Assembly: GCA_947372355.1 (NCBI GenBank)
Contig: CANBTI010000011.1
Span: forward strand, 1-58,173
Origin: Bdellovibrionales bacterium
GTDB lineage: Bacteria > Bdellovibrionota > UBA1018 > CAIMNF01
Reading direction: 5' to 3'
Length of the DNA: 58,173 nucleotides
A program made the translations under genes and the position numbers. The notes below the pieces were generated by a model. The model was not told the DNA's origin, did not search any database, and worked only from the letters and a program-made list of their open reading frames with translations. Positions 1 to 58,173 of the stretch are shown here, piece after piece. Each line of letters opens with the position of its first letter. The stretch's first letter is position 1.

Positions 1-50
1 GCTTGAGCGGAGTTCAAAACTAAAAATGATAGGAATATTAAAATTCTCAC
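1..50 (-). CDS. Partial secreted protein, only the signal peptide is in the window
   Basis: From a GTG at position 50 the minus strand reads a clear signal peptide, MRILIFLSFLVLNSAQA, that runs off the left edge of the window. An in-frame TAA lies three codons upstream, so GTG is the only usual start available. The Shine-Dalgarno-like AAGAAG is unusually close to the start, which lowers confidence. It lies 61 bp downstream of the stop of the preceding minus-strand gene and could be the next gene of that operon. Nothing about its mature function can be seen. Confidence 0.45.
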   Translation of the reverse strand, partial: MRILIFLSFLVLNSAQ

Positions 51-111
51 ACTTCTTTATCGGCAGTTTATTGATAAATATTGAGTAAAAATAGAAGCTT
101 ATTGCGTTGCG

Positions 112-1146
112 CTATAAAGTAAAACCAAGGCCAAGAGCCCATAAAGTGGCTGGCTTAGGCACATATCTTCCAAATTCAGTAATAAGGTAAAACCGTCCAA
201 ATCCCCAACGGGAATAGATCGATATGGCCTTACCGAGTGCATTTGGCTGATCTACACTGTAACCAGCAGAACTGGGGGTATTTAAACTTTGTCTAACATA
301 CAAAAGAGTAAACTTTAAACCCAACTCGGATCGACTGGTAGAGACAATTCTCCCCGCACCTAATGAAAACTTCCCTCCAATAGCGGGAACACTGGATTGC
401 TGATAATCCACCAACCCCTGGGTGGAACTCACTCCACCTGAACCATAGAGAAAACTTAAATCACTGGAATAAGACCAATCTCGATTTTCAAATGAAAAAC
501 CAACTCCAGGACAAAATCCAACATTGGTTGCCAGCAAAGGAGTTTGCTCAAATGGTCCTCTTAAGGTTGCACTGGTTTGCCAACTTAAATAATCAATAAA
601 AACTCGAATATTCCAATGATAGGTCAATTCCTCAAAATCTTTAATGTGACTTTCAATTTCATGATAGGTTTTATTCACTTCTACCATTTCATATCCGAGC
701 TTTTCTAAAAGCTTTTTATATTGTTCTAAAGAAGAAAAATCTTTATCCGAGATTTCTTTTTTACTTTCAGAATTTAAAATTTTGACTGAAAAACCATTGA
801 AAATCCTAAGAATTGAATTTTTTAATCCTCTAGAATAATCATTATTTTTAACCTCTTCATTCTTTCGAACTGATCTCAGTAATCGAGTCACTTCTCCAGG
901 ATAGTTTTTATTGACGTAACTAAAACCAATCGTTAATGCAGAATCAAATAAATTAAGTTTTTCGCAAGCATCGATCACCTGAACAACCGATGTTTCATTT
1001 TCGAGTAACTCATTTTTATTGTTTTCGAATTTTTTAATGACCTCTAAATACTTTTTCTCTTGGTATAGTTTAGAAATATCATTTGAAACTTGCGCTTGAG
1101 CAACTGACATAAAACACATGATTAAAAATTGAAAAATTATAACCAT
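112..1146 (-). CDS. Secreted protein with helical N-terminal half and outer-membrane beta-barrel-like C-terminal half
   Basis: The 344-residue product begins with a signal peptide ending near AQA (about residue 19). Residues 20-170 are charged and predicted helical. From about residue 180 the sequence alternates polar and aromatic or glycine residues in strand-like segments and ends in a barrel-like ALGLGFTL. I do not recognise a named family. Its start overlaps the stop of the upstream heme-motif gene by 10 nt, so it is the fourth gene of an operon running down from position 3183. A barrel with a periplasmic helical domain, working with the upstream heme proteins, is an inference. Confidence 0.75.
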   Translation of the reverse strand: MVIIFQFLIMCFMSVAQAQVSNDISKLYQEKKYLEVIKKFENNKNELLENETSVVQVIDACEKLNLFDSALTIGFSYVNKNYPGEVTRLLRSVRKNEEVKNNDYSRGLKNSILRIFNGFSVKILNSESKKEISDKDFSSLEQYKKLLEKLGYEMVEVNKTYHEIESHIKDFEELTYHWNIRVFIDYLSWQTSATLRGPFEQTPLLATNVGFCPGVGFSFENRDWSYSSDLSFLYGSGGVSSTQGLVDYQQSSVPAIGGKFSLGAGRIVSTSRSELGLKFTLLYVRQSLNTPSSAGYSVDQPNALGKAISIYSRWGFGRFYLITEFGRYVPKPATLWALGLGFTL

Positions 1147-2297
1147 ACATGTGTTTGAAGTAGAATCATCCAGTTATCCTGGGTAGAAGCATTGGGGTTA
1201 AAATTACGTGTATTATAGGTATCGAGTCTGAATTCTGTTTTTTGAATTGGAAAAAATTGAATCCCCGGCCCCCAACGCATCGATGAACTATCGCTTGAAA
1301 GATCACCTTTTAAGTATTCGATATTTGCTACAAAATACAAACCTCGAATCGGTCGTAGATAAGTTTGTAAAAGGGCATATCTAGAATTTCGATCACCACT
1401 TCCATTTTGAGTGGTTTTTTTAGTTTGCCCCATTTCAACCAGAAGTGCTGATCCTTCCTTGAGATTTAAACGTGAATGGGCTGAAAAAGATAAAAGACTC
1501 AAATAATCACCAAAAGTTTTAAGAACAGAAAATCCTAAACGATGATCCTCTCCCACGACTCTTTCCATCATTACACTCAATCCCTTTTGTCTAATGTTGG
1601 ATTCTTGCGTAAGATTTCCGAGGAACACATGAGCAGCGCCCTCCCATTCATCTTTTAGATAATGAACCATGACGCCATGAGTTTGATCATTTTGGGTCAT
1701 TTGTGGGATTGTTCTACTAAATGCAATATGTTCAGCAATACGAATTCCATACGCTTTATCCATAAAACCTGAATAAACGCCAATTTCAGGGGAAATTCGA
1801 TAGCCAATATAATATTCACGAGTTCTGAAGTTTTTACTTTTTTCTGTCGTGGTTTGATTTGCTGGTGGGGAATAACCAAAATCACCTACGAATGTTAGTC
1901 GATCATCTTCAAGAAACTTTAAAATCAACTGACCATCTGCCTGCATATTGATCCATTGTTTTTTTTCAATGGTAGATCCTGGATTTTGAGTTAGAAATAA
2001 ACCTCGATAATTCAATTGTGTGCGAATATGATCTTGAATCGGAGTTCTGAATAAAAATCCGGAAAGGCTCGCCACCGATTCTTCTGCCATTTTTTTAGGA
2101 TAAAACATTCCCGAAGCCACTGCAGTCGCACCTACGGATCTACCATAATCCGTTAAGGGACCATTGCCTAATGGATTATAGTGACAGTTAATGCAAGAAG
2201 GATAACCATGACCAATAAAATGTGGGTAGGCATGAGCACTATTCAAAAATGAGAAATTTAAAATCATCATGCATAAAATTTTATAAAAAACTTTCAT
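1137..2297 (-). CDS. Outer-membrane barrel-like protein with one N-terminal c-type heme motif
   Basis: The 386-residue protein has a signal peptide (to about AHA, residue 23), immediately followed by a c-type heme attachment motif CINCH at residues 35-39 in the context HxNPxGxGxLTDYGR. The remainder is amphipathic strand-like sequence with many aromatic residues, ending in LQTHVWL, as in porin-like barrels. A heme motif at the mouth of a barrel would suit electron transfer or heme-dependent sensing across the outer membrane, but that is inference. It is translationally coupled by a 4-nt overlap to the upstream cytochrome lipoprotein. Heme attachment would require a cytochrome c maturation system, not seen here. 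Confidence 0.75.
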   Translation of the reverse strand: MKVFYKILCMMILNFSFLNSAHAYPHFIGHGYPSCINCHYNPLGNGPLTDYGRSVGATAVASGMFYPKKMAEESVASLSGFLFRTPIQDHIRTQLNYRGLFLTQNPGSTIEKKQWINMQADGQLILKFLEDDRLTFVGDFGYSPPANQTTTEKSKNFRTREYYIGYRISPEIGVYSGFMDKAYGIRIAEHIAFSRTIPQMTQNDQTHGVMVHYLKDEWEGAAHVFLGNLTQESNIRQKGLSVMMERVVGEDHRLGFSVLKTFGDYLSLLSFSAHSRLNLKEGSALLVEMGQTKKTTQNGSGDRNSRYALLQTYLRPIRGLYFVANIEYLKGDLSSDSSSMRWGPGIQFFPIQKTEFRLDTYNTRNFNPNASTQDNWMILLQTHVWL

Positions 2298-2653
2298 GGC
2301 ATGTTGTTAATCCAGTTTTCTAAAGTCTGAGTCTCAGACGAGGAAATCGAACCATCTTGGGGCATTGCTCCAATTTGAATTTGTTGAATCAATGGAGATC
2401 CATTTGCATTATTTTTTAAAATAGCTCTCGATTTAGAAATCCAAAGCGCATTAGATGTATAAGCCGACCATGCATCATGGGTGTGACAACTGACACATTT
2501 ATTTTTTAAAATTGGATAGGCCAATAAAAAATTGGGGTCACTTGAATCCAAAACAATTGGACCATACTTTTGAAGATCTGAAGAGTTTGAGTTGTCATTT
2601 GCACAAGAAACTAACAAAAACAAAAAAATGAAACAGATTCGTTGCAGAAACAT
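2294..2653 (-). CDS. c-type cytochrome lipoprotein
   Basis: This 119-residue protein carries a lipoprotein signal with lipobox LVSC (Cys17) and a single heme motif CVSCH at residues 53-57. Met97 in the sequence IGAMPQDG is the likely distal heme ligand, and a C-terminal helix follows. This is the usual layout of a small class I cytochrome c anchored to a membrane by lipid. It sits between the YceI-like gene (1-nt overlap) and the heme-motif barrel gene (4-nt overlap). A role passing electrons between periplasm and outer membrane is inferred from this context. Confidence 0.8.
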   Translation of the reverse strand: MFLQRICFIFLFLLVSCANDNSNSSDLQKYGPIVLDSSDPNFLLAYPILKNKCVSCHTHDAWSAYTSNALWISKSRAILKNNANGSPLIQQIQIGAMPQDGSISSSETQTLENWINNMP

Positions 2654-3183
2654 TATTTACTTGAAGCGTCCGAAAGCTTCAGATCAACTTTCACATCCAC
2701 TTTCACTTCATCTTTTACACCAATGCCGAGGTATTTAGCTTTCACTAGACCAAAATCGGATGATTTCAATTCCATAGTAGCAATGAGTTGATTGGATTTT
2801 TCGCTGTATTGAATTTCAACCAACTTTTTAACCCCATTCACTTCTAGCATTCCGGTAGCTTTTCCTGCCTTACCTTTAAACTCAGTCAGGATTGCTTGGG
2901 GAAACTTGTCTGAATTGAAGTGTTTATGCATATGCTCATCACGAAGATTATTATCCGTTTTAAAGGAATCAATAGACACACTTAGATTTTCAGCAGATAC
3001 ATCAGTACCTTTTTTGATCACTTCACCCTTAAGTTTATCACTAATTGCAGTAAAGGATCCTGCCGGAGAAAGCTTGGTTAAAATCGAAACTTGATTCTCT
3101 GCGTTTGCGGTAATGGGAATTAAAGCCATTACTAAAAACGATATTTTAAATTTTTTTTGAATATTTTTAGTCCAAACTTGCAT
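2653..3183 (-). CDS. YceI-like periplasmic lipocalin-fold protein
   Basis: The 176-residue product has a signal peptide ending near ANA (about residue 28) and then a YceI-family domain. Diagnostic stretches include the LSVSIDSFKTDNNLRDEHMHKHFN segment (residues about 67-90) and the strand pair ending GIGVKDEVKVDV. YceI proteins are lipocalin-like beta barrels that bind isoprenoid or amphiphilic ligands and are often encoded next to cytochromes. It is the first gene of the four-gene operon ending at 112. It is divergent from the HAMP-stub gene at 3215 and shares a symmetric -10 sequence with it. Confidence 0.88.
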   Translation of the reverse strand: MQVWTKNIQKKFKISFLVMALIPITANAENQVSILTKLSPAGSFTAISDKLKGEVIKKGTDVSAENLSVSIDSFKTDNNLRDEHMHKHFNSDKFPQAILTEFKGKAGKATGMLEVNGVKKLVEIQYSEKSNQLIATMELKSSDFGLVKAKYLGIGVKDEVKVDVKVDLKLSDASSK

Positions 3184-3200
3184 ATCTATACTTTAGCCCT

Positions 3201-3208
3201 ACTATAGT
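3201..3208. promoter_or_regulatory. Symmetric -10 element between divergent genes
   Basis: The self-complementary octamer ACTATAGT gives a TATAGT -10 hexamer on both strands. On the plus strand it ends 6 nt before the ATG at 3215; on the minus strand it lies about 18 nt before the ATG at 3183. A TTGCAT at 3178-3183 could be a plus-strand -35, but its 19-bp spacing is long. Function is inferred. Confidence 0.35.
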
Positions 3209-3214
3209 AAGAGA

Positions 3215-3646
3215 ATGAAGAAAAAAATAAGGCAATTTAAAAATATATTAATCCTGCCGGATCTACAATTAAGCCTGTTGGGATATTTTGTTACCCTTTT
3301 TGCGATCACTACCCTAAGCCTCTATTCAACCACTTATCTTTTTTTTCATCGATTAGTTCAAAAGGGCCTATCTGTTGGCATCCCACAGGGGCACATTTTT
3401 TATCGATTCTTACAGGATCAGAAATCAGATTTAGATTGGCTATTTGTTGGTTTGGCTATTTTCAATTTAGCACTACTCTTAGGTGTAGGTTTTATCATCT
3501 CCCACCGGGTAGCTGGCCCAATATTTAAATTGAAGCAATATCTCTCAGGAATAGATCAAGAGACTGAATTATTTGCACTTAGAAAAAAAGATTATTTAAA
3601 GGATCTTGAACCTGTAGTGAATTCACTCAAAGAAAAAATGAAATGA
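3215..3646 (+). CDS. Two-helix inner-membrane protein with HAMP-like segment and no output domain
   Basis: The 143-residue product has two hydrophobic helices (about residues 17-42 and 75-95) separated by a short periplasmic loop. The second helix is followed by SHRVAGPIFKLKQYL, the typical beginning of a HAMP linker, and then an acidic, basic helical tail. No kinase, cyclase or chemotaxis output domain follows. Such stand-alone HAMP stubs may pair with other membrane sensors, but this is not established here. The stop overlaps the next start by 4 nt (ATGA). There is no convincing ribosome-binding site, and a -10-like box lies 6 nt before the ATG. Confidence 0.75.
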   Translation: MKKKIRQFKNILILPDLQLSLLGYFVTLFAITTLSLYSTTYLFFHRLVQKGLSVGIPQGHIFYRFLQDQKSDLDWLFVGLAIFNLALLLGVGFIISHRVAGPIFKLKQYLSGIDQETELFALRKKDYLKDLEPVVNSLKEKMK

Positions 3647-3825
3647 AAATATATTTAAAATTAACTTTTATTTTAACTATCTTTGTTCTCATTAGCTGCA
3701 GTCAAAAGCCAAATACTCAAAAGCTTAAATCTGAAGAATTAGATAAACTCACCTTGATTGAATTTGCCTCAAAACTGGAAGAAGATTACTACCGACTTCA
3801 TCCTTCTGAAAAGCAATCCCCTTAG
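3643..3825 (+). CDS. Small lipoprotein
   Basis: A 60-residue product with a lysine-start signal and lipobox LISC (Cys20), followed by only 40 polar residues rich in Lys, Glu and Leu. It is coupled by an ATGA overlap to the HAMP-stub protein, suggesting the two are made together. Its stop overlaps the stop of the convergent lipoprotein gene by 4 nt. No family is recognised. Confidence 0.7.
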   Translation: MKIYLKLTFILTIFVLISCSQKPNTQKLKSEELDKLTLIEFASKLEEDYYRLHPSEKQSP

Positions 3826-4475
3826 AAAATCTGCCATTCTGGTGATCCACAAAGGGTGGTCATAATTTGCTTCCAACCTTCGTTGGTAGTGGTGGCAGCA
3901 GAAGACATAACTAAAAACGATTGAGTTAAATCATCACCGGGTTCTTCCGATTGAAAAAACAATTGGTAAGCCGTTTTGATTGTTATGGCATTGGGTGCAG
4001 GTAGAATGTTAGAACCCCCTGCCCAAGTTGGATATATTTTTTGCATCACTGAAGTAAAACGAGCCGAAGAATTAATTAAAGTTTCACAAGTTTTTACCGT
4101 ATAAGAATATCTCATCGGGTTTGAGTATGAGGGAAGAAATGGGAAAATTCCTGAATAACATTGATCTTTAGGAAATTCATAAGTTACTCCATTATCTGAA
4201 CTTGCATAACGATCACAACCGCCTCCAAAATCACTTTTATTATAAACACCAGTCAAAACCGATGTCTCCGTAGAAGTGACATCAAAAACTTGATTCAATA
4301 CTGATTCAACATATTTTCGATCCACTACTGTTGCAGTAAATGGATAATCCATTGTACTTGATGCGATATCTTGATAAACAGAATCACTGAATTTCAAATC
4401 ACTCTGATTTGGTTTAATCGTACAGGATGGTAATATTGGAAAAATGAGTAAGTAGGTAAATAATTTTTTTATCAT
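3822..4475 (-). CDS. Lipoprotein, third gene of the DUF1501-like operon
   Basis: The 217-residue product has a lipoprotein signal with lipobox LPSC (Cys18). The mature part has five cysteines and ends in TLCGSPEWQIF, reminiscent of the LxxSPEFQ endings of proteins encoded with DUF1501 partners. It follows the Tat-exported DUF1501-like gene after 7 nt, so the two are almost certainly co-transcribed. No characterised family is recognised. An accessory role at the membrane for the two upstream exported proteins is inference. Confidence 0.75.
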   Translation of the reverse strand: MIKKLFTYLLIFPILPSCTIKPNQSDLKFSDSVYQDIASSTMDYPFTATVVDRKYVESVLNQVFDVTSTETSVLTGVYNKSDFGGGCDRYASSDNGVTYEFPKDQCYSGIFPFLPSYSNPMRYSYTVKTCETLINSSARFTSVMQKIYPTWAGGSNILPAPNAITIKTAYQLFFQSEEPGDDLTQSFLVMSSAATTTNEGWKQIMTTLCGSPEWQIF

Positions 4476-4482
4476 TTTTACC

Positions 4483-6240
4483 TCAAGCCACGTTTTTGGG
4501 TTTAGCTACAGCCATTTGTACTTTTCCCAATGAATTTTTAGAAACATAAGACGGATTATTTGGAGTTGGAGTTTTAAACTCAAGCATCGTTGCTAATGTG
4601 GAAGCAACATTACCAATTAATCCATTTTGCCCAGAGAACTCTGTCATTGGAGAAGCAATTCCCCAACTTCCACCTGCCGTTGTTGAGTTGACTTTAATAT
4701 CGCCAGCAACAGTGGGCTGAGTTACCATTCCTGAAATAATTGAATAACAACTTCCATTCCATCCATGATCAGCGCCTCCAGCATTATTTCTTGCAGATCG
4801 ATTAAATTCTGAAGTAATTGAAATTGCGGTTTGATCAAAAAGGGTACCAGATCCTGCAGTTACCGCTTTTAATTGATTCACTAATTCATAAAGACATGAA
4901 GAAATTGCTCTATAGTAGCGACTAAAAAGGATCATCTGAATGTAGGAACCCGTTTCATGGGCATCAGAATTAAAATCGTAAGTTATATTTGAAAAATTCT
5001 GCGAACCTAGTGCTCCACTTGCTGCAGAAAAAGCTGAATCAACTGCAACATTATTCACGCTATCACCAACCATGATATTAATGGATGAGGTAAAGCTTTG
5101 AGGCGAAATTCCACCCCCAGTTAACATAAATTCACTCACAGCCATACTCGCCGCCAAATTTGCAATCGTAGAATTGATGGTCGTGAGAGTTCTAATGTCA
5201 GCACCCGTGTAAAATGAATTTCTATTAGAAAAAAGCATTCTGTACTGGTTTGATTGAGCACCACCTACCGCAACATTATCTAGACCAGCCAATCGTAAAC
5301 TGACATCACCAAAGGAGCGTGAAATTAAATTTTCATATTTCGTTTTTAAGGTTAAAAAGGAGGCGCTTAACCCCGAGAACTGCAATAACATCATTTTCTT
5401 AGCATTGGCTCTATCTTGATAGGTATTCGGTAGGTAGGAACTCTTACTTCCCGATTTTGCTTTCATGATATCAAGCGCACGATCGATAGCCGCACCCGCA
5501 ATGGCGTTGGTTGATCTTAATCCAGCTGAATTGGTAAATGGAGAAAATACAGAGGTGAATGGATCATTCCCATCCATTGCACGACTAGTAATCCCTTTAC
5601 CAGAATGAAAAAAATTTGAATTCGTTGCACTAAATCCAACTCCAATAGATGGCAATACGGTAGTTGCCTTATCAGCAACTAAACCCAATAAAGAAGAATT
5701 TCCTGTTGGAACCATTTGCAAGTAACGATCTAGTTCATGGCTATCTACCTTCCAATCCAATCCACGCATCATCAACATATTTTGCGCAAGGTTTGACATT
5801 GGTGCCGTTCCACCATTTGGTGTCGCCATTAAACCACTCCAAAGATGCGGTAAATAATACTCGCCAATTTTTACACTAGCGTATTCTCCGGTGTATCCTC
5901 CGCCTCCACTACCTGCATTCAGCTTGGTAATGAGCATCGAAGTGATTGGATCATTTGTTGTATTATAAGAAAATGCATCATTCCCATTAGGTCGAAGAGG
6001 CAAATCCCAAAACCAACGAGATGGACCATTCGTTAAGGTAAGGTTTACGAGTTTTTTATCTAGATATCCTGATTCATCTCCAGCTGCGAGAGCATTCGCT
6101 CTTCCGAAAACACCCATCAAAACATTAGTGAGAAACATTTCTAATGGCGACGCCATGAGAATACCAGTTCCAACACTTTGAATTGATTTTAATAAAAAGT
6201 TCCTACGATCCATTTCATTTTTTTTATTTTCGTTACTCAT
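4483..6240 (-). CDS. Tat-exported DUF1501-like protein
   Basis: The 585-residue product starts with a twin-arginine signal (MDRRNFLLKS from residue 10, hydrophobic stretch to about residue 50). The C-terminal part contains ITSEFNRSARNNAGGADHGW, which aligns by eye with the SEFGRTP...DH signature of DUF1501 proteins, a family with an alkaline-phosphatase or sulfatase-like fold. The canonical EFGR is changed to EFNR here. DUF1501 genes usually sit beside a heme-motif PSCyt or DUF1800-type gene, which matches the upstream neighbour 3 nt away. Substrate unknown. Tat export implies folding, possibly with a metal, in the cytoplasm. Confidence 0.72.
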   Translation of the reverse strand: MSNENKKNEMDRRNFLLKSIQSVGTGILMASPLEMFLTNVLMGVFGRANALAAGDESGYLDKKLVNLTLTNGPSRWFWDLPLRPNGNDAFSYNTTNDPITSMLITKLNAGSGGGGYTGEYASVKIGEYYLPHLWSGLMATPNGGTAPMSNLAQNMLMMRGLDWKVDSHELDRYLQMVPTGNSSLLGLVADKATTVLPSIGVGFSATNSNFFHSGKGITSRAMDGNDPFTSVFSPFTNSAGLRSTNAIAGAAIDRALDIMKAKSGSKSSYLPNTYQDRANAKKMMLLQFSGLSASFLTLKTKYENLISRSFGDVSLRLAGLDNVAVGGAQSNQYRMLFSNRNSFYTGADIRTLTTINSTIANLAASMAVSEFMLTGGGISPQSFTSSINIMVGDSVNNVAVDSAFSAASGALGSQNFSNITYDFNSDAHETGSYIQMILFSRYYRAISSCLYELVNQLKAVTAGSGTLFDQTAISITSEFNRSARNNAGGADHGWNGSCYSIISGMVTQPTVAGDIKVNSTTAGGSWGIASPMTEFSGQNGLIGNVASTLATMLEFKTPTPNNPSYVSKNSLGKVQMAVAKPKNVA

Positions 6241-6243
6241 ATA

Positions 6244-7710
6244 TTAAATTCCTGCATCCGGATGAATGAACGTTTCTGAACTAATAATACTTTTAATCAG
6301 TAGTCGGAGTGACTGTTGTTGTTTTAATTGTTGGCCCAGATTAATCACTTGGTTACGAGCATTCATTTTACCAATACTCAAAACAGGAGCATTGAATGGA
6401 TCCTCTAAATCTGATAAATCAGCATCAATTCCTGTTAAAAAACGATAATATCGTTTAGCAGTACAAGCATAAAAATCGTTACTGAGGATAATTTTTTGTC
6501 CTAAATCTGCTAAACTCGATACAGATTCATTCACTAAGGTTCCATCGTAACTTCGATAATGTAATGATCCTTCTGCTGGGCGTTTTGAAAAATCGGCATC
6601 CTCTTCCATTTCAGGATAAGGAGTAGAAGGAAAAGTGCCAGAACCTGCAACTTTAGTATAAAATTGCACATCGGCAGGATCATTATTATTACGAAATACG
6701 GAAGCATTTCGAACATCACGAATAGTTCCAGCCATATAATCCAAACTTGCATGGCATTGCATACAAGAAATACCTTTACGATATGAAAGAGTAGAATCTA
6801 TTTTTACATAAGTAAGTACGTCAGAAGAGCGTAATGATGGAAGAGATCTGCATAATAAATCACTCATCAGGTTTTTTGACCAAGCTCGATAGGATGTTAC
6901 TCCTCCAGTCACTGGTCCGGGTTTATTATTATTACCGATAAGATAAGCCTGGGTACCGATCACTCCAGAACCAAAATGCTCATTCACATTTCTATTTAAT
7001 GAGAAGGAATCTTGAGTGGGAGGATGAGTCACTATATTTAGTCTGGATTCAGGAGCAATTCCAATAAAGTTTCCAGTTGGAACGTAAGTGATACTCCACG
7101 GTAAAGCTGCAACAGTAACAGCCCCAGAATCATCCGTGGTTTGATTACCTTGAAAAACTACGTTTAAGGTTTTATTGATTCCAGTTACGCTAAATGTTCT
7201 ATTAGCAAAGGATGAAAATCGAACGCTTTTCAAGCCAAAAGACCTAGTTAAAGTATTTGAAAATGGCTCATTTGGTTTAAAAAGTGAGTACAAAAAATGA
7301 TAAGCAGGTTCATTTGCATCAATCACATCTGCTACGGCAAGATCATTTGATGGAAATTTTGAAAAATATTCTTTCACCTCGAACTGACTACGATGAAATT
7401 CTAAAAAACTGGATAAAACTTTAGTCCCAATAGGATCATAAACTCCAGCGCTTTGTGATATTTTTCCAGTTGAATCCAATGTTCCTTTATCAAAAATTCG
7501 CATACAAGCATCAGTACCAGTAAGGGTGCCTGCAGCAACTTGTATCCATAATGGATTAGTTTTTAAAATTCTTTCTTTCACAAAAAGCGCATAACACTTT
7601 TCAAGCCGCTTAATTTCATTGGCAGAAGAATTGGTGGTAACACCAAAAAGTGATAACACCAGTCCAACACAAAAAAACTTCATGATTTTAAATGCTCCAG
7701 AACTCATCAT
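6244..7710 (-). CDS. Exported heme-motif protein, DUF1592/1588/1585-like
   Basis: The reading frame is open to position 8049 but that extension crosses a tRNA gene, so the start is placed at the ATG-ATG at 7710; an ATG at 7683 (MKFFCVGLV) with GGAG upstream is an equally good start. A signal peptide follows, ending near SSA. From the 7710 start the c-type heme motif CMQCH lies at residues 316-320. It is preceded by the GVIGTQAYL...LLC stretch typical of DUF1588. It is followed by FYACTAKRYYRFLTG and a C-terminal LLIKSIISSETF helix typical of DUF1585. It is first in the operon with the DUF1501-like and lipoprotein genes, mirroring PSCyt/DUF1501 pairs of other phyla. Confidence 0.75.
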   Translation of the reverse strand: MMSSGAFKIMKFFCVGLVLSLFGVTTNSSANEIKRLEKCYALFVKERILKTNPLWIQVAAGTLTGTDACMRIFDKGTLDSTGKISQSAGVYDPIGTKVLSSFLEFHRSQFEVKEYFSKFPSNDLAVADVIDANEPAYHFLYSLFKPNEPFSNTLTRSFGLKSVRFSSFANRTFSVTGINKTLNVVFQGNQTTDDSGAVTVAALPWSITYVPTGNFIGIAPESRLNIVTHPPTQDSFSLNRNVNEHFGSGVIGTQAYLIGNNNKPGPVTGGVTSYRAWSKNLMSDLLCRSLPSLRSSDVLTYVKIDSTLSYRKGISCMQCHASLDYMAGTIRDVRNASVFRNNNDPADVQFYTKVAGSGTFPSTPYPEMEEDADFSKRPAEGSLHYRSYDGTLVNESVSSLADLGQKIILSNDFYACTAKRYYRFLTGIDADLSDLEDPFNAPVLSIGKMNARNQVINLGQQLKQQQSLRLLIKSIISSETFIHPDAGI

Positions 7711-7780
7711 CAATTTCTTTTCGGTAGTTTGAATGATTTTTTTCACTAGTATTTTGACTATTTTTTTACCTATCATTACC

Positions 7781-7804
7781 AAGTGTGTCTGATCAGACAC
7801 ACTT
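7781..7804. repeat. Perfect 24-bp palindrome followed by a T run
   Basis: Half-site AAGTGTGTCTGA is repeated as a perfect inverted copy with no spacer, centred on TGATCA. On the plus strand it runs into seven T residues like a terminator, but no plus-strand gene lies upstream. On the minus strand it lies about 70 bp before the start of the heme-motif operon and downstream of tRNA-Val. It could be an operator, a terminator of an unseen transcript, or a REP-like element. It shares a GTGTC/GACAC core with a palindrome inside ribE. Confidence 0.6.
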
Positions 7805-7823
7805 TTTTTAGGTGAGATGAATC

Positions 7824-7842
7824 GGTTGGCTCGATTAAACTC
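7824..7842 (-). repeat. Partial copy of the tRNA-Val 3' end
   Basis: The 11-mer GGTTGGCTCGA at 7824-7834 is identical to 8006-8016, the 3' end of tRNA-Val. After a three-base mismatch, AACTC also matches. The two copies are direct repeats 182 bp apart. Such duplicated tRNA ends can be left by site-specific integration or by decay of a tandem tRNA, but no integrase gene is seen. Confidence 0.55.
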
Positions 7843-7887
7843 ATGTCGGCCATCATGGCCCTCGCCCCTCGAAACAAACCAGTCTTT

Positions 7888-7998
7888 CTTTAAAATCAAA
7901 TTTGGCAAAATCGAGCAAGATGAGTGAGCGATGCGTACACAGAAGTACGCTTTAGCGAACGAATTCGTAGTGAGATAACGCCAAATTGGATTTAAAAG
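7888..7998. repeat. Large imperfect inverted repeat with inner hairpins, between the two tRNA-end copies
   Basis: Arms at 7888-7906 and 7980-7998 are inverted copies matching at 17 of 19 positions (left arm CTTTAAAATCAAATTTGGC). Inside lies a perfect GCGTAC/GTACGC hairpin at 7933-7950 and a CGAATTCG palindrome near 7960. The whole 111-bp unit can fold as one long stem and may be a dispersed palindromic element. It is the only content of this 300-bp non-coding stretch besides the short palindrome and tRNA-end copy. Confidence 0.6.
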
Positions 7999-8004
7999 AA
8001 AAAA

Positions 8005-8081
8005 TGGTTGGCTCGACAGAACTCGAATCTGCGACCTCGTCCATGTCAAGGACGCGCTCTAACCAACTGAGCTACGAGCCA
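8005..8081 (-). tRNA. tRNA-Val (anticodon GAC)
   Basis: Read on the minus strand, a full cloverleaf of 77 nt can be drawn. It has a seven-pair acceptor stem (TGGCTCG with CGAGCCA), D arm GCTC...GAGC, a five-pair anticodon stem with loop TTGACAT (anticodon GAC), a T loop TTCGAGT, and an encoded 3' ACCA. The first base pair is the less usual U-A. The closely similar second tRNA at 47978 supports the fold. Confidence 0.93.
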
Positions 8082-8131
8082 CCAATTGATACCCGACAAA
8101 TTTAAATTTTGTCGCATGGTATTAGAGCTTA

Positions 8132-8160
8132 AAGCTAACGAATGCGCTTAGATCAGTCAA
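8132..8160 (-). promoter_or_regulatory. Probable promoter of tRNA-Val
   Basis: On the minus strand TTGACT (8160-8155), a 17-bp spacer and TAGCTT (8137-8132) form a sigma70-like promoter with a weak -10. A stem-loop (ATACC/GGTAT and CGACAAA/TTTGTCG, 8089-8122) lies between it and the tRNA and would be in the leader. Confidence 0.4.
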
Positions 8161-8173
8161 GTGGTTTAGATGA

Positions 8174-8202
8174 TTGCAGAAACATCAAAAAATGGCTAAA
8201 AA
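8174..8202 (+). promoter_or_regulatory. Probable sigma70 promoter of the gene at 8242
   Basis: TTGCAG at 8174-8179 and TAAAAA at 8197-8202 are separated by exactly 17 bp. Transcription would start near 8209 and the leader would contain the palindrome at 8219-8232 and the G-rich ribosome-binding site. Confidence 0.5.
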
Positions 8203-8218
8203 CACCGCAACAAACAAA

Positions 8219-8232
8219 GACGCATATGCGTC
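8219..8232. promoter_or_regulatory. Perfect 14-bp palindrome directly before a ribosome-binding site
   Basis: GACGCATATGCGTC is a perfect inverted repeat ending two bases before the AAAGGGGG ribosome-binding site of the gene at 8242. It lies just downstream of the proposed transcription start, a position suited to a repressor operator or a small leader hairpin. Confidence 0.55.
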
Positions 8233-8241
8233 AAAGGGGGA

Positions 8242-8991
8242 ATGATGAAAAATAAAGCACTGATTTTCGGTCTGACTTTTTTTCTGTTCAATGTTGCTAA
8301 CACTCAGGCACAAACCCCTCACCATAGCGATGATCAAGATCCAAACTTTCAAATCGCAAAAACTTCCAATCAGCTTCTTTCCATTGAAGAGGTTTTAGTC
8401 CCAGAAGATGAAATGGAAAGTATTGCACCGAGTGAAAAATCGCTTTCTATCAATGAAATGTTTCAGCAAGGCATCAACCCAATGGCCATTGCGGATATTA
8501 TTTTAAAATTGTGGGACATCATCAAAGAAGGCAAGCCTGTGGTGAATGTAAACTACCAAATCGCAAAAGCACTTCCCATCATTTCAGATGGTAATTGGCA
8601 AAAGCTAGTAGGATGGAAATCCGAAAGAGTTGCAACCTACGGCTTCACAGCAACAAACCTTTGGGGTGTAAAAACCATTGATATGCAATATCAAGTGAAA
8701 ATGAGATACGGCGGAAGCATGGACTGCAAAGGTAAATACATTGCCCATGCCTATGCAAAACCAACAAGGGTTTCAGTTAGCTGGGGCTACAATCTTGACG
8801 TCTCTGTTTCGATTCCCAGCATCGTAAATCTTGGTTCAGAAGATGATCCATTAGCTGCGATCAATATGGATGTTACCTACAAAATTTCAACCATGATGAA
8901 AGACTACACTGAATCAAAGAGCTTTGAATTTCATGGAGATGGCGAATTAAAATCAGATGGTCATACGATCTTTGAAGCAGACAGTCGCTAA
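8242..8991 (+). CDS. Secreted protein of unknown function
   Basis: The 249-residue product has a signal peptide ending near TQAQ (about residue 24). An acidic linker with several Glu/Asp-rich stretches (residues 30-70) comes next, then a beta-rich domain from about residue 95 to the end containing a single cysteine. The start is ATG-ATG directly after a strong GGGGG ribosome-binding site. The family is not recognised. It is monocistronic, with its own promoter, a palindrome in the leader and a terminator after the stop, so it appears to be individually controlled. Confidence 0.8.
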   Translation: MMKNKALIFGLTFFLFNVANTQAQTPHHSDDQDPNFQIAKTSNQLLSIEEVLVPEDEMESIAPSEKSLSINEMFQQGINPMAIADIILKLWDIIKEGKPVVNVNYQIAKALPIISDGNWQKLVGWKSERVATYGFTATNLWGVKTIDMQYQVKMRYGGSMDCKGKYIAHAYAKPTRVSVSWGYNLDVSVSIPSIVNLGSEDDPLAAINMDVTYKISTMMKDYTESKSFEFHGDGELKSDGHTIFEADSR

Positions 8992-9024
8992 TTTGACACT
9001 TTTCCTAAATTAAAAATATGAGTA

Positions 9025-9057
9025 ACGCCCCAAGTTTTGAATGAAACTGGGGCGTTT
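9025..9057 (+). terminator. Rho-independent terminator after the secreted protein gene
   Basis: ACGCCCCA...TGGGGCGT forms a strong stem (9025-9055) extended by AAGTTT/GAAACT pairing, followed by TTT. The T tail is short, but the stem is long and G+C rich and sits between a stop codon and the next start. Confidence 0.65.
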
Positions 9058-9074
9058 CCTGTTAAACTTGTTTC

Positions 9075-9692
9075 ATGAGCGAAAATAAACCTGAAACTAC
9101 AGCAGCAACTCCATCAGCATTTACACCCATTGATCAACACTTGTTTGAATCACGCACCGTATTTGTAAGCGGCGAAGTGAATTCAGAACTTGCTGTAAAA
9201 GTGAATCGTCAGTTGCTTGCTCTTGAAAGAGTAAATCCAAATGCACCGATCGTTCTTTGGATTGATTCTCCGGGCGGAGAAGTTTATTCAGGTTTTTCTA
9301 TTTATGATACAGCACAATTTATAGCTCCAAAAGTAATCACACTCGTTTCAGGATTAGCCGCTAGCATGGGATCAGTAATCGCTCTTGCTGCTGATAAAGC
9401 AGATCGTTTTGCATTTCCAAATGCAAAACTATTAATTCATCAACCCCTCATTGGTGGTGCGATTCGTGGCCAAGCATCCGATCTAGAGATTCACGCAAAA
9501 GACATCATTGAGCTCAAAAAGAAAATGCATCGCTTATACGCTGAACGCACAGGTTTCCCTGTTGATCGATTTGTAGATCTTATGGAGCGCGATCGTTGGG
9601 TTGATCCTAAAGAAGCAATTGAACTTGGATTGATCTCGAAAATCATCAACAGCCGCAAAGAATTAGACGCGATTTTAAAATCTAATCTTTAA
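9075..9692 (+). CDS. clpP: ATP-dependent Clp protease proteolytic subunit family
   Basis: The 205-residue product aligns along its length with ClpP. The catalytic triad is visible as Ser97 (GLAASMGS), His122 (LIHQPL) and Asp173 (ERDRWVDPKEA), and the IDSPGGEV oxyanion-strand motif is present. Family members form double heptameric rings that degrade proteins unfolded by ClpA or ClpX. No tig, clpX or lon gene is adjacent, so it may be a second, stand-alone paralogue; the Thr/Ala/Pro-rich N-terminus (about 20 residues) is unlike typical ClpP propeptides. There is no Shine-Dalgarno site; a TAAACT box ends 6 nt before the ATG, so a leaderless mRNA is possible. Confidence 0.9.
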   Translation: MSENKPETTAATPSAFTPIDQHLFESRTVFVSGEVNSELAVKVNRQLLALERVNPNAPIVLWIDSPGGEVYSGFSIYDTAQFIAPKVITLVSGLAASMGSVIALAADKADRFAFPNAKLLIHQPLIGGAIRGQASDLEIHAKDIIELKKKMHRLYAERTGFPVDRFVDLMERDRWVDPKEAIELGLISKIINSRKELDAILKSNL

Positions 9693-9736
9693 TTTAAATT
9701 AAATCAGTTTAGGCTTTTCATACACCCCATCATCAA

Positions 9737-9765
9737 TTGACAACATTGATCATTTAATACATAAT
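9737..9765 (+). promoter_or_regulatory. Strong sigma70 promoter, probably producing a leaderless mRNA
   Basis: Consensus TTGACA (9737-9742), a 17-bp spacer and CATAAT (9760-9765) lie so close to the ATG at 9774 that the expected start of transcription, six to nine bases after the -10, coincides with the start codon. No Shine-Dalgarno sequence is present. Confidence 0.7.
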
Positions 9766-9773
9766 TCGCGTGT

Positions 9774-12167
9774 ATGAAATCCAAATCCATTCACACACTT
9801 CGTATGTGCTATAGCGTAATCGCGCTTTGGATTTCTATATTTTCTCCTCCTTCATACGCACAATCAACGGAAACCATCCTCGTACCTACACCCACTCCAA
9901 TTCCAACTGGTTTTATTCCTAAGTTATGGCAAGAGGATTTTTATCAATCAATCATGAGTCGTGTGGATGAACTGGAGTATCGCTTTACCAATGCATTATT
10001 TGATGGTGGAACCAGTATTGATCTTTTTAAAACCGATTTAAATAATAAAAATGATATTTCAGCTGCGGTGACTCGAGACATTTTCAATAATTTTGATCTC
10101 ATGAATACTTGGACAGTGATTGATCGATTTAAAATAAAATTAGATACCAGTATTTATGGTTATGGAATTCAGAATGAAAATATCTCTTTTCCATTTTTGA
10201 ATGTAAATTTTGGGGCTAGTGGAATTCTCGAATTAAGAGACATGCGCCAAATGAGTCCACAACAAGTACAAAAACTAAGCCACGATGAAGAGAAACTTGC
10301 AGAAATTAAAAATGAAGATATCCAAGAACTCAATCCATATCTCAACGCAAGTCCGCTGGATTCACCCATCAAAGTAAAATTTAAAGACATTCTAAATCCA
10401 GTTAAAATTCCTCTGAAAATTCCATTTTCAAGAGGAGATCTCAGGCACATGACCACGGGTGAAGTGATTAGCTATAATTTAACTGGAATTGTAGGATTTG
10501 GTGGAAGTTTAGGATGGAAAATTATTCCGAATGAGGTGTTGAGTGCAGGAGCTACCCTCTCAGTTGAAACACATTTAAAAGGTGAATTTCAAATTTCAGT
10601 CATGAAAGAAAGCGATCGTTACGCAAAAGTTCGAATCAGTAAAATTTTCGGAAATGGTCAAAGTGTTGAACTCAAAGCTGGTGCAGAACTTTACCATTTC
10701 TATAATGGTTTTTTCTCTTTTGAAAAAAAACCGATCAGTATTCATTTAGGTCAACTCAGCACCAGCATTGTACCCTTTGATTTTAAAGTCTCCAGAGAAC
10801 AAGATCAAGAAGTGGATGTGGGATATCGTTATGATTTGGATTCTCAAGAAGGTAAAGATGCTTACCATAAAGCAATGCTTGGATCATTTGTTCAATCTGA
10901 AAACTCAGCAAAAGAAGAAATAATATCAAGCAACCCTTCTGTTATTAAATTATTTACCAGATCTAGTAATAAAAATTTAAACAGCAGATCTTTTGGGATC
11001 AATCTCAGCTTAATATTCAATTCAAATAGTACTAGATCCACTCAAGGTTTAAGCACCATTATTAATCTACCCGATGGAACGAATCACATATTTAAAAGTG
11101 TAGAAGAAAACTCTAGCAACAGTAGTTTTATCAATGGAAATAATGAAAAAAAATCACAAAAAATGAGTGTGATTGTAGATCATGAAGGTTTTATTGCAAA
11201 AAAAGAAGGTTCAATCTTAATCATCGCTGAAAATATGATCGATGATACTTCCAGTAGAGCAAAAGAAATCAATGGCTACACCAGGGATGTGGAAGACACT
11301 CTTCAGGAAAAAGGAATTTTTCCGATTTTACCCGAATTTGTACCCAACGAAGATCACCCCAACAGAACTAAAAAAGCGTTTTACGGGCACAGTTCTTTTT
11401 ACTACGGATTTTCAATTCAAGAAAAAGGGATCGAATCATTTTTAGCTACAGATATAAAGCAAGTGATCACAAATGCAGAAATGTTAGGTGTGAAATTTGA
11501 TCAAAAATCATTTTTAAAAGCTAGAACTGCCTATCTTAATAGAGATCCAGACCTACTTTATGAAGCATTGAATAAACTTTTTGATGATCGTAAAAATGTA
11601 AAATTACTTTCTACCTTACTCATTAAAGATTTGGATCCTTCGAAATATGAAAAGTTTTTAGTGGCGCAGAACCTTTCATTTGGTAATATTCAAAATCGTG
11701 GACATCATATTCTATCCGTAGAGCAACGTTTACAAAGCACTGAAGTTGAAATGGGCATTGGAAGCGATACTTATAGAACCGTAGCTGATCCTTTAGCCGT
11801 AGTGGATCAATTAAAAACTGAAATTGGAACAGATCGTAAAATTCAGATTCATTTTAACCTGAGTAAAACACCAGAATTTCTATACTTTAGAATGAATCCC
11901 CTCACTCATCGTCATCACCGTAAAAATGCGACTGAGCTCATTGTTTATAATCGAGATCAAAAATTTAAAATTGGAAGAAATACGATTACTCTAGATCCAA
12001 TCTCTGTTGATGAATTGAGTCACAAACTCACTTCAAAACTGGATTCAAATGAAGCTGTCATTTTTACCATGGGATTTAGTCAAAGCGGTTCAAAGTGGGG
12101 ATTTGGATCTTCCACACAATTTATCACTACTCCCATTTATAAAAATGATTCGTTAAATAAAAACTAA
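9774..12167 (+). CDS. Large secreted protein of unknown function
   Basis: The 797-residue product has a signal peptide ending near SYAQ (about residue 30), then a short Pro/Thr stretch (VPTPTPIPTG). The mature protein is mixed alpha/beta and rich in Asn, Lys and Ser. A beta-rich middle (residues about 215-340, with repeated GGSLGWK- and GAELYHF-like strands) is followed by a charged helical region (about 560-650). No cysteine-rich repeats, heme motif or known catalytic signature was found. The family is unknown. The gene stands alone between clpP and the convergent FKBP gene, 9 bp from the latter's stop. It has one of the best promoters in the window. Confidence 0.8.
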   Translation: MKSKSIHTLRMCYSVIALWISIFSPPSYAQSTETILVPTPTPIPTGFIPKLWQEDFYQSIMSRVDELEYRFTNALFDGGTSIDLFKTDLNNKNDISAAVTRDIFNNFDLMNTWTVIDRFKIKLDTSIYGYGIQNENISFPFLNVNFGASGILELRDMRQMSPQQVQKLSHDEEKLAEIKNEDIQELNPYLNASPLDSPIKVKFKDILNPVKIPLKIPFSRGDLRHMTTGEVISYNLTGIVGFGGSLGWKIIPNEVLSAGATLSVETHLKGEFQISVMKESDRYAKVRISKIFGNGQSVELKAGAELYHFYNGFFSFEKKPISIHLGQLSTSIVPFDFKVSREQDQEVDVGYRYDLDSQEGKDAYHKAMLGSFVQSENSAKEEIISSNPSVIKLFTRSSNKNLNSRSFGINLSLIFNSNSTRSTQGLSTIINLPDGTNHIFKSVEENSSNSSFINGNNEKKSQKMSVIVDHEGFIAKKEGSILIIAENMIDDTSSRAKEINGYTRDVEDTLQEKGIFPILPEFVPNEDHPNRTKKAFYGHSSFYYGFSIQEKGIESFLATDIKQVITNAEMLGVKFDQKSFLKARTAYLNRDPDLLYEALNKLFDDRKNVKLLSTLLIKDLDPSKYEKFLVAQNLSFGNIQNRGHHILSVEQRLQSTEVEMGIGSDTYRTVADPLAVVDQLKTEIGTDRKIQIHFNLSKTPEFLYFRMNPLTHRHHRKNATELIVYNRDQKFKIGRNTITLDPISVDELSHKLTSKLDSNEAVIFTMGFSQSGSKWGFGSSTQFITTPIYKNDSLNKN

Positions 12168-12176
12168 ATCATCAAA

Positions 12177-12647
12177 TCAATTTGCTAAAAGAAATGGCAT
12201 TGAATCATCATCGGGCTCAAACTCTTCCCGACTGGAAGTGATTTCAACATTGAAAACTAAATCTTGTCCTGCCAGAGGATGATTTCCATCCAAAGATACC
12301 GTTTTCGAAGAACAAGAAGATACACGATAATCTCTAGGCGATTTATCACTTAGAAATTTACCCTGAACTGCATCCCCTAATTTTAATTGTTTACCTCGAG
12401 ACAGTTTAGAACGAGGAATATCCACCACTAAATTCGGATCATAAAAACCATAAGCTTGATCAGCGGTTAGCGTAATTTCTCGTTTTTCACCCTTTTTTAA
12501 GGTTTTTAAGGCATCAGCAAATCCCGGAAGCATCGAAACTACTCCCGGTTGAGGATTAGTAATTACATCTTGGTTAAAAGAAGAACTGATGAACTGACCA
12601 AGATTATTTTTTAATACACAATGGAACGATACGATCTGGACTTTCAT
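12177..12647 (-). CDS. slyD: FKBP-type peptidyl-prolyl isomerase, SlyD-like
   Basis: The product (156 residues from the ATG at 12647) has the SlyD layout: an N-terminal FKBP strand, GVVSMLPGFADALKTLKKGE, the insert-in-flap segment around YGFYDPNLVVDIPRSKL, and the closing NHPLAGQDLVFNVEI. Such proteins catalyse proline cis-trans isomerisation and act as chaperones. The His/Cys-rich metal-binding tail of E. coli SlyD is absent; the tail is short and acidic. The start is set by AAAGGA six bases before the ATG; an upstream in-frame ATG at 12671 lacks a comparable site. The symbol indicates family membership only. Confidence 0.85.
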   Translation of the reverse strand: MKVQIVSFHCVLKNNLGQFISSSFNQDVITNPQPGVVSMLPGFADALKTLKKGEKREITLTADQAYGFYDPNLVVDIPRSKLSRGKQLKLGDAVQGKFLSDKSPRDYRVSSCSSKTVSLDGNHPLAGQDLVFNVEITSSREEFEPDDDSMPFLLAN

Positions 12648-12863
12648 ATAGAATCCTTTCATATCAGACATTAAAAATTTTTAAACTAGATCAAAACTTA
12701 ACTCGTGCAGAATACACTAAAGAGAACAGGTACCTCTAAATTGTATCAAGACTGGATTAAAAGTAAATGAACTTTTGGATTAAAAATTGCATCATTTTGA
12801 CACGGTGGCAACATCTTGAAAACCTTAGGTTTTAAGTTTCTACACCTTTCATTTAAAAAGGAG

Positions 12864-12869
12864 TATAAT
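12864..12869 (+). promoter_or_regulatory. -10 box of the hibernation factor gene
   Basis: A perfect TATAAT lies 37 bp before the ATG at 12907 and leaves room for a leader with an AAGGAGG ribosome-binding site at 12894-12900. No good -35 was found at 16-18 bp, so the gene may need an activator or another sigma factor. The rest of the 258-bp divergent intergenic region shows nothing else clear. Confidence 0.45.
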
Positions 12870-12906
12870 TTAATAGTGAACAAAAGATCACTTAAGGAGG
12901 ATCTAA

Positions 12907-13221
12907 ATGAACATCAAGGTAACTTATAAGCATCTAGAATCAACACCTGCTCTCGATGAAATGACCCATAGAAAATCAGAGAAATTAAAAAAATATTTTG
13001 ATGGGAAATTAAACCTAAGTTGGAGTTACACCGTAGAAAAACAACAACACATTGCTCACTGCCACCTCACTGGAAATCATATGGATTTTTTTGCAGAGGC
13101 AACCACTAGCTCTATATACAGTTCGATCGATGAAGTGGTTTTAGCTCTTGAAAAACAAGTGCGCAAAAATAAAGAGATGCTTAAAAACCATCACTATAAA
13201 AAAGTATCTCAGGTTGCCTGA
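12907..13221 (+). CDS. hpf: Ribosome hibernation promoting factor, short form
   Basis: The 104-residue product matches the short HPF/RaiA family, with a beta-alpha-beta-beta-beta-alpha domain. It has the N-terminal NIKVTYKHLESTPALDEM and the C-terminal YSSIDEVVLALEKQVRKNKEMLKNH helix, rich in basic residues that contact 16S rRNA. These proteins sit in the ribosomal A/P sites and stabilise idle 70S or 100S ribosomes in starvation. A strong AAGGAGG ribosome-binding site sets the start. It is not next to rpoN as in many proteobacteria. A terminator follows. Confidence 0.9.
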   Translation: MNIKVTYKHLESTPALDEMTHRKSEKLKKYFDGKLNLSWSYTVEKQQHIAHCHLTGNHMDFFAEATTSSIYSSIDEVVLALEKQVRKNKEMLKNHHYKKVSQVA

Positions 13222-13260
13222 GCGCTTTTAACAATCGTTTTAAAATTTTATTTAAATACT

Positions 13261-13292
13261 AAGGCGTGGATGAAGAATCCGCGCCTTTTTTT
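13261..13292 (+). terminator. Rho-independent terminator between hpf and ribH
   Basis: AAGGCG and CGCCTT pair around an inner GGAT/ATCC stem (13261-13287), followed by a run of seven T residues. It terminates hpf. On the other strand it sits directly after the ribH stop but lacks a T tail there, so any bidirectional activity would be weak. Confidence 0.8.
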
Positions 13293-13779
13293 ATATTTTA
13301 ATCTTCCGCAATAATTCGATTGCTTCCACGCAAGCCAAAGTCGCTTCTCTGCCTTTGTTATGAGCTGCTTGCTCCCCACTGGATCTAGAACGCACTACCG
13401 CTTGCTCTTGGGTGTAAGTAGTGATGATCCCAAATGCAATGGGTACACCAGTATTCAGGGAAGCTTGTTGAATTCCCATCGTTGCACCTAAACTAATAAA
13501 CTCAAAATGTGCAGTATCACCCTTGATCACGCAACCCAGACAAACCACTCCATCATATTTTTTACTTTGAGCAAGCGTTTGAGCAATGAGTGGAATTTCA
13601 AATGCTCCGGGCGCATCAAAAAATGTACTGTGATGAATACTTAATTCAGCGAGTGTTGATTTCACCCCTTCTCGCAATCCACCCGTCACTTCTTCATTAA
13701 ATCGACTCGTAACGACTGCAATTTTATAATCTGAATAATTGCCCTGAAGATGCGAACCATGAGTAACATGTGAACTCAT
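13291..13779 (-). CDS. ribH: 6,7-dimethyl-8-ribityllumazine synthase
   Basis: The 162-residue product has the lumazine synthase signatures: SRFNEEVTGGL near the N-terminus, the PGAFEIPL substrate loop, GCVIKGDTAHFEF and the C-terminal KGREATLACVEAIELL. It condenses 5-amino-6-ribitylaminouracil with dihydroxybutanone phosphate in the penultimate step of riboflavin synthesis. It is the last gene of the rib operon; its start overlaps the ribBA stop by 4 nt. Confidence 0.96.
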   Translation of the reverse strand: MSSHVTHGSHLQGNYSDYKIAVVTSRFNEEVTGGLREGVKSTLAELSIHHSTFFDAPGAFEIPLIAQTLAQSKKYDGVVCLGCVIKGDTAHFEFISLGATMGIQQASLNTGVPIAFGIITTYTQEQAVVRSRSSGEQAAHNKGREATLACVEAIELLRKIKI

Positions 13780-15023
13780 GCATTGTTCTCACGATTGGGT
13801 GCAAGTAAATGATGAAATTTATCCCGCTTAGTTTGAAGGTATTTTGTATTTTCAGGATTCCAAATCATTTCTAATGGAATGCGCTCGATCACTGAAATAC
13901 CAAAACTCGATAGTTCTTCAATTTTTTCAGGATTATTCGTGAGGAGGCGAATGGATTGAAGTCCCATCATTTGAAGAATTTTAGCGGCTTCATGATAATG
14001 GCGTTGATCGGGATGAAATCCCAATTCCACATTGGCTTCCATCGTATCTTTACCTTGATCCTGAAGTGCGTAAGTTTGAATCTTATTCCAAAATCCTATA
14101 CCACGACCTTCTTGATTTTTCAGATAGATGACTACACCACCATCTGGATTTTTCGAGATCAATTCCATGGATTTCTGAAGCTGATCACCACAATCACAAC
14201 GGAGTGAGCCTAAAGCATCACCCGTTAAACACTCGGAATGAATTCGAACTAAGGGTTCATTCCCCATTTTTTTAGTAAATACCACTGAGTGTTCGGCTTG
14301 AGTAAATGGATTACGATAACTTTGAATTAAAAAATCATGATTTCCATTCACTGCATATTTGTTTGGAAATTTAGCAGTTCCACTGGCAGCCAACCAATTC
14401 TCTGAGTTGTTACGAAACGCAGTCATCTCTTCAATCGTCACGATTGGAATGGAATAAGTTTTAGCAAATTCTTGAAGATCGGATTTACGGGCCATGGATC
14501 CATCTTCATTCATGATTTCACAAATCACGGCTGCAGGTATCAATCCCGCCATTTTACAAAGTTCTATCGAGCCTTCTGTATGACCCGCTCTTTCTAAAAC
14601 CCCACCCGGAACTGCACGGAGTGGAAAAATGTGTCCTGGTGCAATCACATCCTTACGTGTTGAATTTGGATCGGAGGCAACACGAATCGTGTGTGCGCGG
14701 TCTTGAGCAGAAATTCCAGTAGTGATTCCATGAGCAGCTTCAATAGATACTGTGAATGCAGTTTTACGTTCTGTTTGATTGTCTTGCACCATGGGTGCGA
14801 GTCCGAGGCGTTCTACTTGTTCAGATTCAAGCGCCAAGCAAACTAAGCCACAAGCTTTACGGATTAAAAAATTTATTTTTTCGGGAGTGGCAAACTGAGC
14901 AGCTAAAACTAGATCGCCTTCATTTTCTCGATCTTCGCTATCAATCAAAATCACCATCTCGCCCTTTTGAAGAGCTTCGATTGCGGCCTTAAGACGAGGG
15001 GTGAACGCTGAAGTTTTCTGCAT
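13776..15023 (-). CDS. ribBA: Bifunctional dihydroxybutanone-phosphate synthase / GTP cyclohydrolase II
   Basis: In the 415-residue product the N-terminal RibB domain (residues about 8-205) has the acidic DSEDRENEGDL loop (28-38) that binds ribulose 5-phosphate and magnesium. The C-terminal RibA domain (about 215-405) has the zinc-binding HSECLTGDALGSLRCDCGDQ cysteines and the catalytic GRGIGF and DTMEANVELGF motifs. Both domains look intact, so this protein should supply both branches of the pathway. It overlaps ribE by 35 nt and ribH by 4 nt. No ribD is in the operon. Confidence 0.96.
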   Translation of the reverse strand: MQKTSAFTPRLKAAIEALQKGEMVILIDSEDRENEGDLVLAAQFATPEKINFLIRKACGLVCLALESEQVERLGLAPMVQDNQTERKTAFTVSIEAAHGITTGISAQDRAHTIRVASDPNSTRKDVIAPGHIFPLRAVPGGVLERAGHTEGSIELCKMAGLIPAAVICEIMNEDGSMARKSDLQEFAKTYSIPIVTIEEMTAFRNNSENWLAASGTAKFPNKYAVNGNHDFLIQSYRNPFTQAEHSVVFTKKMGNEPLVRIHSECLTGDALGSLRCDCGDQLQKSMELISKNPDGGVVIYLKNQEGRGIGFWNKIQTYALQDQGKDTMEANVELGFHPDQRHYHEAAKILQMMGLQSIRLLTNNPEKIEELSSFGISVIERIPLEMIWNPENTKYLQTKRDKFHHLLAPNRENNA

Positions 15024-15615
15024 ACTTAGCTAATATATCTACCTCAATATTCATGAGTTCGCCAAGTTTTATATCGGGCAGCGCAGTATGATCCCAAGTG
15101 TGAGGAATGATTTGAAAGTGAAGTTTGTTTCCATTGATTTCATGAATCGTAAGCGAAATTCCATCCAGTGAAATGGAACCTTTTTTTACACAGTATTTCC
15201 TGAGACTTGGATCTTGAAGCTCCACTACCAAATCATAGAAATTAGCATTTGACGCGTTGGGCATCAATAAGGTGTCAGACACCTTTAGGAAAGCAGTTCC
15301 ATCCACGTGCCCCTGAACCCAATGCCCTGACAATCGATCTCCCATGCGCAGAGAACGCTCCAAATTGATCAGTGAGCCGGTTTTCAAGCGGCTCAGGGCA
15401 GTGCGCTTCACTGTTTCTGGAGCCAAATCGAAGGTCATGTATTGGTCTGTAAAACTTGTTACCGTAAGACAAACTCCATTGTTGGCAATGCTCTCCCCTA
15501 ACTCAATTGGATCATCAACACTAAAAGGCATACTCACCTTCAGGGTAAATGATTCTGGAGAAGTGGCTTCCAGAGAAATTACTTTTGCTACGTGTTTAAT
15601 GATTCCAGTAAACAT
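14989..15615 (-). CDS. ribE: Riboflavin synthase, alpha subunit
   Basis: The 208-residue product contains the two tandem lumazine-binding repeats of riboflavin synthase: MFTGIIKHVA with NGVCLTVTSF, then GHWVQGHVDG with GSISLDGISLTIHE. It makes riboflavin from two lumazine molecules. The segment between HVDG and YDLVVEL is longer than usual, and the DNA there contains a perfect GTGTC/GACAC palindrome (15269-15285), as if a small palindromic element has been absorbed in frame. It is joined to lolC by a TAATG stop-start and overlaps ribBA by 35 nt. Confidence 0.95.
   Translation of the reverse strand: MFTGIIKHVAKVISLEATSPESFTLKVSMPFSVDDPIELGESIANNGVCLTVTSFTDQYMTFDLAPETVKRTALSRLKTGSLINLERSLRMGDRLSGHWVQGHVDGTAFLKVSDTLLMPNASNANFYDLVVELQDPSLRKYCVKKGSISLDGISLTIHEINGNKLHFQIIPHTWDHTALPDIKLGELMNIEVDILAKYAENFSVHPSS
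15269..15285. repeat. Palindrome inside ribE
   Basis: AAGGTGTC and GACACCTT form a perfect inverted repeat around one base, within the coding sequence of ribE (encoding KVSDT). The core resembles the palindrome at 7781-7804, and similar GGTGTC/GACACC palindromes are common dispersed repeats in many genomes. Confidence 0.5.
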
Positions 15616-16874
15616 TAAAATCCTTTGATCCCTTCAATCGGGGTTAAGAGCGATGCCTTTTTTGCAGGAAAATAAGAGGCGATGAGAACAATCGCAAAGG
15701 AGACGAGCGGCACACCAATAAAATATTCCCACTCAAAGGAAACAGGCATCGTGCGATCGTAATAAACATCGGGAAGAGTGATGATTTCAAAATTTCTCAG
15801 TAACAAACAAACCACGAGCGCCACACCCGAGCCCCAAGCAACCCCCAAGCCACCGATTAAAATTCCCTTGGTCACAAATATTTTAGAAATATCTTTTGCA
15901 GTGGATCCCATCACTCGAAGGATCGTGACGTCTTTTAACTTTTCTTGCACCATGAGTGTGAGCGTAGAAACAATATTTAAACTCGCAATCATTACCGTGA
16001 ATAATAAAATCATGAACATTGCAATTCGCTCGAGTTTCATCGAAGCAAATAAGCTGGAGTTGAGATCATACCAATCTTTCATGATCAGATCAGGTATCTG
16101 CGGTTGATACTGATGAACAAAGTGTTCTGATTCGCCAGCATCTTTCAAGGTAACTTCCACTTCGGTTACCACTGATTTACGGCGTAGAAAACTTTCCATG
16201 TTGGCCATGGGTGTGTAAACCAAATGCATTTCTTGATCGGGAGAACCGAATTGATAAATCCCCTCCACCACAAAACGTTTCATGCGGGGAATATTTGAAA
16301 AAGGACCATCCATCATGGAAGGACTAATTGCCGTAATCAGATCTCCGGGAATGAGTCCCATGTCATCGGCCAATTCTTTGCCGATAAAAATACCAGAAAT
16401 GCGTTGCCCATCTCCATCATCCCGATCGACTAACATTTGTGGAAGTGCTTTTTCACTCATTTTTTTGGTGATGGATTCAAGTTTAGAATCAGAAACACCT
16501 TTCAATAGCACCCCAGAAATTTTTGTTCCGCTTCGTAAAATAATTTCACTTGATAACATGGGTGAAAACGTAGCCACCGAAGGGTTGGTGAGCATGGAAG
16601 CAAATGCGGGATGAGATTGCAATTCCGACATCGGAATCATCCCGAAATCAAAACCCGGAAAAGTAGCCTTGGGTTGCATCAACACATGGAGATCCGTAGA
16701 AATTAACTTATCTCGTAATTGAAGTTCAAAACCTTTCATCACGGATAAAACGACAATGATCGCCGCCACTCCTAATCCGATTCCCCCCATGGATAAGGAT
16801 GTACTCATGCTTAAGAACCGACTGTTCTTTTTAGCCTTGAGATACCTGCGCGCAATCCATGTGATCCAGTTCAT
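15615..16874 (-). CDS. lolC: Lipoprotein-releasing ABC transporter permease, LolC/LolE type
   Basis: The 419-residue product begins with ARRYLKAKKNSRFLSMSTSLSMGGIGLGVAAIIVVLSVMKGFE, the typical first helix and coupling region of LolC/E. A large periplasmic domain (about residues 50-265) follows, then three C-terminal helices with the FtsX-type signature. With LolD ATPase it extracts lipoproteins from the inner membrane for transfer to LolA. No lolD or lolE is adjacent, so a single LolC/E-like permease may act as a homodimer. It lies 10 bp after fadJ and is joined to ribE by TAATG. Confidence 0.9.
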   Translation of the reverse strand: MNWITWIARRYLKAKKNSRFLSMSTSLSMGGIGLGVAAIIVVLSVMKGFELQLRDKLISTDLHVLMQPKATFPGFDFGMIPMSELQSHPAFASMLTNPSVATFSPMLSSEIILRSGTKISGVLLKGVSDSKLESITKKMSEKALPQMLVDRDDGDGQRISGIFIGKELADDMGLIPGDLITAISPSMMDGPFSNIPRMKRFVVEGIYQFGSPDQEMHLVYTPMANMESFLRRKSVVTEVEVTLKDAGESEHFVHQYQPQIPDLIMKDWYDLNSSLFASMKLERIAMFMILLFTVMIASLNIVSTLTLMVQEKLKDVTILRVMGSTAKDISKIFVTKGILIGGLGVAWGSGVALVVCLLLRNFEIITLPDVYYDRTMPVSFEWEYFIGVPLVSFAIVLIASYFPAKKASLLTPIEGIKGF

Positions 16875-16884
16875 TCATTCACCT

Positions 16885-19065
16885 TCATGCGTAGAACTTA
16901 CCACGAGCTGCAACTTTTTTTAACGCTTCCGATGGTGTGAATCGCATTCCGTATTTTTTAGAGAGTTCTTCTAAACGAGTCACAATTTTTGCTACTCCAT
17001 AAGCATCTGCAAATCGAAGGAGTCCACCGCGAAATGGAGGAAAACCCGTTCCCATGATCATGCCTAGATCCACGTCTTGGGGAGTTTCTACTACTTTTTC
17101 TTCTAAACAACGTGCTGCTTCGTTCACCATACTGAATACACAACGATCTACAATTTCTTCAGCGGTAATTTTATTCTTTTCAGGATTCACGCCTAAGATT
17201 TGATAAATGTTTGGATCCAGTTGTTTATCTTTTTTATCCTTACCAGAATAAAGATAAAATCCAGCTCCCGTTTTTTTACCTAATCGTTTTTGTTCTAGGA
17301 GTTTAGAAAAAGTATTCGGAGTACTCATGCGTTCACCGAATGCATCGTGAAGAATGTGTCCTACTTTATCGCCTACATCTAAGCCTACTTCATCAATCAA
17401 CTCAATCGGGCCCATAGGCATTCCGAACTCGAGCATTGCTGGATCCATCTCTTCAATGCGCACCCCTTCAGAAACCATCACTGCGGCTTCCGTTAAGTAT
17501 GGCATGAGTAAACGATTCACGAGGAAACCTGGAGAATCTTTGACTACGATTGGCGTTTTACCAATTTGTTTACTGAATTGAAAAATCTGAGAAACGGCAA
17601 GATCAGATGATTTTTCACCGCGGATCACTTCGACTAGTGGCATGCGATGTACGGGATTAAAAAAATGCATTCCTGCAAAACGTTCAGGTTTGGCCATCAC
17701 ACTTTGCATTTTAGTCACGGATAAGGAAGAGGTGTTCGTTGCAATCACGCAATCATCTTGAAGGAAATTTTCTAGTTCCTTCAAAACTGCTTGCTTCAAT
17801 TCCATTTTTTCAATCACTGCTTCAATCACCACTTCTGAGCCCTTAAAACCATCATAAGTAGTAGTGGGAGCAATGCGGTTTAATTTTTGTTCAAACTGAC
17901 GGTGAGTGATCGATTTACGTTTCAATGATTTTTTAAAAAGGGCGAGCGCCGATTGAATCCCAATCTCTAGTCCGGGAAGACCAATATCTTTCATGATCAC
18001 TGATACACCTTTATCAGCCAAGAGATGAGCAATACCACCACCCATCACACCCGCACCGAGCACAGCTCCAGAAGCGATTTTTTTAGTCTCTGCAGTTTTA
18101 CCATCAGTGAGACCATTTGCTTTTTTGATTCCTTCAGTAAGAAAGAATAGTTGAATGCAGGCTTTGGAAACATCGGTAGCGGCCATTTGTCCGAATCCTT
18201 TTGCTTCAACGAGCAATACTTGATCGCGTTTTTTACCACGAAAGTTTGCTTGATATCCGGTACCGATTTCTTCAATCACGCGAATTGCTTCCATGGGAGC
18301 TGGATACTTTCCTTTTGTTTTAGAAAGAACCCCTTCTCGTGCTTTTTTGAAAACCACAGAACGTCCGATTGGATTATTTTCAAGCATGGCGCCTACTACA
18401 CCACCCATGCCACCCAATTTTGGTTCTTTAGCAATGCGTTCGCGTTTTTTTAATTTAGAAAGATTTGAATTCACCCAAGTGAAAACGGATTCTTCAAAGT
18501 TTTCCTTTTGGATGCAGGCATCGGCGAGTCCGGCTTTGTAGGCTTTTTCTCCGGTAAGAGTTTTACCCGATAAAATCAAATCAAAAGCTTGAGCGATCCC
18601 CACTTTCCATGGCATCCGAACACAACCGCCCATTCCTGGGATGATTCCTAGTAACGTTTCTGGTAATCCAATGCGTGCTGCAGGATCGTTTGACATCACA
18701 ATAGCAGCGCTTGCGAGTGATAGTTCGCATCCACCACCCATGCAAGTTCCATTGATTGCCACCACGGTTGCCATCGGAAGATCTTCCCATTGATTGAGGA
18801 GATCTTGACCGGCTCTGGCTAGCTCGGTTGCTTCTTCAGCATTTTTTGCAGATTGGATGAGTTGAATATCAGCACCAGCAATGAAGTTACCTGGTTTTTT
18901 TGAAAATAAAATTACCGCATCTAAATCAGTGCGTGTTTTTAGGGTGTCGATGAGTTCTTTAAATTCACTCATCACTTCGCGATTAAACTTATTTACCTTT
19001 TCACCTAAAAGATCAAAATAAACGTAGCCGATGTTGTTTCTTGCATTGATCGTAAAATGTTTCAT
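16885..19065 (-). CDS. fadJ: Multifunctional fatty-acid oxidation alpha subunit
   Basis: The product (726 residues from the ATG at 19065) fuses an N-terminal crotonase domain to a 3-hydroxyacyl-CoA dehydrogenase. The crotonase domain has the FIAGADI and CMGGGCELSLAS oxyanion motifs and GLPETLLGIIPGMGG. The dehydrogenase has the Rossmann motif GAGVMGGGIAHLLADKG, the catalytic-region HFFNPVHRMPLVE and two C-terminal domains. It performs the hydration and dehydrogenation steps of beta-oxidation. Its thiolase partner is not adjacent. No Shine-Dalgarno site is visible; a TTGCCT-N18-TAAACT promoter-like pair ends 9 nt before the ATG. It is the probable first gene of an operon with lolC and the rib genes. 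Confidence 0.93.
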   Translation of the reverse strand: MKHFTINARNNIGYVYFDLLGEKVNKFNREVMSEFKELIDTLKTRTDLDAVILFSKKPGNFIAGADIQLIQSAKNAEEATELARAGQDLLNQWEDLPMATVVAINGTCMGGGCELSLASAAIVMSNDPAARIGLPETLLGIIPGMGGCVRMPWKVGIAQAFDLILSGKTLTGEKAYKAGLADACIQKENFEESVFTWVNSNLSKLKKRERIAKEPKLGGMGGVVGAMLENNPIGRSVVFKKAREGVLSKTKGKYPAPMEAIRVIEEIGTGYQANFRGKKRDQVLLVEAKGFGQMAATDVSKACIQLFFLTEGIKKANGLTDGKTAETKKIASGAVLGAGVMGGGIAHLLADKGVSVIMKDIGLPGLEIGIQSALALFKKSLKRKSITHRQFEQKLNRIAPTTTYDGFKGSEVVIEAVIEKMELKQAVLKELENFLQDDCVIATNTSSLSVTKMQSVMAKPERFAGMHFFNPVHRMPLVEVIRGEKSSDLAVSQIFQFSKQIGKTPIVVKDSPGFLVNRLLMPYLTEAAVMVSEGVRIEEMDPAMLEFGMPMGPIELIDEVGLDVGDKVGHILHDAFGERMSTPNTFSKLLEQKRLGKKTGAGFYLYSGKDKKDKQLDPNIYQILGVNPEKNKITAEEIVDRCVFSMVNEAARCLEEKVVETPQDVDLGMIMGTGFPPFRGGLLRFADAYGVAKIVTRLEELSKKYGMRFTPSEALKKVAARGKFYA

Positions 19066-19106
19066 ATACAAAACAGTTTAAGATGCTTCAGCCTGTTTAG
19101 GCAAAA

Positions 19107-19988
19107 TTAAAAGTAAACGCCCACACCCACTGAACCGGTATAAGAAGCGCTGTGACTCAGAGAATCACCCGCTTGATTTCTGTTTGCTTCAAGTATGGAA
19201 GTATTTTTTATAGAAGTAGTGCTGCTGGATAAGATCCCATTGAACTTAAATGCCGCTGTAGCAACCACTCCACGAGTGATGGCAATCTCAGCACCCAGTT
19301 GTCCCAGACCCTGCAATTGCTTAATTTTATAATCATCCATTAAACCCATCATGCTGACATATGTAGGTGCGTAATTTAAAGTTGAGTTAGCAAAAGCCAC
19401 ACCTCCGCCAATAAACGGACGGAATCGAGATTCACGACCTAAGAAGAATAATTTTGCTCCCGCATCGAAGGCACTTTGCTTAAGTGCAAAAACATCGCTT
19501 GAAGTAGATCCAACCAGTGAATTAAGAGTGGTTGAAGTGTTCATTAATGAATAAGTATAACCACCTTCAATCATTAAATTATCTGATACCAGTACACCCA
19601 CTCTTCCACCAAAAGCATATTGAGCAGCTACATCCACTGTTCCGTTGCCATAAATGGAAGTGAGTCCGGCGATGGGAGAGATGAATAATTTGTAAGCAGG
19701 TTTTTCTACGGTTTCCACCCCGAAAGTATTTCGAGAGGTACTAATTTTAGTGATGCTCGATGAGGTTGCTGCAGAAGAACGAACGGGTGCAATCTCCTGA
19801 TCCTCATTCAGATCCTGCACAGTCGAATTTGCAAGATCTGCCTTTTCGTCATTAATGGATGCAGGAATTTCTTCAACTTCGGGTGATGGATTGGAATAAC
19901 CCAGATCCCAAGATTCAGCATGTGCCAATCCCGAGTGAGCAATGGAAATAGAAATGAATGCTATAAAGACCCCAAAAAATTGAACCAT
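19107..19988 (-). CDS. Outer-membrane beta-barrel protein
   Basis: The product (293 residues from the ATG at 19988) has a signal peptide ending near LAHA, then an acidic low-complexity linker. From about residue 105 an eight-stranded-barrel-like domain follows (LFISPIAGLTSIYG, AFGGRVGVLVSDNLMIEGGYTYS, FRPFIGGGVAFANS) that ends in GVGVYF, the terminal Phe typical of BAM substrates. It resembles OmpA-barrel-type surface proteins but lacks an OmpA C-terminal domain. The start is chosen for its AAGGGG site 7 nt upstream; longer in-frame versions would read through the promoter and hairpin. Confidence 0.82.
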   Translation of the reverse strand: MVQFFGVFIAFISISIAHSGLAHAESWDLGYSNPSPEVEEIPASINDEKADLANSTVQDLNEDQEIAPVRSSAATSSSITKISTSRNTFGVETVEKPAYKLFISPIAGLTSIYGNGTVDVAAQYAFGGRVGVLVSDNLMIEGGYTYSLMNTSTTLNSLVGSTSSDVFALKQSAFDAGAKLFFLGRESRFRPFIGGGVAFANSTLNYAPTYVSMMGLMDDYKIKQLQGLGQLGAEIAITRGVVATAAFKFNGILSSSTTSIKNTSILEANRNQAGDSLSHSASYTGSVGVGVYF

Positions 19989-19992
19989 ATCG

Positions 19993-20024
19993 AACCCCTT
20001 GGCTGGGGTTTTACCACGATTATA
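19993..20024 (-). promoter_or_regulatory. -10 box and ribosome-site-occluding hairpin before the barrel gene
   Basis: On the minus strand a perfect TATAAT lies at 20024-20019. Transcription should start near 20012, and the first bases form a hairpin, AACCCC-loop-GGGGTT (20010-19993). Its 3' arm is the ribosome-binding site itself, four bases before the start codon. The leader is thus almost entirely this hairpin, which could tune translation. Confidence 0.5.
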
Positions 20025-20054
20025 ACGCAATGCAAGCAAAATATAATGCGGCGC

Positions 20055-21026
20055 TTAAACTTCAAATAAATCAGCAATCTCAAAACCTTGCTGTTTTTTA
20101 AATTTTTGCCTGAATAAGTCAGATATACGCACATACATGCTTAACTCACCCAACTCTGGGTTCACTGCTGGCGAAATCAACCAAGTACCAGGATGACTTG
20201 CATCCACGTAGTTTTTCAACTCACCCCATTCATAATGAGATTGGTTTTCAGGAACAATCTTCACCATAGAATCATCAAAATTTTCATCAAAAAAATAAGG
20301 ACGAATGACTTTCAACATTTTCTCAATCAATAAAGGCTCTTCAGGCAATAATGTTCGGAGATGAAGAGTTTCATCTAAAAATAGTAATTCAATCAAGGGA
20401 GAACTCCCCTCCACAAACAACATTCGATTCGAAGCTCCAGTGGGTAACTTTTTCAAAGGAAGGGTGATCTCAAATCTTTTTCTAAAAACCTTTGCTCTAG
20501 TCAGGTCCATTTCAATCGTCAGTTCAGAAGCCGGAAGCTCTGAGTTTGAACTCAAAACAATCACTCCTAATCTTTTAAGATGCGCACTCGCTTGATCTTG
20601 TAATTGATTGGAACTCATTTCAAAATAGTTCAACTGATGAACACTTTTTAGTAGCTCTTCGTTACTTGAACCAAAAACAGTAGGATAATCTGAACCCTTT
20701 GAATAGAAGGTTAATCCACGCATTAACTCAGGATCACTTTGAATACTGGAACAAAATAAAAAGTCTTTTTTTGTAAATTCAAAATCATTAAAGATCCCAA
20801 ATCTAGCTTTTCTAGTTAAAATTTGAATCGGGTGAAGATCACGATTTATTTTAAAATCAGTTAAACCTAAAAAAGAAATCACTGCCTCAGGAATCATTTC
20901 CCAGGAATGAAAATCAATTCCAGGAAGGATTGCCACACTCTTACCTTTTGATTTTAATAGAGCTGCAGCCCAATAAAATGCAGGATGAGATCCTTTAAAA
21001 AGGAAATCTATTTTATCTGAGCTCAT
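20055..21026 (-). CDS. Unknown protein with degenerate Rossmann-like N-terminus, in an LPS operon
   Basis: The 323-residue product starts IDFLFKGSHPAFYWAAALLKSKGKSVAILPG (split over residues 6-36), a beta-alpha-beta pattern like the FAD-binding motif of flavin oxidoreductases in which the glycine-rich loop is degraded to GSHPA. No signal peptide is present, so it is cytoplasmic. The family is not recognised. It overlaps the Kdo transferase gene by 4 nt and is the last gene of the minus-strand envelope operon. A role in LPS or envelope assembly is inferred from position only. Confidence 0.75.
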   Translation of the reverse strand: MSSDKIDFLFKGSHPAFYWAAALLKSKGKSVAILPGIDFHSWEMIPEAVISFLGLTDFKINRDLHPIQILTRKARFGIFNDFEFTKKDFLFCSSIQSDPELMRGLTFYSKGSDYPTVFGSSNEELLKSVHQLNYFEMSSNQLQDQASAHLKRLGVIVLSSNSELPASELTIEMDLTRAKVFRKRFEITLPLKKLPTGASNRMLFVEGSSPLIELLFLDETLHLRTLLPEEPLLIEKMLKVIRPYFFDENFDDSMVKIVPENQSHYEWGELKNYVDASHPGTWLISPAVNPELGELSMYVRISDLFRQKFKKQQGFEIADLFEV

Positions 21027-22120
21027 TTTAAAACCGTTCTGATCATTTGATGAATCATTTCTAATTTAAGCTTAAGTGAAAAATCTTTAATTTGCGAAGA
21101 GGTTTCTACCCATTTTTGAATATTTTCAGGAGTTTCACAAATCGTTAAAACATGCTTTTGAATCAACTCCTTCGTTTCAAAAAACTTTTCTACATTCTTT
21201 GGCCCTGAAGCAACTGGAATAGAATACACTGAAGGCTCTAAAGTTGAATGGATACCTTCACCAAAACCACCCCCCACCCATGCACGATCAGCGATAGAAT
21301 AAAGTTCCACCAGCAAGCCCATTTCATTGACTAAGATACAATTCGGATAGGGTGAGAACACAGATGGATCAGGCGATTCTTTCAATGAATGGGGAACTAC
21401 CCACACGGTGCCAGGATAATTCTCAATCGCTCGGGAAAGAAATTCCATGTCTTCCTTCCATGCACTACCAATCACCCAGTAAGGTTTTGGTGAATGGATG
21501 TGTTTCAGTCGCCATTTTTGAAAAGCCTCATGGCGGTTGGCATTTTCAGATCGATGAAACACTCTTAACCATCGTGGATCTACTCCCAAAATGCATTCAG
21601 AATCTGGAAATAAAGTTTGAAGCTGGGGAATCGATTCCTGTTCCAGAACAAAAAATCTAAGTTTTGGTAAAGCAATACCAAAAGATTTTAAAATCCGTTT
21701 AACCCAAAGCAATGAACTTCTTGGACTTGCACAGATTACAGAAATTTTTATTTTTAAAAGGCTAGCAGCCTTCCATAAGCCTGGCCAAGCTTCATACTTA
21801 GAGGTGATTACCTCAGACACACCAAAATGCTGGAGCATCTCTTGCCATTCACCCTCATAAGGCGAAAAACCTCGATACAAGAGTTGTGACGGTAATTTTT
21901 TGAGCCAAGACTCCGCAGATTTTGAAAAGATGGAAACTCCCGCACTTCGACCTTCACTCACTGCGGCCTCAATGATTGGAATTAGAATTTCGAGTTCACC
22001 TGAACTTGCTGCATGAAACCAAATAGTGTTTTTCACCTTGGCTGGAGAATTATTTTTCCAATCACTGTTTCTTCGAATCAATAACCTGGTCACCAGAGTG
22101 TATAATTTAAATCTCATCAC
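21023..22120 (-). CDS. waaA: 3-deoxy-D-manno-octulosonic acid (Kdo) transferase
   Basis: The 365-residue product shows Kdo transferase landmarks: an N-terminal membrane-proximal basic segment, IWFHAASSGELE (the HxxSxGE motif), SKYEAWPGLW in the acceptor-side domain, and the C-terminal CMP-binding-like WVGGGFGEGIHSTLEPSVYSIPVASGP. It transfers Kdo from CMP-Kdo to the lipid A precursor at the inner membrane. The sequence is shorter and more divergent than E. coli WaaA (425 residues). It overlaps the heptosyltransferase gene by 14 nt and the downstream unknown by 4 nt, so core LPS steps are encoded together. Confidence 0.85.
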   Translation of the reverse strand: MMRFKLYTLVTRLLIRRNSDWKNNSPAKVKNTIWFHAASSGELEILIPIIEAAVSEGRSAGVSIFSKSAESWLKKLPSQLLYRGFSPYEGEWQEMLQHFGVSEVITSKYEAWPGLWKAASLLKIKISVICASPRSSLLWVKRILKSFGIALPKLRFFVLEQESIPQLQTLFPDSECILGVDPRWLRVFHRSENANRHEAFQKWRLKHIHSPKPYWVIGSAWKEDMEFLSRAIENYPGTVWVVPHSLKESPDPSVFSPYPNCILVNEMGLLVELYSIADRAWVGGGFGEGIHSTLEPSVYSIPVASGPKNVEKFFETKELIQKHVLTICETPENIQKWVETSSQIKDFSLKLKLEMIHQMIRTVLK

Positions 22121-23129
22121 TCACCTGATCGACAATAATGCGTTTTAAACAGGCATAAGGTTCACCCAGTCGATAACAGATTCGGCCATCTTTTGAACAA
22201 GGCGAACAAAACACATCAGCAGTAACGGATGAACTATTTTCTTTCCAAGGCCCAAATCCGAGATCAGGCCGAGTCGGTCCAAAAATCATGATGGCTCTAG
22301 TGCCCACTGCCTCAGCATAATGAGCAAGACCAGTATCGCTTCCCACATAAAAAGCAGAATTTTGAATGATCAAACCAGTGATGGCAAAATCATTTTCATT
22401 TAAAATTGAACGATGATTGATCTGATGCTCTTCTAATTTCGCAATGAGTGAAACAGCGCTTTGATCATTTTCACGACCCAGCACTACTGGAATCAATCCA
22501 CTCTTTAAAAACTCTTTTTTTGATAACTCAAAATAAGAATCAGATCCCCACTCCTTTGATTTCCAACGTGAAGATGGCATCACCACAAAAAACTTCTGAC
22601 TCTCCAATTGATATTTATTTAAAGAATCTTGAGCATTCAACACTTGAAATAACATGGAAGGGTGTTTCAACTCGTGATCAGACTGAGTGATTTGAACAGC
22701 CAGCCGCGCAAACCGTTTCCAAAGAGGCGTTGGTCTTAAAAATTTTGGCCAAACCTTTTTAAAAAAAAGGTATCCATAAAAATTAAACCGTTGTTTTGAA
22801 ATTTTTTTCCAAGGAATCCAAATACCCCGAGATACATCAAACCAATGAAATAAATAGCGAGCTAACTGACTTCTCATCGTGACATGGAGATCAACCCTGG
22901 CATCGTAATCTTGGTGGGAGATTTTTTGAATTAATTGCACCCAACCCCAAAAGCCTGATTTTTTATCAAACTCGATGAGGTGACGAATCCTCGGGTGTCC
23001 TTTTAATACGAAAGCAAATTCTTTAGAAATAATCCAATCTACTGTAGTGCTTGTGGGTATGGATTCTAAAAATGAAGTGGATAAAATCACATCTCCCAAA
23101 CTACTCATTCGAATCACCAGAAGCTTCAT
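22107..23129 (-). CDS. LPS heptosyltransferase family (glycosyltransferase family 9)
   Basis: The 340-residue product begins with MKLLVIRMSSLGDVILSTSF, the canonical GT9 N-terminus. In the C-terminal half it has YVGSDTGLAHYAEAVGTRAIMIFGPT, the nucleotide-sugar-binding signature of WaaC/WaaF/WaaQ proteins. It probably adds a heptose to the Kdo-lipid A core. A cysteine-rich tail (CSPCSKDGRICYRLGEPYAC) resembles the end of other GT9 proteins. It overlaps the DUF4097-like gene by 4 nt and waaA by 14 nt. Which heptose position it acts on cannot be told from sequence alone. Confidence 0.88.
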   Translation of the reverse strand: MKLLVIRMSSLGDVILSTSFLESIPTSTTVDWIISKEFAFVLKGHPRIRHLIEFDKKSGFWGWVQLIQKISHQDYDARVDLHVTMRSQLARYLFHWFDVSRGIWIPWKKISKQRFNFYGYLFFKKVWPKFLRPTPLWKRFARLAVQITQSDHELKHPSMLFQVLNAQDSLNKYQLESQKFFVVMPSSRWKSKEWGSDSYFELSKKEFLKSGLIPVVLGRENDQSAVSLIAKLEEHQINHRSILNENDFAITGLIIQNSAFYVGSDTGLAHYAEAVGTRAIMIFGPTRPDLGFGPWKENSSSVTADVFCSPCSKDGRICYRLGEPYACLKRIIVDQVSDEI

Positions 23130-24244
23130 TGTGGGAGCTCCATTCGTTTCAAATCAATATTTCCACTTTCAGAAGAGATCAATATACTTGTTTTTTCTTT
23201 TGAACCAATTTTACCAAAGATTCGCCCCTTCAACTCAGGGCCATAAAGCATTTCCATTTTTTTCTTATCTTTTTGAATTGAAAAATCGGTCAACACCTCA
23301 CCCTTAATGCTTTGTAGATTCACATCACCTGAAAAATCATGCGGTAAGGTAAGCGAAATATCTCCCGATTGATTTTTTAATTCCACCTGGTTTTTAATCT
23401 GTGTCGTCAATACCTTAATACTTCCGGTTTTACTTTGTATATCCAGATCACCATCAAAATCTTCGAGCTTAATTTTTCCAGATTCAGTTTGCACTTGAAA
23501 AGAGCCATGGTTTTTTTTGGAAGTCACATCACCACTCTGAGTTCGAATTTGGAAATTGCCCATCACCTCTTCTAAGTTGATTTCACCTTTTTGAGAAAAG
23601 ATCAGTATTGGTTCAGGAGTTGCTGTTACTTTTTTTAGTTCAACTTTTTGATCACCAACAAGGATACTTCCTGAAAAATCAGAGTCACTCACCGTGAATG
23701 AGCAATCCGGACAATTCACACTCATGGGAGAAGTCGAACGGATTTTAGTCAATTCTAGATTATTCTTTTTACCGGTAATATTTATTTTACCTCTCCATTG
23801 GGTGAGTCTTAATTTTTTTTCAATTCCCAATAAAGCAGAAAACGGTAAAGACGTGGGCGCTTTAATTTCAAGATCCACTTTAATATTTTTCTTTTGCTGA
23901 CGAGTGCGAAGCTTGGTGAGCAGATCCGTTCCTTGAGGTGAACCGATTCTCATTTCAATCGCGTTCGGAGTTTCGAGAGAAATGAGGGTGTATTTTTTTA
24001 ATACTGCTCTTGCATTTTCTTCCGTATCGGCTGAAACCGATTTTTTTAATTTCACTCGAATCAAATCTTGATTCCATCCCTGTATCGATACATCTCCTAA
24101 TTCGTGCTGAAGGTAGATGGGAACCTGCTTTTTGTAGTGAACATCGATTTCTTCCTCTACAACGAAATTCGTTTCAGCGCTGGCGTGCCCGTAAATTGGA
24201 GCTAACAAGATCAACGAAATCCATAGAGAAATTTGAGGAATCAC
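23126..24244 (-). CDS. Secreted beta-helix-like protein, DUF4097 (putative adhesin) type
   Basis: The 372-residue product starts at GTG (AAGG five bases upstream) with a signal peptide ending near GHA. From about residue 150 it consists of short repeating strands of the form GDVTSKKNHGSFQVQTESGKIKLEDFDG, each turn carrying a G-[DE/K]-[IV] pattern typical of DUF4097 right-handed beta-helices. These proteins are exported and often linked to envelope stress modules, but their activity is not known. It leads the LPS operon with the heptosyltransferase and waaA genes. Confidence 0.8.
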   Translation of the reverse strand: MIPQISLWISLILLAPIYGHASAETNFVVEEEIDVHYKKQVPIYLQHELGDVSIQGWNQDLIRVKLKKSVSADTEENARAVLKKYTLISLETPNAIEMRIGSPQGTDLLTKLRTRQQKKNIKVDLEIKAPTSLPFSALLGIEKKLRLTQWRGKINITGKKNNLELTKIRSTSPMSVNCPDCSFTVSDSDFSGSILVGDQKVELKKVTATPEPILIFSQKGEINLEEVMGNFQIRTQSGDVTSKKNHGSFQVQTESGKIKLEDFDGDLDIQSKTGSIKVLTTQIKNQVELKNQSGDISLTLPHDFSGDVNLQSIKGEVLTDFSIQKDKKKMEMLYGPELKGRIFGKIGSKEKTSILISSESGNIDLKRMELPQ

Positions 24245-24298
24245 AATACCTTGAGAGTACTGCGTTTTTTGTAATTAAGAAAAAAGATTCATTTTTAC

Positions 24299-24326
24299 TT
24301 GCATTAATTACGCGATGCGATATTAT
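24299..24326 (+). promoter_or_regulatory. Promoter of the c-di-GMP riboswitch RNA
   Basis: TTGCAT (24299-24304), a 16-bp spacer and TATTAT (24321-24326) form a sigma70-like promoter on the plus strand. Transcription would start near 24333, about 100 nt before the aptamer. It is divergent from the DUF4097-like gene. Confidence 0.5.
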
Positions 24327-24429
24327 CTAAATATGAAGAAAACTTAACGGTTCATTCAGAAGGTTCGAGCGCTAAGGATAGCACTCATGAAGAGGCGATC
24401 ATTATCCCCGTAATGATCTCTTTGAAAAA

Positions 24430-24512
24430 GGCAACCCGATCGAAAGGTCGGAGACGCAAAACCAACGGTACTAAGGAACTCTATCCCCGGGTTCTACGTA
24501 GGCTGGGCTGCC
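24430..24512 (+). promoter_or_regulatory. Cyclic-di-GMP-I (GEMM) riboswitch aptamer
   Basis: The sequence follows the GEMM-I consensus. GGCAACC opens the element. A stem CCGATC/GGTCGG capped by a GAAA tetraloop comes next, then the conserved GACGCAAAACC junction. A second stem follows (GAACTC/GGGTTC) with an adjacent CTAAGG segment like the tetraloop receptor, and GTAGGCTGGGCTGCC closes the outer stem. Class I aptamers bind c-di-GMP at the three-way junction. The next gene, queE, is separated from it by a terminator. Confidence 0.85.
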
Positions 24513-24570
24513 AAAGGACGACATGTTTTTTAAAGAGGGGTTGGACACTCACAACCCCCTTCTTCGGTTT

Positions 24571-24608
24571 AGGCGTGAAGCATCAAGATGATGGTTCACG
24601 CCTTTTTT
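24571..24608 (+). terminator. Terminator of the riboswitch RNA
   Basis: AGGCGTGAA and TTCACGCCT form a nine-pair stem, with an inner CATCA/TGATG stem, followed by six T residues. It would end the RNA before queE, either always or under control of the aptamer. Confidence 0.85.
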
Positions 24609-24693
24609 ATTTGGCCAAAGGAAGCTCTGGCGAGCTGGACTTGGCGACAACAATCATTTGCCACCTCCGCCACTATGTGGCATGGAACATGAC

Positions 24694-25368
24694 ATGGCAT
24701 TCACCGGACTCCTCATCACTGAAATTTTTTATTCCCTCCAGGGCGAAACATCCCTCATTGGAGTGCCATTCGTATTCATTCGTCTTACCGGCTGTAATCT
24801 CAGATGCACTTACTGTGATTCCGTATACAGCTTTAAAGGTGGAAAGAAGATGAGTTTTGAAGAAGTAATGGCTGAAGTAAAAAAATACAAAGTGAAGCAT
24901 GTACTCATGACCGGTGGTGAACCCCTACTCCAACGAAACACTCTTGAATTTATTGATCTCTTAAAAACTGAAGGCTACCAAGTGAGCGTGGAGACTCATG
25001 GCGAAGTTTCTGTAGAAGAAGCTTCAAAAAAAGCTCGCATCATCATGGACATCAAAACACCTGGATCTGGAATGAGCCGAGGTGGATACATCAAAAATTT
25101 TCCATTTCTAAAACCAACCGACGAAGTGAAATTTGTGATCACCTCCAAGGATGATTATTCATGGGCACGCGATTTAGTGAAAAGTGGAACCATCCCCACA
25201 GAAGAAATTTTATTCTCTCCAGCGATGCTTGCTTTAAATTCACCGGGTAAATACGAAGGTATGGAACCTAGAACGCTTGCCGATTTAATTGTTGGCGATC
25301 AATTGCCGGTACGCTTTCAGTGGCAACTCCATAAATTACTTTGGGGCGCAGACACTAAGGGTGTTTGA
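24694..25368 (+). CDS. queE: 7-carboxy-7-deazaguanine synthase
   Basis: The product (224 residues from the ATG at 24694) is a small radical SAM enzyme. Cys34, Cys38 and Cys41 in the motif CNLRCTYC bind the iron-sulfur cluster, and the N-terminal ITEIFYSLQGE and VLMTGGEPLL motifs are diagnostic for QueE. It rearranges carboxy-tetrahydropterin to CDG on the route to queuosine. An ATG at 24682 is an alternative start; 24694 is preferred because GGAAC lies just upstream. It lies 86 bp after the riboswitch terminator. The last 14 nt overlap the convergent gene. The queuosine-inserting enzyme Tgt is encoded 9 kb away. Confidence 0.93.
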   Translation: MAFTGLLITEIFYSLQGETSLIGVPFVFIRLTGCNLRCTYCDSVYSFKGGKKMSFEEVMAEVKKYKVKHVLMTGGEPLLQRNTLEFIDLLKTEGYQVSVETHGEVSVEEASKKARIIMDIKTPGSGMSRGGYIKNFPFLKPTDEVKFVITSKDDYSWARDLVKSGTIPTEEILFSPAMLALNSPGKYEGMEPRTLADLIVGDQLPVRFQWQLHKLLWGADTKGV

Positions 25369-25978
25369 TTGGAATTTTTACTTCCCAGCTCAGTCCATTT
25401 ATTTTTTTAGCTACTCTATTTGGCAACCCACCCGCCTTAAATCCAAATTTATCTAAAACTTGTCTGAGTCTGGCGTTTTTAATTCCCACTCCTACGATAC
25501 TAACGGATTCAAATTGATGAGGAAAATGTTCAGCATTTTTTTCAATTCCTCGAAACATGGAACCCGCGAATTTATAAAAAGAAGTATTTACACCTTTGGG
25601 ATTTGCACCCGGCTCTAAATCAGAAATCAGAATGGAATGGATTTCAACGACCAATGATTTTTTATCTGTGTAGAGTAATCCATTGATTTCAAATTGATCA
25701 TCGTAAAATCTCATGGCCTGTTCTCCGTTTTCAATTCGATAATTTTTTATGGCATCAACCATCTGATAAAACGCAGAGTTTGATTTGGAAAGTGTTCGAT
25801 CAATCATTTTAGAATGACTAATTTCAGTGAGTTTTTCATAAGCTTTTTTAGAACGAGCATCTTCGGATGAAAATAATCCAGACATTATTTGTTTGATGGA
25901 ACATGGATCAGCATAACAAGACGAGTGGCCTTGAGTGATTTGAATTAAAAATACAAATATCCAAAAATAGAACTTCAC
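25355..25978 (-). CDS. Secreted protein with a weak acetyltransferase-like C-terminus
   Basis: The 207-residue product has a signal peptide ending near THG or CYA (about residue 20) and three cysteines near the mature N-terminus region. The central part is mixed alpha/beta (SLVVEIHSILISDLEPG). The C-terminal stretch VSIVGVGIKNARLRQVLDKFGFKAGG resembles the end of GNAT acyltransferases (N-R-...-GF), but export would be unusual for an acetyl-CoA enzyme, so this is only a hint. The stop overlaps the queE stop by 14 nt, and the two genes are convergent. Confidence 0.65.
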   Translation of the reverse strand: MKFYFWIFVFLIQITQGHSSCYADPCSIKQIMSGLFSSEDARSKKAYEKLTEISHSKMIDRTLSKSNSAFYQMVDAIKNYRIENGEQAMRFYDDQFEINGLLYTDKKSLVVEIHSILISDLEPGANPKGVNTSFYKFAGSMFRGIEKNAEHFPHQFESVSIVGVGIKNARLRQVLDKFGFKAGGLPNRVAKKINGLSWEVKIPIKHP

Positions 25979-26130
25979 CTCATCTCATCGGCTAAAATTC
26001 ATCTTTCATAGAGAGTCATGAACTTGACGCGGCTCGTATCTAAAACTTCATGATCTCCATCATAACGAATAGCGCCCCCGTCATCACCCCTTCGCTCCAC
26101 TTCAGTTAAAGTGAAATCAGGAGATCAACC

Positions 26131-26592
26131 ATGAACACAACTCAAACTCTTGATAAATTGATGACCAAACACCCAACCACCATCGGCTATGAAGACCCAA
26201 TTCAAAAAGCGAGTGAATTGATGCTGGAGCACCGTTTTCGCCACCTACCGGTAACAGATCAATTGGGTGAAGTGATTGGAATCATCAGCGATCGAGACAT
26301 CCAAAGAGCCATGGAAACAAGACGCCACGGGATCGAAGTGGAAATGGTGATTGCTCCCCATCGAAAGGTAAAAGACTTCATGAGTTGGCCACCTCACGCC
26401 GTATCAGATGACACTGAGTTGGTTGAGGTGGTTAAATTTATGATTCAAGAAAAAGTTTCTGCCGTGTTAGTGAATTCCAAAGTGACAGAAAAAGTACGAG
26501 GGATCATCACTACAGAAGACATCTTAAAAGCATTCGTGAAAAACCTAGAAACGATACCGTCTCCACCTGTAGCGATTTTAAATAAACAATAG
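26131..26592 (+). CDS. Protein of two CBS domains
   Basis: The 153-residue product is a CBS pair: the first domain (residues about 6-60, MTKHPTTIGYEDPIQKASELM with HLPVTDQLGEVIGIISDRDI) and the second (about 80-140, MSWPPHAVSDDTELVEVVKFM with VRGIITTEDILKAF). CBS pairs bind adenine nucleotides and act as energy sensors. No catalytic domain is attached. A GGAG site eight bases upstream sets the start. It is flanked on both sides by minus-strand genes, so it is monocistronic; its target is unknown. Confidence 0.88.
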   Translation: MNTTQTLDKLMTKHPTTIGYEDPIQKASELMLEHRFRHLPVTDQLGEVIGIISDRDIQRAMETRRHGIEVEMVIAPHRKVKDFMSWPPHAVSDDTELVEVVKFMIQEKVSAVLVNSKVTEKVRGIITTEDILKAFVKNLETIPSPPVAILNKQ

Positions 26593-26593
26593 T

Positions 26594-27118
26594 TCAATTT
26601 CCAGCTGGCCAAAGTTCAGCTGGAGGTCGGAAACCTTGTGATAGGATAGAATTAAATTTAGACTCTTGATCTTTTTGTAAAGATCTTAAGCTTACTGATT
26701 TTTCCATCCATGCTTTTTTGGCATTGATATATTCAGCCTTGATGGAGGCATCGAAATCGGCTTTAATTTTTAAGTAAGATTGAACAAAATCCCTACGCTC
26801 GGGTCCACTCATGTGTTGTTCGAAAAATTGCCTTCTCTCCTGTTTTTGTTCTTCTCTCCATTTTTTTATTTTTGAATTTTGAGAAGCGGACAATTCTTTG
26901 AAAGATAATTTTTCTTGGCGGGCTAGATTTGCTTTTTGATTTGAAAGTGCTTTTTGAAAATCAGAAAGCACTTTCTTTTTATCCGAATCTTTAATGGGTT
27001 CAAGAGTGGGTGTAGAAGCTGGAGTTGCACTCGTGCTGAGAACAGTATTCTCAGCAAAAGAGTGCTGACCAAAAGCAAAACCAACAACAAATAGAAACAT
27101 GAAAAGGATTCGGTTCAT
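26594..27118 (-). CDS. Periplasmic helical protein encoded with a subtilase
   Basis: The 174-residue product has a signal peptide ending near SFA (residue 22), a Thr/Pro/Ser linker, and then a nearly continuous charged helix from residue 45 to 160 (IKKWREEQKQERRQFFEQHM), likely coiled-coil. It starts 3 bp after the stop of the subtilisin-like protease gene, so the two are co-translated. A chaperone, inhibitor or substrate role for the protease is possible but unproven. It looks superficially like Spy/CpxP proteins without their LTxxQ signature. Confidence 0.7.
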   Translation of the reverse strand: MNRILFMFLFVVGFAFGQHSFAENTVLSTSATPASTPTLEPIKDSDKKKVLSDFQKALSNQKANLARQEKLSFKELSASQNSKIKKWREEQKQERRQFFEQHMSGPERRDFVQSYLKIKADFDASIKAEYINAKKAWMEKSVSLRSLQKDQESKFNSILSQGFRPPAELWPAGN

Positions 27119-27121
27119 TTC

Positions 27122-28807
27122 TTAGTAGATTACCTGAATTTTCTTAATCTTGAATCCATTTTTATTTAAACTTGAATCACTTTTTAATGCGACCGTTGCT
27201 TTTGAACCTACCGCATAATCAGTGACGTAACCCGTAGCGTAAGATCCACTGAGATTTTCGATCTCGTCACCATTTCCATCTTTTACAGAAATTTTATCGT
27301 AATTCGCTTCGGTATCAATCATTTCAAAAACGATTCGAACAAATTTTGCGTTCGGTACATTGACATCATAAGAGTATGTTTTATTTTCAACATAAGGATG
27401 TGGTGTTTCAGCACTGAAGGCAAAATCTTTCCATAGATTTTCATCCGGTGTATTATCCGCAGGCTCAATGCCATGAATCGCATTATAAACATTCACTCTT
27501 CCTCGAGCCACTACTTTTCTAGATAATCCTCGAACCTTATCACTCGAGCGAATTAAAATATCTTTCACCTGAGCAACTGTATAGGAAGGATTAGTGGAAA
27601 GGAGCAATGCCGCAATACCGGAAACATGGGGTGTAGCCATGGATGTTCCACTCATGAGCGCATAATCATTTCCTTTTACCGTGGATAAAATTTTAACTCC
27701 CGGTGCAGCCACATGAACTTTGGTACGACCATAATTAGAGAAACTTGCTAATTGATCTCTATTGTCAGTAGCCGCAACTGAAATGATATTATCCAGTTGA
27801 TAACTAGCTGGATAAGAAGCATTTGCATCATTATCATTCCCGTCATTTCCTGCAGCTGCAATGAATAAAATTCCTTTATCACTCGCTAGTTTTATCACAT
27901 CAAATAGGGATTGAGTGTAGGGTCCTCCGCCCCAGCTATTACTCATGATATTAACTCCCGCTTTTGTTGCGTACTGGATCGCTTGAACTGCTGCCTCCAA
28001 GGTTCCACTTCCTTGAGAATTCAAAAATTTTACCGGTAAGATACTCACATTCCAATTCACACCAACAACACCGACTGCATTGTTTCCAACCGCACCGATC
28101 GTTCCAGCACAATGAGTTCCGTGATTGTGATCATCCATCCCATTTGCTTTATTATCTGCAAAATTCCAACCATAAACATCGTCAACAAATCCATTGCCAT
28201 CATTATCAATTCCATCACCAGCAATTTCGGCTGTATTTTTTAGAATATTTGATTGGAGATCTGGATGCGTATAATCCACTCCGGTATCAATGATGGCTAC
28301 CTTTATGTTTTTACTTCCAGTGATTCCTTCATTCCAAACTGGAACAACATTGATATCTGATCCAGTTTTTCCAACTTGGCCCGCAGCATCTGCTTGACCC
28401 GTGTTTTGCATTCCCCAAAGTTGTCCCATTTTATCATCATTCGTAGGTGTGGTTGCAGTAGATGTTTGAACATCGAGCGCATGATAGAGATAATTTGGTT
28501 CGGCGTAAGCAACGCGATCATCAGAAGTGATCAGAGTTTGAGCTGATTTTAAATCTTGAGTAACAATCACCGCCCATTGTTGACTAGTTTTAAAATGACG
28601 AACTTTAACTGTAGATTTATTTCCAGATTTTTTTTGCAGCTGAAGTGCGATCTCTTCAAATACATTTATGGATTTATTGCTGGGTTCAGCTTTTAATTTA
28701 ACGACAAACTCACCAGGCACCGACGGAAATTTGATTGATTTTGCAAATGCAAGCGGCGCCAAAAAACACGGCGTTAAACACAACAATACGATCCCAGATA
28801 TTTTCAT
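27122..28807 (-). CDS. Secreted subtilisin-like serine protease (S8)
   Basis: The 561-residue product has a signal peptide (to about FAK, residue 23) and an I9-type inhibitory propeptide (GEFVVKLKAEPSN onward, ending near YAEPNYLY at 108). The S8 catalytic domain shows Asp174 (AIIDTGVDYTHPDL), His229 (NHGTHCAGT), Asn321 as oxyanion residue (AAAGNDGND) and Ser389 (MSGTSMATPH). A DGIDNDGNGFVDDVYGWNF segment (198-216) is a calcium-site-like insert. Residues after 450 form a beta-rich C-terminal domain similar in type to pre-peptidase domains. It is probably an extracellular or periplasmic digestive protease. AAGGGGTTCG precedes the start, the same leader core as the barrel gene at 19988. Confidence 0.94.
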   Translation of the reverse strand: MKISGIVLLCLTPCFLAPLAFAKSIKFPSVPGEFVVKLKAEPSNKSINVFEEIALQLQKKSGNKSTVKVRHFKTSQQWAVIVTQDLKSAQTLITSDDRVAYAEPNYLYHALDVQTSTATTPTNDDKMGQLWGMQNTGQADAAGQVGKTGSDINVVPVWNEGITGSKNIKVAIIDTGVDYTHPDLQSNILKNTAEIAGDGIDNDGNGFVDDVYGWNFADNKANGMDDHNHGTHCAGTIGAVGNNAVGVVGVNWNVSILPVKFLNSQGSGTLEAAVQAIQYATKAGVNIMSNSWGGGPYTQSLFDVIKLASDKGILFIAAAGNDGNDNDANASYPASYQLDNIISVAATDNRDQLASFSNYGRTKVHVAAPGVKILSTVKGNDYALMSGTSMATPHVSGIAALLLSTNPSYTVAQVKDILIRSSDKVRGLSRKVVARGRVNVYNAIHGIEPADNTPDENLWKDFAFSAETPHPYVENKTYSYDVNVPNAKFVRIVFEMIDTEANYDKISVKDGNGDEIENLSGSYATGYVTDYAVGSKATVALKSDSSLNKNGFKIKKIQVIY

Positions 28808-28867
28808 GAACGAACCCCTTCTTAGTGTTCTTTCAATTAAAATATGGGCTGATTAATTACACAAGCG

Positions 28868-30622
28868 TTATTGAATATCTTTTGCGGCTTTTATTCTGAG
28901 CGTTGGAGTGACGCGACCAAAAAAACGATTTAGCTCTGGAAACCCTGCAAAAATAAGGGTATTTCGATGCTGGGCAGATTTTTCCAAGAGCAAAGTAATC
29001 TCAAGTCTCTCTGCGGCATTGAACCAAATTCCTTCCATTCCTTTTTCATTTTTATGGAGAGATCCAAGCTTCAATTTTAGATGTCTACCTTTTAAAACTT
29101 TTTGCTCCTGAACAGATGCCTTCATTGCAAATAATGGCTCTGGATTCCCAATTCCATAGGGTGCAAATTTTTCAATTTCTTCGAGCGCTTTAGGGGTAAA
29201 ATCTGAAACTGAAAACTCTCCTTCAATTTCATAAGTTTCTTCTTTTTTCGTGGGAGTCAAAGTTGCAATCGCATCATTGTAGGCAACAATAAAACCTTCT
29301 AATCCTTCACGAGCCAGGGATAAACCTGCTGCAAACCGATGCCCACCGTAGCCTTTTAAATGATCCTTAGTGATGTGAAGTGCCTCGAGTGCATTATATC
29401 CCGCATAGGAACGCACACTGCCCTTTGCAATTCCATCTTCTCTAATGGCGAGAACGATTGCAGGGCGCTTGAAATGATCGGTTACCTTCGAAGCAACAAT
29501 CCCCACCACTCCTTCATGCCAATTTTCTGATGCTACCACTACTGCATGCGAATATTTACCTTGCTCTATTCCCTGAGTCACTTGCGAGCGCACATCATCC
29601 CAAATTTGATTTTGTAATTCTGCACGTGTTTTATTGATCTCTTCTAACTCTTGAGCCAGTTGATTACTCTCGATTGGATCTTTTGAGGTTAAAACTTTCA
29701 GTGCAGTTTCAGCAGAACCCATTCTTCCTGAAGCATTGATTCTTGGTCCAATACTAAAACCCAAGGATGATGCATTCATTGTTTTATTTGAAAATCCTGC
29801 ATAATCACATAAAGCTTTTAACCCTGGTTTTTGAGTGTCTTTCAAAACATCTAGCCCATGCTTTACTAAAATCCGATTATCGCCCACGAGTGGAACCATA
29901 TCGGCAGCAGTGGCAATCACCACTAAATCAAGAAGGCTTTTCATGTTCGGTAGATCAACGATTCCTGCATCTCGAGCGAGCGATCGAATTCCCAAACAAA
30001 GATAAAATCCGAGTGCACATCCACAGAGCTGTTTTAATCCAGATGTATCTCCCTCTTGATGGGGATCAATCACTGCAAATGCTGGCGGCAATCCATGAAC
30101 AGGATCAATCAAATGATGATCCACGATGATCAACTCAACTCCCAATTCTTGAGCTTTTTTTGCAGCATCAAAATTGGTTATTCCACAATCGACTGTGATG
30201 AGTATTTTCACTCCATCCGCGTGGGCCTCTTCCACTGCATTTGGATTTAGCCCATAACCATCTTTGAATCGATCGGGTTGTTTCACGCTAAAATTAAATT
30301 TAAGATCACGAAAAAACCACGTGAGTAAAGCCGCACCTGAAGTGCCATCCACATCGTAATCAGTGAAAACTCGAATTCTTTCAGGCACCGCTTTATTCTG
30401 AGATTCAAATATTCTGCGTGCTGATTTTTCTAAATTTAAAATCTTAAACGGATGGGTAAGATTTTCTAATCTAGGATTTAAAAATGTTTTTACTTCATCA
30501 GCGGTATTCAAACCACGATTCACACAAAACGTAGCAGCTACCAAACTGATACCAGCTTCTTTAGAAAGTGAAAGAGCCGCTTTTTGGAGCGACTCTTCTT
30601 TGTTTTTGAAATTCCAAATCAT
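28868..30622 (-). CDS. recJ: Single-stranded-DNA exonuclease RecJ
   Basis: The 584-residue product has the DHH phosphoesterase motifs: DYDVDGTSGAALL (motif I), ILITVDCGI, and VDHHLIDPVHGLPP (motif III). The DHHA1-type GHRFAAGLSLAREGLEGF and a C-terminal OB-like domain follow. It degrades single-stranded DNA 5' to 3' in repair and recombination. No Shine-Dalgarno site is obvious; a perfect GCTCAC/GTGAGC hairpin lies directly before the start. It follows secF after about 100 bp on the same strand. Confidence 0.95.
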   Translation of the reverse strand: MIWNFKNKEESLQKAALSLSKEAGISLVAATFCVNRGLNTADEVKTFLNPRLENLTHPFKILNLEKSARRIFESQNKAVPERIRVFTDYDVDGTSGAALLTWFFRDLKFNFSVKQPDRFKDGYGLNPNAVEEAHADGVKILITVDCGITNFDAAKKAQELGVELIIVDHHLIDPVHGLPPAFAVIDPHQEGDTSGLKQLCGCALGFYLCLGIRSLARDAGIVDLPNMKSLLDLVVIATAADMVPLVGDNRILVKHGLDVLKDTQKPGLKALCDYAGFSNKTMNASSLGFSIGPRINASGRMGSAETALKVLTSKDPIESNQLAQELEEINKTRAELQNQIWDDVRSQVTQGIEQGKYSHAVVVASENWHEGVVGIVASKVTDHFKRPAIVLAIREDGIAKGSVRSYAGYNALEALHITKDHLKGYGGHRFAAGLSLAREGLEGFIVAYNDAIATLTPTKKEETYEIEGEFSVSDFTPKALEEIEKFAPYGIGNPEPLFAMKASVQEQKVLKGRHLKLKLGSLHKNEKGMEGIWFNAAERLEITLLLEKSAQHRNTLIFAGFPELNRFFGRVTPTLRIKAAKDIQ

Positions 30623-30630
30623 GATCTAAA

Positions 30631-30705
30631 GCTCACTTGTGAGCTGGATGATGCGATTGAATTTACTCGGCTGTGCAGAGCACAGCAATGTAAATTCGAT
30701 CGCAT
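30631..30705. repeat. Two stem-loops, one very long, in the secF-recJ gap
   Basis: The segment 30651-30705 is a long hairpin: arms ATGCGATTGAATTTAC and its inverted copy (one mismatch or G-U pair) enclose a second perfect stem GCTGTGC/GCACAGC with a three-base loop. Next to it, GCTCACTTGTGAGC (30631-30644) is another perfect hairpin. No T run follows on either strand, so it is not a standard terminator. The pair fills nearly the whole gap between secF and recJ. Confidence 0.75.
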
Positions 30706-30724
30706 AGAACAGCTGCGCTTACTA

Positions 30725-31696
30725 CTATAGTCCAATATGCGCCTCAGGTGAAAGTTTTACTTCACGGCGTTTTTTATGTTTGCCCGCTTTTCTTTGATCA
30801 TCTTGATAATGACTGAGTACAATCACCATAGAAGAAGCAATGAAAATGGAAGAGTAAGTTCCAACCACTAGTCCAATCATCAAGGTGAAAGCGAATGGCT
30901 CAAGAACGTGACCACCAAATGCCCAAAGCATCGCCACACTCACAAAGGTTGCAAGTGAAGTCATGATCGTACGACCCAAGGTTTGATTCACGGATTGATT
31001 CACAATGTTTTCAATCGTAGCACTAGGATTCATTTTCATGGTTTCACGAACACGGTCAAAAACGATGATCGTATCATTGTTAGAGTAACCAATGAGGGCA
31101 AGTACTGCTGCGAGAACCGTCAAATCGAATTCTTTTTGTGTAATGATGAAAACTCCAAATACGATGATCGCATCATGGAATAACGCCAGTACTGCACCTG
31201 GAGCAAAACGGAAGTCAAATCGAATTGCTACATAAATAAGGATGGAAACCAATGCATAAAACATGGCTAAAAATCCATTTTTACGAAGTAGTCCACCCGC
31301 AGATGGTCCTACGATATCAGCAGATTTCACTTCAAACTCACTTGGCTTGAGATCAACCAATAATGAGTCTGTCATTTGCTTCACCACTAGATTTAAGTTT
31401 TTACCTTCATCTTGCGCACGAATCATGAAAGTACTTTCACTGGTATCACCGATTTGAAGAATCTTTAAACCAGTTAACTTACCTTTTTCAAGTGTGTTAC
31501 GAAGTTTTGAAGTATCCCAAGTAGAAGGGATTTTAACTTTCACTTCAGCACCACCGGTAAAATCAATACCGTAATTGAGGCCTTTGGTAAAAAAGAGAAC
31601 AAACGTTCCCAAAATCATCATCACCGAAAGACCAATCCAGATCTTTCTTTTGCCCATGAAATCAATATTCGAATTTGAACTAATAATATTAAACAT
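30725..31696 (-). CDS. secF: Protein translocase subunit SecF
   Basis: The 323-residue product has six transmembrane helices and the SecF signatures: GLNYGIDFTGGAEV near the N-terminus, the first periplasmic domain, and SVNQTLGRTIMTSLATFVSVAMLWAFGG in the second half. With SecD it uses the proton-motive force to assist late steps of Sec export. It follows secD by 24 bp and has a good AAGGAAGGA ribosome-binding region. Confidence 0.97.
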   Translation of the reverse strand: MFNIISSNSNIDFMGKRKIWIGLSVMMILGTFVLFFTKGLNYGIDFTGGAEVKVKIPSTWDTSKLRNTLEKGKLTGLKILQIGDTSESTFMIRAQDEGKNLNLVVKQMTDSLLVDLKPSEFEVKSADIVGPSAGGLLRKNGFLAMFYALVSILIYVAIRFDFRFAPGAVLALFHDAIIVFGVFIITQKEFDLTVLAAVLALIGYSNNDTIIVFDRVRETMKMNPSATIENIVNQSVNQTLGRTIMTSLATFVSVAMLWAFGGHVLEPFAFTLMIGLVVGTYSSIFIASSMVIVLSHYQDDQRKAGKHKKRREVKLSPEAHIGL

Positions 31697-31720
31697 TTTA
31701 GGTTCCTTCCTTAGGATCTA

Positions 31721-33430
31721 TTAAATTGAAAGTGTAGTTGCGTTTTTGTCTTCTTGTTTCTTTAGATAAAGATCAAAGAGAACTCGGCATACAAACACTG
31801 CTGTAAATACAGTAGTGATGATCCCTACAATCATAGTCACAGCGAAACCTTTTACTGGTCCGGTTCCGAACATCATGAGAACCACAGCGGCAATCCCGTT
31901 TGCAACGTTGGCATCTAAAATTGTTTTAAACGCTTTTCCGAAGCCGGCTTCCACTGCTGAGTGAATGGTTTTACCTAAACGCAATTCTTCACGAATCCGT
32001 TCATAGATCACCACGTTTGAATCCACCGCAATCCCCACCGTTAATGCGATCCCCGCGATACCAGGCAATGTAAGTGTAGCTTCAAGCCAAACTAAAATTG
32101 CTAAAACGAGAACCACGTTCATGAGAAGTGATGCAACTGCAATCACACCTGAAAAACGGTAGTAAACAGCAGTCAACAAGAACACTGCAAGAATACCAAG
32201 CATACTTGCAAATGCGCCCTTTGCTACAGAATCGGCACCTAGAGAAGGACCCACTACCCGTTGTTCCATCAACTCTAACTGAGCTGGGAGTGCACCGGCA
32301 CGAAGAACGATCGCTAAATCTTTTGAATCGCGTAGGGATTCATCATAATTTCCACGTCCGTTAGTGATCACACCACGCGCACCAATTTTAGAATTGATGT
32401 TTGGAGCTGAATGAATCACACCATCGAGAACGATTGCTAAACCTTTTCCAATATTATCTCCCGTTAGTTTTTCAAACATCACTGCACCTTTGGCATTGAG
32501 TTCAAAAGCAACTTCCGGACGACGACTTTCTTGATTAAAAGTTACTTGAGCATCTTGAAGATCGTTTCCTGTCACTTCAGCTTTTGATTTGAGCAACATT
32601 GGCATTTTAACTTGTCCGTGTTTTTCAAAAGCAATTTCTGAACCTTCAGGAATTTTACCTTTTGCACCTTCGTTGAGTGCTTTTACATATTCAGAAAATT
32701 TAGAATCTACCCCGTCCACGAAGTGAACGTTTTTCTCTTTTTCAATATCCGTGATCAATTGAGTGAGATTCACTTTTTGCATGCCATCTGCATCCACAAT
32801 TTTAAATTCGAGTTTAGCCGTACGACCAATCAAATCTTTTGCGCGATCCACATCCTTAATCCCAGGAAGCTCAACCACTACGCGATCAGTACCTTGAGAA
32901 GAGATTTGTGGTTCAGATACCCCAAACTCATCAATACGGTTACGAATCACTTCTATACTTTGATTGAGGGTTTTTTCACGAACGTCATTTCTGAATTCGT
33001 TAGATAAACCAAGTTCAATAGAATCATTTTTTTCATCCGTAAAACGGAGATTAGAAAATTCTTTAGCTAGCAAATCTTTCACCACTTGTTTTTGAGGTGC
33101 CGCAAATCCAATGATCACGCGTGGATCATCCAAAGGCACTCCATCCGTACGAAGAGATTGTGATGCAAGCGCAATCGATTTATCTTTAAATCGTTCAGTA
33201 ATCGAATTGGATTGGCGTTCAGCAATTTCTTTAAAAACCTTATTGAAATCAACACCCATCACTAGATAAAGTCCACCTTGGAGATCTAATCCAAGATTGA
33301 TTTTTTTAGAAAATGGATAAGATGATTTCGGATCACTTCCTACTTTGGTAAAAGTGGGAAGGATATAGAGAAATGAAATTACCGTTACTGCGATTAGAAA
33401 AAAGAACTTAGTCCACCATTTTTTCGTCAT
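31721..33430 (-). CDS. secD: Protein translocase subunit SecD
   Basis: The 569-residue product has the SecD layout: first helix, INLGLDLQGGLYLVM, the large periplasmic P1 domain with RIDEFGVSEPQI, and the C-terminal five-helix RND-like block (GIAGIALTVGIAVDSNVVIYERIREELRLGK, split across residues about 455-485). It lies between yajC and secF, the classical order. The start is set by AAGGAG upstream. Confidence 0.97.
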   Translation of the reverse strand: MTKKWWTKFFFLIAVTVISFLYILPTFTKVGSDPKSSYPFSKKINLGLDLQGGLYLVMGVDFNKVFKEIAERQSNSITERFKDKSIALASQSLRTDGVPLDDPRVIIGFAAPQKQVVKDLLAKEFSNLRFTDEKNDSIELGLSNEFRNDVREKTLNQSIEVIRNRIDEFGVSEPQISSQGTDRVVVELPGIKDVDRAKDLIGRTAKLEFKIVDADGMQKVNLTQLITDIEKEKNVHFVDGVDSKFSEYVKALNEGAKGKIPEGSEIAFEKHGQVKMPMLLKSKAEVTGNDLQDAQVTFNQESRRPEVAFELNAKGAVMFEKLTGDNIGKGLAIVLDGVIHSAPNINSKIGARGVITNGRGNYDESLRDSKDLAIVLRAGALPAQLELMEQRVVGPSLGADSVAKGAFASMLGILAVFLLTAVYYRFSGVIAVASLLMNVVLVLAILVWLEATLTLPGIAGIALTVGIAVDSNVVIYERIREELRLGKTIHSAVEAGFGKAFKTILDANVANGIAAVVLMMFGTGPVKGFAVTMIVGIITTVFTAVFVCRVLFDLYLKKQEDKNATTLSI

Positions 33431-33474
33431 GAAAAAATCTCCTTATTAATTAATAAATTTAAATACGATTATTT

Positions 33475-33948
33475 TTAAGCTCTAATGTCTTGAATAGGGC
33501 CTTTAACTACTTGATTCACTTGGCTCTTCAAAACTTTAATTTGTACATTTTTTGCCACTTCAAGAGTGACCACTTTTTCGCTCATGCCTTGAATGGTTCC
33601 AAGGATGCCAGAAGAAGTCACTACTTCATCTCCATCTTTAAGTGAGCTCATCATTCCTTGATGTTCCTTCATTTTCTTTTGCTGAGGGCGAATCATTAAA
33701 AAGTACATCACTGCTAACATGATCACGAACGGAAGTGCCATTCCCATCAAGCTTTGTTGAGGAGCAGCCGCCACTTGCGTGGTTGCAGGTGCTGCTGAGG
33801 ATGTATTGATATTTTGTGTTGAAGCAGGTTGCGCTGGAGCAACAATTGTTGGAGCGGATGCATTGTTATTAGCTGAAGTATCTTCTGCAAAGCTTGAACT
33901 GCTGAATGCGCAAAGTGCGAATACTAGAATCGTGAATGTTTTCTTCAT
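33475..33948 (-). CDS. yajC: Sec translocase accessory subunit YajC with an exported-type N-terminal extension
   Basis: The 157-residue product has the YajC core: one transmembrane helix ending FVIMLAVMYFLMIRPQQKK and the cytoplasmic SLKDGDEVVTSSGILGTI domain. It is longer than the usual 85-110 residues because of an N-terminal signal-peptide-like segment (MKKTFTILVFALCAFSSSSFA) and an Ala/Pro/Thr/Ser linker of about 40 residues before the conserved helix. The start at 33948 is chosen for the signal-like N-terminus and AAGAAG upstream. It lies between tgt and secD. Confidence 0.92.
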   Translation of the reverse strand: MKKTFTILVFALCAFSSSSFAEDTSANNNASAPTIVAPAQPASTQNINTSSAAPATTQVAAAPQQSLMGMALPFVIMLAVMYFLMIRPQQKKMKEHQGMMSSLKDGDEVVTSSGILGTIQGMSEKVVTLEVAKNVQIKVLKSQVNQVVKGPIQDIRA

Positions 33949-34012
33949 GTTGCTTCTTTCTAAAGTATAAAATTGAACCCTGAGGTTCGTCATGTATTTG
34001 ATGCTATTATTC

Positions 34013-35209
34013 CTAGGAACCATTGAATTGGCTATAAAAATCTTTTGCCCATGCATCAAATCGTTCTTCAAGTATGGCTAAACGCATCTGTTTCATCAGA
34101 TTGATATAAAAGTGTAAATTGTGAATCGTGTTCAATCTGCCCGAGAGCAACTCACCCGCTACGAACAAGTGACGCAAGTACGCCTTTGTATACTGAGTGC
34201 AAGTTTCACATGAACAGTTTGGATCTAATGGAGATGCATCATCCATGTATCGTGCATTCTTAATGTTTATTCTTCCGAGAGACGTAAATAGTTGGCCATT
34301 TCGAGCATTTCTTGAAGGCATCACACAATCAAAAATATCAATCCCAGCACGCACCGATTCAATTAAATCCTCTGGTCTTCCCACGCCCATTAAGTAGCGC
34401 GGTTTTTCTTCAGGCATTAACGGAGCAACATGACGCACTACTTGGTGCATCATCTCCATTGGTTCACCAATCGCAAATCCTCCGAGCGCAAATCCATCAA
34501 ACGGAAGGGTGGAAAGTTGAGCGATCGACTCTTTGCGCAAATCCACACTCAAACTCCCTTGAAAAATTCCAAATCTAGCTTGGTGGGGTTTTAACTCCAC
34601 TTTCAAACCACGCTTGGCCCATTCAAAAGTACGATCCATGGAATCGCGAATAAATTTTTCAGTCGCCGGAAACGGAGGACACTGATCAAACGCCATCACG
34701 ATGTTTGAACCCAAGGCTCTTTGAATTTTCATCGAATGTTCGGCATTGAAGTGATGTTTTGAGCCATCAATATGAGATTGGAAGGTTACCCCTTCATCAG
34801 TGATCTTGTTCATGCCAGCAAGAGAAAACACCTGAAATCCACCTGAATCCGTTAAAATTGGACCGTCCCAATTCATGAATTTTTGAAGATCGCCCAAGCG
34901 CTCAACCCGTTCATGACCAGGACGAAGGTATAAATGATACGTGTTTCCTAAAATGATCTGAGCATTCATTTTTCTTAAATCATCAGGCGTGAGGCCCTTC
35001 ACTGTACCTTGAGTACCGACAGGCATAAAAGTAGGCGTTTCAATCACAAACTCGGTGGGAGTGGAATTCGGAAAATTCTTTCCTTCAGCCGTTCGCTCCA
35101 AAGCATAAGGATGTTTTTTTAGATAAATTTTAGCAGCACGCGCACGAGTGGTTTCTGTGTTCAGCGATTTTTGCAGCTCAAAACGAAGTGGTTTATTGGA
35201 ATTTGGCAT
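34013..35209 (-). CDS. tgt: Queuine tRNA-ribosyltransferase
   Basis: The product (398 residues from the ATG at 35209) has the TGT signatures: TPTFMPVGTQGTVKG, the nucleophile-region motif LTDSGGFQVFSL, FDCVMPSRNARNG, and a zinc site built from CSCETC plus a downstream His. It exchanges guanine 34 for preQ1 in GUN-anticodon tRNAs. It leads the yajC-secD-secF operon, the order found in many bacteria. No Shine-Dalgarno site is visible before the ATG; a weak TTGCCC-N17-CATTCT pair ends about 8 nt upstream. Confidence 0.96.
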   Translation of the reverse strand: MPNSNKPLRFELQKSLNTETTRARAAKIYLKKHPYALERTAEGKNFPNSTPTEFVIETPTFMPVGTQGTVKGLTPDDLRKMNAQIILGNTYHLYLRPGHERVERLGDLQKFMNWDGPILTDSGGFQVFSLAGMNKITDEGVTFQSHIDGSKHHFNAEHSMKIQRALGSNIVMAFDQCPPFPATEKFIRDSMDRTFEWAKRGLKVELKPHQARFGIFQGSLSVDLRKESIAQLSTLPFDGFALGGFAIGEPMEMMHQVVRHVAPLMPEEKPRYLMGVGRPEDLIESVRAGIDIFDCVMPSRNARNGQLFTSLGRINIKNARYMDDASPLDPNCSCETCTQYTKAYLRHLFVAGELLSGRLNTIHNLHFYINLMKQMRLAILEERFDAWAKDFYSQFNGS

Positions 35210-35327
35210 TTTGAATGAGAATGGCAAAAATGTGAAATTAGGGCAAGAAATTTACATCTCACCTGTGTCTGCTTTGACCCAGGAAAAAAACATCAACTCA
35301 AGAAATTGACGCATATACCGATAAGTA

Positions 35328-36494
35328 ATGAGTATGAATTTGAGAAATTTAAAAATCGCGCTCCTCATTTTGATGAGTATACAGGGAGCAGAAGCAAAAA
35401 AAATCGCTAATAAAATTAGCGATTCCTCAGATTATACCATGAACATCAACCTTCAAGAGTTTTGCGATGTGGATCCATCCATAAAAAAACCTGCACCCAC
35501 ACCTACTGCTACGCCTGAACCCGTTCAAAAAAATTCAAACTGTTCAGATTGCATTGATAAAAAAACTGTAGAAAAAAAGATTTTACCCTTTTTACCAGTA
35601 TTAGCACCACGTACTTTAGATGCTACGGATAAGAAAAAAGAAATGTGTTCATTTTTTTCAGAATACGCAAAAAAAACGGAAAATAAACCAGTAGAAGTGA
35701 TTCAAAATGATTCTGATGGTAAAAAATGGAAAATTAAATTTTTTTTCGGGCCCACTAGAACGGATTACTTACCTACGAATGTTACTTTAAAAAGCACTAA
35801 GGTAAATGTAGTGATCAGAGATTTTACTTTTGGAGAAAGAACAGGTCAGAACAATTATAGTCCTAAAAATTGGAACTCCGTTCAAAGCTCATTTCAGTGG
35901 ATTGATGAACCTACAAATACGATGATTTTAGAATTTCAAAAAGGAAATAACTCATTTTTTATTAATGTATTTCATCCTAAATTTTTAACCAATGGTGATG
36001 ACGTTGGTACTCACTCAGGGCTTGTGCAAGGAATTGTAGATGGAGAATACGTGAATAAACCACTCATCATTTCTGATGATGCTCCACGCTCAGATGTAAA
36101 TTTAGGAGTTAAACTTAAAAATACACACCGACAAATGGATTGGCAGATTGGTTACGGAAGAAACATCACTTTGACTAACACCATATCCGGTAAAGTTGTA
36201 TTACAGCCTCATGTTGCCATTGGGATCACCACTGGTAAATCCGAATCTACTTACGTAGACAGTAACGGAAACACGATGGATTACTCATCTAATGGAGAAG
36301 TTCAAGGGATCAACGCAACTTTGGGCGCTAGGTTAAGTTATGAAGTGGGAAGATTCGGTTTTTTTACGGATGAAAGTTACACTCAATCCCAACTTCAGCA
36401 TCCATTTCTAGATGGAAATGCTTATTACGACATGCGCTATTTAACTAACACTCTGGGTGTTTCATTTCAGTTGAATAAAAATAAGAAGAAATAA
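35328..36494 (+). CDS. Exported protein with outer-membrane beta-barrel-like C-terminal half
   Basis: The 388-residue product has a signal peptide ending near AEA (about residue 24), a Pro/Thr linker (PAPTPTATPEP) and four cysteines in the first 110 residues (CSDC among them). From about residue 125 it is strand-rich: WKIKFFFGPTRTDYLP, DWQIGYGRNITLTN, GRFGFFTDESYTQSQ and a final TLGVSFQL, as in barrels. The family is not recognised; the FGPTRTDY stretch may help place it by profile search. It heads a run of plus-strand genes and is divergent from tgt. Confidence 0.75.
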   Translation: MSMNLRNLKIALLILMSIQGAEAKKIANKISDSSDYTMNINLQEFCDVDPSIKKPAPTPTATPEPVQKNSNCSDCIDKKTVEKKILPFLPVLAPRTLDATDKKKEMCSFFSEYAKKTENKPVEVIQNDSDGKKWKIKFFFGPTRTDYLPTNVTLKSTKVNVVIRDFTFGERTGQNNYSPKNWNSVQSSFQWIDEPTNTMILEFQKGNNSFFINVFHPKFLTNGDDVGTHSGLVQGIVDGEYVNKPLIISDDAPRSDVNLGVKLKNTHRQMDWQIGYGRNITLTNTISGKVVLQPHVAIGITTGKSESTYVDSNGNTMDYSSNGEVQGINATLGARLSYEVGRFGFFTDESYTQSQLQHPFLDGNAYYDMRYLTNTLGVSFQLNKNKKK

Positions 36495-36505
36495 ATAATC
36501 AATTC

Positions 36506-36850
36506 ATGGATCAAACTAGATTTCAAAACTTCAAAGAGTTTTGGCCCTTTTACCTATCCCAACATCAAAACATCACTTGTCGAGTGCTTCATTACATCGG
36601 TACCTCACTTGGAATCATGTTTTGCTCTTACCTCATCCATCACCAGCAATTCCTAGCCATTCCACTGAGTTTTATTCCCGGTTACGCTTTCGCGTGGACG
36701 GGACATTATCTTTTTGAAAAAAACAGACCCGCTACATTTCAATATCCATTTTATTCATTTGTAGGGGATTTTGTAATGCTCTACTTTTTCTTTCATGGAA
36801 AAATTGCTGAAGAATCAGCCAAATCTGAAGTACAACAATATTTAAAATGA
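36506..36850 (+). CDS. Mpo1-like (DUF962) membrane protein
   Basis: The 114-residue product matches the DUF962/Mpo1 family. It shows F-W-P-F-Y-L-S-Q-H near the N-terminus, RVLHYIGTSLG, GYAFAWTGHYLFEKNRPATFQYPFYS and a final GDFVMLYFF. The conserved histidines correspond to the iron ligands of yeast Mpo1, a dioxygenase acting on 2-hydroxy fatty acids. Its bacterial substrate is not established. The start codon is 11 bp after the barrel gene and the stop overlaps the AlkD-like start by 4 nt. Confidence 0.88.
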   Translation: MDQTRFQNFKEFWPFYLSQHQNITCRVLHYIGTSLGIMFCSYLIHHQQFLAIPLSFIPGYAFAWTGHYLFEKNRPATFQYPFYSFVGDFVMLYFFFHGKIAEESAKSEVQQYLK

Positions 36851-37581
36851 AAAAACTGATTGCCGCTCAAATTGAACTTCTAAAACATGCAACTTCAGCA
36901 AATAAGAAAATCAACGAATGGTTTTTTAAAACAGGCCCAGGTCAATACGGGCATGGAGATGAATTCATTGGTGTAAAAGTTCCAAAAATAAGATTAGTGG
37001 CGAAAACTTTCGCTGATCTTTCCCTCATAGAGATTAAAAATCTTCTCGATTCTCCCATTCACGAGGATCGATTATTGGCTGTGATTCTTCTTCGCCTTCA
37101 ATATGAAAAATCAGTAAAACTTAACGCATTTGAAACTCAGAAAATAATTTTTAAACTTTATTTCAAAAATAAGTCTCGAGTGAACAATTGGGATTTAGTG
37201 GATAGTTCTGCTCCCTATCTCACTGGACATTATATTTTTCACAACCCAAAAACTCAAAATAAAATTTTCTCGCTCGTTCATTCAAAAAATATGTGGGATC
37301 GAAGAATCGCTCTCTTGAGTAGCTTTTATTTTATTCGACAACTCCAATTCAAACCCACTATCCATCTCGTTAAAACTCTTCTTAAAGATGATGAAGACCT
37401 CATCCATAAGGCAAGCGGCTGGATGCTTCGTGAAATGGGCAAAAAAGATGTGGTAAAATTAAGGAAGTTTTTAGATCAATATTCAGCTCAAATGCCAAGA
37501 ACTATGCTGCGTTACGCAATTGAAAAGCTCCCAAAGAAGGTGCGTCTTTCCTACTTAAAGAAGCCGAAAACTCTCAAATAA
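36847..37581 (+). CDS. DNA alkylation repair protein, AlkD-like
   Basis: The 244-residue product is an all-helical HEAT-like repeat protein. The AlkD family signature includes GVKVPKIRLVAKTF near residues 39-52, VNNWDLVDSSAPYLTG in the middle, and MLREMGKKDVVKLRKFL followed by PRTMLRYAIEKLP at the end. AlkD glycosylases remove bulky or cationic N3/N7-alkylated bases without base flipping. The Trp and Asp of NWDLVD correspond to the catalytic region. It is coupled to the Mpo1-like gene by an ATGA overlap. Confidence 0.9.
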   Translation: MKKLIAAQIELLKHATSANKKINEWFFKTGPGQYGHGDEFIGVKVPKIRLVAKTFADLSLIEIKNLLDSPIHEDRLLAVILLRLQYEKSVKLNAFETQKIIFKLYFKNKSRVNNWDLVDSSAPYLTGHYIFHNPKTQNKIFSLVHSKNMWDRRIALLSSFYFIRQLQFKPTIHLVKTLLKDDEDLIHKASGWMLREMGKKDVVKLRKFLDQYSAQMPRTMLRYAIEKLPKKVRLSYLKKPKTLK

Positions 37582-37650
37582 AATTAATATGATCTTCATC
37601 ATAGCACTTTTAAAGAAACTCTCCTATGTTGACTGCATAAAGAGGTATTT

Positions 37651-39009
37651 ATGGTATTTTTGCTATCCTTCCTTTCATTGGTTTCAACATCCACTTTCGC
37701 GTCCAATGATTCAACTTGGTTAGAAGGGGTTCGAAGAAATTGCCGTCAAGGAATCATGAGAACTTCTACTCATGGATCCCCAGCTCACTTTCCAATCTAC
37801 TCCCCCATTCTGGATCAAGATCGAGCGGAAGATTTGGTGGAAGTGCCTTCTAAAATGATCCGCAACGTTCAAACCATGGATCAAAATAAAATGTTAATCA
37901 AAGAAGTGAGCGTGTCTCCTTGGTCTGATTCCTATTGGCCACTCTACTTGGGAGCACTTGGGCAACGCTATCACGATCAAAATTTTGTAGGCTTAGATTG
38001 GAAAACTGCAAAAAGTTATATCTCAAAAAATTCCGTAAATGATCTGGTCAAAAAACAAGCTTTTGATGAACTTTCTCCTTCAGAAAAATATGATTTTTTA
38101 CTTTCGATCAATACCAATACACTCACTTCATCGAATTGGGCGGAAGGTGAAGAGTACTTTAAAGAGTACGGAAGTGTTGAAACTTGGATGGGACTTTGTC
38201 ATGGATGGTCTGCTGCTTCGATCATGATGCCAAACCCAATTAAAAAAGTACAAGTGAGCACTTCCGCTGGAGCGATGAATTTCTACCCTAGTGATATCAA
38301 AGCGCTTGGAACTCTTCTTTGGGCAAAAGGAAATACTAAATCACGATTTGTGGGCGGACGCTGCAATTCTAATGAACCAGCCACTGATAGTATGGGACGC
38401 CCTAAAGAACCAGATTGTTTAGATAATAATCCAGGTACCTGGCATATGGCGATTGTGAATCAAATTGGACAATTCAATCGATCATTTGTGATGGATGCAA
38501 CTTACGATTATCAAGTTTGGAATCAACCCGTATTCGGTTATCAATATTATTATTATCAACCTAAAACAGGTAAAGCGGTGGGAAGTTTAGCCGAAGGACT
38601 GATAAAAAGATCAGATTGGCCAAGCGATCCACGTCGCGGAGTTCGCTCCAATGAATCTACACACATTGTTGGAATCAAGATGATCGTCACTTATGTGGTA
38701 GAAAACTCACCTAATACAAATGAAAATCAACCAACAGAATTTTCCACTGCTCAGTATGATTATGATCTAGAGCTCAATGCAAAATTGGATATCGTGGGTG
38801 GTGAATGGTACACAGAAAATCATCCCGACTTTTTATGGGTTCCTGAACTCAAAACATTTCCCTCAACTGCTGGTGATTCAAACTCTTTAAGAATCGATTT
38901 AAATCATATTACTGCTGAGGTTAAAAAAGCAGCTTCTGTAAATGCTTCTAAAGAATTGCCATTTGGCGCAGTCGTGAGAGAACTTTTTAGACAATCTTCT
39001 AAAATTTAG
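37651..39009 (+). CDS. Secreted transglutaminase-elicitor-like protein, paralogue 1
   Basis: The 452-residue product has a signal peptide (to about FAS, residue 18). The core resembles the transglutaminase-elicitor family known from Phytophthora and marine bacteria: SPWSDSYWP (89-97), LSPSEKYDFL, then WMGLCHGWSAAS with a candidate nucleophile Cys183. It continues with MNFYPSDIKAL, GTWHMAIVNQIG with His265, and FVMDATYDY with Asp282, giving a plausible Cys-His-Asp triad. Members cross-link or act as papain-like enzymes; activity here is inferred. It shares order and motifs with the product of 48071-49537. AGAGG five bases before the ATG sets the start. Confidence 0.75.
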   Translation: MVFLLSFLSLVSTSTFASNDSTWLEGVRRNCRQGIMRTSTHGSPAHFPIYSPILDQDRAEDLVEVPSKMIRNVQTMDQNKMLIKEVSVSPWSDSYWPLYLGALGQRYHDQNFVGLDWKTAKSYISKNSVNDLVKKQAFDELSPSEKYDFLLSINTNTLTSSNWAEGEEYFKEYGSVETWMGLCHGWSAASIMMPNPIKKVQVSTSAGAMNFYPSDIKALGTLLWAKGNTKSRFVGGRCNSNEPATDSMGRPKEPDCLDNNPGTWHMAIVNQIGQFNRSFVMDATYDYQVWNQPVFGYQYYYYQPKTGKAVGSLAEGLIKRSDWPSDPRRGVRSNESTHIVGIKMIVTYVVENSPNTNENQPTEFSTAQYDYDLELNAKLDIVGGEWYTENHPDFLWVPELKTFPSTAGDSNSLRIDLNHITAEVKKAASVNASKELPFGAVVRELFRQSSKI

Positions 39010-40145
39010 GGAACAAGGCAGAAAAACAATTGTCCAATTTGTTTGGAGTGTCCGGCTACCATTTCTGCATAGCTGCCACTACCCCAAAAAATATCCACGT
39101 GTCCGGCACCCTTGATCGCTCCACCGGTATCTTGAGAAATCATGAATTGAGTGAATGGTTTCCAGGCATCTACTTCTGAGCCAGTTTCATTGGTTGGTTT
39201 TTCTGCCTGAACCAAAGCAATGGCCCCCATTGGAAACACTTTAGTATCCACTGCAATCGAATGTCCAGGTGTCAGAATAATTCCTGCAGCACCATAAGGA
39301 CCATTTTTTTCTTCTCTGAAAAAAACGTAACTTTGATTTTGATTAGAAAATTTTAACCATAATTCTGGATGTTCATCGATAAAATACTTCCGAATCCCTT
39401 GAAGACTTATGTAATCTTCTGAAATACCTGCTTCACGCATTAGTTTTCCCAGCGATGTATAAGCAAAACCATTTTTTCCTGTAAAATTAACCAATACGCG
39501 AGTTTCAGTAGAATCGGTATTTTGAAACATCAGCACTCCTGAGCCTTGAATTTCAAGCATATAGGGATCAACAGGATTACTTGCATAAGCAATTTCGAGC
39601 CCCTTATTTTTTAGTGCACCAGCAACAATTTGAGCACGTGTAAAATTTGGATTTTTTGGCATGCGATAAATTGGAAAACGATAAATAGTATCTTTCATGC
39701 GTTTTACTTTTAAGGATGGCTGATAATATCCTGTGAATAAAACGTCGTTCGGATTTGGAGTACTGGAGTTCTTTTGATTGCCTCTGGAACGATACCATTG
39801 AAGATCATTTTTTGCGGATTGATAGAGATCTTCCATGGTGTTGGATTCAGCAAGTTTATTTAAAAACCAAGTGGTCGTTTTCACACACCATTGTAATCGA
39901 GAGATTTTTTTTCCAGCAAAATTCCAAGTTTCATTCTTAGGTTGCAGTAAACATTGATCCAATTGTTTTTGGAGAGCAGTTCTAAAAGCCTCTTTCGATT
40001 CAGTGCCTGCAGTATTGGTATCAATAGGAATAGTAGGTAAATCTGAAATAGTGACTCTCTCAAGAGTGAGTGAATTTCCCTGTGCAAACGCTACAGAACA
40101 CAGGAAATTAATGGAAAAAGCAGCAAAAGTTAGAATTCTCAACAT
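39006..40145 (-). CDS. mltA: Membrane-bound lytic murein transglycosylase A family
   Basis: The product (379 residues from the ATG at 40145) has a signal peptide ending near AFA. The MltA domain follows (LFTGYYQPSLKVKR, EIQGSGVLMF), then the C-terminal 3D domain with its aspartates (AVDTKVFPMGAIAL and ISQDTGGAIKGAGHVDIFWGSG). It cleaves peptidoglycan to 1,6-anhydro products. There is no lipobox cysteine at the usual place, so unlike E. coli MltA it may be soluble. Translation from further upstream would start inside the promoter. The mRNA appears leaderless. Confidence 0.92.
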   Translation of the reverse strand: MLRILTFAAFSINFLCSVAFAQGNSLTLERVTISDLPTIPIDTNTAGTESKEAFRTALQKQLDQCLLQPKNETWNFAGKKISRLQWCVKTTTWFLNKLAESNTMEDLYQSAKNDLQWYRSRGNQKNSSTPNPNDVLFTGYYQPSLKVKRMKDTIYRFPIYRMPKNPNFTRAQIVAGALKNKGLEIAYASNPVDPYMLEIQGSGVLMFQNTDSTETRVLVNFTGKNGFAYTSLGKLMREAGISEDYISLQGIRKYFIDEHPELWLKFSNQNQSYVFFREEKNGPYGAAGIILTPGHSIAVDTKVFPMGAIALVQAEKPTNETGSEVDAWKPFTQFMISQDTGGAIKGAGHVDIFWGSGSYAEMVAGHSKQIGQLFFCLVP

Positions 40146-40152
40146 CGGGGTG

Positions 40153-40181
40153 ATTTTATAATAAATGACACAATCAGTCAA
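40153..40181 (-). promoter_or_regulatory. Strong sigma70 promoter of the lytic transglycosylase gene, probably leaderless
   Basis: On the minus strand TTGACT (40181-40176), a 17-bp spacer and TAAAAT (40158-40153) are followed after only seven bases by the ATG at 40145. No Shine-Dalgarno sequence is present (CACCCCG precedes the ATG). On the plus strand TACAAT at 40196-40201 lies six bases before the ATG at 40208, so both divergent genes look alike. Confidence 0.65.
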
Positions 40182-40207
40182 CCTCTTTCATCAGTTACAA
40201 TTTAGTC

Positions 40208-41176
40208 ATGCACCTAGGGATCGATGTTGGCGGCACCAAAACGGAAATTTGTCTTCTGAGTTCTTCTTTAGTCACGAGCCAACTTTTTCGCGAAAGAATG
40301 GAAACGAACAGAGAACTATCTCTCGCCGATTTTTTTATCAGATTAAAAGCATTGTTGAAAGCCTCCCTAGATAAACAATCAATTTCGTTTAATCAAATCA
40401 CTACCATTGGAGTGGGCCTACCTGGCTCGGTGGATCCCGTTCAACAAGTGATGGTTCAAGGAAGCGTTCCCTTTTTCAAAAACATTGATTTGAAAAAAAC
40501 TTTTTCAAAAGAAATTTCACTCAATGGCCAAGAATTTAAAGGGAAAATCAAATTTGATAATGATGGGAATTGTTTTGCATTAGCAGAAACCTATTTTGGA
40601 GCGGGAAAAGATTGGGCAGATCAACATCAAGTACCCGCTGAGCAACTTTGTTTAATCGGTATCACTCTTGGAACGGGAGTGGGCGGAGGACTCATCGTGA
40701 ATGGAAATCTCATTCGTGGTCGTCGAGGCGGCGCCGGTGAAATTGGACATACCACCTTAGTCGAAGCAGGCAGGCCTTGCTACTGCGGTAAACAAGGCTG
40801 TGCGGAACAGTATTTATCGGGTCCTGCTTTTGAACACTTTTTTAAAACGAGAGCGGAAGCACTTCACCCACTGAGCGGAAAAGATATTTTTGAACTTGCC
40901 CTACAAAAGGATCCCTTTGCCATCTCTGCGATCGAATCCTACCGTGATCGATTGGTAGGTTTTTTATCCAATCTTTCAAATGTTTTAGATCCTCATGTGA
41001 TCGTATTAGGTGGCGGCATGAGCACTCAAAAAATTATTTATGAAGGAATGAGCGAAAGATTGAGTCAGGCATGTTTTCTGACTAAAGAACCTCCTGCAGT
41101 GATGCAAAATAAACTAGGTGGATCAGCGGGAGTAATTGGAGCAGCATTATTACCAGAAGGAATATTTTCTAAATGA
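40208..41176 (+). CDS. ROK-family sugar kinase
   Basis: The 322-residue product starts with the phosphate-binding HLGIDVGGTKTEI and has the catalytic-region FDNDGNCFALAE. It contains TLGTGVGGGLIVNG and the ROK zinc motif GHTTLVEAGRPCYCGKQGCAEQYLSG. Members are ATP-dependent glucokinases, fructokinases or N-acetylhexosamine kinases; the start-of-sequence and zinc site fit NagK or glucokinase types, but the substrate cannot be assigned. Its position opposite mltA might fit peptidoglycan amino-sugar salvage (inference). There is no Shine-Dalgarno site. The stop overlaps the PilZ gene by 4 nt. Confidence 0.9.
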   Translation: MHLGIDVGGTKTEICLLSSSLVTSQLFRERMETNRELSLADFFIRLKALLKASLDKQSISFNQITTIGVGLPGSVDPVQQVMVQGSVPFFKNIDLKKTFSKEISLNGQEFKGKIKFDNDGNCFALAETYFGAGKDWADQHQVPAEQLCLIGITLGTGVGGGLIVNGNLIRGRRGGAGEIGHTTLVEAGRPCYCGKQGCAEQYLSGPAFEHFFKTRAEALHPLSGKDIFELALQKDPFAISAIESYRDRLVGFLSNLSNVLDPHVIVLGGGMSTQKIIYEGMSERLSQACFLTKEPPAVMQNKLGGSAGVIGAALLPEGIFSK

Positions 41177-41898
41177 CCAGAAAAGTACACTCCGAACCGA
41201 ATTTTTCAATTTTAAAAAATGAGCGAGAAATCTCAAGAATTGAAAAAGAGATCACTCAATTTCAACCTAAAACCGAGGTCACGATTGAAGGTCTCAGTGA
41301 AATGGCGACGGGGAAAATCATTGAATGGTTTCCGAAAAGAAAATTTTTTTCCGTACGTTGGAATAAATTACCAAAAGATTTTTCACATCAAACTGAATCT
41401 AAATCCGGTTTAAGAGTTTTTTTTAAAGCCCACCTTTTTAGCACCCAAGTATTATTTAAATCCACCACTCTCAGGCGTTTAAGCGAAGATGAAACGGTTG
41501 ATGGTTCCATCATTTATCATTATCGATTACCCGAACAAATTTACCAACAACAACGCCGAGGAGCTCTGCGAGTTCCTCTTTTTCATAAAGCCGCTACCCT
41601 CATCACCCCGATTGGAAAATTTGAACTACTGGATCTGAGTGTTACGGGTGCAAAATTAAGAGCCCTCGATCCCAACATGACTCCTGAACTCGGACAAGAA
41701 TGGAAAACAGTAGAACTCTATTTTGGAAAATCAAAGGTAAGCTCTAAAAGTTTCCATGTAAAACTCACTCGAAATACAAAAGATTGGTGCGCGGTAGGAT
41801 TTACAAAAATTTCAGATTTGGAGCGCACCCAAATCAAACAATTTTTAATTGAAAGCTTAAGGAACTATTATGCAGAAGAACTTCGAACAAGATCCTAA
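41173..41898 (+). CDS. PilZ-domain c-di-GMP-binding protein
   Basis: The 241-residue product has a beta-rich N-terminal half resembling YcgR/PilZN domains. Its C-terminal PilZ domain starts at about residue 125: RGALR in QQRRGALRVPL gives the RxxxR motif, and DLSVTGAKL gives the D/NxSxxG motif, both needed to bind c-di-GMP. No enzymatic domain is fused. It follows the ROK kinase gene with a 4-nt overlap and overlaps the peptidase gene by 29 nt. Together with the riboswitch at 24430 it shows c-di-GMP signalling operates in this organism. Confidence 0.85.
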   Translation: MTRKVHSEPNFSILKNEREISRIEKEITQFQPKTEVTIEGLSEMATGKIIEWFPKRKFFSVRWNKLPKDFSHQTESKSGLRVFFKAHLFSTQVLFKSTTLRRLSEDETVDGSIIYHYRLPEQIYQQQRRGALRVPLFHKAATLITPIGKFELLDLSVTGAKLRALDPNMTPELGQEWKTVELYFGKSKVSSKSFHVKLTRNTKDWCAVGFTKISDLERTQIKQFLIESLRNYYAEELRTRS

Positions 41899-42853
41899 TA
41901 CATGGCTTTATCCTGAAATTGAACCCTATCAAACAGGCTACTTAAAAGTATCTGATCTTCATGAAATTTATTATGAAGAATGCGGAAATCCAAAAGGAAA
42001 ACCCGTGGTTTTTATTCATGGTGGTCCTGGCGGTGGGGTTGGTCCGATGGATCGACGATACTTTAATCCTGAAAAGTATCGAGTTATTTTACTCGATCAA
42101 CGAGGTGCTGGGAAAAGTAAACCCATGGCATCCCTGGTAAACAACACCACTTGGGATTTGGTGGATGATATTGAAAAACTTCGCACGCATCTACAAATTG
42201 AAAACTGGCTAGTTTTTGGTGGATCCTGGGGAAGCACCCTATCCCTTACCTATGCCATCACTCATCCAACTCGTGTAAAGGGTTTAGTGTTAAGAGGAAT
42301 TTTTCTCATTCGTAAAAAAGAAATTGATTGGTACTACCAAGAAGGCTTGGGAGCGAGTTCAATTTATCCAGATGCTTGGGAACCATTCCGAGATCACATT
42401 CCAGTTTCCGAGCGTGGAGATATGGTGAAAGCTTACTACTCACGCTTAACTCATAGCGATCCAAGTGTTCAAATGGCAGCTGCTATTCCATGGACTGCAT
42501 GGGAAATGGCAACTTCTAGAATTTACACACCACCAGAGATGCTTAAAAGTTTAGTGACCGATGATTTTGCCATCAAATTTGCCAGAATTGAATGTCACTA
42601 TTTTATCAATCATGGATTTTATAAGAGTGATAACTGGATCATCGAAAACATTGCCGCGATCAAAAATATTCCTACTATCATTGTACAAGGACGCTATGAC
42701 GTAGTTTGTCCGGTGATGAGTGCATGGGATTTACACAAAGCATGGCCTGAAGCAAAACTGAATATTGTTCCTGATGCCGGCCATTCCGCTCGGGAAATCA
42801 GTAATGCAAGGCACCTTGTTCATGCTACGGATGTTTTTGCAGATAAAGCTTGA
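41870..42853 (+). CDS. pip: Prolyl aminopeptidase (S33 family)
   Basis: The 327-residue product is an alpha/beta hydrolase with the proline iminopeptidase features. These are the oxyanion HGGPGGGVG, DQRGAGKS, the nucleophile elbow GGSWGSTLSLTYA, the acid GRYDVVCP and the catalytic His in PDAGHSA. It removes N-terminal proline from peptides in the cytoplasm, a useful activity for a cell living on protein. The start is inside the PilZ gene with AAGGAAC upstream. Its last 29 nt overlap the convergent protease gene. Confidence 0.93.
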   Translation: MQKNFEQDPNTWLYPEIEPYQTGYLKVSDLHEIYYEECGNPKGKPVVFIHGGPGGGVGPMDRRYFNPEKYRVILLDQRGAGKSKPMASLVNNTTWDLVDDIEKLRTHLQIENWLVFGGSWGSTLSLTYAITHPTRVKGLVLRGIFLIRKKEIDWYYQEGLGASSIYPDAWEPFRDHIPVSERGDMVKAYYSRLTHSDPSVQMAAAIPWTAWEMATSRIYTPPEMLKSLVTDDFAIKFARIECHYFINHGFYKSDNWIIENIAAIKNIPTIIVQGRYDVVCPVMSAWDLHKAWPEAKLNIVPDAGHSAREISNARHLVHATDVFADKA

Positions 42854-43535
42854 TGCTTTGATCGATCCACTCTTGATAATCGGATAAATACACAGCAAAA
42901 GCATGAGGAGTTTTCTTTCCATCAAAATCATCAATCGTGGAATGAATGGCAAGTAACTCATGGCTATCATTATAAAGTGGGCCGCCTGAGTCACCAAAAT
43001 AGGAATAAATATCAGAGGTTTCCATCACGCCTTTTTCAGGATTTTTCACATAAATCGGATTGGTGGTATTTCTCAGATTTTTATTATTTCTTAACCCAAC
43101 TCCGATTCGTGTAAGACGGTCCCCATTTTTTAAAGGATTTTTCTTTGGAAATTTTCGAATGAATTCTAGAAGAACTGGCGCAGGTTTATCTAGAAATAAA
43201 AGAACAAGATCATTTTTATAAAGTGATTTCTTAGGAAGATAATTGGGATGAACCAGCATTCCTGATCTAACTACTTTTTGAATTTTTGAGGCAGATTCAC
43301 CGTTTTCAACATCAAACACAATATTCATCGAGATGGCTTCATCCGCACAATGAGCCGTAGTTGCAATCACACGGGGATGAATCACCACCCCAGTACAGAT
43401 TGTATTTCCCATTTTATGACCAGGTAAACGTTCAACCTTAATCAAAACTGAATCATTAAATTGTTTCCAATCTACGGATTCAGCCTTTGCATTAAACACG
43501 ATTGGTATAAAGATGAACCACAATATAATTTTCAT
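42825..43535 (-). CDS. Secreted trypsin-like serine protease (S1)
   Basis: The 236-residue product has a signal peptide ending near AKA (residue 18) and the S1 fold. The triad is His62 (TTAHCADE), Asp109 (YKNDLVLLFL) and Ser183 (FGDSGGPLYN). Cys47 and Cys63 flank the His as the usual disulfide. There is no propeptide with a trypsin-type IVGG start, so activation may differ. It overlaps the PLD-like gene upstream by 4 nt and pip by 29 nt at its 3' end. It is a likely digestive or processing enzyme in the periplasm or outside the cell. Confidence 0.9.
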   Translation of the reverse strand: MKIILWFIFIPIVFNAKAESVDWKQFNDSVLIKVERLPGHKMGNTICTGVVIHPRVIATTAHCADEAISMNIVFDVENGESASKIQKVVRSGMLVHPNYLPKKSLYKNDLVLLFLDKPAPVLLEFIRKFPKKNPLKNGDRLTRIGVGLRNNKNLRNTTNPIYVKNPEKGVMETSDIYSYFGDSGGPLYNDSHELLAIHSTIDDFDGKKTPHAFAVYLSDYQEWIDQSIKLYLQKHP

Positions 43536-45382
43536 TCAGTTTCTGGTGGTTTAATCGCCTGCAGAACAGATTGCACAGGATTTTCGCAAGGTTTCGCGAA
43601 TCTATTTTTATCTATTACCACTTGTTCCAGAGTTTTTGTTGTTAGTGAATCTAAACCATCAAACATTGCTTGCCCATCTTTAATGATTTTTTTATCTTTA
43701 AATAAAATGATGGTTTCATTATTTCCTAAGGCATTATCGGAGAAATTAAATGAGGTACCAAAAAATCCTTTTTCATCATCCATGAGTACTTTGTCATGAA
43801 TTTTTGAAGATAACTTCATACTGGTTCCATCCGCAAGTTTTGCAGAGTGCTCTCCATACTCTACTGGTGCTGCTTTGATGAATTTTCTTAATTGTTTTTT
43901 TACCTCATCTGGTAACTGGTTCCAACGATTTTCATTACTGAGCGCATAGACACCAGTAGTAGGATCTTTTACATATCCAATCATATCTAAAAACACAGAA
44001 TAGTCTCGACCTGCAAACGGAGTGTCGCCCACTCCTTTAAATTTAAAAGTTCCTGTTTTTTTAATGTCTTCTATTGCTGCATTATAAAAAGCATCGTCCA
44101 CCCCTTTAGAGGAAATAACAAACTGTATTGCTTTCAACTCACCTTTGCGTTGGCGCACCATCTCCGCAATCATTTGATCGTTAATATCACCTAATGCCCC
44201 ATTGGGAGAAAAAGCTAAGATTAAATTATCCCGCTTTTCAAGCGCAACTTTAGGTGTATCCGCTAAAATCATCCAAGCTCCACTGAGTGGATAATCACTT
44301 CCACGAAGTCCCATATCTAAAGTTTTGGTGAGTTCATGATTTACCAATTGTGCACCGACATCTGTATCCATCATCACTAAATGATTAGCATTGGGAATTG
44401 AATATTTTGATTTCACTTTACCAATTCCATCCCCTTCAGGACCACTACACGATTGAGTGAGATTTCCACTCGAAGCAAGCACGGCACCCTTGCCCTTCAC
44501 TTCCCAGTCTCTTGCACATAATTTTTGATGATTTAATCCAACTGAATTCACCGCAAAAACTTTTACTTTTCCGCTTTGTTGCAATCGATCAAAAACGGCT
44601 TTTACTTCTGGTCGATCCACTATATTTTGATTATAAATCCCGACACGAACATCCACTCCATGTGCGCCTCTTTCGATGAGAGCATCTGCCACTTCAGTTA
44701 AATCAAAATCAAAAACATTTAAAACAATTTGTTTCTCTGCTTTTTTGATAAAATCGATCCATTTTTGCTTTAAATTAGAGGGTTGAACCATTTTACCATC
44801 TTTGTATTTCAAAAGAGTATTGGCATAAAACTCTGTGTTTCGATAACCAGAATTACCATCTAAAGTTTGAAGCACTCGGGGTTCAAGTGGATTATTGTAT
44901 TTAATGAATTTTTCTTTTACCGCTGGATCTTCTAAAACTTTTTTAAATTTTTCTGTCCAAACTTGACGTATGGCTAATTGTTTTGCGTCGTCTTTGGCTA
45001 TTTCTGGCACTTCCTTGATATAGTCATCCAGCATCGGCCAAAGATCTTTATTCATTTGCAATAAAAGAACGAATTGATGTTCTGAAACTTCTTTCATTCC
45101 TCCAACAGGAATATTTAACATTTTCGAAAGAGCGGGATCAATTTTTAACTCTTCAGTAAAAACACTTTTTAATAGATCTTGCACCGGTTTACGCGTGAGT
45201 AATTCGCGAGAATACTTAAACATTTGATTATAATCATCACTTTGAATAGGAAGATTAAAGGTAGCTATAAATTTTTCTACCGCCGGTTTTGGTACAGGAG
45301 TTGGTAAAGGACCAGCAAATACCAAATATGAATGAGTGATCAAACCAATCATCAGCAGTCCAAGTTTAAATATTCGTATCAT
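43532..45382 (-). CDS. Secreted phospholipase-D-superfamily protein with two HKD motifs
   Basis: The 616-residue product has a signal peptide ending near VFA (residue 23), a Pro-rich start and a helical N-terminal domain of about 180 residues. Two PLD half-domains follow: H285-x-K287-x4-D292 (NHQKLCARD) and H529-x-K531-x4-D536 (IHDKVLMDD), each followed by the GTxN/SGN-type strand (ASSGNL, FGTSFNFSDN). Two complete motifs suggest a functional phosphodiesterase on phospholipid or nucleic acid. It is the first gene of a two-gene operon with the trypsin-like protease, an exoenzyme pair. Confidence 0.9.
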   Translation of the reverse strand: MIRIFKLGLLMIGLITHSYLVFAGPLPTPVPKPAVEKFIATFNLPIQSDDYNQMFKYSRELLTRKPVQDLLKSVFTEELKIDPALSKMLNIPVGGMKEVSEHQFVLLLQMNKDLWPMLDDYIKEVPEIAKDDAKQLAIRQVWTEKFKKVLEDPAVKEKFIKYNNPLEPRVLQTLDGNSGYRNTEFYANTLLKYKDGKMVQPSNLKQKWIDFIKKAEKQIVLNVFDFDLTEVADALIERGAHGVDVRVGIYNQNIVDRPEVKAVFDRLQQSGKVKVFAVNSVGLNHQKLCARDWEVKGKGAVLASSGNLTQSCSGPEGDGIGKVKSKYSIPNANHLVMMDTDVGAQLVNHELTKTLDMGLRGSDYPLSGAWMILADTPKVALEKRDNLILAFSPNGALGDINDQMIAEMVRQRKGELKAIQFVISSKGVDDAFYNAAIEDIKKTGTFKFKGVGDTPFAGRDYSVFLDMIGYVKDPTTGVYALSNENRWNQLPDEVKKQLRKFIKAAPVEYGEHSAKLADGTSMKLSSKIHDKVLMDDEKGFFGTSFNFSDNALGNNETIILFKDKKIIKDGQAMFDGLDSLTTKTLEQVVIDKNRFAKPCENPVQSVLQAIKPPETE

Positions 45383-45470
45383 TAAATTACCTCATCTCTC
45401 TTTTCGGGAAACCGTCAAAAATTCTTTAAAAATGTTTCAAGCTTATTAAAGCGTCAACCGATCAACACAT

Positions 45471-46295
45471 ATGATGGTTTTTTGTCGTAATTTTTTACTC
45501 TTGTTTTATGCATTTCATAGCTACGTTTTTGCACAAACGAATGACACAACGCATGCAACTTTTCACTCTACTTTGATGGGCAAACCACTTTCGATTTCAC
45601 AAAATGCAGATCCAACGGCTGATCATTTAGGTGTTCAAACTCAAACTCAATTGCAGTTTTTAGGTAAAAATAAAGATCTGAGTACAGTCAGCGTAGAAGC
45701 AATTCCATATTCATCTCCATCTAAAGATGTACCAAATATACCAATAGCCACTACCAATTGGTATATTGGTGGAACACAAATTTGGACTGGAAATCTTGCA
45801 TTTAAAAATGGGGCACTCACTTACGAGGGCGGAATTGCACCTACACAGATTCCATTTCCATTGTTTGTCTATCCACTTGGACCAATTCTTTTACAAGTAG
45901 ACGCAGGCGTTTCTTTTCAAGGAAATGTATCCGCATCATTGATTCCGGGAATTTCAATCCCTATGGAAGACTCAACTCTATCTGGAAAACTACAAGCCGA
46001 ACTCGCTGCCTCTGCTTATATAGAAGGATATGCAAAACTTCTGATTGTGCGTGCGGGTATTGGAGGCAATATCAATGTCATAGATGGTACTGCTGGGATT
46101 GAAACCACGATCTTCATGAATCAAACTAAGCCAAAACTAGAAGGTTTTGGAAAAGTTCAACTACTGGATGGCAGTGTTTATGGATTCGTAGATACCACTA
46201 TTTTATTTGGAAGATGGCGAAGAATTTTAAATAAAAATTTCTTTGCTTGGAATGGCAAGTGTTATTCCTTTGGAGTGGAACAATGCCAACAATAA
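45471..46295 (+). CDS. Secreted beta-rich protein of unknown function
   Basis: The 274-residue product has a signal peptide ending near VFA (about residue 21). The mature part is Gly/Ser/Thr-rich with short strands (NWYIGGTQIWTGNLAFKNG, QVDAGVSFQGNVSASLIPG, AAELAA-like repeats), ending with a Cys pair (CYSFGVEQC). It may be a surface or barrel-like protein. The family is not recognised. Its stop overlaps the next gene by 13 nt, suggesting the two products act together. The ATG has no clear ribosome-binding site. Confidence 0.75.
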   Translation: MMVFCRNFLLLFYAFHSYVFAQTNDTTHATFHSTLMGKPLSISQNADPTADHLGVQTQTQLQFLGKNKDLSTVSVEAIPYSSPSKDVPNIPIATTNWYIGGTQIWTGNLAFKNGALTYEGGIAPTQIPFPLFVYPLGPILLQVDAGVSFQGNVSASLIPGISIPMEDSTLSGKLQAELAASAYIEGYAKLLIVRAGIGGNINVIDGTAGIETTIFMNQTKPKLEGFGKVQLLDGSVYGFVDTTILFGRWRRILNKNFFAWNGKCYSFGVEQCQQ

Positions 46296-47914
46296 GAGCA
46301 TTCATTTTTATAGCACTCATCATTGCTTCAGGTTTTACTTTGATTCAACATCATCCATCTACTCATGAAGATTTATTGATCACTAAAAACGAAAACAAAA
46401 AAATCTTAGTCGATCGGAATCCATCCTCACTCCAAAAATCTAATATCATAGAAACCTATGAGTTTAAAAGACACGTAAAGGCAGTGCTCAATTCTGAGAA
46501 ATCGAGTAAGACCTTCGCCGACCTACAATACAAAGGTAAATTTAAAGTAGAATGGATTACAGAAAACTCTGCACTCATTTCTTATGAATTGGAAAACAAC
46601 ATTCATTCCAATATTAAATTTGAATTATTCATGGATCACTGGGCAATCAAGGAGATTAAATCAGGTGACATTAAAAATGAAAGCGACGAAGACGCTCTCA
46701 ATATCTTACAAGATTTTTCAACAATTTTTGCCTATCGATCATCGCAAGACACTTCAGGAAAATACAATGCAAACTATTCGGTTAAAAAAGATTCGGCATT
46801 TAGTCAGCTCATTCATAAAAGTAAGATCAATTATATTCAAACATTTTCTTCACCCATATCGATCCTTTCATCCATAAACAAATATTCAATTCAAACACAA
46901 TCCGATAAAATCACTTCTGCTCAGGGTAAGGAAATCACCAAAGTTAAAATGTTGGGGAAAAGTAATCTGATCACGACTTCCGAATTTGAACTGGATAGAA
47001 AATCAACTGCCATTCAAATGGCTAAAAAAATTAATCATGAGTCCATGAAAGAGATCGATTTACAATTATTCTCTCATTATTCATTACCTATCATCCCCTG
47101 GAGCAATCTACATTCATCATTGGTTGAGATCCACAAACTGAACCAAAACAACCGACTCAATTTATTCCGTGAGTTAGTTAAAAACTTTAAAAAAGAACCT
47201 AAAAACTTAGACCCATTTTTAAATTGGGTTGAAGCCAACTCAGAAAAAACAGGCATACGAACATTTGCCATTGGAGTTTTAGCAACCTTAGGTAGCGTTG
47301 AGTCTCAAAAAAAACTGATCGATTGGTTTCAACAATTTCCTGAAGCCAGACCCACCATTCTCAATGCTTTCACAACGAGTAACGCTCAATTTAGTGAAGA
47401 AACAAAATTATTTTTAAATCAATTGATCGATAAAAAAGAAAATGATTCTAATTCTGCAAATGGTGCCTTGTTTGCAATGGGGGCTGGAATCAAAAATAAT
47501 AACTTAATCAATCAAGGTGATTCCACTGCAGAGATCAATCGACTCCAAAACATGCTCAACACGGCAAGCACTTCCAATGAAAAGGAAATTGTACTTTCAG
47601 CAATGGGAAATTCAGGAAGTCAGGCATTTATCCCCTTGATTGAGCAAAGTCTGGAGGCATCCCATGAATCCAATGAAAATGTTCGTGAAAAAGCCGTATT
47701 GGCATTGAGACTCATGCCGGTTTCCAATACCGTTCAATTGGTCAATCAAGCTTGGAACGATTCCTCGATTAAGGTTAAATCTGCAGCAATTCAGGTGATC
47801 CATTTTCAAGGAGAAATCGAAGCTTATCAGGGGGTTTTAAATCAATGTGTGAGGGAATCTCCCACTCTTAAAGACGCCTGCCTCCGTGTATTGGAATTGA
47901 ATCAGCATTCGTGA
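46283..47914 (+). CDS. Exported protein with C-terminal HEAT-like repeats
   Basis: The product (543 residues from the ATG at 46283) has an uncleaved or signal-type hydrophobic N-terminus (RAFIFIALIIASGFTLI). A beta-rich region spans about 40-250. Helical repeats run from about residue 270 to the end, such as GIRTFAIGVLATLGSVESQ and VREKAVLALRLMP, spaced like HEAT repeats. The layout, a beta domain then a helical superhelix, recalls large lipid transfer or vitellogenin-like modules, but that is only a resemblance. GGAG seven bases upstream and the signal sequence support the start. It is coupled to the preceding gene by overlap. Confidence 0.75.
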   Translation: MPTIRAFIFIALIIASGFTLIQHHPSTHEDLLITKNENKKILVDRNPSSLQKSNIIETYEFKRHVKAVLNSEKSSKTFADLQYKGKFKVEWITENSALISYELENNIHSNIKFELFMDHWAIKEIKSGDIKNESDEDALNILQDFSTIFAYRSSQDTSGKYNANYSVKKDSAFSQLIHKSKINYIQTFSSPISILSSINKYSIQTQSDKITSAQGKEITKVKMLGKSNLITTSEFELDRKSTAIQMAKKINHESMKEIDLQLFSHYSLPIIPWSNLHSSLVEIHKLNQNNRLNLFRELVKNFKKEPKNLDPFLNWVEANSEKTGIRTFAIGVLATLGSVESQKKLIDWFQQFPEARPTILNAFTTSNAQFSEETKLFLNQLIDKKENDSNSANGALFAMGAGIKNNNLINQGDSTAEINRLQNMLNTASTSNEKEIVLSAMGNSGSQAFIPLIEQSLEASHESNENVREKAVLALRLMPVSNTVQLVNQAWNDSSIKVKSAAIQVIHFQGEIEAYQGVLNQCVRESPTLKDACLRVLELNQHS

Positions 47915-47925
47915 GTATTTTTTGG

Positions 47926-47954
47926 TTGCACCGAGTCCTCATTCAGGTTATTTT
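47926..47954 (+). promoter_or_regulatory. Promoter of tRNA-Met
   Basis: TTGCAC (47926-47931), a 17-bp spacer and TATTTT (47949-47954) form a sigma70-like promoter. The expected start near 47961 would leave a short leader of about 17 nt before the tRNA. Confidence 0.6.
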
Positions 47955-47977
47955 TACTCGAAATTCCATTTAGTTAC

Positions 47978-48054
47978 GGCTCGGTAGCTCAGTTGGTTAG
48001 AGCACTGCATTCATAACGCAGGGGTCGGCAGTTCAAGTCTGCCCCGAGCCACCA
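47978..48054 (+). tRNA. tRNA-Met (anticodon CAT), elongator type
   Basis: A complete 77-nt cloverleaf: acceptor GGCTCGG/CCGAGCC, D arm GCTC...GAGC, anticodon loop TTCATAA (CAU), T loop TTCAAGT, and an encoded ACCA 3' end. The paired first base and lack of three G-C pairs in the anticodon stem argue against an initiator. A tRNA-Ile with lysidine-modified CAU cannot be excluded by eye. An A-C mismatch closes the anticodon stem. Confidence 0.93.
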
Positions 48055-48070
48055 TTTACCTTCAAAATTA

Positions 48071-49537
48071 TTATTTAGCCTGATCAATTAAATAGTAAAC
48101 CATCTCTGCAAGTGGAGCAGCTGAATCGATCATCGACCAAGGTTCATTTTTAGGAAGTGTAAACTTTGCAGACACTAAACTCGCGCTATACCAATCTTTT
48201 GGAATGTTTCCATCGCCTTTAAACTTCCAATTAATATTGCCCCAAATTTCAGTTTTGCTTGGATTAATCGTGGATCCTTCATCTGCATCCACCGAACTGC
48301 GAGACCAAGCCAGTTGGTACTTAGCAAGCATCCAAAGCATATCTGGCTGTTGATCAATATTTTTTCCATTTCCCACTCTAAATTGACCACCCACTACTTC
48401 ACCCTGAGCGTTTAATTCGATGTCATAAATATAATTAATTCTTTTCTTCTGATGATCATCTTCAGGAGAATCGGTTTTTTTACCCGTTGGCCAATCGTAA
48501 TCTAAAATATCCATGTGCATTTCCACTCCAGCTAACTGTGTAGCCAGAGGATTGCGTAAAGCTTCTCTACCATCATGCACTTGATTCATTGGAACCGCAC
48601 TTTGAGCCAAAGTTCCTTGCTTCTCGGTTATTGGATTAAAATAACTTAATTCATAACCATAAACAGGATGATTATTGACCGCTGTTTTATTATCCACATC
48701 GATAATGAATCCTCTATGATCAATTCCGATTCGATTTAAAACTGTGGTGTGCCACAATCCTGCATCAATATCATGGCATTCATCTTTAATCGGGCGACCA
48801 AGACTATCCTTTTCAGGATGACTATCTCTGCATCGATTTCCAACACGCTCAATGTTCATCCACTGATTAGCTCTTGCAAATAAGTGTGCTGTGAGTGCTT
48901 TTAAATCATCAGGATAAAAATTAATCATTTGTCCAGTAGCACCACGCACTCGAACTGCTTTTACTGGTCTAGGCACATGAAGTGAAGCGGTAGTCCATCC
49001 ATCACAGATTCCGTTCCACACAGCCATTCCCTTACTTTCAGACCAAATTCCAGTATTAGGATTAGGTTTATGATAAAAACGATATTCAATTTCATCTAAA
49101 ATATTTTGGGTGAGAGTAAAATTTAAATCGCCCATCAACAGATCATACTTCTCCGATGGAGAAAGATTACGGGCAATTTGTTCCTCATCCATTCCCAATA
49201 CTTTCTTCTTCAATCTTTCATTATTATTTTTCCAAGCGCCTTTATTCATTTCAAAATTGGTCACTAAACCAATGAGTGAACTAAAAACTGGAAACAATTT
49301 CTTTTGATATCGATTTGCAATTCCGCCCAGTGAATCTGGCCAATAACTACTCGTCCAGGGTTGCGCAGGCGTTTTCGATTGGTTCAAACCCATCTCTTCT
49401 AATTTGAATGCATTCATTTCAGCGGAGGGACGATGTAAAAGTCTTTCAACATCGGGACGAATTTCTGTGAACCCCATTAAACTTGGAGTAGTGATCAAAA
49501 CAGTAACGAAAAGAATTGGTTGAAAATGACGTTTCAT
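48071..49537 (-). CDS. Secreted transglutaminase-elicitor-like protein, paralogue 2
   Basis: The 488-residue product has a signal peptide (to about LMG, residue 22). It shares with the product of 37651-39009 the ordered motifs PWTSSYWP, LSPSEKYDLL, VWNGICDGWTTAS (Cys178), INFYPDDLKALTA, GLWHTTVLNRIG (His263) and FIIDVDN (Asp280), so the Cys-His-Asp layout is conserved. The residue after the nucleophile Cys is Asp here and His in paralogue 1. A transglutaminase or papain-like role is inferred. It lies just after tRNA-Met on the opposite strand and is monocistronic. Confidence 0.75.
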   Translation of the reverse strand: MKRHFQPILFVTVLITTPSLMGFTEIRPDVERLLHRPSAEMNAFKLEEMGLNQSKTPAQPWTSSYWPDSLGGIANRYQKKLFPVFSSLIGLVTNFEMNKGAWKNNNERLKKKVLGMDEEQIARNLSPSEKYDLLMGDLNFTLTQNILDEIEYRFYHKPNPNTGIWSESKGMAVWNGICDGWTTASLHVPRPVKAVRVRGATGQMINFYPDDLKALTAHLFARANQWMNIERVGNRCRDSHPEKDSLGRPIKDECHDIDAGLWHTTVLNRIGIDHRGFIIDVDNKTAVNNHPVYGYELSYFNPITEKQGTLAQSAVPMNQVHDGREALRNPLATQLAGVEMHMDILDYDWPTGKKTDSPEDDHQKKRINYIYDIELNAQGEVVGGQFRVGNGKNIDQQPDMLWMLAKYQLAWSRSSVDADEGSTINPSKTEIWGNINWKFKGDGNIPKDWYSASLVSAKFTLPKNEPWSMIDSAAPLAEMVYYLIDQAK

Positions 49538-49622
49538 AAAGGCAAGGTATCACAACTTTATACATTGCGTCAATTTAGTAAATCACCTAGCTTTCAACTC
49601 TTGAATATAGTTTAATAGCTTA

Positions 49623-50222
49623 ATGAAATCAGCCTTGATCCTAAAAATTTCCTTAATTTCAGCTATTTTATTAGTAAATCCAATATCAGCCTCTGCCTTC
49701 GAAATGCTTGGATTGATTAGCTATAATATGGGCCAAGTGAATCCTAGACCCTCTAGCTTCAAAAGCCTGAGTGATGGAATCGGGTATACATTTTTAGGTC
49801 GTGTAGATCTTGGGCCAGGACAAATTGAATCTGGTTTTCAATTCACCCCCACTTCAATCGTTACCACTCAAACCTTTGGTGAAATCACTACCACTGGTTC
49901 TTATTGGATCCTTCCACTGATGTATCGATATACATTTATTCCACCATTTTTCTCCTTTGCGGTAGGAATTGATTACGCTGTAGTTGGTACCAATAACTTT
50001 TCCATAGGTGGAGCCCAAGTGAATGGGATCACTACTGGATATAAAAGTCATTTTGGTGCCCAAGCAAGCTTAGAAGCAAATCAGGATTTGGGAGAAAATT
50101 TGAGCGCTGTTTTGGATGTGAGATACCGAGGCGGTTTAGCGAACGCAATCACCTTCTCCAATGAAGGTTCCAGATATAACTTCTGGGTTATTGCTTTAGG
50201 GATTCAGAAACATCTTGAGTAG
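49623..50222 (+). CDS. Small outer-membrane beta-barrel protein
   Basis: The 199-residue product has a signal peptide ending near ASA (about residue 25), then eight strand-like segments (GLISYNMGQVN, YTFLGRVDLG, YWILPLMYRYTF, FFSFAVGIDYAVVG, SAVLDVRYRGG, NFWVIALGIQKHLE). The length and pattern fit an eight-stranded barrel. There is no Shine-Dalgarno site; a TATAGT -10-like box lies just upstream. The last 35 nt overlap the convergent barrel gene. Confidence 0.75.
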   Translation: MKSALILKISLISAILLVNPISASAFEMLGLISYNMGQVNPRPSSFKSLSDGIGYTFLGRVDLGPGQIESGFQFTPTSIVTTQTFGEITTTGSYWILPLMYRYTFIPPFFSFAVGIDYAVVGTNNFSIGGAQVNGITTGYKSHFGAQASLEANQDLGENLSAVLDVRYRGGLANAITFSNEGSRYNFWVIALGIQKHLE

Positions 50223-51057
50223 AATTTCTTAATCCTAGATCCATCACACTCATGGATGGTTTAATATTATACTGGAGAGTAAAAAATCCACAAATTGCTG
50301 AATGGGCAATCGGTGAAGAATTTAAACCAACACCAAAGAGTGCATTGAATTTAGGTTCTGGATTTAAATTTACAATTGGACCATATAAATGGGAATAACC
50401 GCCCGTATCTAATGCTCGGCTATAAAGAGAAATCAAACCCACTTTGGTGTGTTCAGAAACATCATAGAGAAGCGCCGGACTCCAGGTTAAAATATTTTCG
50501 CCACTTTTTTTCCCAAATAAAATGGTGGTTTCATCAAACACAGGTTTTGAGGAATTTGAATATCCCCGAAGCTCTTCATAACGAGCAACCATCAGGAACG
50601 AAACTCCAGAATGGGCAGCAACAAAATTTAGTCGAATCTGCTTGCGATCAGAGCGACCAGTGCACTCGTATAGATTGCAATCTACCCATTTCGGTACATA
50701 ATTGCGAACGCCTGTATCGTACCCTAGAGTGACTCCAAAAATAGAAATCGGAAAAAACTGAAATTCTAAACCAGCTCGATTCACCACTCCACTGGTCATG
50801 AGGTTTAGCCCTCCCCTCAAATAACCATACTTCCAAGATTGGGTATTACCCCAAACGGGATAAGATACTCCCAATGCACCCACGATTTGAGTTCCAATGG
50901 GATAGGTTCGGCCATTCAAACTTAACTTCAAATCAGATTGAAAATCAGATTGAGCTAAAGCCATATTTTGAGCCAAAAATAAGCAAAATAAAGTAATTAG
51001 AAGTTGTGTAAAAATTAAATTGACGTTACGCGTTATAATTGATACGTCACTCCCCAT
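50188..51057 (-). CDS. Outer-membrane beta-barrel-like protein, start overlaps that of its divergent neighbour
   Basis: The product (289 residues from the ATG at 51057) has a long signal peptide ending near ALAQ. It then shows barrel-like strands (GYLRGGLNLMTSG, RAGLEFQFFPISIFGVTLGYDTG, VSFLMVARYEEL, VGLISLYSRALDTGGYSHLYGPIV). A disulfide-sized loop CNLYEC occurs near residue 120. The start is set by the signal peptide. Upstream in-frame starts at 51081 and 51105 also exist, but they would extend deeper into the divergent gene. No ribosome-binding site is seen. The 3' end overlaps the 49623 gene by 35 nt. Confidence 0.7.
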   Translation of the reverse strand: MGSDVSIITRNVNLIFTQLLITLFCLFLAQNMALAQSDFQSDLKLSLNGRTYPIGTQIVGALGVSYPVWGNTQSWKYGYLRGGLNLMTSGVVNRAGLEFQFFPISIFGVTLGYDTGVRNYVPKWVDCNLYECTGRSDRKQIRLNFVAAHSGVSFLMVARYEELRGYSNSSKPVFDETTILFGKKSGENILTWSPALLYDVSEHTKVGLISLYSRALDTGGYSHLYGPIVNLNPEPKFNALFGVGLNSSPIAHSAICGFFTLQYNIKPSMSVMDLGLRNSTQDVSESLKQ

Positions 51058-52327
51058 GCGATTGGGGTCTGTTTTAAGCATTGCTGCGTTCTTATTTTTT
51101 GGCATTCTTATGAATGCTCCCAAGAGTTTTGCTTCATTTCAAGAAGAATTACAAACTCAAGTCTTTCAATATGCTTCAGAGAATCGTCCTACCTTTTATT
51201 TAAATTCAAAAACTATATTTCAAACAGAGCGTTTCCTTACCCGAATCAACACTTACTATGAATCTGGCACCCAAGGAACTTGGAGCCTGGATCCAGATCC
51301 ACTTCGCTATGACCTCTATCTCCAAGAAGGTTCTAAGAATTTTATTTGGATTGGTCGGGAGCATCCACTCAATCTAACCAGATCATCTCCCGTTGAAGCA
51401 ACAGATGCTCTGGGTACCGTTTGGGCACAAAACCAATTAAATGCACTTAATCCAAGAGTATCGGGTTGGATCGGTGCAGGACTCCATCAAGATTTAGGAT
51501 CTCAATGGACACTCCTACTCGCCTATTCTCCAATTTTCTTACCTACTTTTGGACCTTCACTTGGATTCAGTGATTCGGGAGATTTAAATCCTGCTCGATT
51601 CTCAAGATTACCTCCCTCAAATGTGAATACAGGCGGAGCAATTTTACCGATTCGATATCAATTAGAAATCGGACAAATTACAGATCTGGTACTACGACCA
51701 CAATTTTTCACAGGGATTGCCCACGACGATGAATCTGTTTATATGGATGCCTATTTTTATTCGGCACCTAGACCAAATCCTATTGCACTCACCACCGCAA
51801 CTCTTTCGGTAACACCAACTGTGGTAAACGCAAAAGTAGAAATTAATCCTCAATTTCCAAGAGAATATTGGACAGGAATGCGGACACAATTCAAAGAAGT
51901 ACTTTTCAAACCTGCAGTTGAATTTGTACAAGGATTACATAATTGGAATAATCACTATTTATCCTTAACTGGATATTTCAATTCTCCTGAAATCAATCCA
52001 AACGTTGTGACCAGAACCACGAGAGCCAGTTTTGGACTCCTCACTCATCTTCAGCAACAATTTGATGATCCACAATTTTCAGATCTATTGGTTTTCTTGA
52101 AAATGCCACTCGATCTCACCAATGAGCTTTCTTTTAGAAATATCTTGGAAGCAACTCTTTTAAATTCAAAAAGAAGCTTCTACTGGATGAGTGAATTTGA
52201 ATATGCATTTACAAAAACTTTTTCTGCGATGACCGCACTCAGAATTCTTTCCGGTCAAAATTATAGCTACTTCGGTGACTGGCGTGCTGAAGATTCATTT
52301 TCAATAGGACTTAGGTGGATATGGTAA
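51056..52327 (+). CDS. Outer-membrane beta-barrel-like protein encoded with a large lipoprotein
   Basis: The product (423 residues from the ATG at 51056) has a signal peptide ending near SFA (about residue 26). The rest is rich in aromatic strand patterns (SGWIGAGLHQDLGSQWTLLLAYSP, YQLEIGQITDLVLRPQFFTGIA, RSFYWMSEFEYAFTKTFSAMTALRI) and ends in SIGLRWIW, a barrel-like C-terminus. TATAAT at about 51033 would give a leader of only about 10 nt. Translation could also begin at an upstream TTG (51020). The stop overlaps the start of the lipoprotein gene, so the two are co-translated. Confidence 0.72.
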   Translation: MRLGSVLSIAAFLFFGILMNAPKSFASFQEELQTQVFQYASENRPTFYLNSKTIFQTERFLTRINTYYESGTQGTWSLDPDPLRYDLYLQEGSKNFIWIGREHPLNLTRSSPVEATDALGTVWAQNQLNALNPRVSGWIGAGLHQDLGSQWTLLLAYSPIFLPTFGPSLGFSDSGDLNPARFSRLPPSNVNTGGAILPIRYQLEIGQITDLVLRPQFFTGIAHDDESVYMDAYFYSAPRPNPIALTTATLSVTPTVVNAKVEINPQFPREYWTGMRTQFKEVLFKPAVEFVQGLHNWNNHYLSLTGYFNSPEINPNVVTRTTRASFGLLTHLQQQFDDPQFSDLLVFLKMPLDLTNELSFRNILEATLLNSKRSFYWMSEFEYAFTKTFSAMTALRILSGQNYSYFGDWRAEDSFSIGLRWIW

Positions 52328-54699
52328 AACACAATATTACTCTCATCATCAGCTTAATCGCCCTCAGTGTTCAATTCGCAGGTTGTGGATTTATCCATGG
52401 AATTTGGGGAGAAAAAGCTCCACCCAGAAAAACGGTAGTGGTTACAAGTGAAAAACTACCTGATATTTCAAACATCTTTAGTGATGATGAAAACATTTCT
52501 AAAAATACTTTAAATACATACAAAAATTCAATCTTAAGTTCATTTGATAAAATTAAAGGCCAAGAAAATAATCGACTCTCTTTAGAAGAAATAGAAAGTC
52601 TAGCAAAGGCAGGTTTAGCCAGACTTTCGGATAAGGATGATATCAATATCCAGAGAGTTCGCTCTGCGCTCACCTTACTAGGATATAAAGATGGTATTTC
52701 TAGAAATCAGTTAGAAACATTAATTGGATGGCTAGAACAAAACCGTATCAAAGCAAAATCCTTTTACAATATCCTTCTTAAAAATGATGATTCAGTAAAA
52801 ATTAATTCTGATCATTTAATCCAAATGGTTCAATTTACAGGATCGCTCATTGCATTGGGTGGCGGAAATGCCCTGACGAATGATCAAGTTTCAGAGTTGA
52901 TCAAGCCATGGATACCTGAAAATTATGTGCATGCAACAAAAGCACTTCCAAGCGGAATTGATTTAATCATCACGGCCTTCAGTAGTCTGTGTGGTGATCG
53001 CGTGGATGCAAATCTTTGGAATGCAAAAAAGAATGGAGATTGCATTGTATCTTTAATTGATCATTTCCAAAGTACCGCTCCAGTTTTTGATTTAATGTTC
53101 AATAAACTAAACCCACTGACTGATCGCGGAACCCTCTCAACCGCAAACTCAACGTTAGTATCCAAAGTTCAAAGCTGGATTGAGGGACACCACCACCCAG
53201 CATTTGAAACAAAAAAGGTAGAAAAATTTTCAGTTGAACTTGGCATTCCTGCCCCATACCATTTCTTTCAACTCACTGAATGGATTCCTAAATTAAATGC
53301 ACAATCCACTCCTCAATCTTTGAGTCCAACTTTCTTTATTGATATAGCTCAGGTGCTTCAAAATTGGGTTAATTTGTTCGTGAATGTTACTGCTACAACG
53401 AAAGAAACCAAAAGCTGTAACTTCAATGAATGGAAAAAATGTGATTTTCAAGGTGAATACGATACAGCTAGCAAACTTTATAATGATGAATATGCAACAG
53501 TTATTCGTAATAATAATTTAGAATTTATTTTTAAGATCTCATTTTATGATTCAATTGCAGAATACTTAATTAAAGCATTTGATAAAGATGGGGATGGGCT
53601 ACTCACTGATGACATCAAGGGTTTTATCACCACGGTAGTTCGCTTACTCGATAGCAATGCATTTGCACAAAATGTGATTAATCAAATTTTAGAAAAACCA
53701 GTAGAAATCGTAAATACCGCAAACTCAATTCAAGCCCTCAGGCTTCAAGGATTAAGTGAAGTTGCTGCCTTAGCAGCAGATTTAATTCCTGATCGTGGCG
53801 GAAATAAAAGAACGATTCTTAAAAAAATCTCTGCAACATTAATCAATACTGAAAGCCAACCCAGTTTTAGTTTAGATCGATTAGGGATCACTACCTTTAT
53901 TTATGTATTTGATTTATTGGGAGGTCTTAGAAACCAATATTTACATGATTATGATTTTGGAACTTACACTCAGGGAAATACTACTTGGATTAAAAGACGT
54001 AAAATTGTCGAAAACATTCCTAAAATTCTTTATGACCATTTTCCAAGACTTTATAATGAGTGTTTAGACTGGGGTTTTGAAAGAACCTGCGGAGTGATCT
54101 ACACTGAAGTGCTGGCAAGCGCTGCAAAAGATACTGATGTTTTGGAGCCTTCTGATTTGGACATGATCAACCTCACGTCTATTCTTTTAGAAAGTATGAT
54201 GAATCGATGCGATCGAAATCATGATGACCTTATTTCTACCAATATTCTTGATGGATTTGATGAAAAAAGATGTGTTCTATCTGTTTCTCAAACCTTGGCA
54301 ACAAGATTGATGAAAGCAAATATTTTAGCCAATGATCATACCACTAAAGTATTATTAGGAATCATGAAGTGGCTTCCTCCAGCAAGATGGGCCGCAAAGG
54401 TTGCCTTGGCTAGAGGCACCATGAAAAACATTGGAATCAGAGCAGTTCCAGGAATTTCCTTGATATCTGGACCTGCAAAATTAGGCGGAGTGATGTCGCT
54501 GGTTGCTGAATTCATGGATCCTGATAAGGTGGAAGCAATTGAAGGAAAAATCATGGGACACCATGAAGATATCGGAGATGAATTGATCTATTTAAATCAA
54601 CTCACCGATCTCTATTTACCTAGTCATCAATGGGCGCAAAGAACTTCTGAAGCTGCCAGAATTCTATATGGTCCTGCCATGATCAATCACACACCTTAG
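52315..54699 (+). CDS. Very large lipoprotein with EF-hand-like calcium loops
   Basis: The 794-residue product starts at GTG (or ATG at 52321) and has lipobox FAGC. The mature protein is mostly helical, with Ile/Leu-rich repeats such as ISKNTLNTYKNSILSSF. Two EF-hand-like loops are visible: D423-K-D-G-D-G-L-L-T-D in KAFDKDGDGLLTDD, and D633-R-N-H-D-D-L-I. Both lack a Glu at position 12, as in dockerin-like or bacterial calcium loops. Cysteines occur in pairs (CDRNHD...KRC). A calcium-stabilised surface lipoprotein partnering the upstream barrel is the likeliest reading, not proven. The nitroreductase gene follows after 15 bp. Confidence 0.75.
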   Translation: MDMVKHNITLIISLIALSVQFAGCGFIHGIWGEKAPPRKTVVVTSEKLPDISNIFSDDENISKNTLNTYKNSILSSFDKIKGQENNRLSLEEIESLAKAGLARLSDKDDINIQRVRSALTLLGYKDGISRNQLETLIGWLEQNRIKAKSFYNILLKNDDSVKINSDHLIQMVQFTGSLIALGGGNALTNDQVSELIKPWIPENYVHATKALPSGIDLIITAFSSLCGDRVDANLWNAKKNGDCIVSLIDHFQSTAPVFDLMFNKLNPLTDRGTLSTANSTLVSKVQSWIEGHHHPAFETKKVEKFSVELGIPAPYHFFQLTEWIPKLNAQSTPQSLSPTFFIDIAQVLQNWVNLFVNVTATTKETKSCNFNEWKKCDFQGEYDTASKLYNDEYATVIRNNNLEFIFKISFYDSIAEYLIKAFDKDGDGLLTDDIKGFITTVVRLLDSNAFAQNVINQILEKPVEIVNTANSIQALRLQGLSEVAALAADLIPDRGGNKRTILKKISATLINTESQPSFSLDRLGITTFIYVFDLLGGLRNQYLHDYDFGTYTQGNTTWIKRRKIVENIPKILYDHFPRLYNECLDWGFERTCGVIYTEVLASAAKDTDVLEPSDLDMINLTSILLESMMNRCDRNHDDLISTNILDGFDEKRCVLSVSQTLATRLMKANILANDHTTKVLLGIMKWLPPARWAAKVALARGTMKNIGIRAVPGISLISGPAKLGGVMSLVAEFMDPDKVEAIEGKIMGHHEDIGDELIYLNQLTDLYLPSHQWAQRTSEAARILYGPAMINHTP

Positions 54700-54714
54700 G
54701 GAATTTGGAATCTT

Positions 54715-55410
54715 ATGGATTTTTTTGAAGCCGTTTCTAAAAGAAGAAGTATCAGAAAATACACCGAAGAAGATGTTTCTGATTCAATTATTGAGAAAGC
54801 CCTAGATGCGGCGATCCTCGCACCAAATTCATCTAATACTCAAACTTGGGATTTCTATTGGGTAAAAAGCGAAGATAAGAAAGCGAGTCTGATTCAATTT
54901 TGCTTGAGTCAATCAGCAGCCAGAACAGCTAAACACTTAATCGTGATCACCGCTGATCCATCCAATTGGAAGAGATCTCAAAAGCCATTAGTCAATTGGG
55001 TTGAATCTGTGAAAGCACCTAAACAGGTCATTTTATATTATCAAAAACTCATCCCTTTTACTTATCGTTGGGGATTTTTAAACTCATGGGCACTCATTAA
55101 ATGGTTTATGTTCCTACTCGCTGGAACGGTTCGCCCAATGACCCGTGGCCCAAATACCAGACGAGATCTTCAAGAAGTAGCAATAAAATCTGCTGCCCTG
55201 GCAGCGGAAAACTTCGTTTTAGCGATTAGTGCTCAAGGTTATTCCACATGTATGATGGAAGGTTTTGATGAAGTGAGAGTGAAAAAACTCTTAAAATTGA
55301 ACCGAAGTGCAAGAGTGGTGATGGTCATTTCAGTGGGAAGAGAAAGTGAACGAGGAACCTGGGGTCCACAATTCAGGTTACCCAAAACAGATGTTGTCCA
55401 TATCCTTTAA
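54715..55410 (+). CDS. Nitroreductase-family FMN oxidoreductase
   Basis: The 231-residue product begins FFEAVSKRRSIRKYTEEDVS, the FMN-phosphate-binding start of the nitroreductase family. It continues with LDAAILAPNSSNTQTWDFYWV and ends with AALAAENFVLAISAQGYSTCMMEGF and ISVGRESERGTWGPQFR. Residues about 105-140 carry an unusual hydrophobic insert (FLNSWALIKWFMFLLAGTV) that may make a membrane-facing helix. Substrate unknown. It lies between the EF-hand lipoprotein and the cyanophycinase-like gene on the same strand. Confidence 0.88.
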   Translation: MDFFEAVSKRRSIRKYTEEDVSDSIIEKALDAAILAPNSSNTQTWDFYWVKSEDKKASLIQFCLSQSAARTAKHLIVITADPSNWKRSQKPLVNWVESVKAPKQVILYYQKLIPFTYRWGFLNSWALIKWFMFLLAGTVRPMTRGPNTRRDLQEVAIKSAALAAENFVLAISAQGYSTCMMEGFDEVRVKKLLKLNRSARVVMVISVGRESERGTWGPQFRLPKTDVVHIL

Positions 55411-55429
55411 CTTCTGATAAGAATAATAA

Positions 55430-56191
55430 ATGATGAAAATATTACTCGTTGCACTATTCATAACCAATTCATTGATTTCAACTGCTGAAGCAACAACGAA
55501 GTTACTCATCATTGGTGGTGGAGCTCGTCCTCCAGAAGCGATGAATGCATTCGTTCAAGCTGCCGGTGGTAGTAATGCCAATATTTTAATCTGCTCTTGG
55601 GCTTCTGCAACGACAGAAGGCGCTCAGAACATTAAAGCAGAATTACTGAAATCAAATCCTGCTTCCGTAACCATTTTACCTACCTTCCCCATGAGATCAT
55701 TTGCTGAAAAGAAACTTTTAAAAATGATTCAATCAGCAACTGGGATATTTTTTACGGGTGGAAATCAAAACCAATTGATGAAAGCGATTAAATCGGAATC
55801 ACTGAAAGAAACTTTCAAAGTTGCTTATGCCAATGGAATTGTTTTTGGTGGAACCAGTGCTGGAACGGCAATCATGTCTGAAAGAATGATCACTGGAGAC
55901 AGCACTCCCCTTGATGAAGGGCTAGGGCTATTGCCTTACGAAATCATTGTGGATCAACACTTTATTGTTCGTCAGCGTTTTAATCGATTAGCCCAAGTCG
56001 TTCTCAATAATGATCACACCTTCGGATTAGGTGTAGATGAAGGAACTTCACTTTTTATTTTAAACAATAGAATTGCAAGAGTGATTGGACCCTCTGAGGT
56101 TATTTTATTTTCAAAAGAAACTCAAAGAAGTGTTTCAGTAGAATACTTCAAGCCTAATGAAATGTTTAATTTGTTCGGATTAAAGCAATAA
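55430..56191 (+). CDS. Exported cyanophycinase-like peptidase (S51)
   Basis: The 253-residue product has a signal peptide ending near AEA (about residue 21), then the S51 fold. It shows KLLIIGGGARPPEAM, the nucleophile elbow VFGGTSAGTAIMSERM with the candidate catalytic Ser, and IVDQHFIVRQRFNRL containing the conserved DxHF-R-R pattern of cyanophycinases. Cyanophycinases split beta-Asp-Arg dipeptides from cyanophycin outside or inside cells; export suggests use of an external polymer or peptide. The next gene starts at the base after its stop codon. Confidence 0.88.
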   Translation: MMKILLVALFITNSLISTAEATTKLLIIGGGARPPEAMNAFVQAAGGSNANILICSWASATTEGAQNIKAELLKSNPASVTILPTFPMRSFAEKKLLKMIQSATGIFFTGGNQNQLMKAIKSESLKETFKVAYANGIVFGGTSAGTAIMSERMITGDSTPLDEGLGLLPYEIIVDQHFIVRQRFNRLAQVVLNNDHTFGLGVDEGTSLFILNNRIARVIGPSEVILFSKETQRSVSVEYFKPNEMFNLFGLKQ

Positions 56192-57277
56192 ATGAATCTT
56201 GATCGCTACTCCCGTCAAACCATCCTTGATGAAATTGGATTAATTGGACAATCGAAATTAAAAAAATCACGCGTGTTGTGTATTGGTATCGGTGGACTGG
56301 GTTCACCCACTTCACTTTATCTTGCTGCTGCTGGGGTTGGTACGATCGGAATCATGGATCCAGATCAAGTGGATGAAACAAACCTTCAACGACAAATTAT
56401 CTACAAAACAAAAGATGTAGGCACCGAAAAGGTCATTGCAGCCAAAAAAAACTTAAACGATTTAAATCCAGAAATAAAAATTATTGAGTATTTTGATACC
56501 ATTCATGCTGAAAATGCAGAGGAAATACTCTCACAGTTTGATTTAGTGGTGGATGGTACGGATCAGTTCGAAACTAAATTTTTAATCAATGATGCTGCTT
56601 ACAAAGTTAACATTCCGGTCATTTATGGAGCCATCAACGGATTTCAAGGTGAGGTAGCACTTTTTGACGGAAACAATGGAGCTTGTTATCGTTGTTTTCA
56701 TCCTACCCTTCCCAAAGCCACCATTAAAAATTGTGCAGAATCTGGAATTATCGGTTCTATTGCAGGAGTGATCGGATCACTCCAAGCAACCTTATGCATC
56801 CAGTACATCGTTTCTCATCAGGAACAAAATCATCCTTTAAAACCAATCATTGGTGAATTAAACATGATCGACTTATTGGGTAAATGGACTTTTAATCAAT
56901 TCAAGGTAACCAAACAATCCCAATGCAAAACATGCTCTCTCCAGGGATCTGAAATCAAATTGGAATCTAACACTATTGTCTGCAAGGTAGTTCCAACAAT
57001 CGATATCATTAAAATCCAAGAATTCATGAAGGATGATTCTAAAAACACAATCATTATTGATGTTCGGGAACAAAATGAATGGGAAGAATGGCATTTGGAG
57101 CAAGCAATCCATTGGCCGTTGGATCAATTTGAAAAAGGTATTTTTCCTCAGAAACTAAATCAAACTAAGAATGTGATCCTCTATTGCAAAAGTGGAACGA
57201 GATCAAAAAAAGCAGTTCAAATCCTTAATCGTGCTGGCATAAAGAATGCCCTTTCAGCCATTCCGTTTCTCCGTTGA
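56192..57277 (+). CDS. E1-like adenylyltransferase fused to rhodanese (MoeB/MoeZ type)
   Basis: The 361-residue product has an N-terminal E1 domain: DRYSRQTILDEIG, the ATP loop GIGGLGSP at about 32-39, DGTDQFETKFLIND, two CxxC zinc pairs (C165/C168 and C245/C248), and Cys181 in the region CAESGIIGS. Its C-terminal rhodanese domain (about 265-361) carries active-site Cys332 in LYCKSGTRS. Such fusions adenylate and sulfurate MoaD or ThiS-type carriers. The adjacent moaD and moaE genes suggest molybdopterin synthesis. Its last 53 nt overlap the convergent moaE. Confidence 0.92.
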   Translation: MNLDRYSRQTILDEIGLIGQSKLKKSRVLCIGIGGLGSPTSLYLAAAGVGTIGIMDPDQVDETNLQRQIIYKTKDVGTEKVIAAKKNLNDLNPEIKIIEYFDTIHAENAEEILSQFDLVVDGTDQFETKFLINDAAYKVNIPVIYGAINGFQGEVALFDGNNGACYRCFHPTLPKATIKNCAESGIIGSIAGVIGSLQATLCIQYIVSHQEQNHPLKPIIGELNMIDLLGKWTFNQFKVTKQSQCKTCSLQGSEIKLESNTIVCKVVPTIDIIKIQEFMKDDSKNTIIIDVREQNEWEEWHLEQAIHWPLDQFEKGIFPQKLNQTKNVILYCKSGTRSKKAVQILNRAGIKNALSAIPFLR

Positions 57278-57668
57278 TATAGTATTCCTTTTTCCAAATA
57301 GGAACTCTCACCTTGATCTGTTCAATAATATATCTTGATGCTTGATAGGATTCATCCCTGTGTTTTGAACTCACTCCGATCGCCACACTTAACTCACCTA
57401 CTGATAATTTACCAATTCGATGAAGCACTGAAATCTTTAAATCTGAACCCCATTGTTTTTGAGCTTCAAGACTAATTTCTTCTAAAACCTTTTTAGCCAG
57501 AGGAATAAACGCATCGTATTCTACAGCAATCACTTCTTTCCCATGATTCATTTCACGAACTGCTCCGAAGAAAAAATTCTGAGCACCATGACCATGATCA
57601 GTGGCAAATCGAAATGAACTTAAGGGATCAATATTTTGATCTGTAATATCACAAAAAAACTTACTCAT
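57225..57668 (-). CDS. moaE: Molybdopterin synthase catalytic subunit
   Basis: The 147-residue product matches MoaE: HGAQNFFFGAVREMN near the N-terminus, VIAVEYDAFIPLAKKVLEEI, the basic ISVLHRIGKLSVGELSVAIGVSSKHRDESYQA, and VPIWKKEYYINGETEWL with the active-site Lys residues. With thiocarboxylated MoaD it converts precursor Z to molybdopterin. The 3' end overlaps the E1-rhodanese gene by 53 nt on the opposite strand, the longest overlap between genes in the window. Confidence 0.95.
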   Translation of the reverse strand: MSKFFCDITDQNIDPLSSFRFATDHGHGAQNFFFGAVREMNHGKEVIAVEYDAFIPLAKKVLEEISLEAQKQWGSDLKISVLHRIGKLSVGELSVAIGVSSKHRDESYQASRYIIEQIKVRVPIWKKEYYINGETEWLKGHSLCQHD

Positions 57669-57671
57669 GAT

Positions 57672-57926
57672 TCAGCCCCCACAAACCGGAGGTAAAATGG
57701 AAAGTTTGCATGAATGTTGGATTAAAGTATTTATTTCTAACACTTCACTTTCATTTGCAATGGCAGAATCAAGGATGAGTTGAATTCCGTTTGAGTCAAA
57801 ATACTTACCCATTTCTTTTTTAATCTGATCAATGGTTACCGGAGAATTAAACTTTAATGAAATGGGGTTTTCTAAGTTTTGATATTTTTTAAAAGCTCCG
57901 AATAAATTCATTTTAATTTCAATCAT
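57672..57926 (-). CDS. moaD: Molybdopterin synthase sulfur carrier subunit
   Basis: The 84-residue product has the ubiquitin-like MoaD fold pattern and ends in LPPVCGG. The C-terminal Gly-Gly is the site of adenylation and thiocarboxylation, probably by the E1-rhodanese encoded next to it. A Cys before Gly-Gly replaces the usual small residue. It overlaps the moeA-like gene by 4 nt and precedes moaE by 3 nt. Confidence 0.93.
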   Translation of the reverse strand: MIEIKMNLFGAFKKYQNLENPISLKFNSPVTIDQIKKEMGKYFDSNGIQLILDSAIANESEVLEINTLIQHSCKLSILPPVCGG

Positions 57927-58173
57927 GATAACACTCCTAGTTCAAATGAATGATGAAGTGGAAATACTTCTACCCTTGTACCAGCTGGAATCAGTCCACC
58001 ATCGATGGGTAACACCACCCAAGAATTTGCTTCCACTAATGCACTCACAATATAAGAAGCTTGGCCATTTAATGCTTCCACCATCACTCGTTCATCTTGA
58101 ACCATAGTTTTAGATTTAAAAAAGCACTGCAATCCATCAGATTTTATAACATCTTTTAAAAGATTGGCAAATT
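57923..58173 (-). CDS. moeA: Molybdopterin molybdenumtransferase, C-terminal part
   Basis: The frame is open to the right edge of the window, reading FANLLKDVIKSDGLQ and onward, so the gene starts beyond 58173. The visible 82 residues match the last domain of MoeA proteins: VMVEALNGQASYIVSALVEANSWVVLP followed by IPAGTRVEVFPL. MoeA inserts molybdate into adenylylated molybdopterin. Its place before moaD and moaE fits a molybdenum-cofactor operon. Family assignment rests on this end domain and context, so it is somewhat less certain. Confidence 0.8.
   Translation of the reverse strand, partial: FANLLKDVIKSDGLQCFFKSKTMVQDERVMVEALNGQASYIVSALVEANSWVVLPIDGGLIPAGTRVEVFPLHHSFELGVLS

Follow-up and report, generated by a model that had tools for sequence, protein, structure and literature searches.

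A c-di-GMP-I aptamer within a predicted transcription unit of its own

The window, i.e. the complete stretch of 58,173 nucleotides analysed here, was found to carry a c-di-GMP-I (GEMM-I) riboswitch aptamer, which matched the full RF01051 model (positions 1–87) with a score of 60.0 bits against a gathering score of 35 bits (E-value of 2.9e-9 for the window), thereby bearing out the identity assigned in a first-pass annotation of this DNA. A scan of the whole window returned two gathering-level Rfam matches, namely a tRNA and RF01051, while a sensitive scan of the 521 bases around the aptamer identified no family besides RF01051. The aptamer is single-copy in its own genome (2.73 Mb, 125 contigs searched), and the GAAA-capped stem, the GACGCAAAACC junction and the CTAAGG element to which the annotation had drawn attention were all located within it. 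Additionally, the position that we take to be position 20 (Vc2 G20 numbering) is a G, within AAAGGC, and this residue is present in every copy compared except one divergent copy of family f9. The cGAMP subclass is marked by A20 (PMC6456294), and cGAMP is an unlikely ligand in place of c-di-GMP, as G20 is present here. The genome itself encodes c-di-GMP machinery (four GGDEF and five to six PilZ domains), and the RNA is predicted to bind c-di-GMP. A chance match to GEMM-I was ruled out by the 60-bit score together with the conserved flanks. The locus is almost certainly that of a genuine merRNA-type GEMM-I RNA.

Table 1. Features of the RNA unit and the adjacent gene (window coordinates).
Feature	Position	Strand	Basis
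Promoter: TTGCAT (-35), 16-nt spacer containing ACGCGATGCG, TATTAT (-10)	24299–24326	+	Recurs in relatives; strict pattern unique in own genome
Predicted transcript, ~275 nt	24333–24608	+	Start inferred from -10, end from terminator
5' hairpin H1, AAGGA at loop	24367–24386	+	Fold; A(N)GGA in relatives
P0 5' strand GAAGAGG, closing the domain with 24559–24565	24389–24395	+	Helix pairing across 35 genomes
First extra hairpin, GATCATTA-TCCCCG-TAATGATC, C-rich loop	24397–24418	+	Fold, alignment
Strand X: P1 5' side (24420–24424), alternatively anti-P1 5' side (24418–24429)	24418–24429	+	Fold, alignment, pairing counts
c-di-GMP-I (GEMM-I) riboswitch aptamer, G at position taken as G20	24420–24515	+	RF01051, 60.0 bits
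P1 3' strand CAAAG	24512–24516	+	P1 pairing, changes on both sides
Strand Y (TTTTTTAAAGAG), anti-P1 partner of X	24526–24537	+	Anti-P1 pairing across 35 genomes
Second extra (3') hairpin GGGGTTG/CAACCCC; in relatives GGGGGGTCC/GGACCCCC	24537–24558	+	Fold, alignment
P0 3' strand CTTCTTC	24559–24565	+	P0 pairing across 35 genomes
Intrinsic terminator AGGCGTGAA/TTCACGCCT: nine pairs, 15-nt loop, six T	24571–24608	+	Sequence, fold
queE (7-carboxy-7-deazaguanine synthase), next gene	24694–25368	+	Name from first-pass annotation; radical-SAM motif

Both boundaries proposed for the unit, the promoter and the nine-pair terminator with its six T residues, were retrieved at their positions (Table 1), the latter by sequence as well as by fold. 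At the place of the promoter, TTG-N19/20-TANNNT was observed in 30 of 37 class relatives, where shuffles gave an expectation of 2.8; with GCG or GCA ahead of the -10, the pattern was present in 22 relatives (0.12 expected). A stricter form occurs a single time in the entire own genome, i.e. at this promoter. A simple sigma-70 scan did not call it (TTGCAT matches TTGACA at three of six positions), and no FliA-type promoter (TTAAG-N16-CCGATA, PMC3627812) was seen upstream of the window RNA. The terminator was missed by the scanner because its loop is 15 nt long; stem-loops are present at this place in most relatives. The predicted fold of the transcript is 4.3 standard deviations more stable than those of its shuffles (z-score -4.3), and no open reading frame shared with relatives lies within the unit, just as the annotation had placed no regulated gene inside it. 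As a separate observation, ACGCNNTGCGNTA (24310–24322) recurs with at most two mismatches at 32 places in the window (17.6 expected, no shuffle as high) and may perhaps represent a lineage-specific extended -10 element.

A closed domain with two mutually exclusive helices

To define the architecture of the RNA in the window's class, 36 flanks were read side by side, of which 35 were aligned. The domain runs, from 5' to 3', through H1, GAAGAGG, a hairpin, strand X, the aptamer, the P1 3' strand CAAAGG, a variable hairpin, strand Y, a GC-rich hairpin and CCUCUUC to the terminator. The two extra hairpins to which the first-pass annotation could assign no role are real, both being formed in the predicted fold of the transcript, and they are not orphan features, since the near-invariant GAAGAGG/CCUCUUC helix (P0) closes a domain that contains both of them.

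Three long-range helices are kept in the 35 genomes. P0 is paired in 99.6% of cells, with one compensatory change (G-C to A-U in G007), and P1 in 97.6%, with double changes at two pairs; anti-P1 is paired in 94.8%, with C-G to U-A changes at one pair in the window and G007 and at another pair in G001. Shuffled partners rarely or never attained the observed pairing of any of the three, and sliding the register reduced it to 46–74% (P0 and anti-P1) or 49–80% (P0 and P1), although such pair-count controls leave some effect of relatedness among the 35 genomes. As P0 and anti-P1 vary so little within the class, only modest covariation is seen, with double changes at two pairs of anti-P1 and at one of P0.

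Strand X has two possible partners, namely the 3' strand of P1 and a distal copy of that strand (strand Y, forming anti-P1), and simultaneous pairing with both is impossible. In folding energies computed without tertiary contacts and ligand, the enforced anti-P1 fold was more stable than the enforced P1 fold in 34 of 35 sequences, by a mean of 5.6 +/- 3.2 kcal/mol, and by 4.6 kcal/mol in the window RNA. The Kd of 1 nM quoted for c-di-GMP (PMC3627812) corresponds to approximately 12–13 kcal/mol, which exceeds the advantage of anti-P1 and would therefore be enough to flip the fold. We consider the window RNA probably bistable. It had been suggested in the first-pass annotation that the RNA could act as a sponge rather than a switch; the conserved exchange between P1 and anti-P1 argues against this, as it represents the anatomy of a switch, for which a pure sponge would have no need.

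The P3 loop of the aptamer reads (A/U)CCCC in nearly all genomes of families f1–f5. Additionally, several f1 genomes (loci among L116, L118, L119, L120 and L124–L126) have a second hairpin loop of the form ACCCC(G/A), and the first extra hairpin of the window carries a UCCCCG loop. These recurrent CCCC apical loops possibly constitute a C-rich seed or a protein site.

Distribution in the phylum and relation to merRNA

Across the phylum, 242 genomes at least 90% complete were searched and 110 of them have exactly one RF01051 copy; at lower ranks, this was the case in 42 of 58 genomes of the class, 40 of 55 of the order and all 13 of the family. No RF01051 match was obtained in the remaining 15 of the 55 order genomes, some of which may reflect assembly gaps. 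One of the positive genomes of the phylum, which we take to be that of Bdellovibrio bacteriovorus HD100, has its sole match at 1,073,868–1,073,951 (minus strand). This match falls within the published coordinates of merRNA (1,073,741–1,074,185, minus strand; PMC3627812), which identifies the window RNA as what corresponds to merRNA in a different class. Together with the promoter, the terminator and the lack of a shared frame in the unit, this substantiates the merRNA-like organisation originally claimed for the locus. The 2013 study (Karunker et al.) reported no conservation of merRNA outside Bdellovibrio (PMC3627812). In attack-phase HD100, merRNA was measured at 2.0 million RPKM (PMC3627812). 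Other studies report that merRNA is lower in stator mutants (PMC11323537) and that it has the strongest native promoter tested (PMC12622784).

Both RNAs are single-copy, intergenic GEMM-I RNAs with their own promoter and terminator and seemingly no conventional regulated gene, although queE closely follows the window RNA with no promoter-like site of its own, and in both P1 is accompanied by a long-range helix (X-Y) joining the 5' flank of P1 to a downstream strand. In contrast, merRNA of HD100 is longer (445 nt, against approximately 275 nt predicted here), with a longer leader, has other neighbours, has an X-Y helix with only two pairs in common with P1 and bears a micro-ORF (MEGTNTYKDWFHSP) absent from the window; furthermore, its expression is known, while that of the window RNA is predicted. 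A synteny search identified queE as the gene that follows the RNA in 34 genomes, which belong to four families (f1, f4, f5 and f6), while in the Bdellovibrio-type families the RNA is flanked instead by genes for an Mrp-like ATPase and an MltD-like protein (named by inspection). Since the neighbours differ between classes, it is the RNA unit that is kept for itself and not a particular gene pair.

A conserved micro-ORF in the Bdellovibrio family

X-Y duplex scores were compared with shuffles across all families. For the Bdellovibrio family, the X-Y helix (UCCUUCC/GGAAGGA) showed 91.8% pairing; four sequences have A-U in place of C-G, and one has U-A in place of C-G. Since this helix has only two pairs in common with P1, its exchange with P1 is less exclusive than that seen in the class of the window. 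Strand Y of this family has the sequence AUGGAAGGA, at which a short frame begins that ends in DWFHSP-stop, with the terminator directly behind it. The micro-ORF, of the form MEG..(IM)DWFHSP-stop or with RFHSP or FYSP endings, lies 3' of the aptamer (loci L173, which is HD100 merRNA, L174–L200 and L233–L254). Among 30 distinct spacers between the start and the conserved end, 28 are in frame (30, 33, 36, 39, 42, 45 or 54 nt; out of frame 25 and 44 nt) and none of these contains an in-frame stop. The start codon sits on the anti-P1 strand, and in some genera the ATG is found just behind GGAAGGA, itself strand Y. This suggests that the RNA of the Bdellovibrio family may act as a translational riboswitch for a micropeptide, and such a conserved, presumably translated micro-ORF would run counter to the 2013 report of no conserved ORF in merRNA (PMC3627812).

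In family f14 (L201–L203), a strong Shine-Dalgarno sequence (AAGGAGG) and an ATG, approximately 25–40 nt 3' of the aptamer, open proline-rich micro-ORFs (MDITPIFRPPYPPP.., MGFNCCLHPPYSPQ), which possibly represent a second micropeptide version.

Proposed function and alternative explanations

On balance, we favour a free-standing, merRNA-type c-di-GMP-binding RNA that operates as a bistable switch. At low c-di-GMP the anti-P1 fold would dominate and leave the aptamer open, while c-di-GMP would stabilise P1 and thereby release strand Y. If present in large amounts, as in the Bdellovibrio attack phase (an abundance extrapolated from one species), the RNA would also buffer c-di-GMP with a threshold. 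The least certain steps are that the two folds expose different strands, such exposure rather than ligand capture alone constituting the signal, and that the exposed strand may target an mRNA or an RNA-binding protein in trans; an output in trans rather than in cis seems slightly the better supposition. More tentatively, merRNA may be an ancient, phylum-wide switch whose function is conformational change and not ligand storage, controlling translation of a micropeptide in the Bdellovibrio family and acting as a trans-acting non-coding RNA in the window's class.

The published proposal is that merRNA constitutes a c-di-GMP reservoir (PMC3627812); as a passive store it would release the ligand upon degradation or refolding, with the alternative pairing merely tuning affinity. 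This agrees with the abundance of merRNA in HD100, which about equals that of all mRNA in attack phase and is 5000-fold lower in growth phase (PMC3627812), and with a window unit that has no ORF common to relatives. However, the aptamer alone would suffice for a pure sponge, whereas the 35 genomes additionally conserve P0, anti-P1, the hairpin with A(N)GGA and the C-rich loops, and the anti-P1 strand overlaps the start of the micro-ORF in the Bdellovibrio family, making a purely passive role rather doubtful.

The RNA might alternatively regulate queE in cis, by means of a leaky terminator and read-through from the RNA promoter in amounts altered by c-di-GMP. The adjacency of queE in the 34 genomes is consistent with this, as is the gap between terminator and queE, usually 24–85 nt in relatives with a located terminator, in which no TTG-N16-18-TANNNT was present except in G001, where another gene intervenes; among the RNA bodies of the relatives scanned, a single such site occurred. 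A QueE search of the genome contigs returned mainly distant QueE proteins. Read-through of the terminator from the promoter of the RNA may thus feed queE and would be the simplest source of its mRNA, therefore the strict independence of queE is not established: the position behind the terminator given in the first-pass annotation is correct, while the separation that this implied is doubtful, as the gap is short and devoid of promoter-like sites across relatives. Control by c-di-GMP is another matter, since the terminator has one and the same structure in the two predicted folds and such control is therefore not predicted. Moreover, no anti-terminator for the final terminator was found (inspection by eye yielded only genome-specific complementarity between H1 and the terminator in G002 and G009), the Bdellovibrio-type families lack queE beside the RNA, and we know of no link between queuosine and c-di-GMP. 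Regulation of queE in cis is accordingly considered unlikely.

A CsrA-titrating RNA gated by c-di-GMP would account for the A(N)GGA motif at the loop of H1, which is found in 26 of 36 class genomes against 8.0 expected, and the genome does possess a csrA gene. Conversely, RNAs of the CsrB/RsmZ type have many GGA-bearing loops, whereas here, leaving the aptamer aside, a single conserved hairpin loop with A(N)GGA is usual, and 10 of the 36 genomes lack even this, so that titration of CsrA appears quite improbable. A translational micropeptide riboswitch in the window's class, with an ORF too small or non-canonical to be seen, is similarly very hard to sustain: while the (D)WFHSP frame of the Bdellovibrio family starts at strand Y and, in the window, AAAGGACGAC is closely followed by an ATG (24523), the 22-codon frame that this ATG opens (24523–24591) is absent from the close relative G007, and the 3' parts of the RNAs of families f1–f5 contain no conserved start codon, frame or peptide. 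A mechanically called ORF (24413–24853) was discarded, as it overlaps the aptamer and, out of frame, queE.

Comparison with known systems

The bistable switch favoured here resembles other RF01051 riboswitches in its full-length aptamer match, GAAA loop and G20, but it apparently lacks a cis gene in the usual sense, its aptamer is enclosed by P0 and opposed by the conserved anti-P1 strand, and its P3 loop is conserved in the class. Rli55 of Listeria and EutX of Enterococcus are likewise ligand-controlled, self-terminated RNAs whose output is not a cis gene; their ligand is cobalamin and their partner the antiterminator EutV, which they sequester, while the window RNA is not known to have such a partner.

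Proposals for the role of merRNA, which ranks among the most abundant RNAs described from a predatory bacterium, have been guesswork since 2013. The present analysis adds its phylum-wide distribution as a single-copy gene, two conserved folds that exclude one another and, in the Bdellovibrio version, a conserved micro-ORF located at the strand that is switched. Its role thereby becomes testable through the flipping of X-Y by c-di-GMP, production of the peptide and the contacts of the released strand.

GEMM-I matches in family f9 (L228–L232) are weak (32–45 bits), and in L228 the aptamer is followed by a terminator-like stretch, a ribosome-binding site and an ATG, this copy probably being an ordinary cis riboswitch, unlike the others. 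In several of the f5 metagenome-assembled genomes (L139, L140, L142, L145, L148 and L151), a common block, visible in the 300 nt at the contig ends nearest the 5' side of the RNA, marks the point 0.4–0.5 kb upstream where the contig breaks off; its reverse complement (TCTTTGAAAAC...) presumably resembles the leader of an rRNA operon; the RNA may be divergent from such an operon in these genomes.
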